A stretch of 64,000 bases of DNA from Sphingosinicella sp. GTDB taxonomy: Bacteria > Pseudomonadota > Alphaproteobacteria > Sphingomonadales > Sphingomonadaceae. Location of the stretch: NCBI GenBank assembly GCA_013816585.1, contig JACDEE010000006.1, positions 62,001 to 126,000 of the forward strand, in the 5' to 3' direction. This document shows positions 1 through 64,000 of this stretch, piece after piece. The notes beneath the pieces are model-generated. The model was not told the DNA's origin and searched no databases. It saw only the letters and a list, made by a program, of their open reading frames with translations. The position numbers were made by a program, and so were the translations under genes. The first letter of the stretch is position 1. Each line of letters begins with the position of its first letter.

Positions 1-122
1 CCGACGTGGTTTCCCAATTCATGCTCGCGATCCCGCTTATCCTTCTCTACGAAATTTCGCTGATCGCGATCTGGTTCACAGAGCGCCGCCGTGCCGCCCA
101 GGCGAAAGCGGCAGGCGAATGA
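1..122 (+). CDS. tatC: TatC, twin-arginine translocase subunit (C-terminal end only)
   Basis: The reading frame opens before the window; the first complete codon is at position 3 and the TGA is at 120-122. The visible 39 residues read as a last transmembrane helix (FMLAIPLILLYEISLIAIW) followed by a basic, alanine-rich cytoplasmic tail (RRRAAQAKA). The SQ-F-LA-P-LLYE pattern is characteristic of the final membrane segment of TatC, the Sec-independent translocase subunit that binds twin-arginine signal peptides. The stop overlaps the next start (ATGA), so the phospholipase-like gene is probably translated from the same message. Only the tail is available, so the call rests on this short motif. 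Confidence 0.8.
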   Translation, partial: DVVSQFMLAIPLILLYEISLIAIWFTERRRAAQAKAAGE

Positions 123-1909
123 CGGCGGGAGCCCGGCCGCCATTCCTCGACGCAAGCAACGCCATGTGCGGGGTGAAGGACGGACCCGATTGGACCCGTC
201 CGATACCCCCGCGCACGGGGTGCAAGGTGACGCCGCTGATTGAAGCGGCCGACATGTTTCCGACGCTGGAGCATCTGTTGCTGGATGCCAAGGAGAGCAT
301 CTGGCTTTCGTTTCGCATATTCGATCCGGAAACCAAGACCCGCTCCGACCGGTGCAAGAAACTTGGCCTGAAGGATTGGGCCGCACTCATCAATCATGTC
401 GTTAGAAGCGGCGTCGAGATCAGGATTCTGCTTGCGGATTTCGAGCCGGTGCTGGCCGATCATTTGCATGCCGGTTCCTGGAGTACATACAAAAGCATTC
501 GCAAGATCGTCGAGAAGCTGGACGAGGCGGACCGCGGCCGCCTGCAGTTGATAATCATCCAGCATGAAGGCGAGATAGGTTGGGCTTGGCGGCAATTGCT
601 GCGGCTTTCGCTCCGCAGCCGCGTCCGCAAGCTGGTCGGAAAATTGCTGAGCAAGCGCAAGCATGAAGATGGCGGGCTGGACACGCGGCCGGGGCTCTGG
701 CGCTACCTCCATTGGGATGGGGGCAAGCCCCGATCGTGGAAGGCCGCGCCCCCGCCCAAATTGTGGCCCGCCACCTATCATCAGAAATTCGTGTCGGTCG
801 ATCGCAAGACCGCAATTATCGGCGGACTGGATCTGGACGAGAGGCGCTGGGACGATCGCCGCCACCGTCGGAGCGCGAACGAGACCTGGCACGATATTTC
901 GGCCTTGGTCGAAGGAGCGGCGGCCGAAGACGCAGCCACCCATTTTGCCTTTCTCTGGAACAGGGAAATGCCCCGTTACCGTGCAATCGTGGAGGAATGG
1001 ACCAGCCCGGCCGGGCGTCAGCTGATGCTTGATCCGCTGACGCCGATCGCCAAGGCGCGACGCTCCGGTATTTCAGGCGCCAGCCAATCTAAATCCAGCC
1101 AGTCTAAATCCGGCAAGGCTCCAAAATCGGGCCAGGCCGTGGTGCAACTGGCACGCACCCAATCGCGCAAATCGGGGGCGCTATTCGCGAAGGGCCCGGC
1201 CCAAGGCATCAGGGAATTGAAGGCCGCACACCGCGAGATCATCCTCTACGCCCGCCGGCAGCTTTATATCGAGGCACAATTCTTCCGGTCCGACGAGGCG
1301 GCTTCCTGGGTGGAACAGGCGATTCGGGCCAGCCCGGAGCTGGAAGTCATCATATTGGTCGCCAACACGCCCGAGGAGATCGCGTTCGAGGGCCAGGAGG
1401 ATAATCTTGCTCACCGCCACGGCGAATATCTGCAGGCGCGGGCGCTGGGCCGGCTGCTTCGGAAGGCAGGCCCCGACCGGGTCGGTCTGTTCACGCTCGC
1501 CAAGCAGGAACCGGTCAAGGGCGACGAAAAGAAATACGAGAAGACCCGCGGTACCGCTTACGGATCGGGCCTGATCCATATTCACGCCAAATTGCTGATC
1601 GCGGATGACGCGGCTTGCCTGCTTTCATCGGCCAATATTAACGGGCGAAGTTTTGAATGGGATACCGAGCTGGGCTTTATCTGGCGCGAGGAGGGCAAGT
1701 CGATTGCCGATTTCCGCCTGCGCCTCTGGGGGCAATTGTTCGGAAGCATAGTAACGCCCGATATGGGCCTCGCCGAATGGCGCGACATCGCCCGGTTCAA
1801 TAGCGAAGCCGAGCCTGAGGACCGAAAGGGCTTCGTCCTTCCTTATCAGCTGGGCCGCGCCCGGCGTTACGCCCAGCCTTATTTCTTCATTCCCGACGAT
1901 TTGGTCTGA
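119..1909 (+). CDS. Phospholipase D-like family protein (two HKD motifs)
   Basis: A 596-residue protein with two HxKxxxxD phosphodiesterase motifs: HQKFVSVD near residues 221-228 and HAKLLIAD near residues 486-493, the second followed by SSANINGRSFEWDTE, as expected for the PLD superfamily. Two intact HKD motifs in one chain form one active site that attacks phosphodiesters through a phosphohistidine. Family members include phospholipase D, cardiolipin synthase and nucleases; the central basic, Ser/Lys-rich linker (about residues 320-350, with repeated QSKSSQSKSG) and the lack of obvious membrane segments fit a soluble phospholipase D rather than a cardiolipin synthase. The ATG overlaps the tatC stop, so translational coupling is likely. 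The substrate cannot be told from sequence. Confidence 0.85.
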   Translation: MTAGARPPFLDASNAMCGVKDGPDWTRPIPPRTGCKVTPLIEAADMFPTLEHLLLDAKESIWLSFRIFDPETKTRSDRCKKLGLKDWAALINHVVRSGVEIRILLADFEPVLADHLHAGSWSTYKSIRKIVEKLDEADRGRLQLIIIQHEGEIGWAWRQLLRLSLRSRVRKLVGKLLSKRKHEDGGLDTRPGLWRYLHWDGGKPRSWKAAPPPKLWPATYHQKFVSVDRKTAIIGGLDLDERRWDDRRHRRSANETWHDISALVEGAAAEDAATHFAFLWNREMPRYRAIVEEWTSPAGRQLMLDPLTPIAKARRSGISGASQSKSSQSKSGKAPKSGQAVVQLARTQSRKSGALFAKGPAQGIRELKAAHREIILYARRQLYIEAQFFRSDEAASWVEQAIRASPELEVIILVANTPEEIAFEGQEDNLAHRHGEYLQARALGRLLRKAGPDRVGLFTLAKQEPVKGDEKKYEKTRGTAYGSGLIHIHAKLLIADDAACLLSSANINGRSFEWDTELGFIWREEGKSIADFRLRLWGQLFGSIVTPDMGLAEWRDIARFNSEAEPEDRKGFVLPYQLGRARRYAQPYFFIPDDLV

Positions 1910-1917
1910 ACGTGAAA

Positions 1918-1943
1918 AAGGCGCCGCATGATGGCGGCGCCTT
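1918..1943 (-). terminator. Rho-independent terminator of the entericidin gene
   Basis: A perfect 10-bp stem (AAGGCGCCGC / GCGGCGCCTT) with a six-base loop. Read on the minus strand it is followed by further Ts, so it ends the entericidin transcript; on the plus strand it lies just after the phospholipase stop and may also act there, with a weaker tail. Confidence 0.75.
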
Positions 1944-1966
1944 CCTCAAGCTAAACGAAATGCGGC

Positions 1967-2095
1967 TTAGCAGGTTTTGCCTTCGACGCAGTCGGGAACG
2001 GACTGGATATCTTCGCCAACGCCGCGAACGGTGTTGCAGCCGGCCAGAAGCAGGCCGCTGGAAATGGCGATAAGGGTAACAATCTTGCGAACCAT
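1967..2095 (-). CDS. Entericidin A/B-type small lipoprotein
   Basis: A 42-residue protein: a positively charged start (MVRK), a hydrophobic segment, the lipobox LLAGC with the modified cysteine at residue 20, then NTVRGVGEDIQSV and a Cys-containing tail. The GCNTVRGVGxDI signature is that of the entericidin EcnA/EcnB family, small lipoproteins first known as stress-induced antidote/toxin peptides and widespread in proteobacteria. A good ribosome-binding site (AGGAGA) lies 5 bases before the ATG. Upstream on the same strand lie an EcfG-like promoter (2162-2187) and, further away, a perfect EcfG promoter (2344-2368), which suggests control by the general stress response. A strong terminator follows the gene. 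Confidence 0.85.
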   Translation of the reverse strand: MVRKIVTLIAISSGLLLAGCNTVRGVGEDIQSVPDCVEGKTC

Positions 2096-2161
2096 GATTT
2101 CTCTCCTAAGCAAACATCAACGCGCGACGATCGCGTAAGTCGACGTGCGATGCCCGGTTTA

Positions 2162-2187
2162 AATGCGTCGAGCCGCGCGTTGGTTCC
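2162..2187 (-). promoter_or_regulatory. Possible EcfG-type promoter for the entericidin gene
   Basis: On the minus strand GGAAC is followed after 17 bases by CATT, against the EcfG consensus GGAAC-N16/17-CGTT. The -35 is perfect and the -10 has one mismatch. The predicted start would give an entericidin leader of about 60 bases. Confidence 0.4.
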
Positions 2188-2237
2188 ACCCGCGTCATGA
2201 ATCGAGAAAGGCGTGAAATCAGAATAAAATAGGGCCC

Positions 2238-2337
2238 AAAAATGTTGAGCCCGGAGTCGCCACCGGGGGGGAGGTTGGCGCGTCCGGGCTCATGTTCTGG
2301 ATAGCGAGAGCGGGGGGGCAAAAGGTCGCTATCCGAA
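2238..2337 (-). ncRNA. Candidate stress-induced small RNA with two C7-loop hairpins
   Basis: Downstream of the EcfG promoter at 2344-2368 the minus strand holds two perfect inverted repeats. Hairpin 1 spans 2299-2334 (GGATAGCGA / TCGCTATCC, 18-base loop containing seven consecutive Cs). Hairpin 2 spans 2247-2291 (GAGCCCGGA / TCCGGGCTC), with a second inner stem CGCC-ACC / GGT-GGCG (one bulge) that presents a loop of UCCCCCCC. Hairpin 2 is followed by a U5 run, as in an intrinsic terminator. The predicted RNA is about 100 nt. Known alphaproteobacterial stress sRNAs such as the CcsR RNAs of Rhodobacter also carry C-rich (CCUCCUCCC) motifs in hairpin loops; similarity to these is by design only, not by sequence. 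It could instead be a structured leader of the entericidin mRNA. Confidence 0.6.
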
Positions 2338-2343
2338 CAGCAT

Positions 2344-2368
2344 AACGAGACAGCACGTCTGCGGTTCC
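2344..2368 (-). promoter_or_regulatory. EcfG-dependent promoter, perfect consensus
   Basis: Minus strand GGAAC (2368-2364), 16 bases, CGTT (2347-2344). This exactly matches the alphaproteobacterial general-stress sigma factor consensus. The transcript would start near 2337, at the foot of the first hairpin of the candidate sRNA. Confidence 0.75.
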
Positions 2369-2459
2369 GAACTTTCTTCAAAAAATGGGGGGTCAGGAAA
2401 ATTTTTTTGAGCAACCCAAACTTGCCCCCTTTGTTTGAGGCAGGAAAGGAGCTTCAAGC

Positions 2460-2648
2460 GTGAGCAAACCCCCAATATCCACCCCCCATTCCGACTTGGA
2501 CGGCGTGCGCGAGGATCAGCGGCACATTGTCGATGCGGCGAAGGAAGCGGGCCAGGACAGTGCCGATCTGGCCCGGGCTGACAAGCATTCGGTCGGACGG
2601 CCCGCTCGTTCCGACGACAAGAATAAACGGGACGACCGGACGGGCTGA
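2460..2648 (+). CDS. Small hydrophilic protein of unknown function
   Basis: A 62-residue, highly charged protein without hydrophobic segments, starting at GTG with an excellent ribosome-binding site (AGGAAAGGAG about 8 bases upstream). The composition is rich in Asp, Lys and Arg (for example the C-terminal RSDDKNKRDDRTG), which suggests an intrinsically disordered protein. It lies divergent from the candidate sRNA and entericidin and convergent with phyP. I recognise no family. Short charged proteins of this sort are common among general-stress genes, but no EcfG promoter is visible directly upstream on this strand. Confidence 0.5.
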   Translation: MSKPPISTPHSDLDGVREDQRHIVDAAKEAGQDSADLARADKHSVGRPARSDDKNKRDDRTG

Positions 2649-2697
2649 AAAGGGCCAGGAAATGAGGCGGGAGCGATTGCCGCCGGGGCCTGTTCGT

Positions 2698-4293
2698 TCA
2701 GCGCTCGCCTTTGTTCACCACCGCCACGTCGAGTGAATAGAGACCCTTTTCCTCGTCGTGCTCGATGGTCGAACGGAGCTGGCGGGAAAGGCCGGTAACG
2801 ATCCGGGTGAAACGATCCGTAAGCATCTCGTCGCAAGGAACTCCGGCCTTGAGGCTGTCCGATTGTAGGCTGAGGCGGGCGTGTCCCGGATTATCGCCGC
2901 TGAGCGAGATTGTCACCGGATGGCCTCCGCAGAACATCGCATATTCGACGATCTCGGTGATTAGGAAGGCCACCGACACGGCCACGTCCTGATTGGCGTA
3001 ATAAGGCTCGATATCCAGCCGGATCGTCATCGACGAGGCGGAAGCGGGCGCCGTCGCGCGCAGGTTCGCGCCCAGTTCGGAAATCAGGGAGCGCATCGCT
3101 ACTCCGCGATTCTCCTCCAGCTCCGCATAATGATTGCGGTGGACCACGGCGAGCGCATCGACGCGGCGCTGGATCGAGGCGTAAGCGGCCGCGACGTCCT
3201 CGTTTTTCGACCCGCGCGAGTGAAGGTTGAGCAGGGACGCGACCACCTGGAGGTTGTTCTTGACCCGATGATGGACTTCGCGGACCAGCTTCTTCTGCCG
3301 TTCCACGGCGGCTTCCAGGTCCGCCTCGTGCCTAGCAACGGTTCGGGCCACCTGGTGGAAGGCCTCGCCGAGCTCACCAATCTCCCGCGCCGGCGTGGCC
3401 GAACGGGGCAGATCGACATTCTGGTCCCCCGGGCGATAGGAGGCGATGGCCCGCTGCATTCGGCCGAGCGGCCGCAACAATAGTCCGTTGACGATGAACC
3501 AGCCGATCACCGCCGAGAATATCCACATCAATACGGGCAGGATCATCATCACGAATTCGGTGGTGCCGATCGGCGTCGCGGCTGCCGCGATTTCCAACAT
3601 CAGCCGGTCGCCCGCCACCGGCGCGCGAGCGGAGATGGTCTGGACGAAAGGCCCGTCCTTATACAGGTTCCGAAGCACCATCCGGCGGTTGCCCTGGGAT
3701 AGAAGGAGGTTGAAGGCGGGACTGGTGCCGGGAATGTAGGTGATCTGGGAAAGGCCCTCGCGCGAAAGTTCGCCTATGCCCTCGACCATGCCCCGGTTGT
3801 CGTAGAGCGCGAAGCGAAGCGCCTCGCCGTCCCGGCTGATCTGAACATTGGTCCGGCCGCCCTTCGAGTCGACCAATTCGGGCGGGGGTACGAATCCAGG
3901 GGTCGCGCAGCGAAGCGTGCCATCGCCGGCGAACAGGGCATAATGGCCGGCGGTCGCCTGCACGCTGGAAAGCCGCTGCAAGGTGGTTTCGCAAATGTCC
4001 GAATCCGCAGGCGTCCGCGCGATGGCAGCGCTGGCGGCGCGGATCGTCAATGCACTGCGGGAAAGCGAAGAATTCAGCCGCTGCGCCTTGATCTCCACGC
4101 GGGTCCGCGTGTCCTCGATCCGACGGCTATTATTTTCCTGCGCGGTCTGCACCGAGGCGAGGATGGCGATGATACCCAGCGGCAGAAGCCCCAGGCTCAG
4201 GATAAGCATCATCTTCAGGCCGGTCGAAAGCCCGACCCATTTTTCGGAGATCCAGCCCCTATCTTCCCGTTCCTGGGTCACATCGCGCCCCAT
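2698..4293 (-). CDS. phyP: PhyP-like HisKA_2 sensor protein, probable PhyR phosphatase
   Basis: A 531-residue membrane protein: transmembrane helix at about 28-48, a periplasmic domain (49-246), a second helix (247-270), a HAMP-like linker (270-322) and a HisKA_2 dimerisation/phosphotransfer helix with EVHHRVKNNLQ (His342). The ATP-binding domain that should follow (430-530) is degenerate: the N-box reads LITEIVEYAM, without the conserved Asn, and no DxGxG motif is visible. In Sphingomonas strain Fr1 the corresponding gene next to nepR, phyP, encodes such a kinase-like protein that acts as a PhyR phosphatase and negative regulator of the general stress response. Position (17 bases after nepR, same strand) and domain decay both support this role here. 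Confidence 0.85.
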   Translation of the reverse strand: MGRDVTQEREDRGWISEKWVGLSTGLKMMLILSLGLLPLGIIAILASVQTAQENNSRRIEDTRTRVEIKAQRLNSSLSRSALTIRAASAAIARTPADSDICETTLQRLSSVQATAGHYALFAGDGTLRCATPGFVPPPELVDSKGGRTNVQISRDGEALRFALYDNRGMVEGIGELSREGLSQITYIPGTSPAFNLLLSQGNRRMVLRNLYKDGPFVQTISARAPVAGDRLMLEIAAAATPIGTTEFVMMILPVLMWIFSAVIGWFIVNGLLLRPLGRMQRAIASYRPGDQNVDLPRSATPAREIGELGEAFHQVARTVARHEADLEAAVERQKKLVREVHHRVKNNLQVVASLLNLHSRGSKNEDVAAAYASIQRRVDALAVVHRNHYAELEENRGVAMRSLISELGANLRATAPASASSMTIRLDIEPYYANQDVAVSVAFLITEIVEYAMFCGGHPVTISLSGDNPGHARLSLQSDSLKAGVPCDEMLTDRFTRIVTGLSRQLRSTIEHDEEKGLYSLDVAVVNKGER

Positions 4294-4310
4294 GAAGCGG
4301 CCTTTTTCAA

Positions 4311-4523
4311 CTATCCGAGCTTGCCGAGCAGATCGAGCATCTCAGGGGGAATGTCTTCATTGACGGTCTGCTGATAGACCATTCGCAAGCTGCTGCCGAC
4401 TTCGGGCGCGGCGCTGCGTTTCCTGGCCGACTTGGTCACTTCCGAAGACTTGGGTTTCTGGTCATGTCCGGATTTACGCCGACGCTCGGCATCCTTTTCG
4501 TCTTGAAAGGCCAAAATTTCCAC
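4311..4523 (-). CDS. nepR: NepR, anti-sigma factor of EcfG
   Basis: A 70-residue protein with a disordered basic N-terminus and the conserved NepR core LRMVYQQTVNEDIPPEML plus DLLGKL at the C-terminus. NepR binds and holds the sigma factor EcfG; under stress phosphorylated PhyR, a sigma-factor mimic, takes NepR away. The start appears to be GTG at 4523 with GAGGGG just upstream. The gene is followed by phyP and lies head-to-head with phyR, the standard layout of the alphaproteobacterial general stress locus. A near-consensus EcfG promoter sits at 4655-4679, which would give feedback control. Confidence 0.92.
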   Translation of the reverse strand: MEILAFQDEKDAERRRKSGHDQKPKSSEVTKSARKRSAAPEVGSSLRMVYQQTVNEDIPPEMLDLLGKLG

Positions 4524-4654
4524 ACCCCTCGCGGTATTGCCGCGCCGCAGCTATTATATACGACCTGCCCCAAAATCCCCGCATGACCGGCGATTTTGGT
4601 GAACAAGCCTGTTATGGCGTGCCAGCCGCATAAATTAGCCGGCGCCGCGATGGA

Positions 4655-4679
4655 AACAAAAAACTCACACGATGGTTCC
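4655..4679 (-). promoter_or_regulatory. Probable EcfG-type promoter of nepR-phyP
   Basis: Minus strand GGAAC (4679-4675), 16 bases, TGTT (4658-4655): one mismatch in the -10 element against CGTT. Read on the plus strand the same segment shows GGAAA-N17-GGTT, a weaker mirror image directed at phyR. Confidence 0.5.
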
Positions 4680-4814
4680 ACACCCACATGAGAAGCGGGC
4701 CGGGCATGTTTTTCCGTGCATTTCGTGGCGGCGGCCTGCTTTCGGCAGGCTTGCAAAGCGCGAGCCGGCCTCTCACAACATCCGCTAAGTCGGAAAACAG
4801 GAGTCGAAACGAAT

Positions 4815-5612
4815 ATGTCGCTTGGTCAGGATCTCGCGCCGCACCTTCCCTTTTTACGCCGCTATGCGCGCGCCCTTACCGGTAGCCAGGGCCACGGTGA
4901 CAATTTCGTCCGGGCGACGCTGGAGGCGATAGTGGCCGCTCCCGACGATTTTCCACGCGACGTGGATCCGCGTCTGGGCCTTTACCGCACTTTCCACGCC
5001 ATCTGGTCATCCGCGAATATCGAAGAAGATCCCGGCGCAAGCAGCGGCTTCGACGATGCGGAGGGTATTGCGCAGGCCCGGCTTGGCCGCATCACTCCGC
5101 TGTCCCGTCAGGCGTTGCTGCTGACCGCCATGGAGGGATTCACGCCCGAGGATACCGGATATCTGATCGAAGCCTCTGCTTCCGAGGTCGACAATCTGGT
5201 GGCCGAGGCCCTCACCGAAATCGAGCGGCAGACCCGCGCCGAAGTCCTGATCATCGAAGACGAGCCGATCATCGCGATGGATATCGAAACGATCGTGCGC
5301 GATCTGGGTCATACGGTGACCGGTGTAGCAGTCACCCGTGACGAGGCGGTCGCCCAGGCGATGGCGCGCCGACCGGGACTGGTGCTGGCCGATATTCAGC
5401 TGGCCGATGATAGTTCCGGTATCGATGCGGTGAAGGACATATTGCAGGAATTTTCGGTTCCGGTCATCTTCATCACGGCCTTTCCGGAACGGCTGCTGAC
5501 CGGCGAAAGGCCGGAGCCTACCTTCCTCATCACCAAGCCGTTCCAACGTTCGACCGTGAAGGCAGCGATCGCCCAGGCCCTGTTCTTCGACAATGCTACG
5601 TTGCCGGCCTGA
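4815..5612 (+). CDS. phyR: PhyR, general stress response regulator (sigma mimic plus receiver)
   Basis: A 265-residue protein with an N-terminal ECF-sigma-like domain (about 1-140) and a C-terminal receiver domain (142-262). The receiver shows the acidic pocket IIEDE (147-151), the phospho-acceptor Asp193 in LADIQL and the conserved Lys241 in TKPF. On phosphorylation the sigma-like part is freed to bind NepR, releasing EcfG. The sigma-like part should lack true promoter-binding ability. I chose the ATG at 4815 because CAGGAG lies about 12 bases upstream and family proteins begin at this point (SLGQDLAPHLPFLRRYAR). It is divergent from nepR. Confidence 0.93.
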   Translation: MSLGQDLAPHLPFLRRYARALTGSQGHGDNFVRATLEAIVAAPDDFPRDVDPRLGLYRTFHAIWSSANIEEDPGASSGFDDAEGIAQARLGRITPLSRQALLLTAMEGFTPEDTGYLIEASASEVDNLVAEALTEIERQTRAEVLIIEDEPIIAMDIETIVRDLGHTVTGVAVTRDEAVAQAMARRPGLVLADIQLADDSSGIDAVKDILQEFSVPVIFITAFPERLLTGERPEPTFLITKPFQRSTVKAAIAQALFFDNATLPA

Positions 5613-5633
5613 CGGCTCTGCAAGCAGCGCCGT

Positions 5634-5658
5634 GGAACCGCGCAGGAATGCGGACGTT
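5634..5658 (+). promoter_or_regulatory. EcfG promoter upstream of the small membrane gene and ecfG
   Basis: GGAAC (5634-5638), 16 bases, CGTT (5655-5658): a perfect EcfG consensus. It implies that ecfG activates its own operon. Confidence 0.75.
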
Positions 5659-5699
5659 TGATTACCATTACGGTAACAAAATAAAGCGGGCCGAGGCGA

Positions 5700-5837
5700 A
5701 TGGACGAACGCGAACAACATCTTACGACGACGGAGGCGCGTGCGGGAACGACCCCGCATATGACGCGCTACATTCTGCCCATATCGCTTGGGCTGGTTGT
5801 AATAGTGTTCGCGCTTATCTTGTTTGTCTGGCGGTAA
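5700..5837 (+). CDS. Small single-pass membrane protein between phyR and ecfG
   Basis: A 45-residue protein with a polar N-terminus rich in Thr, Glu and Arg (residues 1-23) and one hydrophobic helix (YILPISLGLVVIVFALILFV, 24-43) ending in WR. The ATG is about 35 bases after the predicted transcription start of the EcfG promoter at 5634-5658. It lies 87 bases before ecfG on the same strand, so it is probably the first gene of the ecfG transcript. I know no function for it. An inner-membrane position and stress-controlled expression are inferred from the sequence. The Shine-Dalgarno match (GGGCCGAGG) is modest. Confidence 0.6.
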   Translation: MDEREQHLTTTEARAGTTPHMTRYILPISLGLVVIVFALILFVWR

Positions 5838-5924
5838 ATCACCACCTCGTTGTGGTACAGGGCGCCTCATGCGAGCCCTGCGTTGTGTCTTAAGTCATCA
5901 ACATTTCTAGAGTATCGGGGACTT

Positions 5925-6572
5925 ATGGCGGCCGAACAGCCAGTCGAGGTTGATGGGGACGAAGAGGCAGAACGGTTCGAACCCGTTCCCCTTCCCGATT
6001 CCGAATTCAAGGACCAATTGGCGCAGGTCATTCCGCACCTGCGTGCGTTCGGCCGTTCGCTTTCGGGCAGCCGGGACCTCGCCGACGATCTTGTCCAGGA
6101 AACCTTGCTAAAGGCCTGGGCGGCGCGCAAGCGCTTCCAGGCCGGCACCAACATGCGGGCCTGGACCTTCATCATCCTGCGCAACCTGTTCCTCAGCCAG
6201 ATGCGCCGGGCGCGCTTCAAAGGCGAATGGGATGAATTGACCGCATCCAAATTGCTCGCGGCTCCGGCCAGTCAGGACCGCCACGTCGAATTGGGCGATA
6301 TGCAAAGGGCGTTGATGCATCTGCCTCAGCCGCAGCGCGAAGCCCTGATCCTGGTAGGCGCAGGCGGCTTCGCCTATGAAGAAGCGGCGGAAATCTGCGG
6401 CTGTGCAGTGGGCACAATCAAAAGCCGCGTCGCGCGTGGGCGCGTCGCCCTGGAAAATCTGCTGTCGGAAGGCGATCTTCCGTCGCGCCGAAGTCATGAA
6501 ACCGATCCCAACAGGACCGCGCTTCAGAGCATCATGAACGAGGTGGATGAGTTGAGCCGCGACCGGCATTGA
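5925..6572 (+). CDS. ecfG: EcfG, general stress sigma factor
   Basis: A 215-residue ECF sigma factor of the EcfG (ECF15) group. Region 2 runs from LRAFGRSLSGSRDLADDLVQET to MRAWTFIILRNLFLSQMRR, with the core-binding DLVQETLLKAW signature; region 4 contains LPQPQREALILVGAGGFAYEEAA and the recognition helix GCAVGTIKSRVARGR. It directs RNA polymerase to GGAAC-N16/17-CGTT promoters and is held by NepR in the absence of stress. The ATG at 5925 was chosen because it removes an unsupported upstream extension; GGGGAC lies just before it. With phyR, nepR and phyP nearby the whole core switch is present in this window. Confidence 0.93.
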   Translation: MAAEQPVEVDGDEEAERFEPVPLPDSEFKDQLAQVIPHLRAFGRSLSGSRDLADDLVQETLLKAWAARKRFQAGTNMRAWTFIILRNLFLSQMRRARFKGEWDELTASKLLAAPASQDRHVELGDMQRALMHLPQPQREALILVGAGGFAYEEAAEICGCAVGTIKSRVARGRVALENLLSEGDLPSRRSHETDPNRTALQSIMNEVDELSRDRH

Positions 6573-6590
6573 GACGGTGAGGCCGAGCCA

Positions 6591-6761
6591 TTAGTCGAGG
6601 CGCGCGAGAAGCTCTTCGAAAGCATCTAGCGAGCGAACTTCTCCGTCCATCGCAAACGCCTGGCGCAAGGCATTGCCCACGCCAGCGTGAACGGACGGGG
6701 GAGCCACCTTCACAAAGCGCCTTGCAGAAGCATCGATCATGGCTTCTTTTCTCGGATTCAT
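6591..6761 (-). CDS. Small conserved-looking protein of unknown function
   Basis: A 56-residue protein convergent with ecfG, its stop 18 bases from the ecfG stop. The sequence is amphipathic without a membrane segment: a basic N-terminus (MNPRKEAMIDASARRF), then FVKVAPPSVHAGVGNALRQAF and a C-terminal helix LDAFEELLARLD. Coding periodicity and a clean start and stop within a gap otherwise without a gene support it. The pattern of a short helical protein ending in a leucine-rich acidic helix recalls sphingomonad proteins of unknown role. Only a weak GTGAG ribosome-binding site is visible. Confidence 0.55.
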   Translation of the reverse strand: MNPRKEAMIDASARRFVKVAPPSVHAGVGNALRQAFAMDGEVRSLDAFEELLARLD

Positions 6762-6834
6762 CGTACTCACGCAGATATAACGTATGTTGGAGCCCGAGGT
6801 TGCGAGCGTTTATCAATAGATTGCGGTCTGTGGC

Positions 6835-9540
6835 ATGGAGGTGACAGCGCCGCAGCATCCCCTTGGAGATGCAATAAAACGGGCAAAGGCGCATTCGCCC
6901 TTCCTCAAATTGCAGCTCGAAAAGTTTCCTCTGCTGGCCGGGCAACTGGCCGCGGGCGACATGGGTGGCGCCGTGAAGACAGCGCAAGCGGCGGGCGACG
7001 GTGCCGATTCCGTCGGCTCGGCGCTCCGCCGTGAACGAAGCGCCCTGTCGCTGGCGCTGGGCATCGGCGATGTGGCCGGAATTCTCAACCTGGAGCAGGT
7101 TGTGGGCACGCTCTCGTCACTTGCCGACCGCGCCGCCGAGGCCGCGCTCGCGGAAGCTTTTGACTGGCGGGTTCCGGGCAGCAAGGCAGAGGGTTTTGTA
7201 ATCCTCGCCCTTGGCAAGCATGGCAGCCGGGAGCTCAATTACTCTTCCGACGTCGACCTCCTTTTCCTGTTCGACCCGGAAACGCTTCCTATCAAACCGC
7301 GCGAGGAACCCGGCCAGGCAGCGGTACGGATCGGCCAGCGCTTCATAGAGACGCTGCAGAGAAGAGACGGCGAGGGCTATGTCTTCCGCGTCGATCTGCG
7401 TCTCCGGCCCTCTCCCGAAGTGACGCCGATCGCGCTGCCCGCCAATGCCGCCATCTCTTATTATGAATCGACCGCGCTTCCGTGGGAGCGGGCGGCCTTC
7501 ATCCGGGCGCGCATAGTCGCCGGCGACCGCGACCTCGGCCAATATTTCCTGGATGCCATCCATCCCTTTTTGTGGCGCCGTTCGCTCGATTTCGGCGCGA
7601 TCGGCGAATTGCAGTCAATCACCCGCCGGATCCGCGATCATTATTCAAAGGGGCAGAGTTTCGGTCCGGGATTCGATCTGAAGCGCGGCCGGGGAGGCAT
7701 CCGCGAAGTCGAATTCTATGCCCAGATCCATCAGTTGATCCATGGCGGGCGCGATCCGGCCCTGCGCGTTCCAGCAACGCTCGACGCGTTGCGGGCGCTG
7801 ACGGAGGCCGGCCACATTCCCCCGGCGGCAGCGGCGAAGCTTGGGGAGGCCTATCGGCTCCACCGCACGATCGAACATCGCCTGCAGATGATCGACGACC
7901 GGCAGACGCACAGCCTGCCTTCGGACCCGGCCGCGCTCGACAATGTGGCGCAGCTGCACGGGGTGTCAGACGGCGCCGCTTTGATCGCCTTGCTCGATCC
8001 GCACGTGCGTGCGGTCGAAGCGATTTACGGAAGCCTGTCGCCGGGCGATGCGGAGGGGCTCCTTCCGCGAGGGCCCGAAGCGCTCGAGGCGAGGCTGGCC
8101 GAGGCAGGGTTCGAGGACCCGGCGGAAGGACGCCTTCGAATCGAAGGCTGGCGCAGCGGCAAGGCGCGGTCGCTCCGCATCGCCGCCGCGATCGAGGCGT
8201 TCGAAGCGATGCTGCCGGCCTTGGTCGACAGTTTCGGCGCTTCCCCGGACAGCATGCGCGCCATGAACCGGTTCGACGACATGGTCGGGCGGTTGCCGAG
8301 CGGCGTCAATTTCTACCGTCTGCTCCAGGCTCGCCCCGGCCTGACGCAGATATTGGCGACCTTGCTCAGCCACGCCCCGGCGCTCGCCGAGCAATTGGGG
8401 CGAAGACCCGAATTGCTGGATGGATTGATCGACGACACCGCCTTCGCTCCCGCACCGCCGCTGGAGGTCCTGGCAGGTGAATTCAGCCGTTCCGACCGGC
8501 GCGGCGAGGATTATCAGTTCCTGCTCGATACGGTCCGCCGCCGGGTGAACGAACGTCGATTCGCGCTCGGTGCGCAATTGATCACGGCGCGAAGCGATCC
8601 TCTGGAAGTTGCTGCCGGCTATGCTCGGGTCGCCGAGGCCGCCCTGGGCGTGCTGGCCGACGCCAGCATCGCCGAATTCGAGGCGAAGCATGGGAAGGTT
8701 CCGGGATCGGAACTGGTGATATTGGGGCTCGGGCGATTGGGCGGCGAAGCGCTGACCCACGCATCGGACCTGGACCTCATCTATCTCTTTACCGGCACGC
8801 ACGAAGCCCGGTCGGACGGCGCGCGGCCGATCGGCGCCACCGAATATTTCAATCGTCTCGCGCAGCGGGTGACCGCGGCCCTGAGCGTGCCGACGGCGGC
8901 AGGCGCATTATATGAAGTGGATACAAGGCTAAGGCCTTCCGGCACGGACGGCCTACTCGCCATTTCGCTCGCGAGCTTCGCGGAATATCAGCGGGAAAGC
9001 GCCTGGACCTGGGAGCATATGGCGCTGACCCGGGCGAGACCGGTATTCGGCTCGGTCGAGGCGCGTGCCGATCTGGAACAGATTGTCGGTTCGACCTTAA
9101 GGCAGGATCGGGACCCGGCCCGCCTGGCTACCGACGCGGTCCGTATGCGGGCCGAAATGGCAGCGCACAAGCCGCCCGGCGGCCCGTTCGACATCAAATT
9201 GGGCGCGGGTGGGCTGGTCGATCTGGAATTCGCCGTCCAGATTCTTCAATTGAAGCATCGAACAGCGCTTCGGCCAAATCTGAAGGCGGCGGTTGCGATA
9301 TTGATCGCCGAGGGATTGGCACCGGCGGAAATCGAGGAAGCGCACCGGTTGCTCACCCGGATGCTCGTCACGTTCCGGCTGGTATCGCCCAATTCCTCGG
9401 AGCCTCCGCAGGCGTCCCGCCCGCTGGTCGCCAAGGCGTGCGGCCATGAAAGCTGGGACGATCTGCTTGCAGCTCATGACGATGCGCGGCAGAGCATTCT
9501 CACATTCTGGCGCGACATCGCCGCTTTGCCCAAGGAGTAG
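6835..9540 (+). CDS. glnE: Bifunctional glutamine synthetase adenylyltransferase/deadenylase
   Basis: A 901-residue protein with the duplicated nucleotidyltransferase architecture of GlnE. The N-terminal (deadenylylating) domain has LGKHGSRELNYSSDVDLLFLF (metal-binding DxD near residue 140) and the C-terminal (adenylylating) domain has LGRLGGEALTHASDLDLIYLF (near 640); each is followed by a helical regulatory region. GlnE adds AMP to or removes it from glutamine synthetase in answer to PII proteins and so couples glutamine synthesis to nitrogen status. Length is slightly below the usual 940-1000 residues, mainly at the N-terminus, so an upstream non-ATG start is possible. bcp follows after 4 bases. 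Confidence 0.93.
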   Translation: MEVTAPQHPLGDAIKRAKAHSPFLKLQLEKFPLLAGQLAAGDMGGAVKTAQAAGDGADSVGSALRRERSALSLALGIGDVAGILNLEQVVGTLSSLADRAAEAALAEAFDWRVPGSKAEGFVILALGKHGSRELNYSSDVDLLFLFDPETLPIKPREEPGQAAVRIGQRFIETLQRRDGEGYVFRVDLRLRPSPEVTPIALPANAAISYYESTALPWERAAFIRARIVAGDRDLGQYFLDAIHPFLWRRSLDFGAIGELQSITRRIRDHYSKGQSFGPGFDLKRGRGGIREVEFYAQIHQLIHGGRDPALRVPATLDALRALTEAGHIPPAAAAKLGEAYRLHRTIEHRLQMIDDRQTHSLPSDPAALDNVAQLHGVSDGAALIALLDPHVRAVEAIYGSLSPGDAEGLLPRGPEALEARLAEAGFEDPAEGRLRIEGWRSGKARSLRIAAAIEAFEAMLPALVDSFGASPDSMRAMNRFDDMVGRLPSGVNFYRLLQARPGLTQILATLLSHAPALAEQLGRRPELLDGLIDDTAFAPAPPLEVLAGEFSRSDRRGEDYQFLLDTVRRRVNERRFALGAQLITARSDPLEVAAGYARVAEAALGVLADASIAEFEAKHGKVPGSELVILGLGRLGGEALTHASDLDLIYLFTGTHEARSDGARPIGATEYFNRLAQRVTAALSVPTAAGALYEVDTRLRPSGTDGLLAISLASFAEYQRESAWTWEHMALTRARPVFGSVEARADLEQIVGSTLRQDRDPARLATDAVRMRAEMAAHKPPGGPFDIKLGAGGLVDLEFAVQILQLKHRTALRPNLKAAVAILIAEGLAPAEIEEAHRLLTRMLVTFRLVSPNSSEPPQASRPLVAKACGHESWDDLLAAHDDARQSILTFWRDIAALPKE

Positions 9541-9544
9541 ATCC

Positions 9545-10009
9545 ATGCTGAACGAAGGTGACCCAGTACCCGATGTGAAGCTGGAAGGGATGGAGGGGAA
9601 GCCCGTCAGCCCGGCCGATTTCAAGGGCCAGAAACTCGTGCTGTATTTCTATCCGAAGGACGATACCTCCGGTTGCACCCGGGAGGCGCAGGATTTCACC
9701 GCGCTCGCCGCCGAATTCGAAAATGCGGGCACCTGGATCCTGGGCGTTTCCAAGGATGACGCAAAGAAGCATCGCAAGTTCATCGATAGATATGATTTGA
9801 AGGTTTCGCTGGCGACCGACGCCGATGGGTCGGGCTGCGAGGCCTTTGGCACCTGGACCGAAAAATCGATGTACGGCCGCAAATATATGGGAATCGACCG
9901 CGCTACCTTCCTGATCGATCGGGATGGCGTGGTGAAACGCTTATGGCGCAAGGTGAAGGTGCCCGGCCATGCCGAGGAAGTGCTGGAAGCGACGCGGGCG
10001 CTGCCCTGA
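9545..10009 (+). CDS. bcp: Bcp-type peroxiredoxin (thiol peroxidase)
   Basis: A 154-residue peroxiredoxin of the BCP/PrxQ class. The peroxidatic cysteine lies in DDTSGCTREAQDF (about Cys42). The second cysteine five residues later, typical of Escherichia coli Bcp, is replaced here by Gln; another Cys occurs near residue 98 (GSGCEAFG) and may resolve the sulfenic acid, or an external thiol may do so. The enzyme reduces hydrogen peroxide and organic hydroperoxides in the cytoplasm. It begins 4 bases after glnE and is probably cotranscribed with it. Confidence 0.9.
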   Translation: MLNEGDPVPDVKLEGMEGKPVSPADFKGQKLVLYFYPKDDTSGCTREAQDFTALAAEFENAGTWILGVSKDDAKKHRKFIDRYDLKVSLATDADGSGCEAFGTWTEKSMYGRKYMGIDRATFLIDRDGVVKRLWRKVKVPGHAEEVLEATRALP

Positions 10010-10046
10010 TTCCGCCACGGTGCAGTTCCCCTTGTGGCCACAGGGA

Positions 10047-10078
10047 GCTCAAACTGTTAAGGGCGTTGACACTTGAGC
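10047..10078. promoter_or_regulatory. Degenerate operator overlapping the blaI -35 box
   Basis: AACTGTTAA (10052-10060), a five-base spacer and TTGACACTT (10066-10074), an imperfect dyad with outer arms GCTCAA / TTGAGC. The left half differs by one base from AACTGCTAA of the perfect inverted repeat at 11475-11509, and the spacer length is the same. A repressor bound here would cover the -35 hexamer. Confidence 0.45.
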
Positions 10079-10094
10079 GTAGGCGTCCGATAAT
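10066..10094 (+). promoter_or_regulatory. Sigma-70 promoter of blaI, apparently leaderless
   Basis: TTGACA (10066-10071), 17 bases, GATAAT (10089-10094): a full -35 and near-full -10. The ATG of the repressor is at 10101, where the transcript should start, so the mRNA is predicted to have no leader or only one or two bases. Confidence 0.7.
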
Positions 10095-10100
10095 CCGGCC

Positions 10101-10523
10101 ATGGCCACCAAATCCTTCCATACCGAGAGGAGCGGCGCGGCGGTCGCCGTGGGCCCGCTCGAAAGTCAGGTGCTCGATGTCCTTTGGGAGCAGGGCGATT
10201 TTTTCGGCGTTCCCGACATCCACCGGACCCTGACCGAGAAGGGCCGCGAAATTTCTTATTCGGCGGTTAAGGCAGTGTTGAATAATCTGGCCGACAAGGG
10301 ATGGCTGGCAAAGGAAAAGCGTGGAAAGGTCACCTATTTCGACGCTTGCAAGTCGCGCGAGGAGTTCGACGCTTTGGTGATGACCAGCGTCATAGGATCG
10401 CTGAAGCGGAATTACGGAACCCCGGTCATTGCGCAATTCATCGATCAGCTCGCAGTGGACGAAGAGACGCTGGATGAGTTCGACAGATTGATCAAGCAGC
10501 GTAAGGCCGAGCTCGGAAAATGA
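10101..10523 (+). CDS. BlaI/MecI/CopY-family transcriptional repressor
   Basis: A 140-residue winged-helix protein: LESQVLDVLWEQGDFFGVPDIHRTL and SYSAVKAVLNNLADKGWLAKEKRGKVTYF match the DNA-binding half of BlaI/MecI; the C-terminal helical part (about 85-140) dimerises. In known systems the repressor blocks its own operon until a membrane M56 protease (BlaR1/MecR1) cleaves it. The next gene encodes such a protease with a 4-base overlap (ATGA), so the pair is surely one unit. Target genes are probably this operon and the TonB-dependent receptor downstream, judged from the inverted repeats. No beta-lactamase gene is near. Confidence 0.88.
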   Translation: MATKSFHTERSGAAVAVGPLESQVLDVLWEQGDFFGVPDIHRTLTEKGREISYSAVKAVLNNLADKGWLAKEKRGKVTYFDACKSREEFDALVMTSVIGSLKRNYGTPVIAQFIDQLAVDEETLDEFDRLIKQRKAELGK

Positions 10524-11467
10524 ACGAGCGCAGCCTGATCGAATTCCTGGCTTTTGATCCGATGGTCGTCGCCGGATCGATGCTGGTGCTGCCCGCCGCC
10601 GCGGCCCTCATCAGCGATCTCGCTGCCCGATCGCTACCCCCGACAAAGGCCGATTGGCGCGTCGCGGCCGCACTTGCCGGCTTTCCGGGTCTCGTCATGC
10701 TGATTCTCTGCATCACCAATATCGTGCGTGCATCGGCCCATCTGCATGGCGGCAGTTTTGGCCATATTGTTCAATATCAGGGCCTGCCTTCATTGGCGTT
10801 CGCCATTCTTGGTTACGGAATATTAAGGGCCCGGCGTCGTCACCGCGACACGATGAGCCTGATGGCGACGTCCAGCCCGGCCGGCCCCGCATTGAAAGCG
10901 GCTGCAGCTGAATTGGGCGTCCAAGTCGCTGAAATTCCGACCGACGGTTATGAATGTTTCGTCGCGGGATTCTGGCGGCCGACAATCTTCGTCTCATCAG
11001 GGACGATCGGGAAATTGTCCGACGCGGAACTCTATGCCGCGCTTTGCCACGAGCAGGCGCATGCTGCGGGCTACGACCCGGCCTTCCTGTTCGTGCTGAG
11101 CTTCCTGAAGGATATCGGGCCGAGTTCCGACCGAGCACTGAACGCCTATCGTCAGGCGCGCGAGCGATTTGCGGACAGCGAGGCCGTCCGCCGCACCAGC
11201 CCGATCGACGTGGCGTCGGCACTTTTGGCCGTCGCACGACAATCGAGGCGACCGGCCCACACCTTCATGATGGCGTCATCCTGCGGCAATGTGTGGCGGT
11301 TGCAGGCCATATTGGGACAGGAGAAATCGGTCCCGGCCATGCGCAGTTATCCCGTCTTGGTTGCGACAGGTTTGTTGCTCGAATCCGGTCTTTCATCCTT
11401 GCCCGCCCTCCAGGTCTATCTGGCTTACGCAGTCGCTTGCGGGTGCGCCGTTTCATCTGCCGCTTGA
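10520..11467 (+). CDS. M56-family (BlaR1-like) membrane metalloprotease
   Basis: A 315-residue membrane protein with hydrophobic segments near residues 15-37, 50-70 and 88-103, a zinc-protease motif HEQAHA (about residue 178) in ALCHEQAHAAGYDP, and a hydrophobic C-terminus. This is the membrane-protease half of BlaR1/MecR1. The large extracellular penicillin-binding sensor domain of BlaR1 is absent, so the protein probably does not sense beta-lactams; the signal is unknown. It overlaps the repressor gene by 4 bases. The TonB-dependent receptor begins 52 bases later. The likely role is to inactivate the BlaI-type repressor by cleavage when a cell-envelope signal arrives. Confidence 0.8.
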   Translation: MNERSLIEFLAFDPMVVAGSMLVLPAAAALISDLAARSLPPTKADWRVAAALAGFPGLVMLILCITNIVRASAHLHGGSFGHIVQYQGLPSLAFAILGYGILRARRRHRDTMSLMATSSPAGPALKAAAAELGVQVAEIPTDGYECFVAGFWRPTIFVSSGTIGKLSDAELYAALCHEQAHAAGYDPAFLFVLSFLKDIGPSSDRALNAYRQARERFADSEAVRRTSPIDVASALLAVARQSRRPAHTFMMASSCGNVWRLQAILGQEKSVPAMRSYPVLVATGLLLESGLSSLPALQVYLAYAVACGCAVSSAA

Positions 11468-11474
11468 TGTGTGA

Positions 11475-11509
11475 TCCTACAACTGCTAACTGACTTAGCA
11501 GTTGTAGGA
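11475..11509. promoter_or_regulatory. Perfect 15-bp inverted repeat at the receptor's ribosome-binding site
   Basis: TCCTACAACTGCTAA (11475-11489), a 5-base spacer (CTGAC) and the exact reverse complement (11495-11509). The right arm contains AGGA of the receptor's Shine-Dalgarno AGGAG (11506-11510). As DNA it fits a BlaI-type operator; as RNA it would form a hairpin that hides the ribosome-binding site. No T-run follows, so it is not an ordinary terminator. Confidence 0.7.
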
Positions 11510-11519
11510 GTTGCTTGTC

Positions 11520-13478
11520 ATGATGCGTATGCCGATTCGTCCAATGAAAAATTTCGTCTGCCGAACTGTACCGGCGGGCATACTCCTGTCTGCCGTCGCT
11601 TTCGGACCGGAGGCCCATGCCCAGCGCGCCAACGAAAACGCGATCCGATCGGCCGAAGATGCGTTCGGCACGAGCATCGGGCGCGAATCCATCGGCCTTT
11701 ATGGTCCCTCGAGCGTGCGAGGCTTCTCCCCGATCACGGCCGGCAATGTTCGATTGGACGGCCTCTACCTGGACGCCGTCGTGGTTCCCAATCCCCGGCT
11801 TTTCCGAAGTTCGACCGTTCGAGTTGGCATTTCGGCTCAGGGTTATCCCTTTAGCGCGCCAACGGGGATCGCAGACTTTAGGTTGCGTCTGCCTGGCGAC
11901 GAAGCCGTGATGAGCGCGATCCTTGGCGGAGCGAGTAATGGAAGCGTGAATGGCGAAGTCGACCTCCAGCTTCCGCTGATCGGTAAGAGCCTCGCCTTTG
12001 CAGGCGGAGTGGGTGCATCTCATGACGAGATGGTCGCCGGAGGAACGGCGATGCATGGAACGGTCGCGGCAATGCTTCGCTGGCGGCCGGCACCAGAAGT
12101 CGAAATCATACCTTTTTGGAGCAAGCTTGTGCACCGCGACGAGGATTTTGTTCCGCGGGTGGTGACGGCCGGCGGATTTCTGCCCCCGAAAATCAAGCGG
12201 GGCATATTCTTCAGTCAACCCTGGATCCAATTTGAAGCCGACGATATCAATTACGGCATATTGGGGCGTTATTCCGCAGGGCCGCTCGCCGTGTCGGCAG
12301 GGCTTTTCCGATCGGTCCAGGAGCCGCAGGAGAGTTTTTCGGACCTGTTTCTCAATACTTCGCGAGAGGGCGTTTCCGCACGGCACCGGATCGTCGCCAG
12401 CCCTGACCAGAAGATCGCATCGACTTCAGCCGAGCTCCGCGTGTCTCGTGAACTCACCGAAGGGGACCGGCGCCATATCCTCCATCTGACGGCAAGGGCG
12501 CGCGAGCAGAGCCGGCTCTATGGCGGCGCGGTTTCGTTCGATTTCGGGCCTGCGCGGATCGGGGAGCCTGTATCGATTCCGGAAGTCTCGCCAATATTCG
12601 GGCCGCGAAGCCAGGACGATATCCGCCAATTTTCCGCCGGTGCCGGATATGAGGGCCGCTGGCGAGATGTGGGCGAACTGACGCTGAGCCTGACGAAAAC
12701 CGAATATCGAAAGGAAGTCGAACGTCCGGGCCTCGCCGAACCGGTGACCGTGGCGCGACCCTGGCTGTTCGGCGCGGCCTTGGCGGTCCATGCCAGCCCC
12801 AGCCTTGCTTTGTATGGGGGATTTACGCGCGGACTGGAGGAAAGCGGAATTGCCCCAGACACGGCCGTCAACCGCAACGAGGCGTCGCCTGCCTTGCTCA
12901 CGCGTCAATATGATGGAGGTCTTCGCTGGGCCATTACACCTAAGCTGCGGCTGGTATCCGGCCTCTTCACGGTCGAGAAGCCCTATTTCAACCTGGACGC
13001 CGCGAACGTCTACCGCCGGCTCGGCGAGGTGCGTCATCGCGGGGCCGAATTGTCGCTGGTTGGAGAGATCACTCCCAATCTCAACATCGTAGCGGGCGCT
13101 ATTTTGCTGGACGCGAAGGTCCGGGGAGAGGCGGTTTCCGGAGGCCTCATCGGTGCGCGCCCGGTCGGAACCCCGGATAAGACGATCCTCCTGACGGCGG
13201 AATATCGCCCGCCCAGCCTTAAGGGCCTGGCGCTGGATGTGAGCGCCACATTCAACGGCGAGCGCGCTGCAAATGTCGCCAACAGCTTTTTCGTCGAACC
13301 GAGCGATACCTATTCGGCGGGTGTTCGCTACCGTTGGACCTTGGGGCGACTGCCCGTGACGGCGCGCGCGCAGCTGATGAACCTATTCAACAGCTATGAC
13401 TGGCAGCTACAGGGCCCCAATACCTATGCCTATAACGCGCCTCGCCATTTAAGCTTCAGACTGATGGCCGACTTTTGA
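11520..13478 (+). CDS. TonB-dependent outer-membrane receptor
   Basis: A 652-residue outer-membrane protein with a signal peptide ending in AHAQ, a plug domain (about 35-150, with YGPSSVRGFSPITAGNVRLDG) and a beta-barrel ending in the aromatic RLMADF, with the LMNLFNSYDWQLQG stretch typical of TonB-dependent receptors. It is short for the family (usually 700-900). The ATG at 11520 follows AGGAG by 9 bases; a TTG at 11511 is less likely. The ligand is unknown. Control by the BlaI/M56 pair upstream is inferred from gene order and from the inverted repeat in front of the start. Energy would come from TonB-ExbB-ExbD, a set of which is encoded at 30985-33534. Confidence 0.85.
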   Translation: MMRMPIRPMKNFVCRTVPAGILLSAVAFGPEAHAQRANENAIRSAEDAFGTSIGRESIGLYGPSSVRGFSPITAGNVRLDGLYLDAVVVPNPRLFRSSTVRVGISAQGYPFSAPTGIADFRLRLPGDEAVMSAILGGASNGSVNGEVDLQLPLIGKSLAFAGGVGASHDEMVAGGTAMHGTVAAMLRWRPAPEVEIIPFWSKLVHRDEDFVPRVVTAGGFLPPKIKRGIFFSQPWIQFEADDINYGILGRYSAGPLAVSAGLFRSVQEPQESFSDLFLNTSREGVSARHRIVASPDQKIASTSAELRVSRELTEGDRRHILHLTARAREQSRLYGGAVSFDFGPARIGEPVSIPEVSPIFGPRSQDDIRQFSAGAGYEGRWRDVGELTLSLTKTEYRKEVERPGLAEPVTVARPWLFGAALAVHASPSLALYGGFTRGLEESGIAPDTAVNRNEASPALLTRQYDGGLRWAITPKLRLVSGLFTVEKPYFNLDAANVYRRLGEVRHRGAELSLVGEITPNLNIVAGAILLDAKVRGEAVSGGLIGARPVGTPDKTILLTAEYRPPSLKGLALDVSATFNGERAANVANSFFVEPSDTYSAGVRYRWTLGRLPVTARAQLMNLFNSYDWQLQGPNTYAYNAPRHLSFRLMADF

Positions 13479-13492
13479 GATCGGCGCATCGT

Positions 13493-14251
13493 TCAGGTAA
13501 AATTGGGCGAACGCCGTTCGAAGAAGGCCTTGAACGCCTCGGCCGCTTCGGCGGACTGAAGTCGTGCGGCAAAAGCCTCCGCCTCTCGGGCGATACGATT
13601 TGCTACGGGCTCGTCCGGGCCCTTGATCAAGGCCTTGGTGATTCTAACGGCTTCAGGAGGCTTGGCGGCAATCCGGGCGGCGATTGCGGCAAGCCTGTCC
13701 TCCAGCTCAGCCTCGGGCACGATTTCCGAAACAAGACCATAAGCTAGCGCCGTGGCGGCATCAAAAGAATCGCCTAGGATCAGATGTTTCGCCGCGCGCT
13801 GCGGCCCCACCAGGCGGGGGAGGAGAAGCGAGCTTGCCGCCTCCGGCACCAGGGCAAGATCAACGAAGGGCAGGGAAAAAGAGGCTCCCGGCGCCGCAAT
13901 GACCAGATCGCAGTGAAGCAGCAGGGTTGTGCCTACGCCGATCGCCGCCCCGCCGACCGCCGCCACGATCGGTTTTGGAAAATTGGAGATGGCGGTCAGG
14001 AAACGGAATACCGGCTGATCCATGCCGAGCGGCGGCGCAGCCATGAAATCCTTGAGATCGTTGCCGGAAGTGAAAATGTCGCCTTCTGCGGCGATCGTGA
14101 CCAGGCGGATTTTGGGATCGGCGGCGGCGGCGTCCAGCGCTTCGGCGAGCGCGGCATACATCGCTGCCGTGATCGCATTCTTCGTTTCCGGCCGATTGAA
14201 GCGGATCCCGCTTATCGAGCCGCTGATCGAGACCAGGATTTCGTCGGACAT
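13493..14251 (-). CDS. Enoyl-CoA hydratase/isomerase family protein
   Basis: A 252-residue crotonase-fold protein. FNRPETKNAITAAMYAAL near the N-terminus, FTSGNDLKDF (oxyanion hole) and the stretch GGAAIGVGTTLLLHCDLVIAAPGASF are typical; FVDLALVPEAASSLLLPRLVG resembles the PaaG/ECI-type branch that moves or hydrates double bonds in acyl-CoAs. The ATG at 14251 has GGGGGATTG upstream and removes an unsupported N-terminal extension. It is convergent with the TonB-dependent receptor, 14 bases apart. The exact substrate cannot be told. Confidence 0.85.
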   Translation of the reverse strand: MSDEILVSISGSISGIRFNRPETKNAITAAMYAALAEALDAAAADPKIRLVTIAAEGDIFTSGNDLKDFMAAPPLGMDQPVFRFLTAISNFPKPIVAAVGGAAIGVGTTLLLHCDLVIAAPGASFSLPFVDLALVPEAASSLLLPRLVGPQRAAKHLILGDSFDAATALAYGLVSEIVPEAELEDRLAAIAARIAAKPPEAVRITKALIKGPDEPVANRIAREAEAFAARLQSAEAAEAFKAFFERRSPNFT

Positions 14252-14297
14252 CAATCCCCCGCTTGGTTGAGTGAGGCCAATATGCCTGTAGATGGGC

Positions 14298-14847
14298 ATG
14301 CAGCAAGTGAGGAGCGTTAGCGAGGCCGCGCGCTTCGTCCTGCTTTCCTCGGAACCCCGCGAAAGGTGGCGGCCACGCGGCGTGTTGCGCGGGATTGGCG
14401 GGCCGGCCGGTTGGAACATGGTTTCGACCCACCGATGCCCGCGCGCCCTTCATTGCTCGCGCCCAATCGGATTCCCAAACGTGGCCGAGGCAGGTCGCAG
14501 CGGAGGCGGATCGCCATGCTGCGTGCGCTGGCGCATATTGAATATGGCGCGATCCATTTCGCGTTGCTCGACCGGCGGTTAAAGGCGATCTGATCCTATT
14601 ATGGAGCGCTTCCCGCGCATGACTGCCTGTGGGAAACCGCCCAGAAGATCCGCTCGCGCGCCTTGCCGTGGTTCCGATAGTGCTGGAAGCGCGTGGCCTC
14701 GATGTCACGCCGGCGACGGTGGTAAGATTCACAGCCTCGGGCGACCATCGTTCCGCGGCGATTCTGATGCGCATCTATCGCGATGAAATCAGGCATATTT
14801 CGGTTGGAGCGAAGTGGTTTAAATCGACCGCTGAATCGAAGGGATAG
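14298..14847 (+). pseudogene. Decayed DUF455 (ferritin-like) gene, frameshifted with internal deletion
   Basis: Three pieces in three frames together match a DUF455 protein. Piece 1 (from 14298) gives SVSEAARFVLLSSEPRE. After a frameshift near 14360, piece 2 gives KVAATRRVARDWRAGRLEH and later MLRALAHIEYGAIHFAL, the ferritin-like metal-site helix. It stops near 14593. The text then resumes with HDCLWETAQKI and, in a third frame, VLEARGLDVTPATVVRF and IYRDEIRHISVGAKWF, the second metal-binding helix. About 45 residues that normally join the two helices are missing. With two frame changes and this deletion the gene cannot make the normal product. Function of intact DUF455 proteins is poorly known. 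Confidence 0.75.
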
Positions 14848-15116
14848 GAGCCGATTTCGGTCTGGTGGCGGTTAAGAGAGCCAACTTTCAGAGGTGGGGA
14901 TCGCCTCGGTTCAACGACTCGGCGCGCGATGAAGCCGGTCTGCCCCGCATATTCCCCTCCGGGCTTGCCGTGGAAAGATATGTTTAACAGTCTGCGACCA
15001 CAGTCATGGGGTGGGCAGCTTCCTGACACATTTGAAGGGGGCAGAGATGTCCCACATTTCATAGATGGCCATCGACGGCCATTTCGACCCGAAGATCGGG
15101 TCGGGCGGGGATTGTT

Positions 15117-16052
15117 ATGACTGATGTAGTATTTGGTAACGTTGCGTCGCGGGGAAAGTTCCGCAGCCTGCTGAAACCGCGTGATATTTTTATTCATAAC
15201 GGCAAGGCTCTTCGTCGCGTCCGGATCAGCATTCCCCTTCAGCTCTCGGCAGCAGCAGCCGCCATGTCGACGCTTTGCTGGTCGATTTTTGCTACCGCGT
15301 CGCTCGTCACTTCCCAGCCCCCCGCCAATTCCGATCTCGCCCGTATGGAGCAGCAGGTCGAAGCGATGCAGGCTGATGTCGCCGTCATCAAGAACCAGGT
15401 CCAGCAACGTTACGAAACCACTTCGGCCGAATTGCGCAAGCTTGGGATCGACCCCCAACGCGTCCAGGGCGTCGGTGGCCCGTTCGAAGCCGTCGAGCCG
15501 CTCAAGGCCGGCGATGCCAATTTCAAAGCCTTGTTCACCAGCTGGAAAAAACTGGATCAGCTGGAGCAGGGCACGATCGCCATTCCTTCGCTGAAGCCCG
15601 TCAAGAATGCCAGCTTCACCAGTGGTTTCGGCGTTCGTTCCGATCCATTTCAGGGCCGCGCAGCCATGCATGGCGGCATCGATCTGGCCGGTCCACTCGG
15701 CACTCCCATCTACGCCACCGCCGATGGTGTCGTCGGCCGTTCGGCCTGGGCCGGCGGTTACGGTAATCTCGTCGAGCTGGACCATGGCAAAGGTATTCAG
15801 ACCCGTTACGGCCACCTTTCCAGGTCGCTGGTCAGCCCAGGACAGCGCGTCCGGCGCGGCGACCAGATCGCCATGATGGGATCGACCGGTCGTTCCACCG
15901 GCAGCCACCTTCATTATGAAGTGCGGATCGACGGCAAGGCCGTGAACCCGATCCCCTTCCTGCAGTCCAACGAGTATCTCCAGTCGGTTCAGGCCCGTGC
16001 CGCCGCCGTCACACGGGTCGCCCTTGGCGGACCTGCCGGCGGAGCCAAATAA
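15117..16052 (+). CDS. M23-family (LytM-type) cell-wall endopeptidase
   Basis: A 311-residue protein with one N-terminal hydrophobic segment (about 42-66), a short coiled-coil-like region (LARMEQQVEAMQADVAVIKNQ) and a C-terminal M23 domain. The zinc-site motifs are HGGIDLAGPLGTPIYA (HxxxD) and HLHYEVR (HxH), both intact, so the domain should be an active glycyl or D-Ala endopeptidase or an envelope-bound activator in the periplasm. The N-terminus has no cleavable signal, so it is probably anchored to the inner membrane. It stands alone, after the DUF455 remnant and convergent with purC. Confidence 0.88.
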   Translation: MTDVVFGNVASRGKFRSLLKPRDIFIHNGKALRRVRISIPLQLSAAAAAMSTLCWSIFATASLVTSQPPANSDLARMEQQVEAMQADVAVIKNQVQQRYETTSAELRKLGIDPQRVQGVGGPFEAVEPLKAGDANFKALFTSWKKLDQLEQGTIAIPSLKPVKNASFTSGFGVRSDPFQGRAAMHGGIDLAGPLGTPIYATADGVVGRSAWAGGYGNLVELDHGKGIQTRYGHLSRSLVSPGQRVRRGDQIAMMGSTGRSTGSHLHYEVRIDGKAVNPIPFLQSNEYLQSVQARAAAVTRVALGGPAGGAK

Positions 16053-16102
16053 GCTTCAGCCTTGATGTGCTGACGTGGAATTCCCGGCGGTCGCAGCCGC
16101 CC

Positions 16103-16882
16103 CTATTTACCGCGTTTCTTGCGGTGCGATTCCATATCGAGGACGCTGCTGGCGTCCCCTTCGGGAAGCAGGCCGAGGCGGCGGGCGACGTCCTGATAGG
16201 CTTCGGCTTCGCCGCCCATGTCGCGGCGGAAACGGTCCTTGTCCAATTTCTCGTTGGTCGCCATGTCCCACAACCGACAGCCGTCCGGGCTGATTTCGTC
16301 GGCCAGGATGACGCGTGAGAAATCATTTTCCCATATGCGTCCGAATTCCAGCTTGAAGTCGATCAGGCGAATGCCGACCCCGGCAAACAGGCCGGACAAG
16401 AAATCGTTGATCCGAACCGCCATGTCGGCAATGTCGTTCATCTCTTCCTGACTGGCCCATCCGAAGCAGGCGATATGTTCGTCGGCGATCATCGGATCGC
16501 CAAGCGCATCGTCCTTGTAATAATATTCGATGATCGTCCGCGGGAGCTGTGTTCCTTCTTCGATTCCAAGCCGTTTCGAAATCGAACCGGCGGCGACGTT
16601 GCGGACCACCACCTCGATCGGAATGATTTCCACCTGGCGGATCAACTGCTCGCGCATGTTCAGCCGGCGAAGGAAATGGTGCGGAATGCCAAGGCCGCCC
16701 AGAAGCGTGAAGATATGTTCGGAAATGCGATTGTTGAGCACGCCCTTGCCGGCGATCGTGCCCTTTTTCTGGGCGTTGAAGGCGGTCGCGTCATCCTTGA
16801 AATATTGAATCAGCGTTCCAGGCTCCGGACCCTCATAAAGGATCTTGGCCTTGCCTTCGTAGATCTGGCGGCGGCGGGACAT
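16103..16882 (-). CDS. purC: Phosphoribosylaminoimidazole-succinocarboxamide synthase
   Basis: A 259-residue SAICAR synthetase. [20 protein letters not shown] at the N-terminus, [20 protein letters not shown] and the signature [12 protein letters not shown], followed by [12 protein letters not shown], match PurC along its whole length. It joins CAIR and aspartate with ATP in purine synthesis. The ATG at 16882 has GAGGAG about 8 bases upstream; an ATG further upstream would add seven unsupported residues. It is monocistronic here. Confidence 0.95.
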
Positions 16883-17073
16883 GGGGCACTCCTCGGGAGC
16901 CAAGAAAAAAGGCGCCCCGGCGGCACCAAAGGGGCGTGGCCGGGGCTATGCAGCGCCTATAGCGAATGGGCAGGGCGGGGGCAATTCCGGGCGCGCGCTT
17001 ATGGCGTCGCCTCCGCGAGAACATTGAAGCAACGCGCCTTAAGGTGTATCGCAGGGCCGTTGAGCAGGAGACG

Positions 17074-17244
17074 ATGGCCATGTTTTCGATGCGCGTATAC
17101 GTACTGGTGGCGGCTATCATTGCTCTTGCGGCCTTCGGATTTGCCCAAATCTATCCGGGCAAGGGGATATTCGTCGTGTTCGCCGGCAATGCATGGGTCG
17201 CTTATTGTATTCACCGCCAACGCAAACTTACGATCCGTTGCTAA
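17074..17244 (+). CDS. Small two-helix membrane protein
   Basis: A 56-residue protein with two hydrophobic stretches (YVLVAAIIALAAFGFAQI and GIFVVFAGNAWVAYCI) and a short basic tail (HRQRKLTIRC). CAGGAG lies 6 bases before the ATG. The stop overlaps the stop of the convergent DUF4349 gene by three bases. I do not recognise a family. Confidence 0.55.
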   Translation: MAMFSMRVYVLVAAIIALAAFGFAQIYPGKGIFVVFAGNAWVAYCIHRQRKLTIRC

Positions 17245-18158
17245 GCCTGGCCTTCTAAGTGCGCCGACCGATTTTCACTTAGCGCTTCGGGTTCAGGCTC
17301 CGCCTTCCGTCCCCACCAGCCGCGCCGACGTGCTGCCCGCATCGCAAGGATGATGCCGAGCGCGATAAGGACCCACGGCAAGAGCGCGGCCACGACTAGG
17401 ATGATGAGGCCGAGGCTCTTGCCGAACAATTCGCCGACGGTGGCGAAGGCGCCCTGGATCGGTTCGCTAAAACCTCCGGCAAGCGGAGCCCCCGATTCAT
17501 AGCCAATCTCGAAGGTGGACATTGCGACGCGTCCGCGCATTTCCACCAGCCACGCACGGGCTTGTTCCAGTTCTTCCTGCGCCACATTGACGGCGCGTTC
17601 GGCGGCGACCGCTTGTTCGATATTCCCGCTTCGTGTGGCGAGTATCTGGGTGAGGCGCGCAACCAGCGCTTCTTTGGTGCGGATTCGCGCGTCGGTATCC
17701 ACGATCTGCTTGGAAAGATCCTCGCCTGAAATTCCGCGGTCGACCGTTTCGGCGCCTGCCTCTGTGGCGGCCGCCACGATTCGCTGGCCAAATTGGGCGG
17801 CGATCGGAGCGGCCACCTGCAAGGTCAGTGAGCCATTCACATAATCGCCGCTGCTCGCGCTTCGCTTCAGGTCGACTATGCGGCAGCGGGCCGGGCCTAG
17901 TTTCTCGCACAATGCGACATGCTTTTCCTGCACGCCGCTAACGGCCTCGGAAGCCAGCCGGAATGTGTAGAGGTGCGTATAGGCAATTTGCGGAACGGCG
18001 GTTTTTACCTCTTCGCCGGTGGCATCCGGTTTGGCCGGCGCCGCTGCCTCAGCGTCAAAAGCTTTCAGTGCCGTGGTGGATTGGGTGGGGGCGCCCTGCT
18101 GGCCGCAAGCGGCGACCATCAAGGCCAGGCCAAATGCCAAACAGGCTCGGATATTCAT
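17241..18158 (-). CDS. DUF4349-domain lipoprotein
   Basis: A 305-residue envelope protein. It begins with MNIRACLAFGLALMVAACGQ, a lipoprotein signal with the lipobox VAAC. The central part (about 55-245) contains the DUF4349 pattern: a VxxLKRSASSGDYVNGSLTLQV strand region and a long coiled-coil helix (DTDARIRTKEALVARL and EQAVAAERAVNVAQEELEQARAWL). A C-terminal transmembrane segment (LGLIILVVAALLPWVLIALG) and a basic tail with WWGRK follow, so the protein may span the periplasm between a lipid anchor and the inner membrane. Function unknown. It lies directly downstream of kynU (23 bases) on the same strand. Confidence 0.75.
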   Translation of the reverse strand: MNIRACLAFGLALMVAACGQQGAPTQSTTALKAFDAEAAAPAKPDATGEEVKTAVPQIAYTHLYTFRLASEAVSGVQEKHVALCEKLGPARCRIVDLKRSASSGDYVNGSLTLQVAAPIAAQFGQRIVAAATEAGAETVDRGISGEDLSKQIVDTDARIRTKEALVARLTQILATRSGNIEQAVAAERAVNVAQEELEQARAWLVEMRGRVAMSTFEIGYESGAPLAGGFSEPIQGAFATVGELFGKSLGLIILVVAALLPWVLIALGIILAMRAARRRGWWGRKAEPEPEALSENRSAHLEGQA

Positions 18159-18181
18159 GGCAATCCCTCCCGGGTCCAAGA

Positions 18182-19417
18182 TTAAGTTACCTTGCCGCGA
18201 ACCGCAAAGCGGGGCTCGCGCCAGCTTTCGCTTTCGAGGATCGCGACCATCCGGTCGACTCCTTCCCAGATGTCGGCATGGCTGAGGTAGAGCGGGGTAA
18301 GGCCGAAACGGACTACGTCGGGCGCCCGGAAATCGCCGATCACTCCGGCATCGATCAGCGCCTGGCAGATCTCGAACGCATGGGGATGGCGGTAGGAGAT
18401 GTGGCTGCCGCGTAGCGCCGGATCGGCCGGCGAGATGCATTCGAGGCCGAAGCCAGCGCACCTTTCCTCGACCGTTCGCACAACCAGGTCGAACAGCGAA
18501 ACCGACTTGGCCCACAGCGCTTCCAGATCGACACCGGCAAAGCTTTCGACCCCAGCCTCCAGCGCGGCGAGACTGAGGACGGGAGGCGTGCCGGCCAGGA
18601 AGCGGGAAATGCCGGCGGCCGGCACATAATCGTCGGTGAAGTCAAAGGGTGCCGCATGGCCCATCCAGCCGCGCAAGGGTGACATCAGCCGATCTTGAAG
18701 ATGCTCGGCGACATAGAGGAACGCCGGCGCCCCCGGGCCGCCGTTCAGATATTTGTAGCCGCAGCCAACCGCCAGCTCGGCCCCGTCGCGATTGAGGTGC
18801 AGCGGCAGGGCGCCGACGCTGTGGGAAAGGTCCCAGAGCGTCAGCGCGCCCGCGGCCCTGGCCTTTGCGGTCATCGCCGCCATGTCGAAGCGTGCGCCGC
18901 TTTTATAATGAACATGGGTGAGAAGGAGGAGGTTGGTATCGTCGCCGATCGCCTGCTCGACCGCATCGCGCGGCTCGATCCTGAGGCGCATCCCGGGAAC
19001 CAGCTCAACCGCGCCGCTGGCAATGTGGAGATCGGTGTGGAAATTGCCCGATTCAGTGACAAGCTGATGCCGGTCCGGCGCCAGCGGCGCCGCGGCGAGG
19101 ATCAGCTTGAACAGATTGACCGAGACCGAATCGGCGACGATCACTTCGTTCGGCTTCGCCCCGATCAGCGCGGCAATTTTCGCGCCCACGCGCTGCGGCG
19201 CCTCGATCCAGCCATGGACATTCCAGCTTCGGATGAGCGAATTGCCCCATTCGTGCAGCACCGTCTCATTCGCGCGCAAAATACTTTTTTTGGGAAGCGC
19301 GCCAAGGGAATTGCCGTCGAGATAGATGAGGCCTTCGGGGAGCACGAAGCGGTCGCGAAGGCCCGCAAGCGGATCGGCTTCGTCAAGCGCCAGGATGTGG
19401 CCGGGTATTTCGCTCAT
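18182..19417 (-). CDS. kynU: Kynureninase
   Basis: A 411-residue PLP enzyme of aminotransferase fold class V. YLDGNSLGALP at the N-terminus, WDLSHSVGALPL (cofactor Asp) and GCGYKYLNGGPGAPAF with the PLP lysine (near 218) are hallmark kynureninase motifs. It hydrolyses kynurenine to anthranilate and alanine in tryptophan degradation. It overlaps the upstream alpha/beta hydrolase by 4 bases (ATGA), so they are translated together. The first pathway enzyme, tryptophan 2,3-dioxygenase, is not in this window. Confidence 0.93.
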   Translation of the reverse strand: MSEIPGHILALDEADPLAGLRDRFVLPEGLIYLDGNSLGALPKKSILRANETVLHEWGNSLIRSWNVHGWIEAPQRVGAKIAALIGAKPNEVIVADSVSVNLFKLILAAAPLAPDRHQLVTESGNFHTDLHIASGAVELVPGMRLRIEPRDAVEQAIGDDTNLLLLTHVHYKSGARFDMAAMTAKARAAGALTLWDLSHSVGALPLHLNRDGAELAVGCGYKYLNGGPGAPAFLYVAEHLQDRLMSPLRGWMGHAAPFDFTDDYVPAAGISRFLAGTPPVLSLAALEAGVESFAGVDLEALWAKSVSLFDLVVRTVEERCAGFGLECISPADPALRGSHISYRHPHAFEICQALIDAGVIGDFRAPDVVRFGLTPLYLSHADIWEGVDRMVAILESESWREPRFAVRGKVT

Positions 19418-20355
19418 CGCCGACCCAGCCCGCGCTCTATTTCGTCGACCGCGACGGCCCAGGCCGCACTTTCGGGCGCGATCAGTTCGATATGGCCCTG
19501 ATTGGGAACGATGTGGACGATGACCTCGTCACCCTTGGCCCGCATCCTTGCGGCATAGTCGCCCGCAAAATTGGTCGGGATGATCCGGTCCTTGTCGCCA
19601 TTGACCAATATCTGCGGCACGCCCAGCGGCGCTAGCCGCGGAACCGACGTATCGGCGTAAACCTCTCGGCTGGAGAGGGTGGGCGGCCCCACGAGCCGGT
19701 CGATGACTTCGGATCCGCAGCCTTGCTCTTCGGCGCGCGCCTGTTCCAGGTCGGGCAGACCGCCAAGGCTTACGACGCGGGTGATCCGCAGCGGATTGGC
19801 GGCGCGCAAAGGTGATTTGGGGTCGATCTTCGACGCCGCCGCCGGCCGGGCGGCCAGCCACAAGGCGAGATGGCCGCCGGCGCTGTGCCCCGTGGCGACC
19901 AAGTTGGTGATATCGAGACCATGTTTCGGACCATGGTCGCGGAGCGCGTCCGCCGCCGCCGCCGCATCGAGGAAAGTGCCGGGATAGCCGCCACCATCGC
20001 GATCGACGCCGCGATAGTCGATATTCCAGACCGCGATGCCGCGCTGGCGCAAATCGTCCGCGATCCAGTTCATGATGCGGCGGTCGGCGATTTCGGTCTG
20101 CCAGCAGCCGCCATGGACCATCAGCACCACCGGATGCGGGCCTTTACCCTTGGGCAGCCAGAGATCGACCTTTTGCAAGGCTTCGGGCCCATAAGAGATG
20201 GAAGTGCTTTCCGCCGGGCGGTCCCGGGTCAGCAGATCCGGCCAGGTCAAAAGGCCGTCCGCTGCTTTGGGCTTCGGTTCGGCGGGCGGGGTCGGATCGG
20301 TCATCGCACAAGCGGCTAGCGCGAGCGTGGCGGCAAGGGCAAGGGTTGGGCGCAA
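19414..20355 (-). CDS. Alpha/beta hydrolase lipoprotein, candidate kynurenine formamidase
   Basis: A 313-residue alpha/beta hydrolase of the esterase/lipase (BD-FAE, arylformamidase-like) type. VVLMVHGGCW is the oxyanion-hole motif, GHSAGGHLALWL holds the nucleophilic Ser, VNGDKDRIIPTNF the acid and GHIEL the His. The N-terminus is a lipoprotein signal (LALAATLALAACAM). The start is TTG at 20355 with GGAGAG 5 bases upstream; the next ATG would destroy the signal. The 4-base overlap with kynU suggests it hydrolyses N-formylkynurenine, but an exported enzyme would be out of place for a cytoplasmic substrate. Confidence 0.65.
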   Translation of the reverse strand: MRPTLALAATLALAACAMTDPTPPAEPKPKAADGLLTWPDLLTRDRPAESTSISYGPEALQKVDLWLPKGKGPHPVVLMVHGGCWQTEIADRRIMNWIADDLRQRGIAVWNIDYRGVDRDGGGYPGTFLDAAAAADALRDHGPKHGLDITNLVATGHSAGGHLALWLAARPAAASKIDPKSPLRAANPLRITRVVSLGGLPDLEQARAEEQGCGSEVIDRLVGPPTLSSREVYADTSVPRLAPLGVPQILVNGDKDRIIPTNFAGDYAARMRAKGDEVIVHIVPNQGHIELIAPESAAWAVAVDEIERGLGRR

Positions 20356-20363
20356 ATCACTCT

Positions 20364-20389
20364 CCGCTAATCTGCCACCTCGTTAGCGG
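20364..20389. promoter_or_regulatory. Inverted repeat in the divergent kyn/NTF2 intergenic region
   Basis: CCGCTAA (20364-20370) and TTAGCGG (20383-20389), 12 bases apart, lie between the divergent hydrolase-kynU operon and the NTF2-like gene, next to the hydrolase ribosome-binding site. It could be an operator; no regulator gene adjoins it. Confidence 0.35.
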
Positions 20390-20442
20390 TCACAATTTGC
20401 TATGGCAAAGCGATCCGAGGGCAAAGGGAAGAGACCGGGCCG

Positions 20443-20898
20443 ATGAATTTCCATGATCTGGACGAGGTGCTGGATGCTTTCTACGCCTCGATTTCGGGGC
20501 CCGCCGGGATGCAGGATTGGGAGTTGTCCGCGAGGCTATTGCATACCGACGCGCGGATGGTGCGGACCCGGCTGGATGAAGCGGGAAGGCCGGTGGCCTT
20601 TTCCTTTTCGGTCGAGGAATATCGGAAAAACACGGCACCGCTGCTGGCGAGAATGGATTTCTACGAAAGGGAAGTTGCGCGGCGAACGATCCGTTTCGGC
20701 AATATCGCCCAGGTCTTTTCCGCTTACGAAGCCCATGACAGGCTGGATGGCGGAAAACTGCTCAAGCGCGGCATGAACATGATCCACCTGTACGACGATT
20801 CACATCGTTGGTGGATCATGCATGTCATCTGGGACGATGAACGCGAAGGCGTAGCCATACCTGCCGCGATTTTCGATCAATGGCAGGATAAGGGTTAA
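20443..20898 (+). CDS. NTF2-like (SnoaL-type) protein of unknown function
   Basis: A 151-residue protein with the pattern of an NTF2-like cone fold: an N-terminal helix (DLDEVLDAFYASISGP), an aromatic-rich middle (TRLDEAGRPVAFSFSVEEYRK) and a final strand pair (MIHLYDDSHRWWIMHVIWDDE). Proteins of this size and shape include small enzymes and ligand-binding proteins; active-site residues cannot be assigned. It is divergent from the kynureninase operon and convergent with a 50-residue protein. Confidence 0.6.
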   Translation: MNFHDLDEVLDAFYASISGPAGMQDWELSARLLHTDARMVRTRLDEAGRPVAFSFSVEEYRKNTAPLLARMDFYEREVARRTIRFGNIAQVFSAYEAHDRLDGGKLLKRGMNMIHLYDDSHRWWIMHVIWDDEREGVAIPAAIFDQWQDKG

Positions 20899-20910
20899 CC
20901 GCGTCGCTCA

Positions 20911-21063
20911 TCAGCAGGAGCTTTTCTTCTTCCACGGGGCATCGAACTGGATGCGGTGCAGGCTGTCGAAGGCGGCCCGAACCGGCGCAAGCGCCCGGTG
21001 AATGGCTTCGGAGAAGTCGTGATGATGCTCGACCCAGATGCGGCCGTCCATTTCGTCTCGCAT
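20911..21063 (-). CDS. Small protein of unknown function
   Basis: A 50-residue soluble protein with a strong ribosome-binding site (AGGAGG, 5 bases before the ATG at 21063). It has an acidic start (MRDEMDGRIWVEHHHDF), a helix (SEAIHRALAPVRAAFDSLHRI) and a basic C-terminus (WKKKSSC). The three consecutive histidines and terminal cysteine are notable but no metal-binding family is recognised. A longer frame starting upstream lacks a ribosome-binding site. Confidence 0.55.
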   Translation of the reverse strand: MRDEMDGRIWVEHHHDFSEAIHRALAPVRAAFDSLHRIQFDAPWKKKSSC

Positions 21064-21170
21064 GTTATCCTCCTGATAGCCCCGATCGCTCGATGACCTG
21101 GGCCCCTGAAATAAGGAAGAAGGCACTTTGCCGCCAACTAAAGGCTCGACACAGGTGATTAACAGGCCTT

Positions 21171-22112
21171 ATGATCTCACCCATGCGTCAGATCCCTCCC
21201 TTGAGCGCCATCAGGGCGTTTGAATCGGCGGCGCGCCACGAAAATTTCACGCAGGCTGCCGCCGAACTGGGCATGACCCAGGCCGCCGTCAGCTATCAAA
21301 TTCGCCTGCTGGAAGAACGGCTTGGCCTGCCTTTGTTCCACCGGGTCAAACGACAGGTTAGGCTGACCGAAACCGGCCGTCGCATCGCCCCCCTGGTATC
21401 CGGAGCATTCGATGGCCTGGATGATGCTTTCGGCATCGCGCGCGCCGCGAGCGACACCGTCCTGACCATCAGCTGTTCGAGCACGTTCGCGTCCAATTGG
21501 CTGGCGAAACGGCTGGGAAGATTTCAGGTGCAGCGGCCGGGCCTCGCCGTCCGCCTGGATACCACTGATCGGATCGTCGATTTCGCCCATGACGATGCGG
21601 ATGTCGCGATCCGTAATTCCGCCAATCCTTCCCCGGGCCTGGACACGCATTTCCTGATGCGCGTTCCGATCGCGCCGTTGGCCAGCGCCGATTTCATCGC
21701 ACGGCATGGGCCGTTCAAGTCGCCCGATGATGTCATGTGCGCGCCGCGGGTTTCGCCTGACGATCAATGGTGGGCGCGGTGGCTCAATTCCGCCGGGGGT
21801 AATCCGGCCAAGCTGGCGTCGCGCGTCGGCGTGCGGCTGGACTTGCAGGTGCTGGACGGCAATGCCGCGATTGCAGGCCAGGGGATCGCCATCCTCAACG
21901 CGGCTTTGTGGTGGCAGGAGATCCGGTCGGGAACATTGGTGCAGTCCCACCCGCACATAGCCTATAGCCGTGGACGCTATTGGCTGGTCTACCCAGAATA
22001 TCGGCGCAACACGCCCAAGGTGAAGGCATTTCGCGAGTGGATGCTGGAGGAAATGCGCGCCGAGCAGGTGGACGGATTTCCCGCTGCTTTTACAGAAGCT
22101 GTGGATATCTAG
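21171..22112 (+). CDS. LysR-family transcriptional regulator, GcvA type
   Basis: A 313-residue LTTR. The N-terminal helix-turn-helix (LSAIRAFESAARHENFTQAA, then LGMTQAAVSYQIRLLEERLG) and the substrate-binding domain with LTISCSSTFASNWLAKRLGRF are those of the GcvA-like LTTR branch. Either the ATG at 21171 or that at 21183 (MRQIPPLSAI) could be used; the latter gives the usual family start. Neighbours give no clear target: a small protein upstream and parC downstream on the same strand. Confidence 0.88.
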   Translation: MISPMRQIPPLSAIRAFESAARHENFTQAAAELGMTQAAVSYQIRLLEERLGLPLFHRVKRQVRLTETGRRIAPLVSGAFDGLDDAFGIARAASDTVLTISCSSTFASNWLAKRLGRFQVQRPGLAVRLDTTDRIVDFAHDDADVAIRNSANPSPGLDTHFLMRVPIAPLASADFIARHGPFKSPDDVMCAPRVSPDDQWWARWLNSAGGNPAKLASRVGVRLDLQVLDGNAAIAGQGIAILNAALWWQEIRSGTLVQSHPHIAYSRGRYWLVYPEYRRNTPKVKAFREWMLEEMRAEQVDGFPAAFTEAVDI

Positions 22113-22157
22113 GCCTCGGCGCTCGCGCGGCGCGCGATCCTTCGCTATCCCGGCTTC

Positions 22158-24401
22158 ATGTCCGACCCCACCGATATCTTCGACAAGATTGTTGACGCGC
22201 CTTTCGACGAGGCTCTTTCGGAGCGCTATCTCGTCTATGCATTGTCGACGATCACCGCTCGTTCGCTTCCCGACGTCCGCGATGGTCTGAAGCCCGTTCA
22301 CCGCCGCCTTTTGTGGGCGATGCGGCTGCTTCGCCTCGATCCCGCGTCCGGATACAAGAAATGCGCCCGCGTCGTCGGCGACACGATCGGCAAATATCAT
22401 CCCCATGGCGATCAGTCGGTCTATGACGCGATGGTCCGTCTCGCTCAGACCTTTTCGCTTCGCTATCCGCTGGTCGACGGGCAGGGTAATTTCGGCAATA
22501 TCGACGGCGATAATGCCGCCGCCTATCGTTATACCGAAGCGCGGCTGACCGCGACCGCGGTCGAGCTGATGGACGGGCTTGACGAAGGCAGCGCCGATTT
22601 TCGCCCCACCTATAATAATGAAGACGAAGAGCCTGAGATATTTCCCGGCCTGTTTCCCAACCTGCTCGCCAACGGCGCTAGCGGAATCGCGGTGGGGATG
22701 GCGACGTCGATCCCGCCGCACAATGCCGCCGAAATCATCGACGCCGCGGTCCATTTGATCGACAATCCCAAGGCCGAACATTCGGCCCTGATGGATTTTG
22801 TTTCCGGCCCCGATTTCCCGACCGGCGGCGTGGTGGTGGACAGCGCCGAAGCGATTGCCGGCGCCTATGCGACCGGCCGTGGCGGCTTCCGGGTGCGCGC
22901 GCGATGGGAGCTTGAAAAAGGGGCGCAGGGAAGCTGGGCCGCGATTATCACGGAAATCCCCTATCAGGTGCCCAAATCGAAGCTGATCGAGCAGATTGCC
23001 AGCCTGATCGGCGACAAGAAGTTGCCCATCCTGACCGATATCCGCGATGAATCGGATGAACTGATTCGGATCGTGCTGGAGCCGCGCAGCCGGACGGTCG
23101 AGCCGCAGGTGCTGATGGACAGTTTGTTCCGGCTGACCGATCTGGAAGTGCGCATATCCTTGAACCTCAACGTGCTCGACGCCAAGCGGACGCCGCGGGT
23201 AATGAGCCTTCGCGAAGTCTTGACCGAATGGCTCGACCACCAGATCATCGTATTGGTCCGCCGGGCCGAGCACCGCGTGGCGAAGATCGTCGACCGCGCC
23301 GAGCTGCTCGAAGGCTATCTGATCGCTTATCTGAACCTCGACCGGGTGATCGAAATCATCCGCCAGGAGGATGAGCCCAAACCGGTGATGATCGCAGAAT
23401 TCGGTCTGACCGACCGCCAGGCCGAAGCGATCCTCAACATGCGCCTCCGCAGCCTCCGCAAGCTGGAGGAAATGCAGATTCGCAAGGAGCGCGATGCACT
23501 GGAGAAGGAACGCGAGGAGCTGGCCCGGCTGATCGAAAGCCGGCCGCGCCAGTTGACCCGGCTCAAGAAGAATCTGGCGGCTTTGCGCGAACGCTATGCC
23601 CCCGACACTTTGTTGGGCGCGCGTCGGACTTCGATCGAGGAAGCCGGCCCGGCGCGGGAGATTCCGCTGGAGGCGATGATCGAGCGCGAACCGATCACCG
23701 TCATCATGTCGCTGCGCGGCTGGGTCAGGGCGATGAAGGGCCATGTCGATCTCGCCAATCCGGAGGCAATGAAATTCAAGGAAGGCGACGGGCCCAAATT
23801 CGCCTTTCATGCCCAGACGACCGACAAGATCCTTCTCGCCGCCGAAAATGGTCGATTCTACACGCTGGCTGCCGACAAATTGCCAGGCGGGCGTGGTTTC
23901 GGGGAGCCGGTGCGGCTGATCGTCGATCTGGAAGGCGAAGGTAATGCGATTGCCCTTATGCCGGCCGCGGCGGGGGCCAAATTGTTGCTGGCCTCTTCCG
24001 ACGGGCGCGGGTTCGTGACGTCCGCCAGCGGAGCGGTGGCGGAAACGCGCAAGGGCAAGCAGATCGTCAATCTGCGCGAAGGTTCAAAGCTGAATGTCGT
24101 TCGCCAGATCGGCGCCGGCGACGATTATGTCGCGGCAATCGGCGAGAATCGAAAAATGGTGGTATTCCCGATCGCGGAACTGCCCGAAATGGGCCGTGGC
24201 CAGGGCGTCCAGCTGCAGCGCTATCGCGATGGGGGTCTCAGCGATGCTACGACCTTCTCCTTTGCGGAGGGGCTCAGCTGGGAAATGGGAGGTGCCACCG
24301 GGCGCGTCCGGACCGAGGCAGACCTTTCGGGATGGCGGACCGCCCGCGGCGCCGCGGGCCGTATGCCGCCGCTCGGGTTCCCGCGGGCCAACAGATTCTA
24401 A
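22158..24401 (+). CDS. parC: DNA topoisomerase IV subunit A
   Basis: A 747-residue type IIA topoisomerase subunit. RSLPDVRDGLKPVHRR, GKYHPHGDQSVYDAMVR and the active-site Tyr in AAYRYTEARLT (near residue 122) are intact; the C-terminal half carries beta-pinwheel blades (for example TDKILLAAENGRFYTLAADK). ParC with ParE unlinks daughter chromosomes. The quinolone-relevant loop has GDQSVYDA, where the DQSVY stretch is the usual wild-type-like form. parE is not in the window. Confidence 0.94.
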   Translation: MSDPTDIFDKIVDAPFDEALSERYLVYALSTITARSLPDVRDGLKPVHRRLLWAMRLLRLDPASGYKKCARVVGDTIGKYHPHGDQSVYDAMVRLAQTFSLRYPLVDGQGNFGNIDGDNAAAYRYTEARLTATAVELMDGLDEGSADFRPTYNNEDEEPEIFPGLFPNLLANGASGIAVGMATSIPPHNAAEIIDAAVHLIDNPKAEHSALMDFVSGPDFPTGGVVVDSAEAIAGAYATGRGGFRVRARWELEKGAQGSWAAIITEIPYQVPKSKLIEQIASLIGDKKLPILTDIRDESDELIRIVLEPRSRTVEPQVLMDSLFRLTDLEVRISLNLNVLDAKRTPRVMSLREVLTEWLDHQIIVLVRRAEHRVAKIVDRAELLEGYLIAYLNLDRVIEIIRQEDEPKPVMIAEFGLTDRQAEAILNMRLRSLRKLEEMQIRKERDALEKEREELARLIESRPRQLTRLKKNLAALRERYAPDTLLGARRTSIEEAGPAREIPLEAMIEREPITVIMSLRGWVRAMKGHVDLANPEAMKFKEGDGPKFAFHAQTTDKILLAAENGRFYTLAADKLPGGRGFGEPVRLIVDLEGEGNAIALMPAAAGAKLLLASSDGRGFVTSASGAVAETRKGKQIVNLREGSKLNVVRQIGAGDDYVAAIGENRKMVVFPIAELPEMGRGQGVQLQRYRDGGLSDATTFSFAEGLSWEMGGATGRVRTEADLSGWRTARGAAGRMPPLGFPRANRF

Positions 24402-24441
24402 ACTCAATCAAGAATTAACGGCTCTCCGTTAGTGCAGCTTT

Positions 24442-26220
24442 ATGCACGTTGCATTTCCGCGCAGGCGCATGGAAACGCCGGACGCTGGCCTTGCCTATTC
24501 GGTACAGGCGCAGGCAGCGCGTTATTATTCGGTTTCGGAAGGCGCGATGGATGAGGCGCGCCAGGATTATCTCGACGCTTTGCCGGTGGCGGCGTCGGTA
24601 CTTTGCCAGAATGAAGCAGGCCGAAGCTTCATCGACATCAGCAACGAGATATTCTGCGGGGCGGCCGATTGGGATCCTGCCAAGGATCCGATCTGGATCG
24701 ACCAGATCGAATTTTTCAAGGCGACCGGCATCGGTCCCGCGCTGGACGATTTCCTGAAGCGCGGCGAAAAGGCGTTTCAGTTCGATCGGCAGGAGAGCCA
24801 GAGCATAAGCGGGCGCCATTATACCGTCCGGCTGTCCCGGCTGCGGTCCACTCCTTACGCGCCCCAAAGGTGCCTGATGTCGCTGATCGACAAGACAATG
24901 CAGGTGGAAACCGAAAAGAATCTGCGTGCCGAAATGCTTCGCGACAGCCTGACGGGGCTTCCCAACCGGCTGGCCTTTAACGAGCGGGTGGCCGCGGTCT
25001 TCGGCGATCCGCTGTTCAAGGAGGGCAGTCACGCCGTGCTGGTCGTGGACGTGACCCGTTTCAGCCGCGTCAACGAATCTGTGGGTGCGCTGGCGGGCGA
25101 TGAATTGCTGATCACCTTTGCCCGGCGCCTTTGCTCGGTCCTCCGACCCGGCGACTTCCTGGCCCGCACCGGCGGTGACGAATTCGGAATATTGATCCGC
25201 CTCGATCGCGGCATGAAGGACGCGCTTCGCTTTGCCGATCGGATCAAGGCCGAGCTTTCGATGCCCTTTCACCTTTCCGAAATGGAAATTTGCGTCGATT
25301 GCTCGATTGGCTGCGCCCTGTTCGGCAGCCATTCCAATCTACCCGAAGAATTGCTGCGCAACGCCCAGTTCGCGCTGAAACGGGCCAAGACCGCCGGGCG
25401 CACACAGCTTTACGAGCCCGACGAAGCGCATGCCGCCCGACGCCGCTTCAGGATCGAAACCGACCTTCGCCGCGCGATCGAGGCGGACCAGCTGGAGCTG
25501 GCCTTTCAGCCGCTGATCGATCTTTCCACCGGCGCCATCTCCGGATTCGAGGCCCTGGCGCGGTGGGACCACGAGGAGGACGGCCATGTCTCCCCAACAG
25601 AATTCATTCCCGTCGCGGAGGAATCGGGGCTGATCCTTCCGCTGGGGCAATGGGCGCTAGCCGCAGCGCTGGACGTGCTCGCCGATTGGGACCGCCAGGC
25701 CGGCCGGAAGCTTCCCATCTATATGGGCGTCAATTTGTCGGCGGTTCAGATCCAGCGCGACGATGTTTCAGCGGTGGTTGCGGTCGCGTTGAAGAAGAGC
25801 GGCATCGAAGGCGGAAGGCTGATGCTGGAATTGACCGAAAGCGCGATCGTTCACGACCCTGAGCGGGCCGCCGAAGTGCTGGAAGCAATGCGCGCTTTGA
25901 ACGTCCAGGTGGCGATGGACGATTTCGGAACCGGCTATACCTCGCTCGCTTATCTGCAACGGCTTCCGATCGACCTGCTCAAGATCGACAGTCGTTTCGT
26001 AACCGGCATGCTGGGCGATCCGGATTCCGCGGCCATCGTGCGCGCGATCCTCTCGCTTGCCGACGCGCTGGGGATGGCAACGGCGGCGGAAGGCGTGGAA
26101 TGCGCCGATCTGGCCGCCGAGCTGAAGCGCATGGGCTGCACCAACGGCCAGGGCTTTCATTTTTCCGAGCCTCTTGGTGCCGAAGCGGCACTCGATTACT
26201 GGATGTCGCGGAGCGCCTGA
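24442..26220 (+). CDS. GGDEF-EAL cyclic-di-GMP protein
   Basis: A 592-residue cytoplasmic protein: an N-terminal region (about 30-160) that may be a PAS-like sensor, a GGDEF domain (about 165-320) and an EAL domain (about 335-590). The diguanylate cyclase motif GGDEF is intact and the inhibitory site RPGD lies five residues before it. In the EAL domain EALARWD, NLSAVQI, ELTES, DDFGTGYTSL and KIDSRFV are all present, so phosphodiesterase activity is also likely. Which activity prevails cannot be told. It begins 40 bases after parC; the ATG at 24442 lacks a clear ribosome-binding site and the real start may be at 24469 or 24547. Confidence 0.88.
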   Translation: MHVAFPRRRMETPDAGLAYSVQAQAARYYSVSEGAMDEARQDYLDALPVAASVLCQNEAGRSFIDISNEIFCGAADWDPAKDPIWIDQIEFFKATGIGPALDDFLKRGEKAFQFDRQESQSISGRHYTVRLSRLRSTPYAPQRCLMSLIDKTMQVETEKNLRAEMLRDSLTGLPNRLAFNERVAAVFGDPLFKEGSHAVLVVDVTRFSRVNESVGALAGDELLITFARRLCSVLRPGDFLARTGGDEFGILIRLDRGMKDALRFADRIKAELSMPFHLSEMEICVDCSIGCALFGSHSNLPEELLRNAQFALKRAKTAGRTQLYEPDEAHAARRRFRIETDLRRAIEADQLELAFQPLIDLSTGAISGFEALARWDHEEDGHVSPTEFIPVAEESGLILPLGQWALAAALDVLADWDRQAGRKLPIYMGVNLSAVQIQRDDVSAVVAVALKKSGIEGGRLMLELTESAIVHDPERAAEVLEAMRALNVQVAMDDFGTGYTSLAYLQRLPIDLLKIDSRFVTGMLGDPDSAAIVRAILSLADALGMATAAEGVECADLAAELKRMGCTNGQGFHFSEPLGAEAALDYWMSRSA

Positions 26221-27401
26221 TCGACGTGCCGCCGCGCGAGATCGCGCTGGGCCATTTCATCCTCGGGAAATCCGATAGCCGCCCATTCACGCTCGATTGC
26301 CTGCAAGGCCGCCGCGACCATTGGCCCCGCTTTCAAGCCCATTGCGATAAGATCGCCCCCGCCAAAACGAAAACGGGGGCGCGTCCAGCCGGCGAGGTCG
26401 GCGGCCTTTTCGGGCTCGTTTTGAAGAAGCAACCGGTCGACCGCTTCGGCGCCGCCAATTCGATAGGCAAGAGCCTTCGGATCGGTGGCATCGGATTCGC
26501 TCCGGAACGCGGCGGAAACGAGGCGCTTCAGCGCCTTGGCGGACAGGCGGAGGCGTGGCGCCACGGCGGCGGCTAGATCCGGGTTTGCCGGGAGCAAGGC
26601 GGAAAGGCGGCGAAGAGGACCCCCCTCCACGCCGGCTTGCCGTTCGGTCTCGATCAATTGCGAAAGCCGGTCGACAGAGGCTTGTGTAATTTCCGGCAAT
26701 ACCGGCCGAAAGATATTTTCCTGAACCATGATCCCGACGGACGGGGCGGGATCGGGCAAAGCGAGCAGCTTCAGCAATTCGTCCGCGATCCGTTCGCGCG
26801 AAAGCGCCATCAGGTCGTTGGCTCGCTCAGCGCAGGCGCGGAGCGCGTGCGGATCCGGATCGCCCCGTCCGAAACGGGCATGGAAACGGAAGAAGCGCAG
26901 GATCCGTAAATGATCCTCGGCAATGCGGGTCAGGGGATCTCCGATGAAGCGAAGCTCGCGCGCCTCCAGATCGTCGAGCCCGCCGAAATAGTCGAAAATT
27001 TCGAATGTCGAAGGTTCGGCGGACAAGGCGTTGATCGTGAAATCGCGGCGGGCGGCGTCTTCCTTCCAGTCTTCGGTATAGGCGATGGTGGCGCGCCTTC
27101 CGTCGGTCGATACATCGCGGCGGAGCGTGGTAATTTCCACCACGCCATCGGGCAGCACGGCAGTGATCGTTCCATGGGCAAGGCCGGTCGGGACCGGCTT
27201 AAGTCCCGCCCGGCGCACCCGTTCGATCACGTCCTGGGGCGTCAACCGCGTCGCCAGATCGATATCGCTTACGGCGATGTCCAGCAAAGTATCGCGGACG
27301 CAGCCTCCCACATAGCGCGTGTCGCCCGCACCGGCGCCAAGCGCCTCCAGCAGGGCGCCCATGCCCTCCCGGGTCTGCCAGGAGGCTTTGGGCAATTTCA
27401 T
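26196..27401 (-). CDS. cca: CCA tRNA nucleotidyltransferase (poly(A) polymerase family)
   Basis: A 401-residue class II nucleotidyltransferase. YVGGCVRDTLLDIAVSDIDLAT holds the catalytic DxD; RRDFTINAL and IGDPLTRIAEDHLRILRFFRF are the next conserved blocks. It adds or repairs the 3'-terminal CCA of tRNAs. The ATG at 27401 overlaps the NUDIX stop by 4 bases. Its C-terminus overlaps the end of the convergent GGDEF-EAL gene by 25 bases. The operon DUF1285-NUDIX-CCA transferase is a common alphaproteobacterial arrangement. Confidence 0.92.
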   Translation of the reverse strand: MKLPKASWQTREGMGALLEALGAGAGDTRYVGGCVRDTLLDIAVSDIDLATRLTPQDVIERVRRAGLKPVPTGLAHGTITAVLPDGVVEITTLRRDVSTDGRRATIAYTEDWKEDAARRDFTINALSAEPSTFEIFDYFGGLDDLEARELRFIGDPLTRIAEDHLRILRFFRFHARFGRGDPDPHALRACAERANDLMALSRERIADELLKLLALPDPAPSVGIMVQENIFRPVLPEITQASVDRLSQLIETERQAGVEGGPLRRLSALLPANPDLAAAVAPRLRLSAKALKRLVSAAFRSESDATDPKALAYRIGGAEAVDRLLLQNEPEKAADLAGWTRPRFRFGGGDLIAMGLKAGPMVAAALQAIEREWAAIGFPEDEMAQRDLARRHVDQALRDIQ

Positions 27402-28000
27402 GACACGCACTTCAGCCGGCGGCTCAGATTGACGATCATGGCGGCGGTCGCTCCCCAGATGCGGCGGTCGTGCCACATGATCTCATAATAGGATCTCGGG
27501 CTTCCCCGCCACTCCACATTGCGGACGACATGATGGTCCGGCGCCATCAGGTGGCGCAGAGGAACCTCGAAGATCGCCGCGACCTCGCCGGGTTGGGGGG
27601 TGAGTGCAAGGTCCGGCGGCACTACGCCGATCACGGGAGTGACTTCATAGCCGGTGATCGTTCGATAGAGATCGGCGATACCGACGATCTTCACCATCGA
27701 CGGGTCGAGGCCGATTTCCTCTTTCGCCTCCCGCAGCGCGGCTTCGACCGGTCCATGATCTTCGGGATCGATCCGGCCGCCCGGAAAGGCGACCTGGCCG
27801 GCATGCTGGCGAAGCGTGTCGGGGCGCAAGGTGAGGATCACCGTGGGATCTGGGCGATCGACGATCGGCACCAGCACCGCCGCCGGAGTGACCAGCTGGT
27901 CGCCGTCCACCAATGGATCGTGCGGGTCGCCTTCCAGCAGGGTCGGCGTTCCGCGATGGCCAAGTTCCAGCGCCTCGCGAAGCCGTTCGGCAAGGCTCAT
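27398..28000 (-). CDS. NUDIX hydrolase, CoA pyrophosphatase-like (NudL type)
   Basis: A 200-residue protein with the NUDIX box GGRIDPEDHGPVEAALREAK followed by EEIGL and, before it, the stretch LRQHAGQVAFPGG typical of the CoA-pyrophosphatase (NudL/YeaB) branch. It would split CoA into 3',5'-ADP and 4'-phosphopantetheine. The start at 28000 overlaps the DUF1285 stop by 4 bases and the end overlaps the CCA transferase start by 4 bases, so three genes are tightly coupled. Confidence 0.88.
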   Translation of the reverse strand: MSLAERLREALELGHRGTPTLLEGDPHDPLVDGDQLVTPAAVLVPIVDRPDPTVILTLRPDTLRQHAGQVAFPGGRIDPEDHGPVEAALREAKEEIGLDPSMVKIVGIADLYRTITGYEVTPVIGVVPPDLALTPQPGEVAAIFEVPLRHLMAPDHHVVRNVEWRGSPRSYYEIMWHDRRIWGATAAMIVNLSRRLKCVS

Positions 28001-28566
28001 GCGGGGGCATCCAGCGGAAAGAAGCGGCCGCCGCTCCAAAGGCCCAGGGGATCCGCGCCTTCGGCCAGGGCCAGTTCGGCCAGTTCGTAATAAACCGGAC
28101 GCGCGACCAGAGCTTCGAGTCCTTTGCGTACTTCGACATAAGGATGGGGACCGTCATCGGCCGTGCCGAGCCGCAGTGGGTGATCGGGGCCGGCCACCAC
28201 CAGGTCGCCCGTATTCAGGCGAAAGGCCAGGGATCGTTCACGGCTTTCGCCTTCGGACTTGAGTTCGACCGCGACGAACGGCGCATCCTCGACCTCGATG
28301 TCCAGCTTCTCCACCGGCGTCACCAGCACGAAGCCGCCGTCGGGTTCGCGGCGCAATATGGTGGAGAACAAACGTACCATGGCGGGCCGGCCGATCGGGC
28401 TGCCTTCATGAAACCAGGTGCCGTCGCGCGCGATCCGCATCGCGCTTGGCCCGCAATGGGTCGGATTCCAGCTTTCGACCGGGGGCAATTTCTTATCGTC
28501 GGCGAGGCGCGCAATCTCGGCCAGCGACAAAGTGGAAAGGTCCGGCGGCGGCTCGGGCGAGGGCAT
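27997..28566 (-). CDS. DUF1285 family protein
   Basis: A 189-residue cytoplasmic protein. VESWNPTHCGPSAMRIARDG followed by TWFHEGSPIGRPAMVRLFSTIL is the DUF1285 signature; VTPVEKLDIEVEDAPFVAVEL completes the domain. Function is unknown. It is the first gene of a coupled operon with a NUDIX hydrolase and CCA transferase. The ATG at 28566 is preferred to an upstream one because the added residues are unsupported. Confidence 0.85.
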   Translation of the reverse strand: MPSPEPPPDLSTLSLAEIARLADDKKLPPVESWNPTHCGPSAMRIARDGTWFHEGSPIGRPAMVRLFSTILRREPDGGFVLVTPVEKLDIEVEDAPFVAVELKSEGESRERSLAFRLNTGDLVVAGPDHPLRLGTADDGPHPYVEVRKGLEALVARPVYYELAELALAEGADPLGLWSGGRFFPLDAPA

Positions 28567-28666
28567 GGCGGCTGGATTAGGCGATCCGCGCGGGCAGCGC
28601 AAAGGGGAAGGAGGGGGCTCGCTCCCTTACTTGTCGCGGGGGAGGGGCTCCCCTAATCATCCCTTC

Positions 28667-29416
28667 ATGAGCAATGAGTTTGAAGGTCCGCGAACCGCGA
28701 TCGTCACCGGCGGCGCCAGGCGGATCGGCGCCGCGCTCTGCCGCGCTTTGGCGGAAGATGGTTGGCATCTCGTCATCCATTGCAACGAATCACTGGCCGA
28801 AGCCGAGACGCTCGCCGCGGAGCTTGGCAATGCCGTGGTCGTGAAGGCGGAGCTGGCCTCCCCGGACGCTGCCGGGCGGATCGTCGAGGTAGCCGCCGGC
28901 CTTCCTCCGTTGCGGCTGCTGATCAACAATGCGTCGCGCTTCGATCATGACAGCGCCGACGATTTCAGCGTCGAAGCCTGGGATGCGCATGCGGCGATCA
29001 ATCTTCGAGCGCCGGCCTTGCTGACGCAGGCCTTTGCCCGGAGCGGGGGAGAGGGGGGGCTGATCGTCAATATACTTGATGCCAAGCTCGCGCAGCCCAA
29101 TCCCGATTTCTTCACCTATACGATATCCAAGATGGGCCTTGCGGGCCTGACCGAGCTGACCGCGCGCGCTTATGCGGCGAGGAATATCCGCGTTTGCGCG
29201 ATCGCTCCTTCCGTGACGCTCGTTTCCGGGCCGCAAAGCCGCGAGAATTTCGACAAGGTGCACAAGATGAATGCGCTGGAGCGCGGTGTCCGCGTCGAGG
29301 AGATTGTCGCCGCTTTGCGCTTCATCATCGCAACACCGACCTTGACGGGCCAGACGATTGCATTGGATGGGGGCCAAAGATTCCTCGGCCTCGGCCGCGA
29401 CGTTCAATTTCTGTAG
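28667..29416 (+). CDS. Short-chain dehydrogenase, pteridine-reductase-like
   Basis: A 249-residue SDR. TGGARRIGAALCRALAEDG is the NADP-binding glycine motif with the ARRIG signature common to pteridine reductases (FolM/PTR1); INNASRFD and YTISKMGL (catalytic Tyr and Lys) are present. The usual catalytic Ser is replaced by Asp (VNILDAKL), again as in pteridine reductases. The next gene, 31 bases downstream, encodes a FolB-like protein, which supports a role in reducing dihydropterin or dihydrofolate. Confidence 0.8.
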   Translation: MSNEFEGPRTAIVTGGARRIGAALCRALAEDGWHLVIHCNESLAEAETLAAELGNAVVVKAELASPDAAGRIVEVAAGLPPLRLLINNASRFDHDSADDFSVEAWDAHAAINLRAPALLTQAFARSGGEGGLIVNILDAKLAQPNPDFFTYTISKMGLAGLTELTARAYAARNIRVCAIAPSVTLVSGPQSRENFDKVHKMNALERGVRVEEIVAALRFIIATPTLTGQTIALDGGQRFLGLGRDVQFL

Positions 29417-29447
29417 GCAGTTTCAGTCATTTTTTCCGGAGCGGCTC

Positions 29448-29852
29448 ATGCCCGATAATATCGTCAAGCTGGACGGGCTGGTGCCCGAACGGCTCGCGCC
29501 CAAGACGCGCAAGATCGTGCTCGAGGATTATTGCCTGCCGGTGGACATTGGCTTTCATGAATTCGAAGTCGGAAATCCCCAGCGGCTGTACGTGACCGTC
29601 GAGGTGTGGGTGGACGAAGGCTCCTTTGCGGCAAGCGACGATGAAGCCGTGGCCTGGAATTACGATTTCCTTCGCTCGGAGATCGGCCGGATCGCCGCGT
29701 CAAAGCGGTTCAACCTTCAGGAAACTTTCGTCCGGGAGATTTATGACCTGGTGGCGGCGCGCCGGGGAGTGACGGCTTTGCGCGTTTCCAGCCGCAAGCC
29801 CGACATTTATCCAGATTGTGCCGGAGTCGGCGTGGACCTCGCCTCCTTCTAG
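29448..29852 (+). CDS. folB: FolB-type dihydroneopterin aldolase-like protein
   Basis: A 134-residue protein with a single FolB domain: KIVLEDYCLPVDIGFHEFEVGNPQRLYVTVEVWVD split across two strands and the helix NLQETFVREIYDLV, then SRKPDIYPDCAGVGVDL. Family members include dihydroneopterin aldolase and 7,8-dihydroneopterin epimerases in folate synthesis. It follows the pteridine-reductase-like SDR after 31 bases with a CCGGAG ribosome-binding site. A short hairpin (29849-29866) covers its stop codon. Confidence 0.78.
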   Translation: MPDNIVKLDGLVPERLAPKTRKIVLEDYCLPVDIGFHEFEVGNPQRLYVTVEVWVDEGSFAASDDEAVAWNYDFLRSEIGRIAASKRFNLQETFVREIYDLVAARRGVTALRVSSRKPDIYPDCAGVGVDLASF

Positions 29853-29862
29853 CCGGTTCTGG

Positions 29863-30762
29863 CTAGCCCGGGAGCCGGCCCAGCGCCCGGTTGCGGGCGC
29901 AAGGACCAAGCCTGTCGATGACCAGCCGGTAATCGGCGCGGATCGCATTCGCCTGTGCGGTATCCGCATCAGCCAGGCTTTGCGAAGGAAGCGCACTGGG
30001 CAGGGTACAGGCCAGGCGATACCAGAGCAGGCTATCCCTGGCGGGCGGACCCGCCGCATCGTCGACGATCTCCGCCAGTGCCACCGCCCAGCGTGGCTGC
30101 TCGCCGGGGCGGCGAAGCACGCTCAGCGAAACCGGGCGTCCGTCCGCGGCCTGAAGGAATATCTGGGTCTCACTCTCGCCGGGAAGCGTGCCCGGCACAT
30201 GGAAGGCCCGGCCGAGACCGCTGATTCGGGGCGGTGCATCGGCCCGCGCGGCGTCGCGCAGGATAGCGCGCACGCGCTCGGCGTCTGGCGCAGACCAGGC
30301 AATTTGCGCATCCGGCGCCGCCAGCCGCAATTCGCCCGGCCGTCCGGCGACCGGCGAGGCGAAGAGGATATGCTCGCTTTTCCTGGCAAGTTTGGGCGCG
30401 CGCGCTGCCGCATCGACCGGAAGATCGGCAAGATAAACGACCTTGGGGGATAACCCGCTGGGCCCCTTGATCAGCGAGACGATGTCGGCCTCGACGTAGA
30501 AACGCGCCTTTCCCGCGGGAACGGTGGCGGCATCCGCGCCTTTCAGCCGTGCCGATCGGGCGACTCTTACATGAACCACCACTGGTACCGGCAGGGCGAG
30601 ATCGGCCATGTCGGCATAAGTGAATGGCGACGACGGGAGGGGCGTCTGTGATTCGGCAGGCACCGAAAAAACGAGCGCCACCGCCATAAGTGCGAGTGCG
30701 GCAATTTCCGGCTTCGGATATTTCTTCGCGTTAAGCATAGCCATTAAGAACCTATTTTCCAT
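29863..30762 (-). CDS. Exported protein of unknown function
   Basis: A 299-residue protein with an N-terminal hydrophobic segment (IAALALMAVALVFSVPAESQ, signal or anchor) and a mature part without membrane segments. It contains VPVVVHVRVARSARL and VYLADLPVDAAARAP, and a C-terminal Cys pair (CTLPSAL and GPCARNRALG). The family is not one I can name; such proteins are frequent in sphingomonads. The stop lies 11 bases from the folB stop (convergent). An alternative start at 30744 (MAMLNAKK) is possible. Confidence 0.65.
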   Translation of the reverse strand: MENRFLMAMLNAKKYPKPEIAALALMAVALVFSVPAESQTPLPSSPFTYADMADLALPVPVVVHVRVARSARLKGADAATVPAGKARFYVEADIVSLIKGPSGLSPKVVYLADLPVDAAARAPKLARKSEHILFASPVAGRPGELRLAAPDAQIAWSAPDAERVRAILRDAARADAPPRISGLGRAFHVPGTLPGESETQIFLQAADGRPVSLSVLRRPGEQPRWAVALAEIVDDAAGPPARDSLLWYRLACTLPSALPSQSLADADTAQANAIRADYRLVIDRLGPCARNRALGRLPG

Positions 30763-30984
30763 ACGCTTAGCAGCGCGAATTGCCGCTTTGAGCCATTTCG
30801 GGGCATGCCAGCTGAACCTTCACTGAAGGATTGCGTCCCCAACAGTGTCACGATAGAGACACCGTCCTTGTCCATGACATAATAGTACATTCAAACGTAT
30901 ACATGGACCCGGAATAGGATTGGCCGCGTTTAGCAGGCGCGTCGATCAAAGTTGAGTTTTCGAGAGAGGGAGTGTGGCTGTTTA

Positions 30985-31641
30985 ATGTCATATGCTGATC
31001 AAAAGATGAGCTCCGGCCGCATTACGGCGATTGTCATCGTCGCCTTGCTGCACGCTCTTCTCGGCTACGCCTTTATCACGGGGCTTGCCTATAATGTCGT
31101 GAAGCAGGTCGCGAAAGATTTGAAGACGTTCGACGTCGAGGAGCCACCGCCCCCCGAGGAAGAACCTCCCCCCCCTCCGCCCGATCAGCCGGCTGCGCCT
31201 CCTCCACCGGCAGCTCCGCGCTCGGTCGTGCCGAATATGCCGAGCCCCAATCCGTTGCCGGCACCTCCGCCGGCGCCGATGCCTACTCCGCCGGCCCCGC
31301 CCGCACCGGTTGCGCCACCCGCGCCGCCGCCGCCGCCGAAAAGGGTGGAGCCTGCGAGGGCGAAGACCAATCTGGCGTCCTATGTGACGAACGACGATTA
31401 TCCGCCTTCGGCCGTCCGCGCCGAAGAACAGGGCACGACCGGCTTCCGATTGACCGTGGGGCCCAACGGCCGCGTGACCAATTGCGAAATAACTTCGTCC
31501 AGCGGTTCATCGTCGCTCGACAGTACGACCTGCCGGCTGATGCGCAGCCGGGCTCGGTTCACTCCGGCGACCGATAGTACTGGCAGCACTACTACAGACA
31601 CCGTGTCCAGTAGGATCCGATGGGTCCTTCCGGACGAGTAA
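30985..31641 (+). CDS. tonB: TonB energy transducer
   Basis: A 218-residue protein: one N-terminal inner-membrane helix (ITAIVIVALLHALLGYAFI), a long Pro-rich spacer (about 52-120; repeated PPPP, PEEEPPPPPP and APPAPPPPP) that spans the periplasm, and a C-terminal TonB domain (YPPSAVRAEEQGTTGFRLTV followed by Cys-containing CEITSSSGSSSLD). TonB couples the proton-motive force to outer-membrane receptors, such as that at 11520-13478. It heads the tonB-exbB-exbD-exbD operon. Confidence 0.9.
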   Translation: MSYADQKMSSGRITAIVIVALLHALLGYAFITGLAYNVVKQVAKDLKTFDVEEPPPPEEEPPPPPPDQPAAPPPPAAPRSVVPNMPSPNPLPAPPPAPMPTPPAPPAPVAPPAPPPPPKRVEPARAKTNLASYVTNDDYPPSAVRAEEQGTTGFRLTVGPNGRVTNCEITSSSGSSSLDSTTCRLMRSRARFTPATDSTGSTTTDTVSSRIRWVLPDE

Positions 31642-31690
31642 GCCTTCCCATTCAAGTAGATTTATTCAGAATTGAGAGGAACGTTTTAAT

Positions 31691-32482
31691 ATGGCTACCC
31701 CAGCAGCTGGCGAAAATCCTTATGGCTTGTTGGCCGCGCTCGAACAGGGCGGGGCGATCGCAATCGCAACCTTCAGCATCCTCGTGATCATGTCGGCGGC
31801 TTCCTGGTACATCATGTTCGTGAAGCTGTTCGAACAGCAGAAGATCCTGAACCAGGGGAAGCGCGCGCGCACTACTTTCTGGCAGTCGGCCAACCTTCGC
31901 GAAGGCGCCGCCAAGCTGGAAAAGAACAGTGCCTATCGCCAGATCGTCGATGACGGCATCATTGCTCAGGAACAACATAACAAGCTGACCGATCCCATCG
32001 ATCAGCACGACTGGATGCTCGGTTCGCTGGCCCGTAGCCAGGGTGCAATCGCATCCAAGCTTTCGACCGGCCTCGCCTTGCTCGCAACCGTTGGCTCCAC
32101 CGCTCCCTTCGTAGGACTGTTCGGTACCGTGATCGGCATCTATCGTGCACTGATCAAGATCGGCGCCGCCGGTCAGGCATCGATCGACGCCGTCGCCGGC
32201 CCGGTCGGTGAAGCTTTGATCATGACCGCGCTCGGTCTCGCGGTCGCCGTTCCGGCGGTCATGGGCTATAACTGGCTGATGCGTCGCAACAAATCGGTTC
32301 AGGAAGAACTGGCCCGTTTCACCAACGACCTTCATGGCTACATGATGTCCAATGGTGCCGTTCGTCCGACGGTTCAGGGTCGCCCTGCCGCTGCCGGTAC
32401 GACGAGCAGCGTTCCGGCGGGCACGACCGCCACTGGAAGCGCAGTCAACACCACCAGCAACAACACGACCAAGAAGGTCTAA
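31691..32482 (+). CDS. exbB: ExbB proton-channel subunit
   Basis: A 263-residue MotA/TolQ/ExbB-family protein: a first membrane helix (AIAIATFSILVIMSAASWYIM), then the paired helices (GLALLATVGSTAPFVGLFGTV and ALIMTALGLAVAVPAVMGYN) that line the proton path. Its C-terminal tail is Thr/Ser-rich. GAGAGGAACG precedes the ATG. Located between tonB and the two exbD genes, 49 bases after tonB. Confidence 0.93.
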   Translation: MATPAAGENPYGLLAALEQGGAIAIATFSILVIMSAASWYIMFVKLFEQQKILNQGKRARTTFWQSANLREGAAKLEKNSAYRQIVDDGIIAQEQHNKLTDPIDQHDWMLGSLARSQGAIASKLSTGLALLATVGSTAPFVGLFGTVIGIYRALIKIGAAGQASIDAVAGPVGEALIMTALGLAVAVPAVMGYNWLMRRNKSVQEELARFTNDLHGYMMSNGAVRPTVQGRPAAAGTTSSVPAGTTATGSAVNTTSNNTTKKV

Positions 32483-32585
32483 CGGTCCTGGGGAAGGACG
32501 GGGCCAATTCCCGGCCTTCCCCGCGACAATCAGGCGCATTGGCAAGGGCATCCGCCCGGACCGAACAGGATAGGAATTTCACGCT

Positions 32586-33080
32586 ATGGCCATGAACGTA
32601 GGCCAAGAATCCGAAAGCGGCGAAGATACCCCGATGTCGGACATCAACACGACTCCGCTCGTAGACGTCATGCTGGTGCTTCTGATCATCTTCCTCATCA
32701 CCGTCCCGGTCGTCATTCAAACCATTCCGGTCGGGCTTCCGAAGGTTCGGTATGAAGCGACCACGACCAAGCCCGAAAACGTGTCGCTTACCGTACGCGG
32801 CGACGGTGCTGGTGGATGCGAAGTCTATTGGGGCCTGAAAAAGGTGAGCTCGGAAGACCTGCTCGACATGGCCGTCAAGAAACTCGAGGACGAGATCAAG
32901 CGCCAGGGCGGTGTCGAGAACATCACCGAGGAAACCATGCCGGAGGCGCATATCCGCGGCGACGTCAACACGCCCTATAAATGCATCGGCGGAGCGGTCT
33001 ACACGATGCAGCGTGCGGGCTTCTCGCGCGTCGGCTTCATTTCCGAACCGCCTCCCGGCGGATCGGTGCAGCGTCTTTGA
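32586..33080 (+). CDS. exbD: ExbD, first copy
   Basis: A 164-residue ExbD/TolR protein. SDINTTPLVDVMLVLLIIFL is the single membrane helix with the proton-carrying Asp (VDVMLVLL); the periplasmic domain follows. Compared with the second copy this one has a longer periplasmic insertion (CEVYWGLKKVSSEDLLDMAV). Tandem exbD genes after exbB are usual in Xanthomonas-like and sphingomonad TonB systems; the second paralogue is often needed only for some receptors. Confidence 0.92.
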   Translation: MAMNVGQESESGEDTPMSDINTTPLVDVMLVLLIIFLITVPVVIQTIPVGLPKVRYEATTTKPENVSLTVRGDGAGGCEVYWGLKKVSSEDLLDMAVKKLEDEIKRQGGVENITEETMPEAHIRGDVNTPYKCIGGAVYTMQRAGFSRVGFISEPPPGGSVQRL

Positions 33081-33108
33081 GCTTAAGATAGTTTAGGAGT
33101 ATTCTGTA

Positions 33109-33534
33109 ATGTCGATGTCAGCTGGTGGCGCCGAAGGCGAACCGATGATGGACATCAATACGACGCCGCTTATCGACGTCATGCTGGTGCTCCTCATCAT
33201 GTTCATCATCACCATCCCGATTCAAACTCACGCGGTGAAGATCGATTTGCCGGTTAATACCGAGAATCAGGAACCGCCGCCGATCGATCCGGTCAAAAAC
33301 TCGATCGTCATCTTGCCCAATCGAGCGATATTGTGGAACGGCACGCCGGTTAATACGGTGACGTTGCGTCAATATCTCGACATCACGACGACCATGACCC
33401 CGGAACCGGAATTGCATTTGCAGCCCGATCCGGAGGCTCCGTACGAAGTGGTCGACGAGGTGCTGGCCGTCACCAAGCACGCCAACATCACCAAGATGGG
33501 CTTTGTCGGCAACGAAGCTTACGGGAACTTCTAA
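33109..33534 (+). CDS. exbD: ExbD, second copy
   Basis: A 141-residue ExbD/TolR protein, 28 bases after the first copy. The membrane helix reads DINTTPLIDVMLVLLIMFII with the conserved Asp; the periplasmic part ends in VTKHANITKMGFVG. It is the last gene before a strong terminator (33563-33589). Confidence 0.92.
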   Translation: MSMSAGGAEGEPMMDINTTPLIDVMLVLLIMFIITIPIQTHAVKIDLPVNTENQEPPPIDPVKNSIVILPNRAILWNGTPVNTVTLRQYLDITTTMTPEPELHLQPDPEAPYEVVDEVLAVTKHANITKMGFVGNEAYGNF

Positions 33535-33562
33535 GCCTCGCACGGCAAGTGTGAAAAAGTTC

Positions 33563-33589
33563 AAGGCGGCCTTTCGGGGCCGCCTTTTT
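33563..33589 (+). terminator. Terminator of the tonB-exbB-exbD-exbD operon
   Basis: A 9-bp perfect stem AAGGCGGCC / GGCCGCCTT, a 6-base loop, followed by more Ts (TTTTT in all). Confidence 0.85.
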
Positions 33590-33697
33590 CTTGGCGCCGC
33601 GTTTCTGATGGGCCGGACCTGATTTCCGCAAGCATGTTATTCCCCGTTCGGGCCGCGTGAGTGCCGTCGGCCCCGGCCTGGAGCATGCCTTTGGCCT

Positions 33698-35947
33698 ATG
33701 GCAAGGCGGCTCACTCTGTGGCAGCGTTGTCGCGTGAAAGCCCAGCTTAGCCATCAGAATCCCCGGATCTTCGGTATCGTCATGCTGGCGGTGTGGCTCG
33801 CTGCCTTGCTGTTCGGCACCGCCGGGCATGCTCAGCCCTTGCCGCCGGGCAGGAACGCGATCGCGGCCAAGCTCATTCCTGAATCCGTCGTCGTGGTCCC
33901 GGGGAAGAAAGTAACGCTGGCGCTGATGATGCGGCCCTCGAAGGGCTGGCACGGTTATTGGAAAAATCCCGGGGACAGCGGCATAGAGACCCGGATTGCC
34001 TGGGATCTGCCCTCCGGTCTCACCGCCGGAGCGATTCAATATCCCGTACCCGGACAGCTGATCGTCGCCGGGCTGATGAACTATGTGTATGAAGGCGATT
34101 ATGCGCAGCTGATCGACGTCAAAGTACCCGCTGGCCTGGCGTCCGGCACCAAATTACCAATAAGCGCGCGCGTCGATTATCTCGCCTGCACCGACGAGAT
34201 TTGCGTGCCCGAAACGGCGAATGTCGCGGTCGACCTGGAATCAGGGTCTGCGACGGGCGGGCCGACGAATAATGCCATGTTTGACCGCTTCCGCCAGGCG
34301 CTGCCAAAGCCGCTTGGAAGCGAGGCGCGGTTCGAGCGCTCCGGAACCCGGTTTCGGCTGGCCATCCCATTCCCGGGCGGGCTGGAGCCGGGCGATCTCT
34401 ATTTCTATCCCCTGACCGACGGCGCCCTTTCCTACGGAGCGGTGCAGGCTTTCTCGCGCGTTGGCGATACCCTGATCGTCGAGAGCGACGCACCTACGAA
34501 CCCGGGCAGCCTCGCCGCCGTTGAGGGCGTGTTGAAGCTGGGCGATGGGACCGGCTTGTCGCTGAGGGCGGTGCCGGGCAATGTCCCCGCCGCAGGAATT
34601 CCCTTGAAGCTCGCCAGCGAGCGGCGAGCACCCGGCGCTTCTGCCATATTGGCCGCCTTGCTGGGCGCGCTAGTCGGCGGGCTGCTGCTCAACATCATGC
34701 CCTGCGTTTTCCCGATATTGAGCCTGAAGGCGCTTAGCCTCGCCAAAGCGGGTGGCGATGAAGCCGCGGCGAAGCGGGAGGCCCTCGCCTATACGGCGGG
34801 CGCCGTGCTGATCTGCCTTGGGCTTGGGGCGGCGTTGCTGGGCCTACGGGCAGGTGGGGTCGTCGCCGGATGGGCGTTCCAGCTCCAGGACCCGCGGGTC
34901 ATCCTGTCGCTGCTCCTGCTCATCACGGCGGTCGCCCTCAATCTGGCTGGCCTGTTCGAACTTCCCGCCCTCGCCGGGGGAGGCCGCCTCGCCCAACAGC
35001 GCGGAACGAGTGGCGCCTTCTGGACTGGGGCGCTCGCCGCGTTCGTGGCGACCCCTTGCACCGGCCCCTTCATGGGCGCGGCCGTCGGAGCCGCCCTCAT
35101 ACTTCCGACGCCCATGGCGCTCGCCATCTTCGCGGGTCTGGGCCTGGGCCTCGCCTTGCCTTTCCTGCTGCTCGGTTTCGTCCCCGCGCTGCGGCGTCGT
35201 TTGCCGAAGCCGGGCGCGTGGATGGAAGGGTTCCGGCGGGCCATGTCGGTACCCATGTTCCTCACCGCGCTCGCCCTCGCCTGGATCCTCGGCCGGCAGG
35301 CCGGCGTGGATGGGATGGCCCTCGGGCTGGCGGCTGCGACGATACTGGGCCTCGCTTTGTGGTGGGTGGGACGAAGGCAGGGGCGCCGGGGCTCATGGTT
35401 GCCGCTCGTGCCGGCCGCACTTGTCGCCATCGCGGCCGTAATTCTCGTTTCCAATGCCCCCAACGAGCCGGCAATGGCCACTTCCCAGAGCCTGCTCAAG
35501 TCCGAGCCCTTTTCCGAGGCGCGCCTCGCTGCCCTTCAACAGGAAGGACGGCCGGCCTTCGTCTATTTCACCGCCGACTGGTGCGTGACCTGCAAGGTGA
35601 ATGAAAAGGCCGCGCTGGAGCGCGAGCAGGTCGCAGAGGCCTTCGCCGCGAGAAATGTGGCGGTACTGGTCGGGGACTGGACTCGCGGCGATGCCGCGAT
35701 CGGCCGCTTCCTGGAAAAGCACGGCCGCTCGGGCGTGCCCCTCTACCTTTATTATGAGCCGGGCAAGCCGGTTAAAATCCTGCCACAAATTCTGACGCCG
35801 TCGCGGCTCGTGTCGATGGTAAGTCGTCAGGCGCTTCTTTCCGCCTCCACTCTGCCGCAGGCATATTCGCGAAGGCTGACAGGCGTGATTCCGAGCGGCG
35901 CGATCGACGCGGTGGTATCGAGGCGCAGATCTTCGCTCGCCAGCTGA
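33698..35947 (+). CDS. DsbD/ScsB-type thiol:disulfide reductase
   Basis: A 749-residue protein with a signal peptide, an N-terminal periplasmic domain (about 45-290; YLACTDEICVPE carries its Cys pair), an eight-helix membrane domain (about 310-590; NIMPCVFPILSLK and VATPCTGPFMG hold the two redox Cys) and a C-terminal thioredoxin-like domain (FTADWCVTCK). It brings electrons from cytoplasmic thioredoxin to periplasmic or exported proteins. After LPQILTPSRLVSMV, where related proteins normally end soon, about 40 more residues follow that are read through antisense of the convergent gene; the original stop may have been lost. A GTG at 33734 is an alternative start. Confidence 0.88.
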   Translation: MARRLTLWQRCRVKAQLSHQNPRIFGIVMLAVWLAALLFGTAGHAQPLPPGRNAIAAKLIPESVVVVPGKKVTLALMMRPSKGWHGYWKNPGDSGIETRIAWDLPSGLTAGAIQYPVPGQLIVAGLMNYVYEGDYAQLIDVKVPAGLASGTKLPISARVDYLACTDEICVPETANVAVDLESGSATGGPTNNAMFDRFRQALPKPLGSEARFERSGTRFRLAIPFPGGLEPGDLYFYPLTDGALSYGAVQAFSRVGDTLIVESDAPTNPGSLAAVEGVLKLGDGTGLSLRAVPGNVPAAGIPLKLASERRAPGASAILAALLGALVGGLLLNIMPCVFPILSLKALSLAKAGGDEAAAKREALAYTAGAVLICLGLGAALLGLRAGGVVAGWAFQLQDPRVILSLLLLITAVALNLAGLFELPALAGGGRLAQQRGTSGAFWTGALAAFVATPCTGPFMGAAVGAALILPTPMALAIFAGLGLGLALPFLLLGFVPALRRRLPKPGAWMEGFRRAMSVPMFLTALALAWILGRQAGVDGMALGLAAATILGLALWWVGRRQGRRGSWLPLVPAALVAIAAVILVSNAPNEPAMATSQSLLKSEPFSEARLAALQQEGRPAFVYFTADWCVTCKVNEKAALEREQVAEAFAARNVAVLVGDWTRGDAAIGRFLEKHGRSGVPLYLYYEPGKPVKILPQILTPSRLVSMVSRQALLSASTLPQAYSRRLTGVIPSGAIDAVVSRRRSSLAS

Positions 35948-36723
35948 ACCGGCAGGCGGAGGAGGTGGCTTATGCCAGCGTGAAAGGGGGCCGCGGCGGC
36001 GGAGAGGATCTTCAACATTGGCAGGGGGATGGAACGGACCCGGCCCGGCTTTCCCGAAAGGTCGGCATAAAGCGCGGCCACTTCCCGATCTGTGGGATTG
36101 CCGACGCTTCCTATATCGATGGTGCAGCTCCCAAGGTCGGGCGCCGAAAGGGCTTTCACCGCGACTTTCGCCACGTCCGAAACCGCCACCATATTTCGCT
36201 TCTTGTTGCCGTCGCCGAACAGGAAGGCGGTTCGGCCGCGAAGGACAGCTGCCCCGATCAGATCATGGGCATAGAGGTCCATGAAGAAGCTCGGTCGAAG
36301 GATCACATATTCCAGCCCGGAGGCTTTGAGATGCGCCTCCGTCTTCGCCTTCGCCCTCCAGAATTCGGAAGAGTGACCAGGAGATGCGCCCGCAGCGGAA
36401 AGATAGACGAACCTGCCCACTCCGGCTTCCGCTGCGGCGTCGATAAGGTACTTGTGGCCTTCGATATCAACCCTTCGGATCGAGTGCCGCGACTTGCCCA
36501 GCAGGCCGTGGATGCAGGTGATGACTTTGTCGGTTCGGGCCATCAGGCCAGCGACAGACGCGCGGCTGGCGAGGTCGAGTTCAACGACCTCTACACCTCT
36601 GTCGCGAAGCCATTGCGCCTTGTCCGGGTCGCGGCAGGCGGCCCGAAAGATAATGTTCTCGCCCTGCAGGCGTTCGGCCACCGCGCGGCCGAGACGGCCC
36701 GTAGCCCCCACAAGCAAGATCAT
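35827..36723 (-). CDS. NAD(P)-binding (NmrA/complex-I-like) SDR protein
   Basis: A 298-residue extended/atypical SDR. MILLVGATGRLGRAVAERLQ is the dinucleotide-binding motif; FVYLSAAGA and LRPSFFMDL follow in the usual positions. The protein resembles NDUFA9-like and NmrA-like oxidoreductases or regulators; no catalytic Tyr-x3-Lys is evident, so it could be a cofactor sensor. Its 3' end overlaps the 3' end of the DsbD-like gene by 121 bases in antisense. GGGGGAC precedes the ATG. Confidence 0.8.
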   Translation of the reverse strand: MILLVGATGRLGRAVAERLQGENIIFRAACRDPDKAQWLRDRGVEVVELDLASRASVAGLMARTDKVITCIHGLLGKSRHSIRRVDIEGHKYLIDAAAEAGVGRFVYLSAAGASPGHSSEFWRAKAKTEAHLKASGLEYVILRPSFFMDLYAHDLIGAAVLRGRTAFLFGDGNKKRNMVAVSDVAKVAVKALSAPDLGSCTIDIGSVGNPTDREVAALYADLSGKPGRVRSIPLPMLKILSAAAAPFHAGISHLLRLPVQLASEDLRLDTTASIAPLGITPVSLREYACGRVEAERSA

Positions 36724-36842
36724 AAACGTCCCCCCGGAGGAAGGCTCCGCCCGACCAGCGGCCGAGTCAAGCCTATCGCTTGAACGCAAATGGCAGAGCA
36801 GTCTTCCTTGGCTGAGGGGCCGCGTCACTTCATTCCGAAGAT

Positions 36843-37241
36843 ATGAAGCGAAGGGAGGCTCAATGCGCATGCGGCGCGGTGAAGGCGATCTGCCGGGGCG
36901 AGCCGGCCCGAATTTCGATCTGCCGTTGCCTGAATTGCAAGCGTCGAACTGGCAGCGCCTTTTCCTACAATGCGACCTTTGGGGCCGACCAGGTCAGCCC
37001 CCCAGGTGAAACTTCGTTTTACGAGCGGACTTCGGAGGAAGGCCATTGGGCGCGCTTTCATTTCTGCCCCGCCTCCGGGACGACGATCTGGTACGAGATC
37101 GAGCTGAGGCCGAATATGGTGACGATCCCGGTCGGCGCCTTTGCCGACCCGCAATTTCCCGAACCCGCCTTTGCGGTCTATTCGGAGCGCAAGCATGAAT
37201 GGGTCGAGGCCCGGACGGCCGAGCCGCTGGAGGAGCAATAA
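36843..37241 (+). CDS. GFA (CENP-V) family zinc protein
   Basis: A 132-residue protein of the glutathione-dependent formaldehyde-activating family. Zinc-site motifs CACGAV and CRCLNCKRRTGSAF are present, but the last Cys pair, usually FCxxCG, reads FCPASG, so one zinc ligand is Ser. Members bind zinc and may handle glutathione adducts, but most have no known activity. It is convergent with the ABC exporter 17 bases away. Confidence 0.82.
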   Translation: MKRREAQCACGAVKAICRGEPARISICRCLNCKRRTGSAFSYNATFGADQVSPPGETSFYERTSEEGHWARFHFCPASGTTIWYEIELRPNMVTIPVGAFADPQFPEPAFAVYSERKHEWVEARTAEPLEEQ

Positions 37242-37257
37242 GAGCGACTCCGAGGTC

Positions 37258-39033
37258 TTAAGCGGCCAGACCGTCAAATTGCAGCCGCGCCAGCCGCGCG
37301 TATAGGCCGCTCCGCGCATTGAGGCTGTCATGCGTGCCTTCCTCGACAATGCGGCCATGGTCGAGCACGATGATCCGGTCGGCCGCCCGCACCGTCGCCA
37401 GGCGATGGGCGATGACGATCGTCGTCCGCCCTTCGACAAGCCGGTCGATCGAGGCCTGTACCAGTCGTTCCGATTCCGCATCCAGCGCCGAAGTCGCCTC
37501 GTCCAGCAACAATAAGGGGGCGTCGCGAAGGATCGCGCGGGCGATGGCTATGCGCTGTCTCTGCCCGCCCGAAAGGCGCGCTCCGCTTTCGCCCATGAAG
37601 GTGTCGAGGCCGTCCGGTAGCCGGCGCAGGAATTCGGCGGCATTGGCGGCTTCCGCGGCGGCCCAGAGCGCATCATCATCGGCATCCCAGCGGCCGTAGC
37701 GGAGATTGTCGCGGGCCGACGCGGCAAAGATCATCGTTTCCTGGGGCACCACCGCGATCCGCGCGCGCATCTCGGCCGGGTCGGCCTGGCGAAGGTCGAC
37801 GCCGTCCATGCTGACCATGCCCTGGTCCGGATCGTAGAAACGCTGCGCCAGCTGAAACAAGGTGGTTTTGCCCGCGCCCGACGGGCCTACAACCGCCAGC
37901 GTTTCCCCGGGCCGGACGGTGAGGGTGAAATCGTCCAGCGCGCTGACCTCGCGTCGGGTCGGATAGCGGAAGGTCACATGATCGAAGATCAGGGCGCCTT
38001 CGGCCGGGACGGGCAGCGCTAGGGGCGAGGCCGGCGCCTTGATCTGCGGTACCTGGGCGAGCAATTCGGCCAGGCGTTCGGCCGCGCCCGCGCCGCGCAA
38101 CAATTCGCCATAGACTTCGGTTAGCGCCCCGAACGCGCCGGCGACGATGATCCCGGTAAAGACGAAGGCAGTGACGACACCGCCGGAAAGCGCGCCTTCG
38201 GAAACGTTCACCGCCGCCTGCCACATCACCATCGTGATCGATCCGAGCATCAGCGCCATGACCGTGGCGGTCATCATGGCGCGGATGCGGATCCGCTTTT
38301 TCGCGGTCTTGAACGCGTCTTCGGCGGCCTGGCCGAAGCGGTCGCTCTCGCGATCCTCCTGACCGAAGGCCTGGACGATCTTCATCGCGCCCAGGGTCTC
38401 CGACACCATCGAGCCGACATCGGCGATGCGGTCCTGGCTGTGGCGCGACAGGTTCCGAAGCTTGCGTCCAAGCAGCACGATCGGGAGAATGATGACCGGG
38501 ATACCCAGCAGCAGCGCCAAAGTGAGCATCGGAGCCAGGGTGAACAGATAGATAATCCCGCCAACGCCCATCACCATGTTGCGGAGCGCCACCGAAACGG
38601 TCGATCCTACCACCAATTCGATCAACGCCGTGTCCGAAGTTAGCCGCGAGGCGATTTCGGAAGGACGATTTTCCTCGAAGAAGCGCGGCTCCATCCGCAA
38701 CAGGTTGCGGTGCACGTCGGTCCGAACATTGGCGACCACGCGCTCGCCCAGCCAGGCGACGAAATAGAATCGGACCGCCGTGGCGATCGCAAGGATCAGG
38801 ACGATCCCCAGCAGATAATAGAAATGCTGCGAAATATCGCCGCCCGCCGCGGAAAACCCCTTGTCGATGACGCGCCGGAAACCGTCTGGAATGGCTAGGG
38901 TGGCGAGCGCCGCGACCAGCAGCGCCGTGGCGGCGCAGGCAATTTGCAGCGGATAGCGCGTGGCATAACCCCAGATGATCCTGAGGCTACCGATATTCTT
39001 CGCCGGAGGAGGTTCGTCGCGCTTTGTCGCCAT
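37258..39033 (-). CDS. ABC exporter (MsbA-like half transporter)
   Basis: A 591-residue fusion of a six-helix membrane domain (about 25-320) and an ATPase (about 345-590). Walker A GPSGAGKTTLF, signature LSGGQRQRIAIARAIL, Walker B LLLLDEATSAL and the H-loop IAHRL are all present. Half-transporters of this group export lipids, peptides or drugs as homodimers. No partner gene adjoins it, and the substrate is unknown. Confidence 0.9.
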   Translation of the reverse strand: MATKRDEPPPAKNIGSLRIIWGYATRYPLQIACAATALLVAALATLAIPDGFRRVIDKGFSAAGGDISQHFYYLLGIVLILAIATAVRFYFVAWLGERVVANVRTDVHRNLLRMEPRFFEENRPSEIASRLTSDTALIELVVGSTVSVALRNMVMGVGGIIYLFTLAPMLTLALLLGIPVIILPIVLLGRKLRNLSRHSQDRIADVGSMVSETLGAMKIVQAFGQEDRESDRFGQAAEDAFKTAKKRIRIRAMMTATVMALMLGSITMVMWQAAVNVSEGALSGGVVTAFVFTGIIVAGAFGALTEVYGELLRGAGAAERLAELLAQVPQIKAPASPLALPVPAEGALIFDHVTFRYPTRREVSALDDFTLTVRPGETLAVVGPSGAGKTTLFQLAQRFYDPDQGMVSMDGVDLRQADPAEMRARIAVVPQETMIFAASARDNLRYGRWDADDDALWAAAEAANAAEFLRRLPDGLDTFMGESGARLSGGQRQRIAIARAILRDAPLLLLDEATSALDAESERLVQASIDRLVEGRTTIVIAHRLATVRAADRIIVLDHGRIVEEGTHDSLNARSGLYARLARLQFDGLAA

Positions 39034-39122
39034 GGAAGCCGACTAGCAGCGCAAGCCGCCCGGCTCAATGCCACCGTTGGACGATATAAGGAGGCGGGGA
39101 AAGAAGCGAAATGCAGCCATTG

Positions 39123-39136
39123 ACCGACCGGTCGGT
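39123..39136. promoter_or_regulatory. Perfect 14-bp palindrome upstream of phaZ, TetR-type operator candidate
   Basis: ACCGACCGGTCGGT has exact dyad symmetry and lies between the divergent ABC exporter (90 bases) and phaZ (41 bases). The form resembles operators of TetR-family repressors. Just downstream, TTGC-N6-GCAA (39148-39161) resembles half-sites bound by PhaR in PHB genes. Confidence 0.5.
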
Positions 39137-39177
39137 TATAGCGTCTATTGCAGTGCAGCAACGTTACCGGAGGTGGA

Positions 39178-40413
39178 ATGCTCTACGACGCCTATGAAAT
39201 GCAGCGCTCGCTGCTTGCGGGAGCGAGCACGCTTGCCAATATCGGCGCCGGATGGATGCAAAACCCCGCCAATCCCTTTGCCTATAGCGGCATGGGCCCA
39301 ATCGTTTCCTCGGCGCTGGACGTATTCGCCCATGTTGCGGCGCCCCGCGGAAAACCCGATTTCGGGCTGGTTACGACCATCGTCCAGGGCAAGACGGTCC
39401 CGGTTCAGGAAGAGATCGTGCTTCGCAAGCCTTTCGGTCAACTGAAGCGCTTCCGCCGCGAGGGCGTGGAGGATGCACCCCGCTTGCTGATCGTGGCGCC
39501 GATGTCGGGCCATTATGCGACCCTGCTTCGCGGCACGGTTGAGCGGATGCTTCCGGGTCACGACGTCTACATTACCGACTGGCGCGACGCCAAGCTGGTC
39601 CCGACCAGCGAAGGCCGCTTCGATCTCGACGATTATGTGGATTATATCATCGAGTTCCTGGAGCATATCGCCGCCGAAGGCAAAGGCGGGAATACCCATA
39701 TGCTCGCCGTCTGCCAGCCGTCGGTTCCGTGCTATGCGGCCGCGGCGATCATGGCCGAAGACAAGAATCCGGCGCGGCCCAGGACGCTGACCCTGATGGG
39801 CGGCCCGATCGACACACGCAAGGCGCCGACCGCGGTCAATCTACTGGCGACCGAGCGCCCGCATACCTGGTTTCAGAAAAATGTGATTGCCACCATTCCG
39901 TATTCCTATCCGGGCGCCGGACGACGCGTTTATCCGGGCTTCCTGCAGCTTGCCGGGTTCATGACCATGAACCTTGGCAGCCACCTCACCAGCCATTGGG
40001 AATTGTTCAAGCATCTGGTGGATGGCGACGAGGAAAGCGCCGACGCGACCAAGGATTTCTACGAGGAATATCGGTCGGTCTGCGACATGACGGAGGAATT
40101 CTATCTGCAGACGGTGGACGTCGTCTTCCAGCGCCATCTGCTTCCCAAGGGCGAGATGATGCACCGGGGCCGGCGCGTGAGCCCCGCCGCGATCAAAGAC
40201 ATCGCGCTTCTCGCCATCGAAGGGGAGCGTGACGATATTTCAGGGGTCGGCCAAACGAGGGCCGCGCTGGATATTTCGACCAGACTTCCCGACGACGAGA
40301 AGAAATATCATCTGGCCAAGGGCGTCGGCCATTATGGCATCTTCAACGGCAGCAAATGGCGCACCAGGATCGCGCCGGTGGTCGAAAAATGGATTGCCGC
40401 CCATAATGACTAA
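39178..40413 (+). CDS. phaZ: Intracellular polyhydroxyalkanoate depolymerase
   Basis: A 411-residue PhaZ of the intracellular (PhaZa) type. MLYDAYEMQRSLLAGAS at the N-terminus, VCQPSVPCYAAAA with the catalytic Cys in the position taken by Ser in other hydrolases, and GVGHYGIFNGSKW with the His are diagnostic. It breaks native PHB granules down to hydroxybutyrate. GGAGG lies 6 bases before the ATG at 39178. A palindrome upstream suggests control by a TetR- or PhaR-type regulator. The phaZ gene stands alone; phaA/phaB/phaC are not adjacent, but a MaoC hydratase-thiolase pair lies at 46.8-48.5 kb. Confidence 0.92.
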   Translation: MLYDAYEMQRSLLAGASTLANIGAGWMQNPANPFAYSGMGPIVSSALDVFAHVAAPRGKPDFGLVTTIVQGKTVPVQEEIVLRKPFGQLKRFRREGVEDAPRLLIVAPMSGHYATLLRGTVERMLPGHDVYITDWRDAKLVPTSEGRFDLDDYVDYIIEFLEHIAAEGKGGNTHMLAVCQPSVPCYAAAAIMAEDKNPARPRTLTLMGGPIDTRKAPTAVNLLATERPHTWFQKNVIATIPYSYPGAGRRVYPGFLQLAGFMTMNLGSHLTSHWELFKHLVDGDEESADATKDFYEEYRSVCDMTEEFYLQTVDVVFQRHLLPKGEMMHRGRRVSPAAIKDIALLAIEGERDDISGVGQTRAALDISTRLPDDEKKYHLAKGVGHYGIFNGSKWRTRIAPVVEKWIAAHND

Positions 40414-40441
40414 TCGAAATTATTGAAGAAACTTCATTTCT

Positions 40442-40500
40442 CGCCCATCTCACAGTCTCCTCATCGTTCGTAATCGAATGGATGGGGCCTTATCTCTCAT
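40442..40500 (+). repeat. Leader-like repeat, copy A
   Basis: About 60 bases that are roughly three-quarters identical to 41001-41060, with exact blocks CGCCCA, CCTCATCGTTC and AATCGAA in the same order. In this copy CCCATC (40445-40450 region) can pair with GATGGG. The two copies flank the small secreted protein gene. Confidence 0.55.
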
Positions 40501-40621
40501 GCTGCGGGAGGCTGCCTGGGGCTTGGCCATAGGCCACCATGTTGACGGGAGCGTTGATTTTGCTACGTTGTTAGGTCATTTTCTTGCCGTTCCCTGAAGG
40601 GGGCAAGCTGGAGATACAGAG

Positions 40622-40897
40622 ATGCGTCTTATCGTGACGACTGCACTTGCAATGGCGCTTTCGACCGCTACCGCTGCCCATGCGGCCGAGGGCCGGAAGT
40701 CCTCAACGGCCGCGGCGCCCGGGGACAGCCTCATCTGTAAAAAGTTCACCAAGATAGGGACGCTCGCGGGATTCTACAAAATCTGCAAAACCAAGAGCGA
40801 GTGGGATCGCGAGCATTCAAATATCCGTACCGCTGGGCAGGGTGGTTATTGCGGGCCGCAAGAGACCCAAGGCGGCCAGACTACAGACACTTGCTGA
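40622..40897 (+). CDS. Small secreted Cys-containing protein
   Basis: A 91-residue protein with a clear signal peptide (MRLIVTTALAMALSTATAAHA, cut after about residue 21). The mature part has four cysteines (LICKKF, YKICKT, GGYCGP and the final TDTC), probably forming two disulfide bonds in the periplasm. Similar short proteins of unknown function are frequent in sphingomonads. TGGAGA lies 9 bases before the ATG. It stands between two copies of a diverged leader-like repeat. Confidence 0.65.
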   Translation: MRLIVTTALAMALSTATAAHAAEGRKSSTAAAPGDSLICKKFTKIGTLAGFYKICKTKSEWDREHSNIRTAGQGGYCGPQETQGGQTTDTC

Positions 40898-41000
40898 GCG
40901 TCTGACCAGGCAGAGTCGTTCACCCGGGCACTTGTCACAACGGGCCGTCGCCTCGCGCATAATGATCGAACGAAGCTCTTGAGATACTTGAAAAATATCT

Positions 41001-41060
41001 CGCCCAACCCACATCCACCTCATCGTTCAACAATCGAAAGGAGGTGGTCAGATGTCTCAT
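41001..41060 (+). repeat. Leader-like repeat, copy B, with ribosome-site-hiding hairpin
   Basis: The second copy of the repeat at 40442-40500. Here CCACCTC (41015-41021) pairs exactly with GAGGTGG (41041-41047), which is the Shine-Dalgarno of a 23-codon frame at 41052. A further small hairpin (GAGATA / TATCTC, 40981-41001) precedes it. The arrangement is that of a translational switch. Confidence 0.55.
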
Positions 41061-41123
41061 TGTCTTATGCCGTTAGCGGCGGATCTTTTGGGCTCGGCCT
41101 CCGATAGCGGGGCGCGCGCCTAA
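41052..41123 (+). CDS. Possible 23-residue peptide with an exceptionally strong ribosome-binding site
   Basis: ATG at 41052 with AAAGGAGGTGG upstream (41037-41047), the best Shine-Dalgarno seen in the window, followed by 23 codons (MSHCLMPLAADLLGSASDSG then ARA) and TAA at 41121. The terminator at 41155-41185 ends the unit 30 bases later. The peptide itself matches nothing I know; it could be a regulatory or leader peptide, or the coding look may be accidental and the RNA may be the functional part. Confidence 0.4.
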   Translation: MSHCLMPLAADLLGSASDSGARA

Positions 41124-41154
41124 GGATTAAGCCGTTATCGGCTGACAATGTACG

Positions 41155-41185
41155 AGGGCCGCCTCCCCCCGGGAGGCGGCCCTTT
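41155..41185 (+). terminator. Strong GC-rich terminator hairpin
   Basis: A perfect 13-bp stem (AGGGCCGCCTCCC and its complement) with a 3-base loop, followed by a short TTT. It lies after the small peptide frame and before the convergent AHSA1 gene; with the short T-run it may act in both directions or depend on Rho. Confidence 0.7.
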
Positions 41186-41234
41186 GCATGTTCGGTCATT
41201 GCCGCCAAATTAAGGGCGCTCTGCCGATATGGAT

Positions 41235-41726
41235 TCACTCCAGATATTGGGCGAGTTTGTCGAGAGTCGTGTATCCGATCTCCACCGCGCCGAAGCCGAT
41301 CTTCTCGTCGCGCAGTTCCGCCGTCGGATGCAATTGGCGCAAGGTCACCACCGTCTTGCCGTTGCTTTGTGCATCGAAAGTGACCGTCACTCCAAAGCGG
41401 GCTGGATCGTCGTCAATGTCGGATCCATGCTCGATCTCGATCAGCCGTGGCGCGTCGACGCGGAGGAAGACCATGCGGTTCTCATAGCGCGTGCCGTCGG
41501 GCGCTACATAAGCGAAACGCCAGCGGCCGCCGGGGCGGATGTCGATCTCGTGGGTTTCGCTCTCATATCCCTCCGGTGAGAACCACTGGGTGATCTGGTT
41601 GGGATCGGTCCACGCCTGGAACACTCGTTCCCGCGGCGCGTCGACCACACGCGTGATCACGATCTCCCGGTCCAGCGCCCAGGTGGAGCGCGGATCAATG
41701 GCGCGGGGATCATTTTTCTGGGTCAT
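41235..41726 (-). CDS. AHSA1/SRPBCC-domain protein
   Basis: A 163-residue START-like (AHSA1) protein: VVDAPRERVFQAWTDPNQIT, QWFSPEGYESETHEIDIRPG and VTVTFDAQSNGKTVVTLRQ are typical. Such proteins bind small hydrophobic ligands; many lie beside ArsR regulators, as here, and the pair is thought to answer a small-molecule signal. It is the last gene of the arsR-gst-AHSA1 set. Confidence 0.87.
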   Translation of the reverse strand: MTQKNDPRAIDPRSTWALDREIVITRVVDAPRERVFQAWTDPNQITQWFSPEGYESETHEIDIRPGGRWRFAYVAPDGTRYENRMVFLRVDAPRLIEIEHGSDIDDDPARFGVTVTFDAQSNGKTVVTLRQLHPTAELRDEKIGFGAVEIGYTTLDKLAQYLE

Positions 41727-41791
41727 TCTTTTGTGCCTTTTCGGATCGGTCGATATGTGCTGTGGCGGTAATCGGCTCCCGCGGCCGCCGG

Positions 41792-42445
41792 CTAGTCCCG
41801 GTCGGGAGCGCCGAGCGGGAAATAAGCCCGATAAGGCCGGCCTTCCTCGACTGCGCGGGCAAAGGATGGACGGCTCAACAACTGCGCCCGATATTCCCGC
41901 AGCCGCGGGAAAGCGGGCGCAATCTGGTGAACCCAGTCGGCGTAGAATAGAGAGGGCGCCGCCGCGCAATCCGCCATGGTGAAGTCCTTGCCGGCTGCCC
42001 AGATCCGACCCGCAAGCCGCTTTTCCAGCCAGTCATAGGCAGTGTCGAGCGCGAGCCTCGCTTCCGACATGGCGTTGTTCATGCGGGCTCCGTCCGCCTT
42101 TATGGCCTCGAACACGGGCCCCTGCATCGCCGACATGACATGATTGTCGAAGAAACGGTCCATGAACCGAACCTCCAGCGCCGCCTCTTGGTCCTCCGGA
42201 AGCAGGCGGACGGCACCCGAATGATGCTGGTCAAGATATTCGATGATCACACTCGACTCGACGATCGTCCTCCCGTCATCGACCAGCACGGGAAATTTCC
42301 GAATGGACCAGAGTGACGCCATCTCCTCCATCGCCCCTGGCTCTTCAAGATGCCGATAATCGAAGGGAATGTCATTCTCCCAAAATGCGATCAACACCTT
42401 CTGGCAGTAGGAAGAAAAAGGATGTGAGTAGAGCGTCAGCGTCAT
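41792..42445 (-). CDS. Glutathione S-transferase family protein
   Basis: A 217-residue protein with an N-terminal thioredoxin-like domain (MTLTLYSHPFSSYCQKVLIAF; FPVLVDDGRTIVESSVIIEYLD binds glutathione) and a C-terminal helical domain (KDFTMADCAAAPSLFYADW). The Ser/Cys near residues 11-14 could activate the thiol. It lies between arsR and AHSA1, all minus, and probably detoxifies or isomerises the compound sensed by the regulator. AAAGGTC precedes the ATG. Confidence 0.87.
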   Translation of the reverse strand: MTLTLYSHPFSSYCQKVLIAFWENDIPFDYRHLEEPGAMEEMASLWSIRKFPVLVDDGRTIVESSVIIEYLDQHHSGAVRLLPEDQEAALEVRFMDRFFDNHVMSAMQGPVFEAIKADGARMNNAMSEARLALDTAYDWLEKRLAGRIWAAGKDFTMADCAAAPSLFYADWVHQIAPAFPRLREYRAQLLSRPSFARAVEEGRPYRAYFPLGAPDRD

Positions 42446-42559
42446 TATAAGACCTTTCTGATTGCGATACGCAAGTGGTTGCGGATTAGGTGCACTGATC
42501 TCGAATTGCAAGCAGCAGGCCCAAATTTGACGAAACGAAGCCGGACCATCCCCTCGCAG

Positions 42560-42988
42560 CTACGGCTTGATTGACGATTCATTCTTTCGATCGGCAGCGG
42601 AGCGTTTGGGGGAGTTTTGGGGAGGATCGATGGGTGCCGCATCGAGGCCCGAAGGGGCATCGGCCGGACCTGTGGCGGCAAGAAAGTGATCAAGGCGATC
42701 AAAGCGCGCGTCCCAGGCGCGGCGGGTGAAGTTCAGCCAGACCATCGCTTCTTCCAGCCGTTCCGGCCGGATCTGGCACGGTCGGCGCTGTCCGTCGCGT
42801 CGGCGCAGGATGAGCCCGGCATGCTCCAACACTTTCAGATGCTGCGATACCGCCGGCAGACTCATGGCGAACGGCTGCGCGATCTCCTGCACAGTCAGTT
42901 CACCCTGGTCGGCAAGGCGACTGATAATCGCCAGCCGGGTGGGATCACCCAAAGCGGCGAAAGCCGAGCTAACTTCCTGTGAGAACAT
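42560..42988 (-). CDS. ArsR-family transcriptional repressor
   Basis: A 142-residue winged-helix protein: LGDPTRLAIISRLADQGELT, then VQEIAQPFAMSLPAVSQHLKVLE (recognition helix) and HAGLILRRRDGQ. The Cys pair that senses metals in ArsR/SmtB is missing, as in the AHSA1-linked branch of the family. A perfect inverted repeat 15 bases upstream of its ATG (43004-43027) is its probable operator. It heads the gst-AHSA1 operon. Confidence 0.9.
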   Translation of the reverse strand: MFSQEVSSAFAALGDPTRLAIISRLADQGELTVQEIAQPFAMSLPAVSQHLKVLEHAGLILRRRDGQRRPCQIRPERLEEAMVWLNFTRRAWDARFDRLDHFLAATGPADAPSGLDAAPIDPPQNSPKRSAADRKNESSIKP

Positions 42989-43003
42989 CTGGGGCGCCGA
43001 TCA

Positions 43004-43027
43004 TTATTTAAGTAATCACTTAAATAA
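43004..43027. promoter_or_regulatory. ArsR-type operator
   Basis: TTATTTAAGT (43004-43013), four bases (AATC), and ACTTAAATAA (43018-43027): a perfect 10-bp inverted repeat, AT-rich as ArsR operators are, just upstream of the arsR start. Confidence 0.75.
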
Positions 43028-43279
43028 AGGGGCGGGCGACGTCAAGCGGGCCTGGGCCCAGCGAGACCGGGTTCATGCGGCGCCGGATCAACGTGTCAAA
43101 ACTATCGGACGGGCTGAATTTGCCACCGATGCCATGGTGACGACGGCTTGTTTCGCGCTCCGCGTGCTACGTTAGATCAGGAGCGTCAGTTATCCGCGAG
43201 AGCGACATGCCGTACAGAAGGCAGGTCGAGGTTGCTTCATCATTGGCATTCAACCGCCCTTGATTAAGATCACAAGCGA
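43028..43279. other. Gene-free stretch upstream of arsR and after the hybrid kinase
   Basis: I see no convincing gene, repeat or terminator here. It lies between the arsR operator and the stop of the hybrid kinase and probably holds only the promoter of arsR. Confidence 0.5.
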
Positions 43280-45946
43280 TCATGCTTTATCCAAAATATC
43301 TCTGATTCTTGCGGCGAGATCAGCGTAGCTAAATGGTTTCGTAATAAGCTCCACGCCTGGATCCAGGCGTCCGTGGTGGACGATGGCATTGCGGGCATAG
43401 CCGGTCGTGAAGAGGATTTTTAAGCCGGGGCGGATATTTGAAGCCTCTTTGGCCAGCACGGCTCCGCTCATTCCTCCAGGCAGGACCACGTCGGTGAAGA
43501 GCAGATCGATCTTGGTCCCCTTGTTGCCGAGCAGCGCCAACGCCGCCCGGGCGTCGGCCGCCTCAAGGACGCGGTAGCCAAGTTCGCGTAGAACTTCGGC
43601 CGAATAGGCGCGGACGTCCTCGTCGTCTTCGCAAACCAGGATCGTTTCCTCACCGATGCCTGTCGGCGCGGGCAGGGGTTCGTCCTGAGGGTCCGCCGCG
43701 GCCTGCCCGATCAGCCGCGGAAGGTAAATCTTGACAGTCGTACCTTCGCCAAGCTCCGAATATATCTTCAAATGGCCGCCCGACTGCTTGATGAAACCAT
43801 ACACCATCGACAACCCAAGGCCGGTGCCCTTGCCGACTTCCTTGGTTGTGAAAAAGGGCTCGATGGCTTTGGCAATGGTTTCCGCGTCCATCCCGGCACC
43901 CGTGTCGGAGAGGCACATGACGACATATTGACCAACGGCCACGCCGGGGTTTTGGGCGGCATAGGACTCGTCGAGATGGGTATTTTGCGTTTCGATCGTT
44001 AGCTTCCCGCCCTCCGGCATTGCGTCTCTCGCATTGAGCGCGAGGTTCAAAATCGCATTTTCAAGCTGATTGGGATCGGTCTCCACCAGCCAGATGCGCG
44101 GCGGAAGGACTGCCTCCACTTCGATCGTTTCGCCAAGCGTGCGATGAAGCAGCTCGGACATTCCGGGCAACAGCCGATTGACGTCGGTAGGCTTTGGGGA
44201 CAGCGGCTGGCGCCTTGAGAATGCCAGCAACCTTTGCGTGAGCGTTGCCGCGCGCTTAGCACCCTCCATCGCTCGCTCGGCGTAGCGGCGGAGAGCAGCC
44301 GCCTCTTCCGGCATCTTGCGGCAGAGAATATCCAGATTGCCGCTGACGACCTGAAGCAGATTGTTGAAATCGTGAGCGATGCCGCCCGTTAGCTGTCCTA
44401 CCGTTTCCATTTTCTGCGACTGCCGAAGCGCTTCTTCCGCCTCCGATCGCCGCGCGACCTCTTCTGCGACGCGTTGCTCCAGGGTTTCGTTCAACTCGCG
44501 CAACGCGGTTTCCGCCCGCACCCGCTCCGTGAGTTCCTTTTGGGCTGCTTCGTAAAGCCTGGCATTATCGATTCCGACGGCCGCCTGCGCGGCAACGCCG
44601 GTGATCAATCGCTCATGCCGGGCCGAAAACCGGCCCACTTCCGGATGCCCAAAGAAGAGCCCGCCTATCACCTCTCCGGAACGGCTGGTTACCGAAACCG
44701 CCAAATAGCTTCGCACCGGCAGGTGACCCTTGGGCATTCCCCTGTGGGGATCACTCTTTCCGTACCTGGCGTCGGCCATGATATCATCGGACCTGACGAC
44801 ACCTTCCCCTATGAAAGTAGGGTGAAAAATTGCGGTCGCCCCAGGCATTCCAAAATGATCGAAGTCGGAGCGTTCGGCGCCGGCGAGAGAATATAAGAGA
44901 TATTTTTCGCCGCTGGGATCCAGCACATTATAGAAGAATGCACCAAACTGGGCTCCCGTCAGTTCAACGCCGGCGTTTGTCACCATCTGAACCAGCCGAT
45001 CCAGGTCCAATTCCGCTGCAATGGCCGACCCGGTGCTGTTGAGCGTCTCGAGCATGCGGCTTTCTTCCAAAAGCGCCGCGTCAGCTCGCTTCCGCTCCCT
45101 CAAGTCGACTATCGTGCAGATTGCCCCGATATGCTCGTCGGCCCGCATGATCGGCGTCGCCCAATATTCCACGGGGACCGGTGTTCCATCCAGTCGGTAG
45201 AAACTTTCTTCCGCTACATGGCCGGCCTGCCCGATCGACGCGCAGCGGTAGATGGGGCATTCTTCCACCGGGTAGTGCGCGCCGTCGGGCTTGGTATGAT
45301 GGATTAAATCGTGCAGCTTTCGGCCGAGCACCTGCTGCTCGTCCTCGAAACCGAGCATTTCCAGAAACCCTCGGCTGACCAGGGTGGTGTTGCCTTCCCG
45401 ATCGACGGCGTAGAAGCCGCCCGGAGCGGCATCCAGAACGGTTCGCATGCGCTCTTCGCTTACGCGCAGAGCTTGCTCGGCCGAATGCTGCGCCGAAATC
45501 TCCGTATTGACTCCAAACCAGCGAACCACATCGCCGCTCGCATCGCGCACCGGCTGAACCCGGGTAAGAAACGAACGGAAAACTCCGTCGGCACCCCTGA
45601 GGGGGAAGGTCATTTCAAACGGTTCGCCCGTGCCGATGGACTGGGTCCATCGTTCCATAACGTCGGGGAGCACGCCTGGATCGTGAACCTTTTGCCAGCC
45701 CCAGCCTTCCATTTCGGCCGGAGTGGTACCGGAATATTCGTGCCAGCGACGATTGTACCAGACGATATAGCCGTCGCCATTGGCCATCCAGCACAGGACC
45801 GGAATGTTGTCGGCAATTAGCTTGAATTCATCTTCCGGAATCAGATCGGCAGATAGAGGCTGCAGCCTATGATCAAGGGGCGTAGCAGTGCGCCAATATA
45901 GGTGCTGAAATTCACTGAGCAGGCCTTCAGGCGGGCTGGACGTCAT
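43280..45946 (-). CDS. Hybrid histidine kinase (PAS-PAS-GAF-HisKA-HATPase-receiver)
   Basis: An 888-residue protein without membrane helices. Two PAS domains (about 42-155 and 165-290; the first has [19 protein letters not shown]), a GAF domain (about 305-460), a coiled linker, a HisKA domain with [14 protein letters not shown] (His near 525), an ATPase with [28 protein letters not shown] and [14 protein letters not shown], and a C-terminal receiver with VCEDDEDVR and FTDVVLPGG (Asp near 816). HDFNN-type kinases of this form often sense light or redox through GAF/PAS. The ATG at 45946 with GAGGTGAG just upstream is more likely than a GTG six bases further out. No response regulator gene adjoins. 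Confidence 0.88.
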
Positions 45947-46149
45947 TCTCACCTCGCTACACGCCCCCGCGCACTAGCTTCCTCTAGATGGGGCACCCTG
46001 GCTTCTCCAGCACTTTCGCAACATAGGTGACGCACGGCACTCTTGCTTCCGGTCGCTTCTGGCGCGCGCATAGGCTGGGGCGAGGCCAGGGCCGGCGCTG
46101 TTCTGGGCCAGCACGATCGGAACCGGAAATACACCAGTCCGAATGTTTC

Positions 46150-46413
46150 CTAGATCTGGCTAACGGCCTTTTCGACGTTGAGCGCGGCTTCGACCATCCG
46201 TTCCCAGACATCCGCATCGCCGGCCGCCGCCATCACTCGGTCGGGCTCGCGTAGCGTGCGAAGGATGGCGAGGGCGTCGTCGACATGCTCATGCCAGAGT
46301 TCGTCCACGCTGGGACCGGCCGATGGGTCGTCGCCCTCGGCATTGCTGCTGAGCTGACGCCCCGCCAGCACTCGGGCGATGCGTTCGACGAGCGTTAGGT
46401 TGGATACGGGCAT
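46150..46413 (-). CDS. Small protein of unknown function
   Basis: An 87-residue soluble helical protein (TLVERIARVLAGRQLSSNAEG and VWERMVEAALNVEKAVSQI) with GGGAGAG 4 bases before the ATG. It contains SVDELWHEHVDDALAILRTL. No family is recognised. It stands alone between the hybrid kinase and the DUF1232 gene. Confidence 0.65.
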   Translation of the reverse strand: MPVSNLTLVERIARVLAGRQLSSNAEGDDPSAGPSVDELWHEHVDDALAILRTLREPDRVMAAAGDADVWERMVEAALNVEKAVSQI

Positions 46414-46467
46414 TCGTCTCTCCCTCGTTTCGAGGGGTAAACGGCGAAAGGCAAAAGCGGTTGCCTT

Positions 46468-46854
46468 TTAATCGAAGCCAAACCCCATCAGCCAAGCGAT
46501 CAGCAGCGCGGACAGGATCCACACTGTTACCACGATGGCCGCGCCCCAGGCGGAGCCGGGCCGCTCGGCTGCCGCCGCGGCGATGGCGCGATGTTCGGCG
46601 AACAGGCCGGGCGGCAACATTTTCACGAACAGCCAGATGCCGATCGGCACAAGGATGATGTCATCCAGCAGACCGAGTATCGGAATGAAATCCGGGATGA
46701 GGTCGATCGGGGACAATGCGTATGCGGTGATCAGCAGCCCGAATGCCCTGGCATACCAGGGCGCCCGCTTGTCGCGCGCCGTCAGCCAGGCCGCGTGCGC
46801 ATCGACCCGAATACGACGCGCCAGCGATACCAGGCTGTTGGGGCGCCGGATCAA
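46468..46854 (-). CDS. DUF1232 (YkvA-type) membrane protein
   Basis: A 128-residue protein with the DUF1232 core [19 protein letters not shown] followed by [20 protein letters not shown], and a C-terminal membrane helix ([20 protein letters not shown]). The start is TTG at 46854, overlapping the thiolase stop (TTGA), so it is coupled to thiolase translation; no ATG is available nearby. Its function is unknown; YkvA-like proteins are found in many bacteria and plants. Confidence 0.75.
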
Positions 46855-48032
46855 AGCACCTCGAACAATCCGGCCGCGCCCATGCCGCCGCCGATGCACA
46901 TGGTGACGACTACATATTTCGCGCCGCGCCTTCTGCCCTCGATCAGGATGTGGCCGGTCATCCGAGCTCCCGACATTCCGTAGGGATGGCCGATCGAGAT
47001 CGCGCCGCCATTGACGTTCAACCGGTCGTCGGGAATGCCGAGCTGATCCTGGCAGTAAAGAACCTGGACCGCGAACGCCTCGTTCAATTCCCACAGATCG
47101 ATATCGGCGACCGTCAGCCCGAAGCGCTTGAGCAATTTGGGCACTGCGAAGACGGGCCCGATGCCCATTTCGTCGGGCTCGACGCCCGCCACGGCCATAC
47201 CCAGATAACGGCCAAGCGGCTTCAGCCCGCGCTCGGCGGCGACGCCGGCTTCCATCACCACGCAGGCCGAGGCCCCATCCGAAAGCTGGCTGGCGTTGCC
47301 GGCGGTGATCATCGATTCGGGCCCCATGACGGGCTGCAGGGCGCGGAGCCCCTCGATCGTCGTGTCGGCGCGATTGCCTTCGTCTTTTGCGAGCGTGACC
47401 TCCTTTTGCGAAACCTCGCCGCTTTCCTTGTCCTTCACCATCATCGTCGTGGTGACGGGGATGATCTCATCATCGAATTTTCCGGCGGCCTGCGCGGCGG
47501 CGGTGCGTTGCTGAGACTTTAGCGCATAATCATCCTGCCGCTCGCGGCTGACCGTATAGCGCTTGCCCACCACCTCGGCGGTCTGCAGCATCGGAATGTA
47601 GATGGCGTTGTGCATCGACAACAATTCGGGGTCGGATCCCACGCGCATTTCGGGAGTCTGGACGAGCGAGATACTTTCAACGCCGCCGGCGACGCAAATG
47701 TCCATGCGATCGACGATCACTTGCTGCGCGGCGGAAGCGATCGCCATCAGTCCCGAAGCGCATTGGCGCTCGATCGACATACCAGCGACGGTGACGGGAA
47801 GGCCGGCGCGAAGCGCGGAAGCGCGGCCGATCGTGGTCTGCACGCCCTGCTGCAGCGCCGCGCCGACGATCACGTCGTCTATCTCCGCAGGATTGACGCC
47901 GGCCCGTTCGACCGCCGCGCGAATGGCATGGGCGGCGAGAGTAGGGGAGGGGCTGGCGTTGAACGCCCCGCGATAGGCGCGGCCGATCGGCGTGCGGGCG
48001 GTAGAGACGATGACGGCTTCGCGGTTGGCCAT
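46851..48032 (-). CDS. Acetyl-CoA acetyltransferase (thiolase)
   Basis: A 393-residue thiolase: catalytic Cys in [11 protein letters not shown], His in [16 protein letters not shown], and the second Cys in [14 protein letters not shown] are all in place. It condenses or splits acyl-CoAs. The adjacent MaoC hydratase suggests a fatty-acid or PHA-precursor role. The ATG at 48032 follows an AAGGAG ribosome-binding site. Confidence 0.92.
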
Positions 48033-48051
48033 TGGGTTACTCCTTCGATTT

Positions 48052-48507
48052 TCAGGTAAAGATGAGCGCGATCCAGCCGGCCTGCAATGCCGGGCGGTCC
48101 TCGCCTTCGATTTCGACGATGACCTGGTGGAGAAATTGCCACTGGCCGGGCTTTTTCTCCTCCATGCTTTCCAGCGTGAAGCGGCCGCGAACGCGCTTGC
48201 CCGCGCGCACCGGCGCAATGAAGCGGACCCGCTCCAGGCCGTAATTGATCGCCATCGTGAGATTGTCGGGCATCAGCATGGCGCTCGCGCCCATCTGGCT
48301 GAGCAGCGACAGGGTCAGAAAACCGTGCGCGACCGTGCCGCCGAACGGAGTCTGCGCCGCCGCTTCGGGATCGACATGGATGAACTGGTGGTCGCCGGTC
48401 ACGTCGGCGAAGGTATCGATGTCGGCCTGGCCGATTTCGATCCAGGGCGAAACGCCGATTTCCGTCCCCAGCCGGGACCGGATTTCATCAAGGCTGGCAA
48501 TCGGCAT
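48052..48507 (-). CDS. MaoC-like (R)-specific enoyl-CoA hydratase
   Basis: A 151-residue hot-dog-fold protein with the hydratase-2 motif [16 protein letters not shown] (catalytic Asp and His) and [15 protein letters not shown]. It hydrates enoyl-CoA to (R)-3-hydroxyacyl-CoA, a step that can feed PHA synthesis. It is cotranscribed with the thiolase gene 19 bases downstream. Confidence 0.9.
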
Positions 48508-48602
48508 TTCCGCTTCCCCAATTGTCCGGACGATCCGGCTCGGCTAGTGCGCCGGTCCTAGAACCTGCCTCTGGCGCGAAACAAGTATTTTGGAGTGGGA
48601 AT

Positions 48603-51600
48603 ATGGCGGTGGCCCAAGCGAACGCTACGGCATCGGCGCGCGCGGAAATTGCGCGGCTGCACCGGGCGCCCGAACCAGACGTGCTTGCGCCCCTTTTGAA
48701 GGACGCCGCACTCGATCCCGAATCGCGGGGGCGGGTCGAACGCCGGGCCCTGGGCATGTTGGCGGAGCTTCGAAGCGCGCAATCGTCGGGCTGGGTGAAC
48801 CAGTTCCTGCAGGAATATCGGCTGAACACGTCGGAAGGCATAGCCTTGCTGTCCTTGGCCGAGGCGTTCCTGCGCGTGCCCGATCCGGAAACCGCAGACC
48901 TGCTGATCGCCGACAAGCTGGGCGATGCCGACTGGAAGGCGCATAAAGGCAAATCGCATTCCGCCATGGTCAATTCGGCCACCTGGGGGCTGGTGATCGG
49001 CCGCGCTTTGGTCAGCGAAAGCAGCCAGGCGAGCGTCCTCAAAAAACTGGTCGCGCGCGCGGGCGAGCCATTCGTACGTCAGGCGGTCGGCGCCGCGATG
49101 CGGATGATGGGCGAGATCTTCGTGATGGGCCGCACGATCGAGGAAGCGGTCACGCGCATGAAGAAGCGCGAAAATCGCGGCTTCACCGCCAGCTTCGATA
49201 TGCTGGGCGAGGCGGCGCGCACTTTCCCGGACGCGGAGCGTTATTATCGTTCCTATGAGGATGCGATCCGGGCGGTCGGCAATTCGCCCGAACTTGGCCA
49301 TTCGATCTCGGTCAAATTGTCCGCGCTCCACCCCCGCTATGAAGTCGCGCAATATGATCGTTGCGTATCCTCGCTGACCGAGCAGGTCGAGGCGCTGGCG
49401 ACGCTCGCCAAGAATTTCGGCATCGCGTTCACGATCGACGCGGAAGAAACCGAACGGCTCGAAATGAGCCTGGATATTATTGAAAAAATTGCGGGGCTTC
49501 CGGCGCTCAAAGGCTGGGACGGGCTCGGCATGGCGATCCAGGCCTATGGCAAGCGCGCGCGGCCGACCATCGCCTGGGCGGATTCGATCGGACGCCAGAC
49601 CGGCCGCCGGATCGCGACGCGGCTGGTGAAGGGCGCTTATTGGGACAGCGAAATCAAGCATGCGCAGGAACAGGGGTTGTCCGATTATCCCCTGTTCACC
49701 CGCAAAGCGGCGACCGATGTTTCCTACCTCGCCTGCGCGAAGGATATGCTGGCGGCCAGGAACATCTACCCGGCCTTTGCGACGCACAATGCGCTGACTG
49801 TCGCCACCATCCTGGAATGGGCCGGAACCGCGAAGGATTTCGAATTCCAGCGCCTACATGGAATGGGCCAGGGGCTGTATGAAAAACTGGTGCGCGAAGA
49901 AGGCTATCATACCCGCATCTACGCGCCGGTCGGCGGCCATCGCGACCTGCTCGCCTATCTGGTCCGGCGCTTGCTGGAAAACGGCGCCAATTCCAGCTTC
50001 GTGCACCAGCTGGCCGATGAGAAATTGACCGACGCCGATATCCTGGCCGACCCGGTGGCGAAGATCGTGGCGGTGGGTGGAACGCGGCACCCCAGGATTC
50101 CGCTCCCCGCCGATTTATTCGCGCCCGAACGCACCAACAGCGCTGGATTGGACCTCAACGACCGGCGGGAACTGAATCGTGTGAGGCAGGCGGTCGCCGT
50201 CCATCCCTTGGCTTCCGCACAAAGTAAATCCGGGCAAAAGCCGGCGGCCTCGGCCTCTGCCGACGGCAAGGGGCATCCCGCGATGACCCGAGCGCTCAAG
50301 GCCTTTCCGGATTGGGCCGCGACCAGCGTCGAGCATCGCGCTTCGTGCCTGGAACGGCTTGGCGACCTGCTGGAGCGCGAACGCGACACGTTGATGGCGC
50401 TGGCCGTCCAGGAGGCAAAGAAGACCATCCCCGACGCGCTCGGCGAGGTTCGCGAAGCGGTGGATTTTTGCCGTTATTATGCGGCCCAGGCGCGCGCCGG
50501 CCTGCAGCCGGTCGAACTTCCCGGGCCGACGGGGGAGCGAAACCTGCTCCGCATGGAAGGGCGCGGCGCCTGGGTCTGCATCGCGCCGTGGAATTTCCCA
50601 CTCGCCATCTTCTTGGGGCAAGTCACGGCGGCTCTGGTGGCCGGCAACACGGTCATCGCCAAGCCCGCGCCGCAGACGCCCGAAATCGCCGCCTTCGCGG
50701 TCGGCCTCGCCCATGGCGCAGGAATTCCCGAAGACGCCTTGATTCTCGCGGCCGGGGGGCCGGAGGTTGGCCAGGCGCTGATGGAGGATGTCCGGATTGC
50801 CGGCGTCGCCTTCACCGGATCGACCGCGACCGCCAAGCGCATCGCGCGCACCTTGCTGGCCGACGACGATCGCGCGATCATTCCCCTGATCGCCGAGACG
50901 GGCGGCATCAACGCGATGATCGTGGATTCGACCGCCTTGCCCGAACAGGTGGTGCAGGATGTCGTCACATCCGCCTTCCGTTCGGCCGGGCAGCGTTGCT
51001 CGGCCTTGCGCCTGCTGCTGCTGCAGGAGGAAATTGCCGACCGGACGCTGGAAATGCTTGCCGGAGCGATGGACGCGCTGATCGTCGGCGATCCATCTGA
51101 TCCCCGGACCGATGTCGGGCCGGTGATCGACCAGGGCGCCTATGACCGGCTGATGGAGCATCGTGCCGACAGCCAAAAAAGCTGGCTGAAGACGATCGAG
51201 GCGCCGGACGAGGGCCTGTTCGTCCCGCCGACCCTGATCAAGGTCGCGAAAATGGAGGATGTCGGCCGCGAATGGTTCGGGCCCTTGCTGCATGTCACCA
51301 CTTGGAAGGCTGGCCAATTGGCCGAGACGATCGCCCGAGTGAACAAGAGCGGATTTGGCCTCACCATGGGGCTCCACAGCCGGATCGCGCGATCGGCGGA
51401 CGAGGTCGAAGATCTCGCCACGGTCGGCAATCTCTACGTCAACCGGTCGATGATCGGCGCCATAGTCGGGTCGCAGCCGTTTGGCGGGGAGGGGCTTAGC
51501 GGCACCGGTCCCAAGGCGGGCGGCCCGCATTATCTGCCACGCTTTTGCGCCGAGCGAGTGACATCGACCGACACGACCAGTTCGGGCGGCAATGCCAGCC

Positions 51601-51629
51601 TGTTATCGCTGGACGATGTCGGGATCTGA
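48603..51629 (+). CDS. putA: Bifunctional proline dehydrogenase/P5C dehydrogenase
   Basis: A 1008-residue PutA. The proline dehydrogenase half (about 150-450) has RLVKGAYWDSEIKHAQEQG, YPLFTRKAATDVSYLACAK and YAPVGGHRDLLAYLVRRLLE; the aldehyde dehydrogenase half (about 520-1000) has WVCIAPWNFPLAIFLGQV, FTGSTATAK and the catalytic Cys in SAGQRCSALRL (near 800). It oxidises proline to glutamate at the membrane. The ribbon-helix-helix DNA-binding domain of enteric PutA is missing, so it is not a repressor. GGAGTGGG precedes the ATG at 48603. Its 3' end overlaps the convergent mscS by 27 bases. Confidence 0.93.
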   Translation: MAVAQANATASARAEIARLHRAPEPDVLAPLLKDAALDPESRGRVERRALGMLAELRSAQSSGWVNQFLQEYRLNTSEGIALLSLAEAFLRVPDPETADLLIADKLGDADWKAHKGKSHSAMVNSATWGLVIGRALVSESSQASVLKKLVARAGEPFVRQAVGAAMRMMGEIFVMGRTIEEAVTRMKKRENRGFTASFDMLGEAARTFPDAERYYRSYEDAIRAVGNSPELGHSISVKLSALHPRYEVAQYDRCVSSLTEQVEALATLAKNFGIAFTIDAEETERLEMSLDIIEKIAGLPALKGWDGLGMAIQAYGKRARPTIAWADSIGRQTGRRIATRLVKGAYWDSEIKHAQEQGLSDYPLFTRKAATDVSYLACAKDMLAARNIYPAFATHNALTVATILEWAGTAKDFEFQRLHGMGQGLYEKLVREEGYHTRIYAPVGGHRDLLAYLVRRLLENGANSSFVHQLADEKLTDADILADPVAKIVAVGGTRHPRIPLPADLFAPERTNSAGLDLNDRRELNRVRQAVAVHPLASAQSKSGQKPAASASADGKGHPAMTRALKAFPDWAATSVEHRASCLERLGDLLERERDTLMALAVQEAKKTIPDALGEVREAVDFCRYYAAQARAGLQPVELPGPTGERNLLRMEGRGAWVCIAPWNFPLAIFLGQVTAALVAGNTVIAKPAPQTPEIAAFAVGLAHGAGIPEDALILAAGGPEVGQALMEDVRIAGVAFTGSTATAKRIARTLLADDDRAIIPLIAETGGINAMIVDSTALPEQVVQDVVTSAFRSAGQRCSALRLLLLQEEIADRTLEMLAGAMDALIVGDPSDPRTDVGPVIDQGAYDRLMEHRADSQKSWLKTIEAPDEGLFVPPTLIKVAKMEDVGREWFGPLLHVTTWKAGQLAETIARVNKSGFGLTMGLHSRIARSADEVEDLATVGNLYVNRSMIGAIVGSQPFGGEGLSGTGPKAGGPHYLPRFCAERVTSTDTTSSGGNASLLSLDDVGI

Positions 51630-52781
51630 CGGGGCGTCGGCCACGGCCGTTTTCACCGGGGCATAGGGCATCACCAGATTTCCGTCGGGGGCAGCGGTAA
51701 AGGTCGTCTGGGTCGGATAGGCGAATTCGACCTTATTGTCGCGGAACGCCTTCAAGATTTCGAGGCAGATGGCGGCGCGGGTGGCGAACACATCTTCGAA
51801 ATCCGCCGAATGAACGTCGAACAGCAATTCGAAATCGAGGCTTGAAGGCCCAAAGCCGATCATCCCGCACCGGACCATCGTCGTCCGGTCATGGCTGTCG
51901 ACGATATCGCGTACGAGCGAGGGGACCCGCGCCAGCAGATCAAGGTCGGTCCGGTAGACCAGTCCGAACGTCAGGACGATGCGGCGATGTTCGAGGTTGG
52001 TGAAATTATGCACCTGCATGTCGAGCAATTTGGCGTTGGAGACGATGACTTCCTGGCCGTCGAGCGACCGGATGCGCGTCGTCTTGAGGCCGATCTGTTC
52101 GACCGTGCCCGTGGTATTTTCAAACCTTATGCCGTCACCGCGGCGGAAGGGCTTGTCGAAGATGATCGAAAGCGCGGCGAACAGGTCGGAAAAGATCCCT
52201 TGCGCCGCAAGGCCGATGGCGATGCCGCCAATACCGAGGCCAGCGACGAGGCCGGTGACGTTCACCCCCAGATTGTCGAAAATGAGGATGATCGCGATGG
52301 CGAACAGGGCGACCGTCACCAGCAGGCGAATGATCCCGACCGCGGAGCCCAAAGTGGAATGCGCCTCGTCCGGCCCGACGCGATGTTCGATATAGCCAAG
52401 GATCAGTTCGCGAACCCAGATTGCCGCCTGGAAAGCTGCTGCAACCACGAACAATATGCTGATCACCCGGAAAACGGCCGGCGGAGTCTCGGCATTTTCG
52501 GCGACCAGCATTGCCGACGCCATGATGATGAAGAAGATCGAGGTCCTGGCCAGCGTGCGGGCGAAGATGATTCGCCATTTCGTGCTTCCTTCGCCCGTCT
52601 TCAGCCATTTGCAGCCAAGTCCCCGGATGGCGAGCAAGACCAGGCCGATCGCGACCCCGATCGCCGTAGCGATCAGGATATCCACGCTATTTCCCGTCAG
52701 CCAGCGGCCGGCTTCGTCGAAGAGATGGGCGATTTTTCCGGAAAACTTTTCCGCAACCCCCGCCTGGTTCTGTTGTGTCAT
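51603..52781 (-). CDS. MscS-family mechanosensitive channel
   Basis: A 392-residue inner-membrane protein with several N-terminal membrane helices (for example DILIATAIGVAIGLVLLAI and FIIMASAMLVAENA), the pore helix region (VTGLVAGLGIGGIAIGLAAQ) and the MscS beta-domain (FDKPFRRGDGIRF and TRIRSLDGQEVIVSNAKLLD). It opens upon hypo-osmotic stress. Its ATG shares one base with the topIB stop (TGATG), so the two are coupled. Confidence 0.87.
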   Translation of the reverse strand: MTQQNQAGVAEKFSGKIAHLFDEAGRWLTGNSVDILIATAIGVAIGLVLLAIRGLGCKWLKTGEGSTKWRIIFARTLARTSIFFIIMASAMLVAENAETPPAVFRVISILFVVAAAFQAAIWVRELILGYIEHRVGPDEAHSTLGSAVGIIRLLVTVALFAIAIILIFDNLGVNVTGLVAGLGIGGIAIGLAAQGIFSDLFAALSIIFDKPFRRGDGIRFENTTGTVEQIGLKTTRIRSLDGQEVIVSNAKLLDMQVHNFTNLEHRRIVLTFGLVYRTDLDLLARVPSLVRDIVDSHDRTTMVRCGMIGFGPSSLDFELLFDVHSADFEDVFATRAAICLEILKAFRDNKVEFAYPTQTTFTAAPDGNLVMPYAPVKTAVADAPSDPDIVQR

Positions 52782-53788
52782 CAAGCCGCCCTGGTTTCAG
52801 CCTCTGTGCTTGCGGCGTTGCTTTCAAGAAATTCGATCAGGCCCCGTTCCGCGCCCGACAGGTATTTGGTTGCACGGGGACATTGCAAGCCACCCAGCGG
52901 ATTGGCCGAATGGTTCCTGACCGCTTCGATCAGGGCCGGGTGAACATAGGATTTGCGGCTGATCGCGGGCGTGTTGCCCAGCGCCTTGGCGACCGGCTCC
53001 AGCATCTCCTTGAGGCTAATGCCCTTTTCGCCGGCTGCGCACATCGCTTCGAACGCGATCGCGCTCGCCCCCCAGGTGCGGAAATGCTTGGCTGTGAAAT
53101 CGTCGCCCATCGCTTCCTTGATATAGGAATTGACGTCGCTGGAGGTCACCGGCTGCGGATCGCCCGATTCATCAACATATTGGAACAGATGCTGGCCGGG
53201 CAGATCCTGACAGCGTTTGACCAGCCGGGCGAGGTTTCGATCGGTGATCGACAATTCGCGAACCACACCGCCCTTGGCCGCGAAACGCATCTTCACCGTC
53301 TTGCCGAGCATCTTCACATGGCGGCGGCGCAAGGTGGTGGCGCCGAAGCTTTTATTGGCCTGCGCATATTGTTCGTTGCCGACACGAACCCGTTCCAGAT
53401 CGAGCAGCCGGACCACCGCGGCCACCACGGTATCGCGCGCCAATTTGTGCCGGGCAACGTCGCCTTCGACACGCGATCGAAGCAAGGGAAGCTTGCGTCC
53501 GAACGCGGCGCACAGATCATATTTGGCGGCGTCCTGCTGGGCGCGGAAGGCTTCGTGATAGCGATATTGTTTGCGGCCCTTGTCGTCATAGCCGATCGCC
53601 TGGATATGCCCTTCCGGCGCGGGGCAGAACCAGGCGTCGCGATAAGCGGGCGGAAGGCCGATCCCGTTCAATCGGTCGATTTCATCGCGGTCGGTGATCC
53701 GCGTGCCGTCGGCGTCGAAATATTGCCAGTGACGGCCGTTTTTCTTGCGCGTGATCCCGGGAAGGGCGTCGTCCACATAACAAAGCAT
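52781..53788 (-). CDS. DNA topoisomerase IB (poxvirus type)
   Basis: A 335-residue type IB topoisomerase: RRVRVGNEQYAQANKSFGA-type block (VRVGNEQYAQANKSFGATTL), KHFRTWGAS and the catalytic Tyr in ISRKSYVHPAL. It relaxes supercoils through a 3'-phosphotyrosyl link. Bacterial enzymes of this type are often part of general stress regulons. The ATG at 53788 (MLCYVDDALPG) is preferred to an upstream start. It is cotranscribed with mscS. Confidence 0.9.
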   Translation of the reverse strand: MLCYVDDALPGITRKKNGRHWQYFDADGTRITDRDEIDRLNGIGLPPAYRDAWFCPAPEGHIQAIGYDDKGRKQYRYHEAFRAQQDAAKYDLCAAFGRKLPLLRSRVEGDVARHKLARDTVVAAVVRLLDLERVRVGNEQYAQANKSFGATTLRRRHVKMLGKTVKMRFAAKGGVVRELSITDRNLARLVKRCQDLPGQHLFQYVDESGDPQPVTSSDVNSYIKEAMGDDFTAKHFRTWGASAIAFEAMCAAGEKGISLKEMLEPVAKALGNTPAISRKSYVHPALIEAVRNHSANPLGGLQCPRATKYLSGAERGLIEFLESNAASTEAETRAA

Positions 53789-54130
53789 GAGCGCAGATAC
53801 TCCCCGCGCGCCCGCTTCGTTCCGGTGAAGGCTTTGTTCGGGCGGGTACCTCCTCCGATTTGGCAAACTTGCCAATCATTATGGCTCTTACCTGTCAGCA
53901 ACTTTGGAAGGTGGGTTCATGCTTCGAAAATGAGGGGTATTTTTCCTGACGATCAGCGCTGCCGACCTGATGGGCGCTTAAGCCATTATGCGCTGTAAGG
54001 GGCAAAGCTGCTGATCAAGCGCGTTTGCGCTATGCAAACCTGGTTTGATATGGAGTCATTTGTGGAGTTATATTAAAGCCTGCGTTTAATATAAGAGTTT
54101 ATGTGGCTCTTAGTGGAGAAAGCTTTTGAT
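53789..54130. other. Gene-free region between topIB and fic, rich in inverted repeats
   Basis: About 340 bases without a convincing gene. It holds TTGGCAA-AC-TTGCCAA (53860-53875) upstream of topIB, GTTTGC-GCTAT-GCAAAC (54023-54039) and the 10-bp palindrome at 54068-54094. GC falls sharply toward the fic gene. No tRNA-like or EcfG promoter sequence was seen. Confidence 0.55.
54068..54094. promoter_or_regulatory. Perfect 10-bp inverted repeat upstream of fic
   Basis: TTATATTAAA (54068-54077), 7 bases, TTTAATATAA (54085-54094), 37 bases before the fic ATG. It is AT-rich and sits where a promoter or its operator would be; the C-terminal winged-helix part of the Fic protein could bind it. Confidence 0.6.
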
Positions 54131-55279
54131 ATGGCTTTAAAGCGAAACAGCGGGGCATATGTGCTTCAGCCGCAAGGCTATAAAGCCTTCATTCCCGAGC
54201 CTTTGCCGCCAAAACCGCCCTTGGTTATGGATGATAAAATGAATACGGCCCTGTCTCGCGCGGATCGCGCGCTTGGCAGGCTGGACGGCTCCATTGAGAC
54301 TCTTCCGCACCCAGAATTGTTCCTTTCGATGTTCGTTCGGAGGGAAGCGGTTCTCTCTAGCCAAATTGAAGGCACACAGGCTTCCCTAAGTGATGTTATC
54401 AAGGCTGAGGCCGCCGTGCACGACCGCAATAGGCCGACCGACGTCAAAGAAGTCCAAAACTACATCAGTGCCATGGACAAGGGAGCCGCACTTCTGGCCA
54501 AGCTTCCCATATCCACACGCCTGATATCTGAACTGCACAGCGTTTTGATGAATGACGTGAGGGGGCAACATCAGCTGCCCGGTGAGATCAGAACCAGCCA
54601 AAACTGGATTGGTGCTGCCGGCTGTAACCTAAACGACGCTTTGTTTGTGCCGCCTCCGCCAACCGAAGTGCACCGGCTCTTGGGTCAGTTGGAGCAATTC
54701 ATCCATGACGATTCACCGTTGCCGCCTCTCGTAAGGATTGGAATGGCACACGGACAATTTGAAACGATTCACCCTTTCCTCGATGGGAACGGCCGCGTCG
54801 GACGCCTGCTGATTACTCTATTCCTCGTTGAAAAGACCGTACTCCGAAAGCCAGTTCTATACTTGTCATATTATTTCAAACGTCACCGATCAGAATATTA
54901 TGAATGCCTGCAAGGGTTACGCGAGAGAGGGGATTGGGAAGCCTGGTTGCTTTTCTTTCTGGAGGGCGTCGCTTCCGTGGCGAATTTAGCGGCTGAAACG
55001 GCGGCTAAGGTGCTCCGTTTGCGTGAGGATGATCGTCAGAAAATCATCGAACGATTCGAGCGCTCTGCCGCGACACCACTCCGCTTATTGGACCAATTGT
55101 ACAAACTACCGATCACCTATCAGGCCAAGGTCATGAAGGACCACGATGTCTCCTTCCCCACAGCCAATAATATCATTCAGCAGTTAGAAGCCGCGGGAAT
55201 AATAGACGAAATCACCGGGCAGAAGCGCAATCGGGCCTATGTTTACCTTGGCTACATGCGGCTTTTCGACGAATTGTGA
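54131..55279 (+). CDS. Fic-domain AMP-transferase, class II, with C-terminal winged helix
   Basis: A 382-residue protein. The Fic_N part carries the inhibitory motif SSQIEG (76-81, SxxxEG), the active-site motif HPFLDGNGRVGR (214-225) is complete, and a C-terminal winged-helix segment follows (TPLRLLDQLYKLPITYQAKV and FPTANNIIQQLEAAG). Such proteins transfer AMP to target proteins and are held in check by their own inhibitory Glu80. GGAG lies 12 bases before the ATG at 54131; an earlier ATG at 54101 is weaker. Local GC is markedly lower than in neighbouring genes (21 of 60 in 54841-54900), which suggests acquisition by transfer. Confidence 0.88.
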   Translation: MALKRNSGAYVLQPQGYKAFIPEPLPPKPPLVMDDKMNTALSRADRALGRLDGSIETLPHPELFLSMFVRREAVLSSQIEGTQASLSDVIKAEAAVHDRNRPTDVKEVQNYISAMDKGAALLAKLPISTRLISELHSVLMNDVRGQHQLPGEIRTSQNWIGAAGCNLNDALFVPPPPTEVHRLLGQLEQFIHDDSPLPPLVRIGMAHGQFETIHPFLDGNGRVGRLLITLFLVEKTVLRKPVLYLSYYFKRHRSEYYECLQGLRERGDWEAWLLFFLEGVASVANLAAETAAKVLRLREDDRQKIIERFERSAATPLRLLDQLYKLPITYQAKVMKDHDVSFPTANNIIQQLEAAGIIDEITGQKRNRAYVYLGYMRLFDEL

Positions 55280-55310
55280 CCACAGCGCTGCCTTGGCGCG
55301 CCCCGGACTC

Positions 55311-55625
55311 TTAGGCGTCCTCGACGGTCAGCGCTTCCAGGCTGATACGTGCCAGCGGACCCGCTTCGCCCTCGCTCCGGGCGTCGGAGATCAGGGCGAT
55401 GTCGGCCAATATGTGCCCGCGAAGGGTGAATTCGGCTTCGGTCAGGTCGGCAAGAAAGGTGTCGGCCGAGGCGTCGGCTTCGTCGCCTTCGGTACGAAAG
55501 ATGAGCTTGTGGCGGGTGCCGACGAACGTGCCGCTGGCCCAGCTTCGGCTTTCCGCCTGCTCGACGGTGAAGTTGGAAAAACCGCCTCGAAGTGCCCGGA
55601 TCAGCGCGCTGGTGGGATCGCTCAC
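55311..55625 (-). CDS. Protein of unknown function, coupled to the Cro-like gene
   Basis: A 104-residue protein starting at GTG 55625, which overlaps the stop of the upstream Cro-like gene. SNFTVEQAESRSWASGTFVG and HKLIFRTEGDEADASADTF suggest a beta-rich fold; it ends in an acidic tail. No family is recognised. Gene order suggests it works with the small regulator. Confidence 0.6.
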   Translation of the reverse strand: MSDPTSALIRALRGGFSNFTVEQAESRSWASGTFVGTRHKLIFRTEGDEADASADTFLADLTEAEFTLRGHILADIALISDARSEGEAGPLARISLEALTVEDA

Positions 55626-55804
55626 AACAGGCTCTCCAACCGGTCGAGATATTTGACGACGCGGTTGATGGTGGCGGGCCGGGGCTCGCGTCCGTTACGA
55701 AGATCGAGTACGAAACGCGGATCGTGCACCACTTCGCGGCCGAAGCGTGTGGGCGGTGTTCTGCTTGTTCGCAAATGACGCTCAATACGGCGGACTAGGT
55801 GCAT
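55622..55804 (-). CDS. Small Cro-like DNA-binding protein candidate
   Basis: A 60-residue basic protein (MHLVRRIERHLRTSRTPPTR then FGREVVHDPRFVLDLRNGRE) with a helix-turn-helix-like RPATINRVVKYLDRLESLL. The ATG at 55804 has AGGAG 7 bases upstream; longer versions starting at 55825 or 55846 lack a ribosome-binding site. It diverges from an S24-type repressor gene, with TTCCTA operators between, as cro diverges from cI in phages. Confidence 0.65.
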   Translation of the reverse strand: MHLVRRIERHLRTSRTPPTRFGREVVHDPRFVLDLRNGREPRPATINRVVKYLDRLESLL

Positions 55805-55858
55805 GATCGGCTCCTGACGAATCATTTTGTTCGCGATATGTTCCATGATCTAAGGAGA

Positions 55859-55895
55859 TTTCCTACTTGTCTAGGAAAATTCCTATGCTAGGGTA
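55859..55895. promoter_or_regulatory. Tandem operators between the Cro-like gene and the S24 repressor
   Basis: TTTCCTA-N6-TAGGAAA (55859-55878) is a perfect inverted repeat; ATTCCTA-N3-TAGGGTA (55879-55895) is an imperfect second one right next to the repressor start. The shared half-site is TTCCTA. Confidence 0.65.
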
Positions 55896-55900
55896 AAAGG

Positions 55901-56536
55901 ATGGACGTGCGGGCGACGCTGGAACGATTGATCGAGGAGAGGGGGGAGGATTATGCCGGCCTGTCCCGCCTGATCGGCCGCAATGCAGCTTATATGCAGC
56001 AATATATCAAGCGCGGGACTCCGAGGCGCCTGGCCGAGGAGGATCGGCGAATCCTTGCGAGCTATTTCGGGGTGTCCGAGCAATTGCTTGGCGGATCCAG
56101 CGTCTCTGCCCACGGCGAACATGTGGCGGTACCGCAACTGGACGTGGGTGCGTCGGCCGGCGGAGGCGCCTTTTCGGATGGCGAGCGCGCCCTTTCGCAT
56201 CTGGCGTTCGACCGTAAATGGCTCCGCAGCGTGGGTGCCGGCGACGGGAAGCAGATGTCCATCATCCGGGTACAGGGGGATTCGATGGTCCCTGCTTTGG
56301 CGGAGGGCGACGAGATATTGGTCGACCGGGGCGACGCGGCGGAACGGCTTCGCGACGGCATCTATGTGCTTCGCCGCGACGATGCCCTGGTGGTGAAAAG
56401 GCTGGCGCCCGATCCGGCCGGGAGCAAGGTCGCCATCGGCAGCGACAATCCCGCCTATCCGAGTTGGCCCGAATGCGATCTCGCTTCGATCGAGATTGTC
56501 GGCCGGGTCGTCTGGTGCGGCAGGCGGCTACGGTAA
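55901..56536 (+). CDS. S24-family (LexA/CI-like) repressor with self-cleavage domain
   Basis: A 211-residue protein: an N-terminal HTH-like part (GEDYAGLSRLIGRNAAYMQQ, YIKRGTPRRL) and a C-terminal S24 peptidase domain. The Ser in QGDSMVPAL (Ser128) and the Lys in VVKRL (Lys166) form the catalytic dyad; AG at 86-87 (GASAGGGAF) is a possible self-cleavage site. Such repressors are inactivated by RecA-stimulated self-cleavage after DNA damage. The GGATG at the start is preceded by AAAAGG. No phage structural genes are near. Confidence 0.85.
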   Translation: MDVRATLERLIEERGEDYAGLSRLIGRNAAYMQQYIKRGTPRRLAEEDRRILASYFGVSEQLLGGSSVSAHGEHVAVPQLDVGASAGGGAFSDGERALSHLAFDRKWLRSVGAGDGKQMSIIRVQGDSMVPALAEGDEILVDRGDAAERLRDGIYVLRRDDALVVKRLAPDPAGSKVAIGSDNPAYPSWPECDLASIEIVGRVVWCGRRLR

Positions 56537-56539
56537 GTA

Positions 56540-56719
56540 TTAGCGCCTTCGGTCGGATAGCCAGATCAGGAGGGTGAGTGCGATTCCGACGCCGACCCCG
56601 ACGAGAAAGCCGATGCTCGTCTGACGGACGAAGGCGCCCGCCAGGGTCCCGATCAGGATCGACGCGGCGAGAAGGAAGCCGCCAGCTTTGGTGGCGCGAT
56701 CGGTGGAAGGGGTTGTCAT
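56540..56719 (-). CDS. Small two-helix membrane protein
   Basis: A 59-residue protein with two hydrophobic helices (GGFLLAASILIGTLAGAF and SIGFLVGVGVGIALTLLIWL) and a basic end (SDRRR). It is convergent with the S24 repressor, and its ATG overlaps the start codon of the next gene on the other strand at CATG (56717-56720). Function unknown. Confidence 0.55.
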   Translation of the reverse strand: MTTPSTDRATKAGGFLLAASILIGTLAGAFVRQTSIGFLVGVGVGIALTLLIWLSDRRR

Positions 56720-57059
56720 GTCCCGCGTCATGGCAGTTTGGGCAAGGTCTTTCTACCCCGACGTCCGGCCCGTTAATCATGTCGCTTCGGCAAATGGAAA
56801 CCAGTTTAGGATAGGGCGCCTTCACCACGACGCACAGGATTTCCCGTTGTTCAACCTCAGCTTAATCCATGATCGCGCCGCCTTCACTGACGCCACCGAC
56901 CTCATTTCGGACTATGGCGCCTATGCGGCCAGGGAAGCGGCGGCGCGCGCGGAACGGAGCCGCGAGGCAGGTAACGTGCTCCATTTCTGCCGCTGGCGGC
57001 AGGCCGAACGCGCCGTGGCGATGGTGGCGGGCGATCAGCCGGCGGGGACCCTTCACTAG
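56718..57059 (+). CDS. Protein of unknown function with NVLHFCRWRQ motif
   Basis: A 113-residue soluble protein. The C-terminal helix REAGNVLHFCRWRQAERAVA resembles short conserved proteins common in sphingomonads (helix ending in HFCRWRQ-ER). GGAAGGGG lies about 6 bases before the ATG at 56718. The start codon overlaps that of the divergent membrane-protein gene. Function unknown. Confidence 0.6.
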   Translation: MSRVMAVWARSFYPDVRPVNHVASANGNQFRIGRLHHDAQDFPLFNLSLIHDRAAFTDATDLISDYGAYAAREAAARAERSREAGNVLHFCRWRQAERAVAMVAGDQPAGTLH

Positions 57060-57146
57060 ATGCGGTGAGGCTTCGCTTTGCCGTTCGCGGCTTTGGGATC
57101 CAAACAGGCCAGAGGTGCGCTGACTCCTCGCCGGGAGTAGAGCCGA

Positions 57147-57551
57147 TCAGGCCGCCTCGATATAGGGATAGAGGTCGTCAGCCAACTGCTCTTCTGTCAT
57201 ATTTCCCGTAACGGCGGCCTCGAAGAGCGCGCCGAGCGTGGTGTCGTTCGGCATATTCAGAAAGTAGCCATTGAGCAGCAGGAACTCGATTGTCGCGCCG
57301 ACACCCGCTCTCTTGTTTCCATCGACAAAGCCGTGATTTTGAGAGATCCCCACCCCTAGACGAATGGCGAGTGTAAGAATGTCAGTTTCGTCTTCGTAGT
57401 GATAAAGCTGCTGCGGTCTGGCGATTGCGCTTTGAATGAGCTCTTCGTCGCGTATGCCGTCAGCCCCGCCAAAGCGAGTCAGTTGGACGTGATGGATTTC
57501 CAGGACGTCGCCCAGTTGGAGCCAGACAGGCTCACTTTGCGAGATATTCAA
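57147..57551 (-). CDS. Doc-type toxin (Fic/DOC family)
   Basis: A 134-residue death-on-curing protein with the motif HGFVDGNKRAG (from residue 73): HxFxDGNK instead of HPFxDGNGR, as in Doc, which phosphorylates EF-Tu and halts translation. LQLGDVLEIHHVQLTRFGG at the N-terminus is typical. The start is TTG at 57551 by homology (family proteins begin just before EPVWL); a TTG at 57575 is possible. It overlaps the antitoxin gene by 20 bases. Confidence 0.83.
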   Translation of the reverse strand: MNISQSEPVWLQLGDVLEIHHVQLTRFGGADGIRDEELIQSAIARPQQLYHYEDETDILTLAIRLGVGISQNHGFVDGNKRAGVGATIEFLLLNGYFLNMPNDTTLGALFEAAVTGNMTEEQLADDLYPYIEAA

Positions 57552-57666
57552 ACGTTTTCGAGAAACGCTTAGCAATGGCTTCGCGAAGCACTTTCCGGTC
57601 TAGATTTTCCATCGGGCGCGCCGCGAGGGGAGCACGCACGATCTGCTTCTCAGCATATTTCAGCAT
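57532..57666 (-). CDS. Antitoxin of the Doc-type toxin
   Basis: A 44-residue basic helical protein (MLKYAEKQIVRAPLAARPME and REAIAKRFSKTFEYLAK) directly before the Doc gene and overlapping it. The place and size are those of a toxin-neutralising partner; the sequence is not a typical Phd or AbrB, so it may be a new antitoxin variety that binds Doc through its C-terminal helix. AGGAG lies 9 bases before the ATG. A longer frame to 57747 is not supported. Confidence 0.65.
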   Translation of the reverse strand: MLKYAEKQIVRAPLAARPMENLDRKVLREAIAKRFSKTFEYLAK

Positions 57667-57691
57667 TGGCTGCGCTCCTTTAATCCCGAAT

Positions 57692-57720
57692 GTATATTGT
57701 AACTGCCAGTTAAAGGTCAA
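57692..57720 (-). promoter_or_regulatory. Promoter of the toxin-antitoxin pair
   Basis: Minus strand TTGACC (57720-57715), 17 bases, ATATAC (57697-57692), within TACAATATACAT. The -35 is nearly perfect; the -10 is moderate. Confidence 0.45.
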
Positions 57721-57738
57721 CGTACGTATGCTAATGTA

Positions 57739-57755
57739 GATCGTCATATACGATC
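57739..57755. promoter_or_regulatory. Inverted repeat upstream of the toxin-antitoxin promoter
   Basis: GATCGT (57739-57744), CATAT, ACGATC (57750-57755); with outer ATGCT / AGCAT it forms a larger dyad. It lies about 20 bases upstream of the -35 box and could bind the antitoxin or toxin-antitoxin complex. Confidence 0.4.
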
Positions 57756-57874
57756 AGCATGGTGGCGGGGTATACCGTGTGTAGGTACCGTGAAACGCTC
57801 TAAACTGCTGTCTCGTGTGATTGCACGAAAATTCTGTTCTGGCCGGATACATGTTGCGCCGCTAGATTCAGGCG

Positions 57875-59845
57875 ATGTTACAAGTCGCTGCGGGGCGGCG
57901 TGTGGCCGCCGCTTTGGCTGCCGCAGCCCTTTTTCTCGGCCCTGAAAATACCAAGGCGCAGGACGCCGAGCCTTTTGGCGAGCTGCAGGCACCGCTCGAT
58001 CCGTCGGCCCCGCTCGAGCCGCTTCCCGACCTTGGTGTCGACTGGCCCGAAATGGACGAACCGGAAGCCAATCCGATCGCGGTCGCGCCTGATGCCAGTA
58101 TCGCCGATGCCGCGACCGAACGAACCTATGCCGTTCGCATTGAGGGGCTTCAGATTGCCGACGCTGAAAAGCTGATCGCCGAATTCAGGGCCTTGTCTAC
58201 CCTGGAGGCCCAGAAATCCGACCCGGCCAATGCCGCCCAGATCGACCGGCGCGCGCGCGAGGACGCCGACCTGCTGAGCGAATTGCTGCGCGCGCATGGA
58301 TTTTATGACGCTGTCGTCCGCACCCGGGTGGAACCGGTGCCCGACGCGGCGGGCCTTTGGGTGACGTTGGAGGCGCAGCCGGGCCAGCTCTATCGCTTTG
58401 CCGAAGTCGCCTTGCCGGGGATCGAGGCCGCCGGCGCCGACGAAGCCGCGCTTCGCGAGGCGTTCGGCGTGAAGGCGGAGCAGCCAGTAGACGCCGCGGT
58501 GGTAACGGCGGGTGAAGCGGCGCTGCGGGTCGAACTCGGGGAGCGGGGATATGCCTTTGCCGATGTCGGCACGCTCGATATCGCGATCGACCATGAAGAG
58601 CGCATTGCGACACTGCGCCTGCCGGTGAACCTGCAGGGAGCCCGGCGCTTCGGCCGCGTGATCGTCGAAGGCGGACGATTGTTCAGTGCCGGTCATATCG
58701 AGACGATCGCCCGTTTCGACGAAGGAGAGCCCTATCGAACGCCGATGGTCGAGGATCTGCGCCGCGCGCTGATTGCCACCGGCCTCGTTTCGTCGGTCGA
58801 TATTCGCCCGGTGGCCCGGCCGGGAAGCGACCTGGTGGATCTCGCGGTCGCGCTGGAGCCGGCGCCGATGCGGACCATTGCGGGCGAGGCGGGCTATGGC
58901 ACGGGCGAGGGGATCAGGATCGAGGCGAGCTGGCAGCACCGCAATCTGATCAAGCCGGAAGGCGCGATGACCTTTCGCGGCGTGCTGGGAACGCGCGAGC
59001 AGACGATCGCCGCCAACCTTCGCCGCAACAATTTCCGCAAGCGCGACCAGGTGCTGGTCGCCCATATCGCCGCCGGCCATGTCGAACGCGACGCCTATCA
59101 AGCCAACACCTTCCAGCTTGGCACCGGGATCGAGCGCCAGACCAATATCATCTGGCAGAAAAAATGGACCTGGTCGCTGGGCGCCGAATTGATCGCCACG
59201 GATGAACGCGACGTCGATATCGATACCGGGACGACACGCACCCGCACTTTCTTCATCGGCGCGCTGCCCGGGACGCTTGCCTATGACGGGTCGAACGATT
59301 TGCTGGACCCGACCAGCGGTTTCCGCCTGTCAGGCCGCTTCTCGCCCGAAGCCTCGCTGCAGAACGGTTTCTTCGGATATGCCAAGGGGCAGATCGACGG
59401 CAGCTTCTATCAGCCGGTATCCGACAATGTAACGATCGCCGCCCGCGCGCGCATCGGCAGCATAGTTGGCGAACAAAGAGACCGGATCGCCCCGTCCCGC
59501 CGCTTCTATGCCGGCGGCGGCGGATCGGTGCGTGGCTATGGCTTCCAGCGTCTGGGACCACGCGATCCGGTGTTCGACGATCCGATCGGAGGCCGAAGCC
59601 TGGCGGAATTTTCAATCGAGGCGCGCGTGCGCGTCGGCAATTTCGGGATAGTGCCCTTCCTCGACGCGGGGAATATTTACACATCGTCGCTGCCGAAGCT
59701 GGACGATCTTCGCTTTGGCGCAGGGATCGGCGTCCGTTATCACACCAATTTCGGGCCGGTCCGGGTCGATGTCGGAACGCCGCTAAACCGGCGGAGCGGC
59801 GATGACAGAATCGCGGTCTACGTTTCGCTTGGCCAGGCATTCTGA
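57875..59845 (+). CDS. tamA: TamA, outer-membrane assembly factor
   Basis: A 656-residue Omp85-family protein. After a signal peptide (ALAAAALFLGPENTKAQ) come three POTRA domains (about 85-320) and a 16-strand barrel (about 330-656) with the Omp85 signature GGGGSVRGYGFQRLGP and the final SLGQAF. TamA in the outer membrane with TamB in the inner membrane helps insert outer-membrane proteins or transfer lipids. Its TGA overlaps the tamB ATG (TGATG). Confidence 0.9.
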   Translation: MLQVAAGRRVAAALAAAALFLGPENTKAQDAEPFGELQAPLDPSAPLEPLPDLGVDWPEMDEPEANPIAVAPDASIADAATERTYAVRIEGLQIADAEKLIAEFRALSTLEAQKSDPANAAQIDRRAREDADLLSELLRAHGFYDAVVRTRVEPVPDAAGLWVTLEAQPGQLYRFAEVALPGIEAAGADEAALREAFGVKAEQPVDAAVVTAGEAALRVELGERGYAFADVGTLDIAIDHEERIATLRLPVNLQGARRFGRVIVEGGRLFSAGHIETIARFDEGEPYRTPMVEDLRRALIATGLVSSVDIRPVARPGSDLVDLAVALEPAPMRTIAGEAGYGTGEGIRIEASWQHRNLIKPEGAMTFRGVLGTREQTIAANLRRNNFRKRDQVLVAHIAAGHVERDAYQANTFQLGTGIERQTNIIWQKKWTWSLGAELIATDERDVDIDTGTTRTRTFFIGALPGTLAYDGSNDLLDPTSGFRLSGRFSPEASLQNGFFGYAKGQIDGSFYQPVSDNVTIAARARIGSIVGEQRDRIAPSRRFYAGGGGSVRGYGFQRLGPRDPVFDDPIGGRSLAEFSIEARVRVGNFGIVPFLDAGNIYTSSLPKLDDLRFGAGIGVRYHTNFGPVRVDVGTPLNRRSGDDRIAVYVSLGQAF

Positions 59846-62800
59846 TGGTCAAGGGCGGCGTCGCTTCGGAAGCGGTTCAGGCCCGCGCCACAAGGCGCTG
59901 GAGGCGACGCATATTTTCCGGCCTGGCCAAGACTTTCGTCGGCCTCGCCATTTTCCTGTTCGTGCTCGCCGCGGCCTTCCTGGCCTTTCTCGACACCGGC
60001 CCCGGGCATCGCTTCATCGCCGACAAGATTGCCGACATGGCGCCGCGGTCGGGCCTGAAGATCGTGATCGGCCGGATCGAAGGTTCGATCTACGGCAAGA
60101 CCGCCTTGCGCAACGTTCGGCTGTTTGATCGTCAGGGGCAGTTCGCCGAAATCCCCTATCTTCAAATGGAATGGCAGCCGCTCGCCTGGATCACCAACCG
60201 GCTGATGATCCGGGATTTGCGTTCAAAACTGGTCTATCTCGACCGCCTGCCCAAATTGATCCCGAGCGCGGAGCCCCAGCCGATCCTCCCAGGCTTCGAC
60301 ATCCATATCGGCCGGCTGGAAATCGATCAGTTGCGGATCGGCAAGGCGGTTACCGGCAAGGAACGGGTGGCGTCGCTTTCGGGCGAGGCGGACGTTCGTG
60401 CCGGCCGCGCTTTGATTAATTTACGGGCCAAGGTACGCGACGGCGGCGACCAATTGACCTTCCTGATCGATGCCGAGCCGGACCGCGATCATTTCGACCT
60501 GGACGTGAAGCTTGCGGCGCCCGAAAATAGCGTGATCGGCGCGATATTGGGGACGAAGCGGCCGATCCGGATGGATGTGGCGGGCGACGGGAGCTGGAAG
60601 CGCTGGGCCGGGACGGCGCGGCTGGATCTTTCGGGCCGGCGCGCCGCCAATCTGGCGCTTACCGTGCAGCAGGGCCGCTACGGCCTTCGCGGCACCGTGG
60701 CGCCTGCGCAATTCCTGAAGGGCAAGCAGCAAAGGCTCACATCGCCCCAGTTGCTGGTCAATGGCAGCGCCACTTTGAAGAACCGGATTTTGGACGGACG
60801 GCTTTCGCTCCGCTCCGCGGCGCTGCGGGTCGAGACCAGGGGCGCGATCGACTTGGCGGAAAGCGCCTTCAGCGATCTCCGGGTGGGCGCCGATCTGCTT
60901 CGTCCCCAGGCCTTGTTCCCCAACATGACCGGCCAGCAGGTGCGCCTCACCATGTTGCTGAACGGCCCGTTCGACCGCGCCGCTTTTGCTTATCGGCTAA
61001 CGTCGCCGCGTGTCGCGTTCGACCAGACCGGTTTCGAGGATGTCCGGGCCGAAGGCCGCGGCAAATTGTCCAAATATCCGGTCAAACTGCCCCTGTTGTT
61101 CATGGCGCGCCGCGTGACCGGCGTTGGCGACGTGGCCGGGGGCATATTGAGCAATTTGCGGGTCCAGGGTGTGCTGAAGCTGACCAGGAAGCAGCTTAGC
61201 GGCGAGGGCCTTGTCCTCACATCGGACAAATTGAAGGGCAAGCTGGGCCTGCTGGTCGATCTGGCGACCGGGCGCTACAATGTCGTGCTGTCGGGCGGGC
61301 TCACCCGCTATCTGATCCCCGGCCTCGGTATCGTCGATGTCACCAGCGAATTAAAGGTCGTGCCCGGCCCGGGCGGCAAGGGCACGATGGTGACCGGCAC
61401 CGGGCGCGCCTGGGTGCGGCGGATGGACAATCGCTTCCTGGGATCGCTGGCCGGCGGATTGCCACGGATCGAAACAGGGCTGCTTCGCGGGCCCGACGGA
61501 GTGCTTCATTTCCGCGGCCTGCGGCTGATCGCGCCGTCGGTCAGCATCAATGGCAACGGCTATCGCCGCAAGGATGGCAGCTTCCATTTCGAAGGGTCGG
61601 GGACGCAGGCCCAATATGGCCCGTTCGCGCTCAACCTGGACGGCAATATCAGCCGGCCAAGGCTCAGCATCCGGCTGAAGCGCCCCGCCGATGCGCTCGG
61701 CCTTGCAGACGTGCTGCTAAACCTCGACCCGACTGCCGAAGGTTATGCCTATCGCGCCGAGGGTATGTCGCATCTGGGGCCATTTACTTCCAACGGCGCG
61801 ATCGCGCTGCCCGCGGGTCAACCCGCGCTCATCCGCGTGGCAGCGATCAACGTGTCGGGCACCACCGCCTCGGGCAATTTGCGGTCAGATCCGGGCGGCT
61901 TCACCGGAATATTGAACGTGGCCGGGGGCGGCCTGGACGGGCGGCTGCAATTCAATCCGATTGGCACCGTGCAGCGGATAGAGGCGGATCTGACCGCGCG
62001 CGAAGCAAGCTTTGCCGGATCGTCTCCGATCAGCGTTCGAAGCGGGCGGATGCAGGGCGTCATCCTGCTCGATCCCGCCGGGACATCGATGCGCGGCACC
62101 TTGTCGGCAAGGGGTCTCAGGCGCGGGGGCCTCACCATCGCCAGCGTCGATGCGCAGGTGAACATGCGCGGCGGATCGGGGACGATCAGGGCGGATATCG
62201 CCGGATCGCGCGGCCGCGACTTCGTGTTCAAGGCCCTGGCCGAAATCGCGCCCGGACGAGTGAAGCTGACCGGCGGCGGCACGGTCGACCGCAAGCCGAT
62301 TCAGCTCACCGAGCCGGCAATATTCACCAGCGAAAGCGGTGGCTGGCGGCTTGCGCCCACGGCGCTCACTTTCTCGGGCGGCAATGCCAGAGTGTCTGGC
62401 CTGTTCGGCAGCGATGCCAGCGAAATGCAGGCGCGGATGGAACAGATGCCGCTGACGGTGCTCGATATCGCCTGGCCGCGCCTGGGGCTTGGCGGAATTG
62501 CGTCGGGAACGCTCAACTACCGATCCCCTCGCGACGGCGCCCCCACCGGCGACGTCAATCTTCGGATCCGGGGCCTTACCCGCGCGGGGCTCGTCCTGTC
62601 GTCCAGGCCGGTCGATGTAGGCGTGGTCGCGAAACTGGACGGCCGGGGCGCGGCGATGCGTGCGGTGGCGGTCAGCGAAGGGAAGAGGATCGGCCAGGCG
62701 CAGGCCCGGATTTCGCCGATCGGGACCAGCGGCGACCTTTCCGACCGCCTGTCCAACGCGCCCCTGTTCGCGCAGCTCCGCTACAATGGCGCGGCGGATA

Positions 62801-64000
62801 CCTTGTGGCGGCTGACGGGCGTCGAACTGATCGACATAAGCGGTCCGGTGGCGGTCGGCGCCGACGCCAGGGGCACGTTTCGAGACCCGCAAATTCGCGG
62901 ATCGGTAAGGACCGAACAGGCGCGGCTGGAAAGCGCGGTTACCGGCACGGTCATCCAGAATATCAAATCCAGCGGGCGGTTCGACGGATCGCGGCTGGTG
63001 ATTGACAGCTTCAGCGGATCGACCGTCAAAGGCGGGACGGTTACCGGCCGCGGCGCATTCGATCTGGCCGCCGCGCGCGGCTATGGAATCGATTTGGCGC
63101 TTCAGGCCAAGGCGGCTTTGCTGATCGACCGCGACGATTTGAAGGCGCAGGTTACCGGGCCAATCAATATCCAGTCGGATGGGTCGGGCGGAACGATATC
63201 GGGCGATGTCCAGTTGGTAAGCGGCGCCTTCCGCCTCGGCAGCGCGACCGCGGCCGGCCAGGTCCCGCGCCTGAAGGTTCGCGAATTGAACCTGCCCGCC
63301 GACGAGGCCCTGGCCCGTGAGGCTGCCGATCCCTGGGCGCTGAAACTGGGCGTCAAGGCGCCGCGCGGATTGATCGTCACGGGCCTGGGCATCAACAGCG
63401 AATGGAGCACTGACCTGCAGCTTCGTGGCACCGCGACCGCTCCGCGGATCCAGGGCGATGCCGAACTGGTGCGCGGCACCTATGATTTTGCTGGCCGGCG
63501 TTTCGACCTCGAACGCGGTGTGATCCGTTTCCAGGGCGAATATCCGACCAACCCGATCCTCGACATCGTCGCCGAGGGGGGCGTTCGAGGGCTCAACGCG
63601 ACGATCAGGGTAACCGGGCGTGGGCTGAAGCCCGAAATCGCCTTCACCAGCATTCCGGCGCTTCCCGAAGACGAGTTATTGAGCCGGCTGCTGTTCGGAA
63701 CGTCGATCGTCAACCTGTCCGCTCCCGAAGCTTTCCAGCTTGCCGCAGCGGTGGCCGCGCTCAACAATCCGGGCGGCGGGCTCGATCCGATCAACGCGGT
63801 CAGAAGCGCGGTGGGGCTCGACCGGCTGCGTATCCTTCCTGCTGACATAGTGACGGGGCAGGGCACGTCGATCGCGGCCGGAAAATATCTTGGCAAGCAC
63901 GTCTATGTCGAAGTGGTGACGGACGGACGCGGTTATTCCGCGACCCAGATCGAATATCAGATCACTCGCTGGCTTTCGCTTTTGGGCAGCATCTCGACAA
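59845..64000 (+). CDS. tamB: TamB, inner-membrane translocation factor (3' end cut by window)
   Basis: An open frame of 1385 codons to the window edge, close to the full length of the protein. One N-terminal membrane helix (FVGLAIFLFVLAAAFLAFL) is followed by LDTGPGHRFIADKI and IGRIEGSIYGK, the opening blocks of TamB, then a very long beta-taco region. The end (ATQIEYQITRWLSLLGSIST) is the conserved TamB C-terminus that meets the TamA POTRA domains. It is coupled to tamA. Confidence 0.9.
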   Translation, partial: MVKGGVASEAVQARATRRWRRRIFSGLAKTFVGLAIFLFVLAAAFLAFLDTGPGHRFIADKIADMAPRSGLKIVIGRIEGSIYGKTALRNVRLFDRQGQFAEIPYLQMEWQPLAWITNRLMIRDLRSKLVYLDRLPKLIPSAEPQPILPGFDIHIGRLEIDQLRIGKAVTGKERVASLSGEADVRAGRALINLRAKVRDGGDQLTFLIDAEPDRDHFDLDVKLAAPENSVIGAILGTKRPIRMDVAGDGSWKRWAGTARLDLSGRRAANLALTVQQGRYGLRGTVAPAQFLKGKQQRLTSPQLLVNGSATLKNRILDGRLSLRSAALRVETRGAIDLAESAFSDLRVGADLLRPQALFPNMTGQQVRLTMLLNGPFDRAAFAYRLTSPRVAFDQTGFEDVRAEGRGKLSKYPVKLPLLFMARRVTGVGDVAGGILSNLRVQGVLKLTRKQLSGEGLVLTSDKLKGKLGLLVDLATGRYNVVLSGGLTRYLIPGLGIVDVTSELKVVPGPGGKGTMVTGTGRAWVRRMDNRFLGSLAGGLPRIETGLLRGPDGVLHFRGLRLIAPSVSINGNGYRRKDGSFHFEGSGTQAQYGPFALNLDGNISRPRLSIRLKRPADALGLADVLLNLDPTAEGYAYRAEGMSHLGPFTSNGAIALPAGQPALIRVAAINVSGTTASGNLRSDPGGFTGILNVAGGGLDGRLQFNPIGTVQRIEADLTAREASFAGSSPISVRSGRMQGVILLDPAGTSMRGTLSARGLRRGGLTIASVDAQVNMRGGSGTIRADIAGSRGRDFVFKALAEIAPGRVKLTGGGTVDRKPIQLTEPAIFTSESGGWRLAPTALTFSGGNARVSGLFGSDASEMQARMEQMPLTVLDIAWPRLGLGGIASGTLNYRSPRDGAPTGDVNLRIRGLTRAGLVLSSRPVDVGVVAKLDGRGAAMRAVAVSEGKRIGQAQARISPIGTSGDLSDRLSNAPLFAQLRYNGAADTLWRLTGVELIDISGPVAVGADARGTFRDPQIRGSVRTEQARLESAVTGTVIQNIKSSGRFDGSRLVIDSFSGSTVKGGTVTGRGAFDLAAARGYGIDLALQAKAALLIDRDDLKAQVTGPINIQSDGSGGTISGDVQLVSGAFRLGSATAAGQVPRLKVRELNLPADEALAREAADPWALKLGVKAPRGLIVTGLGINSEWSTDLQLRGTATAPRIQGDAELVRGTYDFAGRRFDLERGVIRFQGEYPTNPILDIVAEGGVRGLNATIRVTGRGLKPEIAFTSIPALPEDELLSRLLFGTSIVNLSAPEAFQLAAAVAALNNPGGGLDPINAVRSAVGLDRLRILPADIVTGQGTSIAAGKYLGKHVYVEVVTDGRGYSATQIEYQITRWLSLLGSIST

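Follow-up and report, generated by a model that had tools for sequence, protein, structure and literature searches.

A conserved, predicted small RNA gene with an EcfG promoter and two C-run loops near the phyR locus of sphingomonads

Introduction

GsrN of Caulobacter crescentus is a small RNA with a general-stress promoter and a 5' loop of six Cs, and its gene usually lies near the stress locus (PMC5869019). The loop pairs with the G-rich leader of katG and activates katG, and BLASTn homologues are described as limited to Caulobacteraceae, with no apparent gsrN-like gene in the out-group Erythrobacter litoralis (PMC5869019). CcsR comprises four RNAs in one operon under an RpoHI/RpoHII promoter and has an associated binding protein, CcaF1 (PMC10253847). 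The C-rich loops of RNAs from Rhizobiales and Rhodobacter are presumed to act by blocking ribosome sites (PMC3927594).

The main text of the GsrN paper contains no word beginning 'sphingo' (PMC5869019). For Sphingopyxis granuli and Sphingomonas melonis, the EcfG regulon has been described in two papers whose main texts contain neither 'sRNA' nor 'small RNA'; their gene-based counts would miss such a transcript. In the open-licence literature, as far as its texts were available, we found no description of the RNA presented here and no small RNA of the sphingomonad general stress response.

Here we analyse a 64,000-nucleotide stretch of Sphingosinicella sp. DNA (contig JACDEE010000006.1, hereafter the window), in which a sequence-only reading had proposed a stress sRNA beside phyR and before an entericidin gene. 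Promoter conservation, covariation and synteny all support this proposal, including its putative stress-response role. The locus almost certainly holds a conserved RNA gene with an EcfG promoter, and we estimate a probability of about 0.8 that it encodes an EcfG-dependent sRNA of ~100 nt with its own terminator, whose C loops would act in trans on G-rich mRNA sites. Genome comparison shows that promoter, stems and C runs are conserved and that the unit does not depend on its neighbours; transcription, EcfG dependence, pairing and targets are inferred.

A promoter, two hairpins and a terminator

The features of the locus are collected in Table 1. The predicted EcfG promoter on the minus strand is present as proposed, and no gene is recognised on that strand at the RNA itself; the next one below is entericidin-like. 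The promoter has the form reported for Sphingopyxis granuli, GGAAC-N16-CGTT, where TGTT, CATT and GGTT occur as other -10 boxes (PMC7083833). The motif alone is weak evidence: the window has three matches to its pattern where 0.92 would be expected, and three are also reached by 10 of 100 shuffles. The strong evidence is its conservation. All 75 copies found at named phyR loci (see below) are preceded by an EcfG promoter, with a spacing of 16 (61 copies) or 17 (14) and a -10 box of CGTT (60), GGTT (8) or TGTT (7). A strict pattern recovers it at 29 of 30 loci from the order, L114 being the sole failure. Of 23 diverse copies, 22 have GGAAC and one GAAAC, and a further set is positive in 20 of 20. 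The copies read at a distance from phyR also retain the promoter, one of them as GAAAC.

Table 1. Features at and around the predicted RNA, in window coordinates
Feature	Positions	Strand	Basis
EcfG (general stress sigma factor) promoter, GGAAC-N16-CGTT = GGAACCGCAGACGTGCTGTCTCGTT	2344..2368	-	motif match and conservation
Predicted small RNA, ~101 nt	2238..2338	-	ends set from promoter and model; fold, R1 score, covariation
Hairpin 1, CCCCCCC loop (C run 2312-2318)	2294..2338	-	fold and unpaired probabilities
Hairpin 2, CCUCCCCCCC loop (C run 2265-2271), doubling as terminator stem	2246..2292	-	fold
U5 tract 3' of hairpin 2 (intrinsic terminator tail)	2238..2242	-	sequence
Second, separate EcfG-type promoter before the entericidin gene, GGAAC-N17-CATT	2162..2187	-	motif match
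Entericidin-like lipoprotein gene, downstream	1967..2095	-	Pfam PF08085, E 5.1e-4, 20.4 bits, below cut-off 23.3
HWE/HisKA_2 histidine kinase gene in the phyT (formerly phyP) place	2698..4293	-	domain hit; named by position and domain (after PMC6599016)
nepR, anti-sigma factor gene; ribosome-site GGGG 4525-4528	4311..4523	-	Pfam NepR; G tract
phyR	4794..5612	+	domain search
ecfG	5850..6572	+	frame as listed; true start may be further in

The RNA is predicted to fold into two hairpins. The segment 2345-2220 reaches -51.9 kcal/mol, compared with -31.1 (sd 3.4) in shuffles (z -6.2; 0 of 200 as good). Calling both stems perfect, as the earlier reading had done, was slightly too strong, since each contains a bulge: hairpin 1 has 9 bp (GGAUAGCGA/UCGCUAUCC) and four further pairs past a bulge, and hairpin 2 has an outer stem of 10 bp and a bulged inner stem of seven pairs. 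The loops, which contain GCCCCCCCGC (hairpin 1) and CCUCCCCCCC (hairpin 2), each carry the expected seven Cs. These are predicted to be unpaired at probabilities of 0.98-1.00, with the exception of the first C of loop 1 (0.19). The expected U run follows hairpin 2, and U-rich tails are visible by eye in relatives.

Across compared relatives the stems vary and the C runs remain. Among the 75 named copies the run in loop 1 is seven long in 67 (range 6-9), and its 3' flank, GCCCCCCCGCUCUC, is highly conserved (at least 61 of 75). The run in loop 2 varies from 5 to 14. Because of this variation, which disrupts any frame, a conserved frame through loop 2 is excluded, and we reject a peptide-coding role. 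By sequence, then, the unit has the marks of an sRNA gene, namely its own promoter, its own terminator and no coding frame. An Rfam search over the whole window returned nothing at or above thresholds.

Covariation supports both hairpins. In a 43-sequence alignment, 91.0% of cells are paired, and both partners have changed in 25 of 27 pairs. Covariation scores 0.517, compared with 0.190 in shuffles, and on each of five measures all 500 shuffles fall short. Fitting the alignment to the model tilts the test in the model's favour, and the sequences share ancestry, yet the margin is still large. Sliding the partners by 1-3 columns lowers pairing to 33-40%. Hairpin 2 has weak innermost pairs: in the last of them, 21 of 39 cells are unpaired.

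Occurrence and genomic position

By DNA search the element was detected in 28 of the 60 genomes covered, with 25 of 26 in the window's genus (its own genome counted), 3 of 10 in other genera of the family, and 0 of 24 in other families of the order. The single miss within the genus is a genome that is 87% complete. In two loci from the family (L027 and L028), promoter, hairpins and C loops are kept despite different stem sequences (z -6.3 and -8.6).

We built a covariance model (R1) from 28 sequences, the window element and its relatives; the window element accordingly scores 116 bits against a model that includes it. R1 finds a single copy per genome in 117 of 396 genomes of the order, spanning 19 of 84 genera, under strict filters that lose weak matches. 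In 84 of these 117 genomes the RNA lies 1.8-2.5 kb upstream of phyR, divergent in all 84; in the other 33 it lies elsewhere or on a different contig from phyR. At named phyR loci R1 finds it in 75 of 80, always opposite to phyR, a count from which 16 weak opposite-strand rows are excluded. A4, with its four opposite-strand matches, was not used for counts, and the E-value cut of A6 excludes them. Of the five misses, L029, L033 and L056 are too short upstream; L037 and L098 have room for the element, and R1 finds none there. Stems and C runs are both retained in the relatives recovered by covariance search, and loss of either was not seen.

A second model (R2), built from 43 more diverse sequences, matches 17 of 39 family genomes, taken one per genus from 39 genera. 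Twelve of these were read with their flanks: eight have GGAAC and an NGTT box and one (G810) has GGAAC and CATT; a clean promoter is absent in three (G028, G813 and the second place in G260). In a class-wide sample of 385 genomes R2 gives 11 matches, two of them within the family; six of the nine outside it were checked, and none has an EcfG promoter. Within the family, 27 R2 matches from genomes lacking an R1 hit were checked, and 26 show no promoter. The remaining one, L187, has the promoter and an entericidin gene. Promoter and C run are also present at two contig ends (G131 and G412) and at one place in G245.

R2 additionally reveals two genomes with a second promoter-bearing copy of the RNA (G804, with L353 and L354, and G030, with L356); duplication therefore occurs in some genera. 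In genus g37, several contigs terminate within or just past the RNA (L193/L239 in G131, L189/L241 in G412, and G245:C56), suggesting assembly breaks caused by the hairpins or C runs, which would hide copies.

Comparison with described RNAs

By analogy of promoter, loop and place, GsrN is the nearest functional precedent, ahead of CcsR. Like GsrN as described, the present RNA is ~100 nt long with a general-stress-sigma promoter (here by sequence match), has an exposed C-rich 5' loop (here C7 in hairpin 1, with six of seven Cs unpaired at 0.98-1.00), and typically sits near ecfG-nepR-phyR (here 84 of 117 copies). GsrN targets are G-rich, a likeness shared with the candidate sites discussed below. 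CcsR, which the sequence-only reading had named as an example of C-rich loops, shares the general design, but its operon is driven by RpoHI/RpoHII (PMC10253847). In contrast to GsrN, both loops of the present RNA hold a C run, and the second of these runs lies within the hairpin that serves as terminator. A further difference concerns katG, the target proven for GsrN, for which this genome gives no match.

From its loops, we take ar14 (RF02344) to group with the CCUCCUCCC-loop 'cuckoo' RNAs SmelA075/SmelA099, RS0680a and CcsR. The present RNA resembles these, as far as they are described, in its modular hairpins, C-rich anti-Shine-Dalgarno-like loops, variable stems and stress link, and hairpins 2 and 3 of ar14 align with hairpins 1 and 2 of its relatives. 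Covariance scores nevertheless argue against membership in ar14, which we reject: against a cut-off of 58.8 bits the window scores 12.4, and three of six relatives scanned score 35.7, 28.0 and 23.2. Unlike CcsR, with its four RNAs per operon and RpoHI/RpoHII control, the element has two hairpins, one copy per R1 genome and an EcfG promoter. The CCUCCUCCC motif of the cuckoo/CcsR loops is absent from both window loops; it is seen in full in the relative L187. Nor do we find several copies per genome as in cuckoo RNAs, there being one match in each of the 117 R1 genomes under strict filters. Scr3202 (RF02833), a Streptomyces sRNA, likewise has two hairpins with C-run loops; the window scores 24.3 bits and L175 (145-241, +) 34.5, both below the cut-off of 52. 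This likeness to a distant phylum is probably convergent.

In promoter and position the present RNA resembles GsrN, and in its two-loop layout it resembles the Rhizobiales/Rhodobacter RNAs. By analogy, it probably works like GsrN and ar14-type RNAs.

Proposed function and candidate targets

We propose that free EcfG, released in general stress, would drive synthesis of the ~100-nt RNA, and that hairpin 2 with its U5 tract would end the transcript. Each hairpin would then present a single-stranded C run able to pair in trans with G-rich ribosome sites or mRNA leaders. Trans action by C-loop pairing is likely; it could lower target translation in stress, or raise it, as GsrN does for katG.

Within the locus, the ribosome site of nepR is the conspicuous one. 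At 56 of 72 loci a GGGGG is placed 4-18 nt ahead of an in-frame start, and at 69 of 72 a GGGG; the window's own nepR has GGGG only. At the ribosome sites of other locus genes, GGGGG occurs before entericidin in 0 of 56, phyT in 0 of 79, phyR in 6 of 80, ecfG in 8 of 80 and a 45-aa small frame in 14 of 79. The background is 19 of 629 (3.0%) ORFs of at least 150 aa in the same loci; within the window, 2 of 42 such ORFs have it. Predicted loop pairing is also strongest with nepR among six genes tested (-17.8 and -16.7 kcal/mol). Shuffled nepR leaders pair nearly as well (-16.0 and -14.4 kcal/mol), so this pairing is mostly explained by composition. A general role of nepR is weakened by the window's own shorter tract and by the low predicted accessibility of the G runs in nepR leaders, which average only 36% unpaired.

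Genomes in which the RNA is missing or has moved offer a comparison, read by eye. Among 14 genomes without an R1 hit, ten have a nepR-like frame, and one of these ten (L330) has a G run of at least five near the start; such genomes, like those with a relocated RNA, also differ by ancestry. The nepR G tract is irregular where the RNA is relocated from phyR: of five leaders from such genomes, L341 has a G run of at least five and L345 has GGGG. In the GsrN study, a nepR-sigT segment is listed among the co-purified RNAs, and the predicted site there is not G-rich (PMC5869019).

The GGGGG counts suggest the nepR ribosome site as the most promising target, although we hold it less likely than not; such pairing would make the RNA a feedback element on the anti-sigma factor within the stress response. 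More tentatively, it might form a post-transcriptional feedback arm in which EcfG makes the RNA and the C loops cover the G-tract ribosome site of nepR-phyT, limiting both the anti-sigma factor and the PhyT phosphotransferase and so prolonging or sharpening the response. If true, an RNA acting on the NepR brake would be a new layer on a switch that has been described, in the papers available to us, at the protein level. An RNA with a fixed EcfG promoter, wide in genus and family, supplies a concrete candidate target and makes the generality of GsrN-like RNAs in alphaproteobacterial stress responses directly testable.

Other candidates fared differently. We reject katG, suggested by analogy with GsrN, as it has no match in this genome. 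Among katG leaders from 20 genomes of the genus (two fragments of a 21st excluded), none carries five consecutive Gs ahead of its start and one has a run within the frame, with starts taken from the longest frame and some probably wrong; predicted pairing reaches -22.4 kcal/mol in one of the 20. Entericidin is likewise rejected as a target, its ribosome site having GGGG in 0 of 56 loci. Genome-wide, GGGGGG before ATG occurs at 146 places in the window's own genome compared with 38 for the reversed pattern; 30 such loci were fetched and 11 open frames of at least 50 aa printed, none of which we claim as a target. GGGGGAGG before ATG has places in all 26 genomes of the genus, each total above that of the reversed pattern. 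G-rich sites before ATG are therefore common, and many mRNAs could be targets.

Independence from neighbouring genes and alternative explanations

All 75 named loci that carry the RNA also give an HWE kinase hit. Downstream of the RNA, an entericidin gene can be recognised in 56 of these 75, in 28 of 29 order loci, in 19 of 25 genus loci (one truncated) and in 16 of 20 divergent representatives. This same-strand neighbour, which persists at several loci unlinked from phyR, raises the alternative that the element is a structured 5' leader of the entericidin mRNA, exerting cis control by attenuation or by pairing of a loop with the ribosome site. In the g37 loci read (L140, L159-L168), the start codon falls ~20-40 nt past the RNA, with no space for a second promoter. 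Against a general leader role, 53 of 56 entericidin genes have a GGAAC-N16/17-CATT promoter to themselves. In addition, 19 of 75 named and 4 of 20 divergent loci keep the RNA and its promoter although no entericidin gene is recognised there, with a motif search that may overlook divergent genes. The element is thus not simply an entericidin leader. Predicted pairing of the loops with the 56 entericidin ribosome sites also speaks against cis control, being weaker than shuffled for loop 1 (-8.5 vs -10.3) and slightly stronger for loop 2 (-9.2 vs -8.1), and those sites lack GGGG throughout. We consider the leader explanation unlikely. Promoter, stems and C runs are kept across the compared genomes independently of neighbour genes, and on this comparison the RNA is a unit of its own, though it may also serve as an entericidin leader in g37.

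The RNA could instead act mainly as a sponge or decoy, its C loops binding an RNA-binding protein or other sRNAs rather than mRNAs. The high conservation of the loop 1 flank would fit such a role, as would the binding protein of the CcsR RNAs, which are of similar general design (PMC10253847). GsrN, the closest functional precedent, acts however through base pairing (PMC5869019), and the neighbourhood of the RNA, looked over informally, showed no gene for an RNA-binding partner; we regard the sponge as improbable. It is very improbable that the hairpins are a mere terminator pair between phyT and the entericidin gene, with a coincidental promoter. Hairpin 2 and U5 do resemble an intrinsic terminator, and 11 of 12 weak model hits read elsewhere lack an EcfG promoter, many of them resembling C-loop terminators. 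Yet the promoter holds a fixed place in every named copy, hairpin 1 is dispensable for termination and is still conserved with covariation, and the unit survives relocation. A trans-acting, EcfG-dependent sRNA remains our preferred reading.

Further observations at the locus and elsewhere

The 45-aa frame (window 5700-5837, +) lies between phyR and ecfG and has one hydrophobic segment and no Pfam match; tblastn finds a relative at 74 of the 75 named RNA-bearing loci. We take it as a probable small membrane protein belonging to the stress locus that has gone unannotated. An EcfG-type site (5634-5658) sits just ahead of it, and another, GGAAC-N16-TGTT, precedes nepR (4655-4679, -). All 80 named loci have a site of this last pattern on the nepR strand, no more than ~420 bases upstream of phyR. 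The third consensus EcfG site of the window (15138-15162, -) falls inside a longer opposite-strand frame (15117-16052, +) and is probably due to chance.

Of 30 loci fetched for an EcfG site combined with a C run, eight were read by eye and, besides L224 and L228, appear to be mRNA leaders or coding sequence. L224 (G191) and L228 (G144), from genomes with no clear model match, show an EcfG-type promoter followed by hairpins with C-run loops, and are possibly very distant or independent C-loop stress RNAs.
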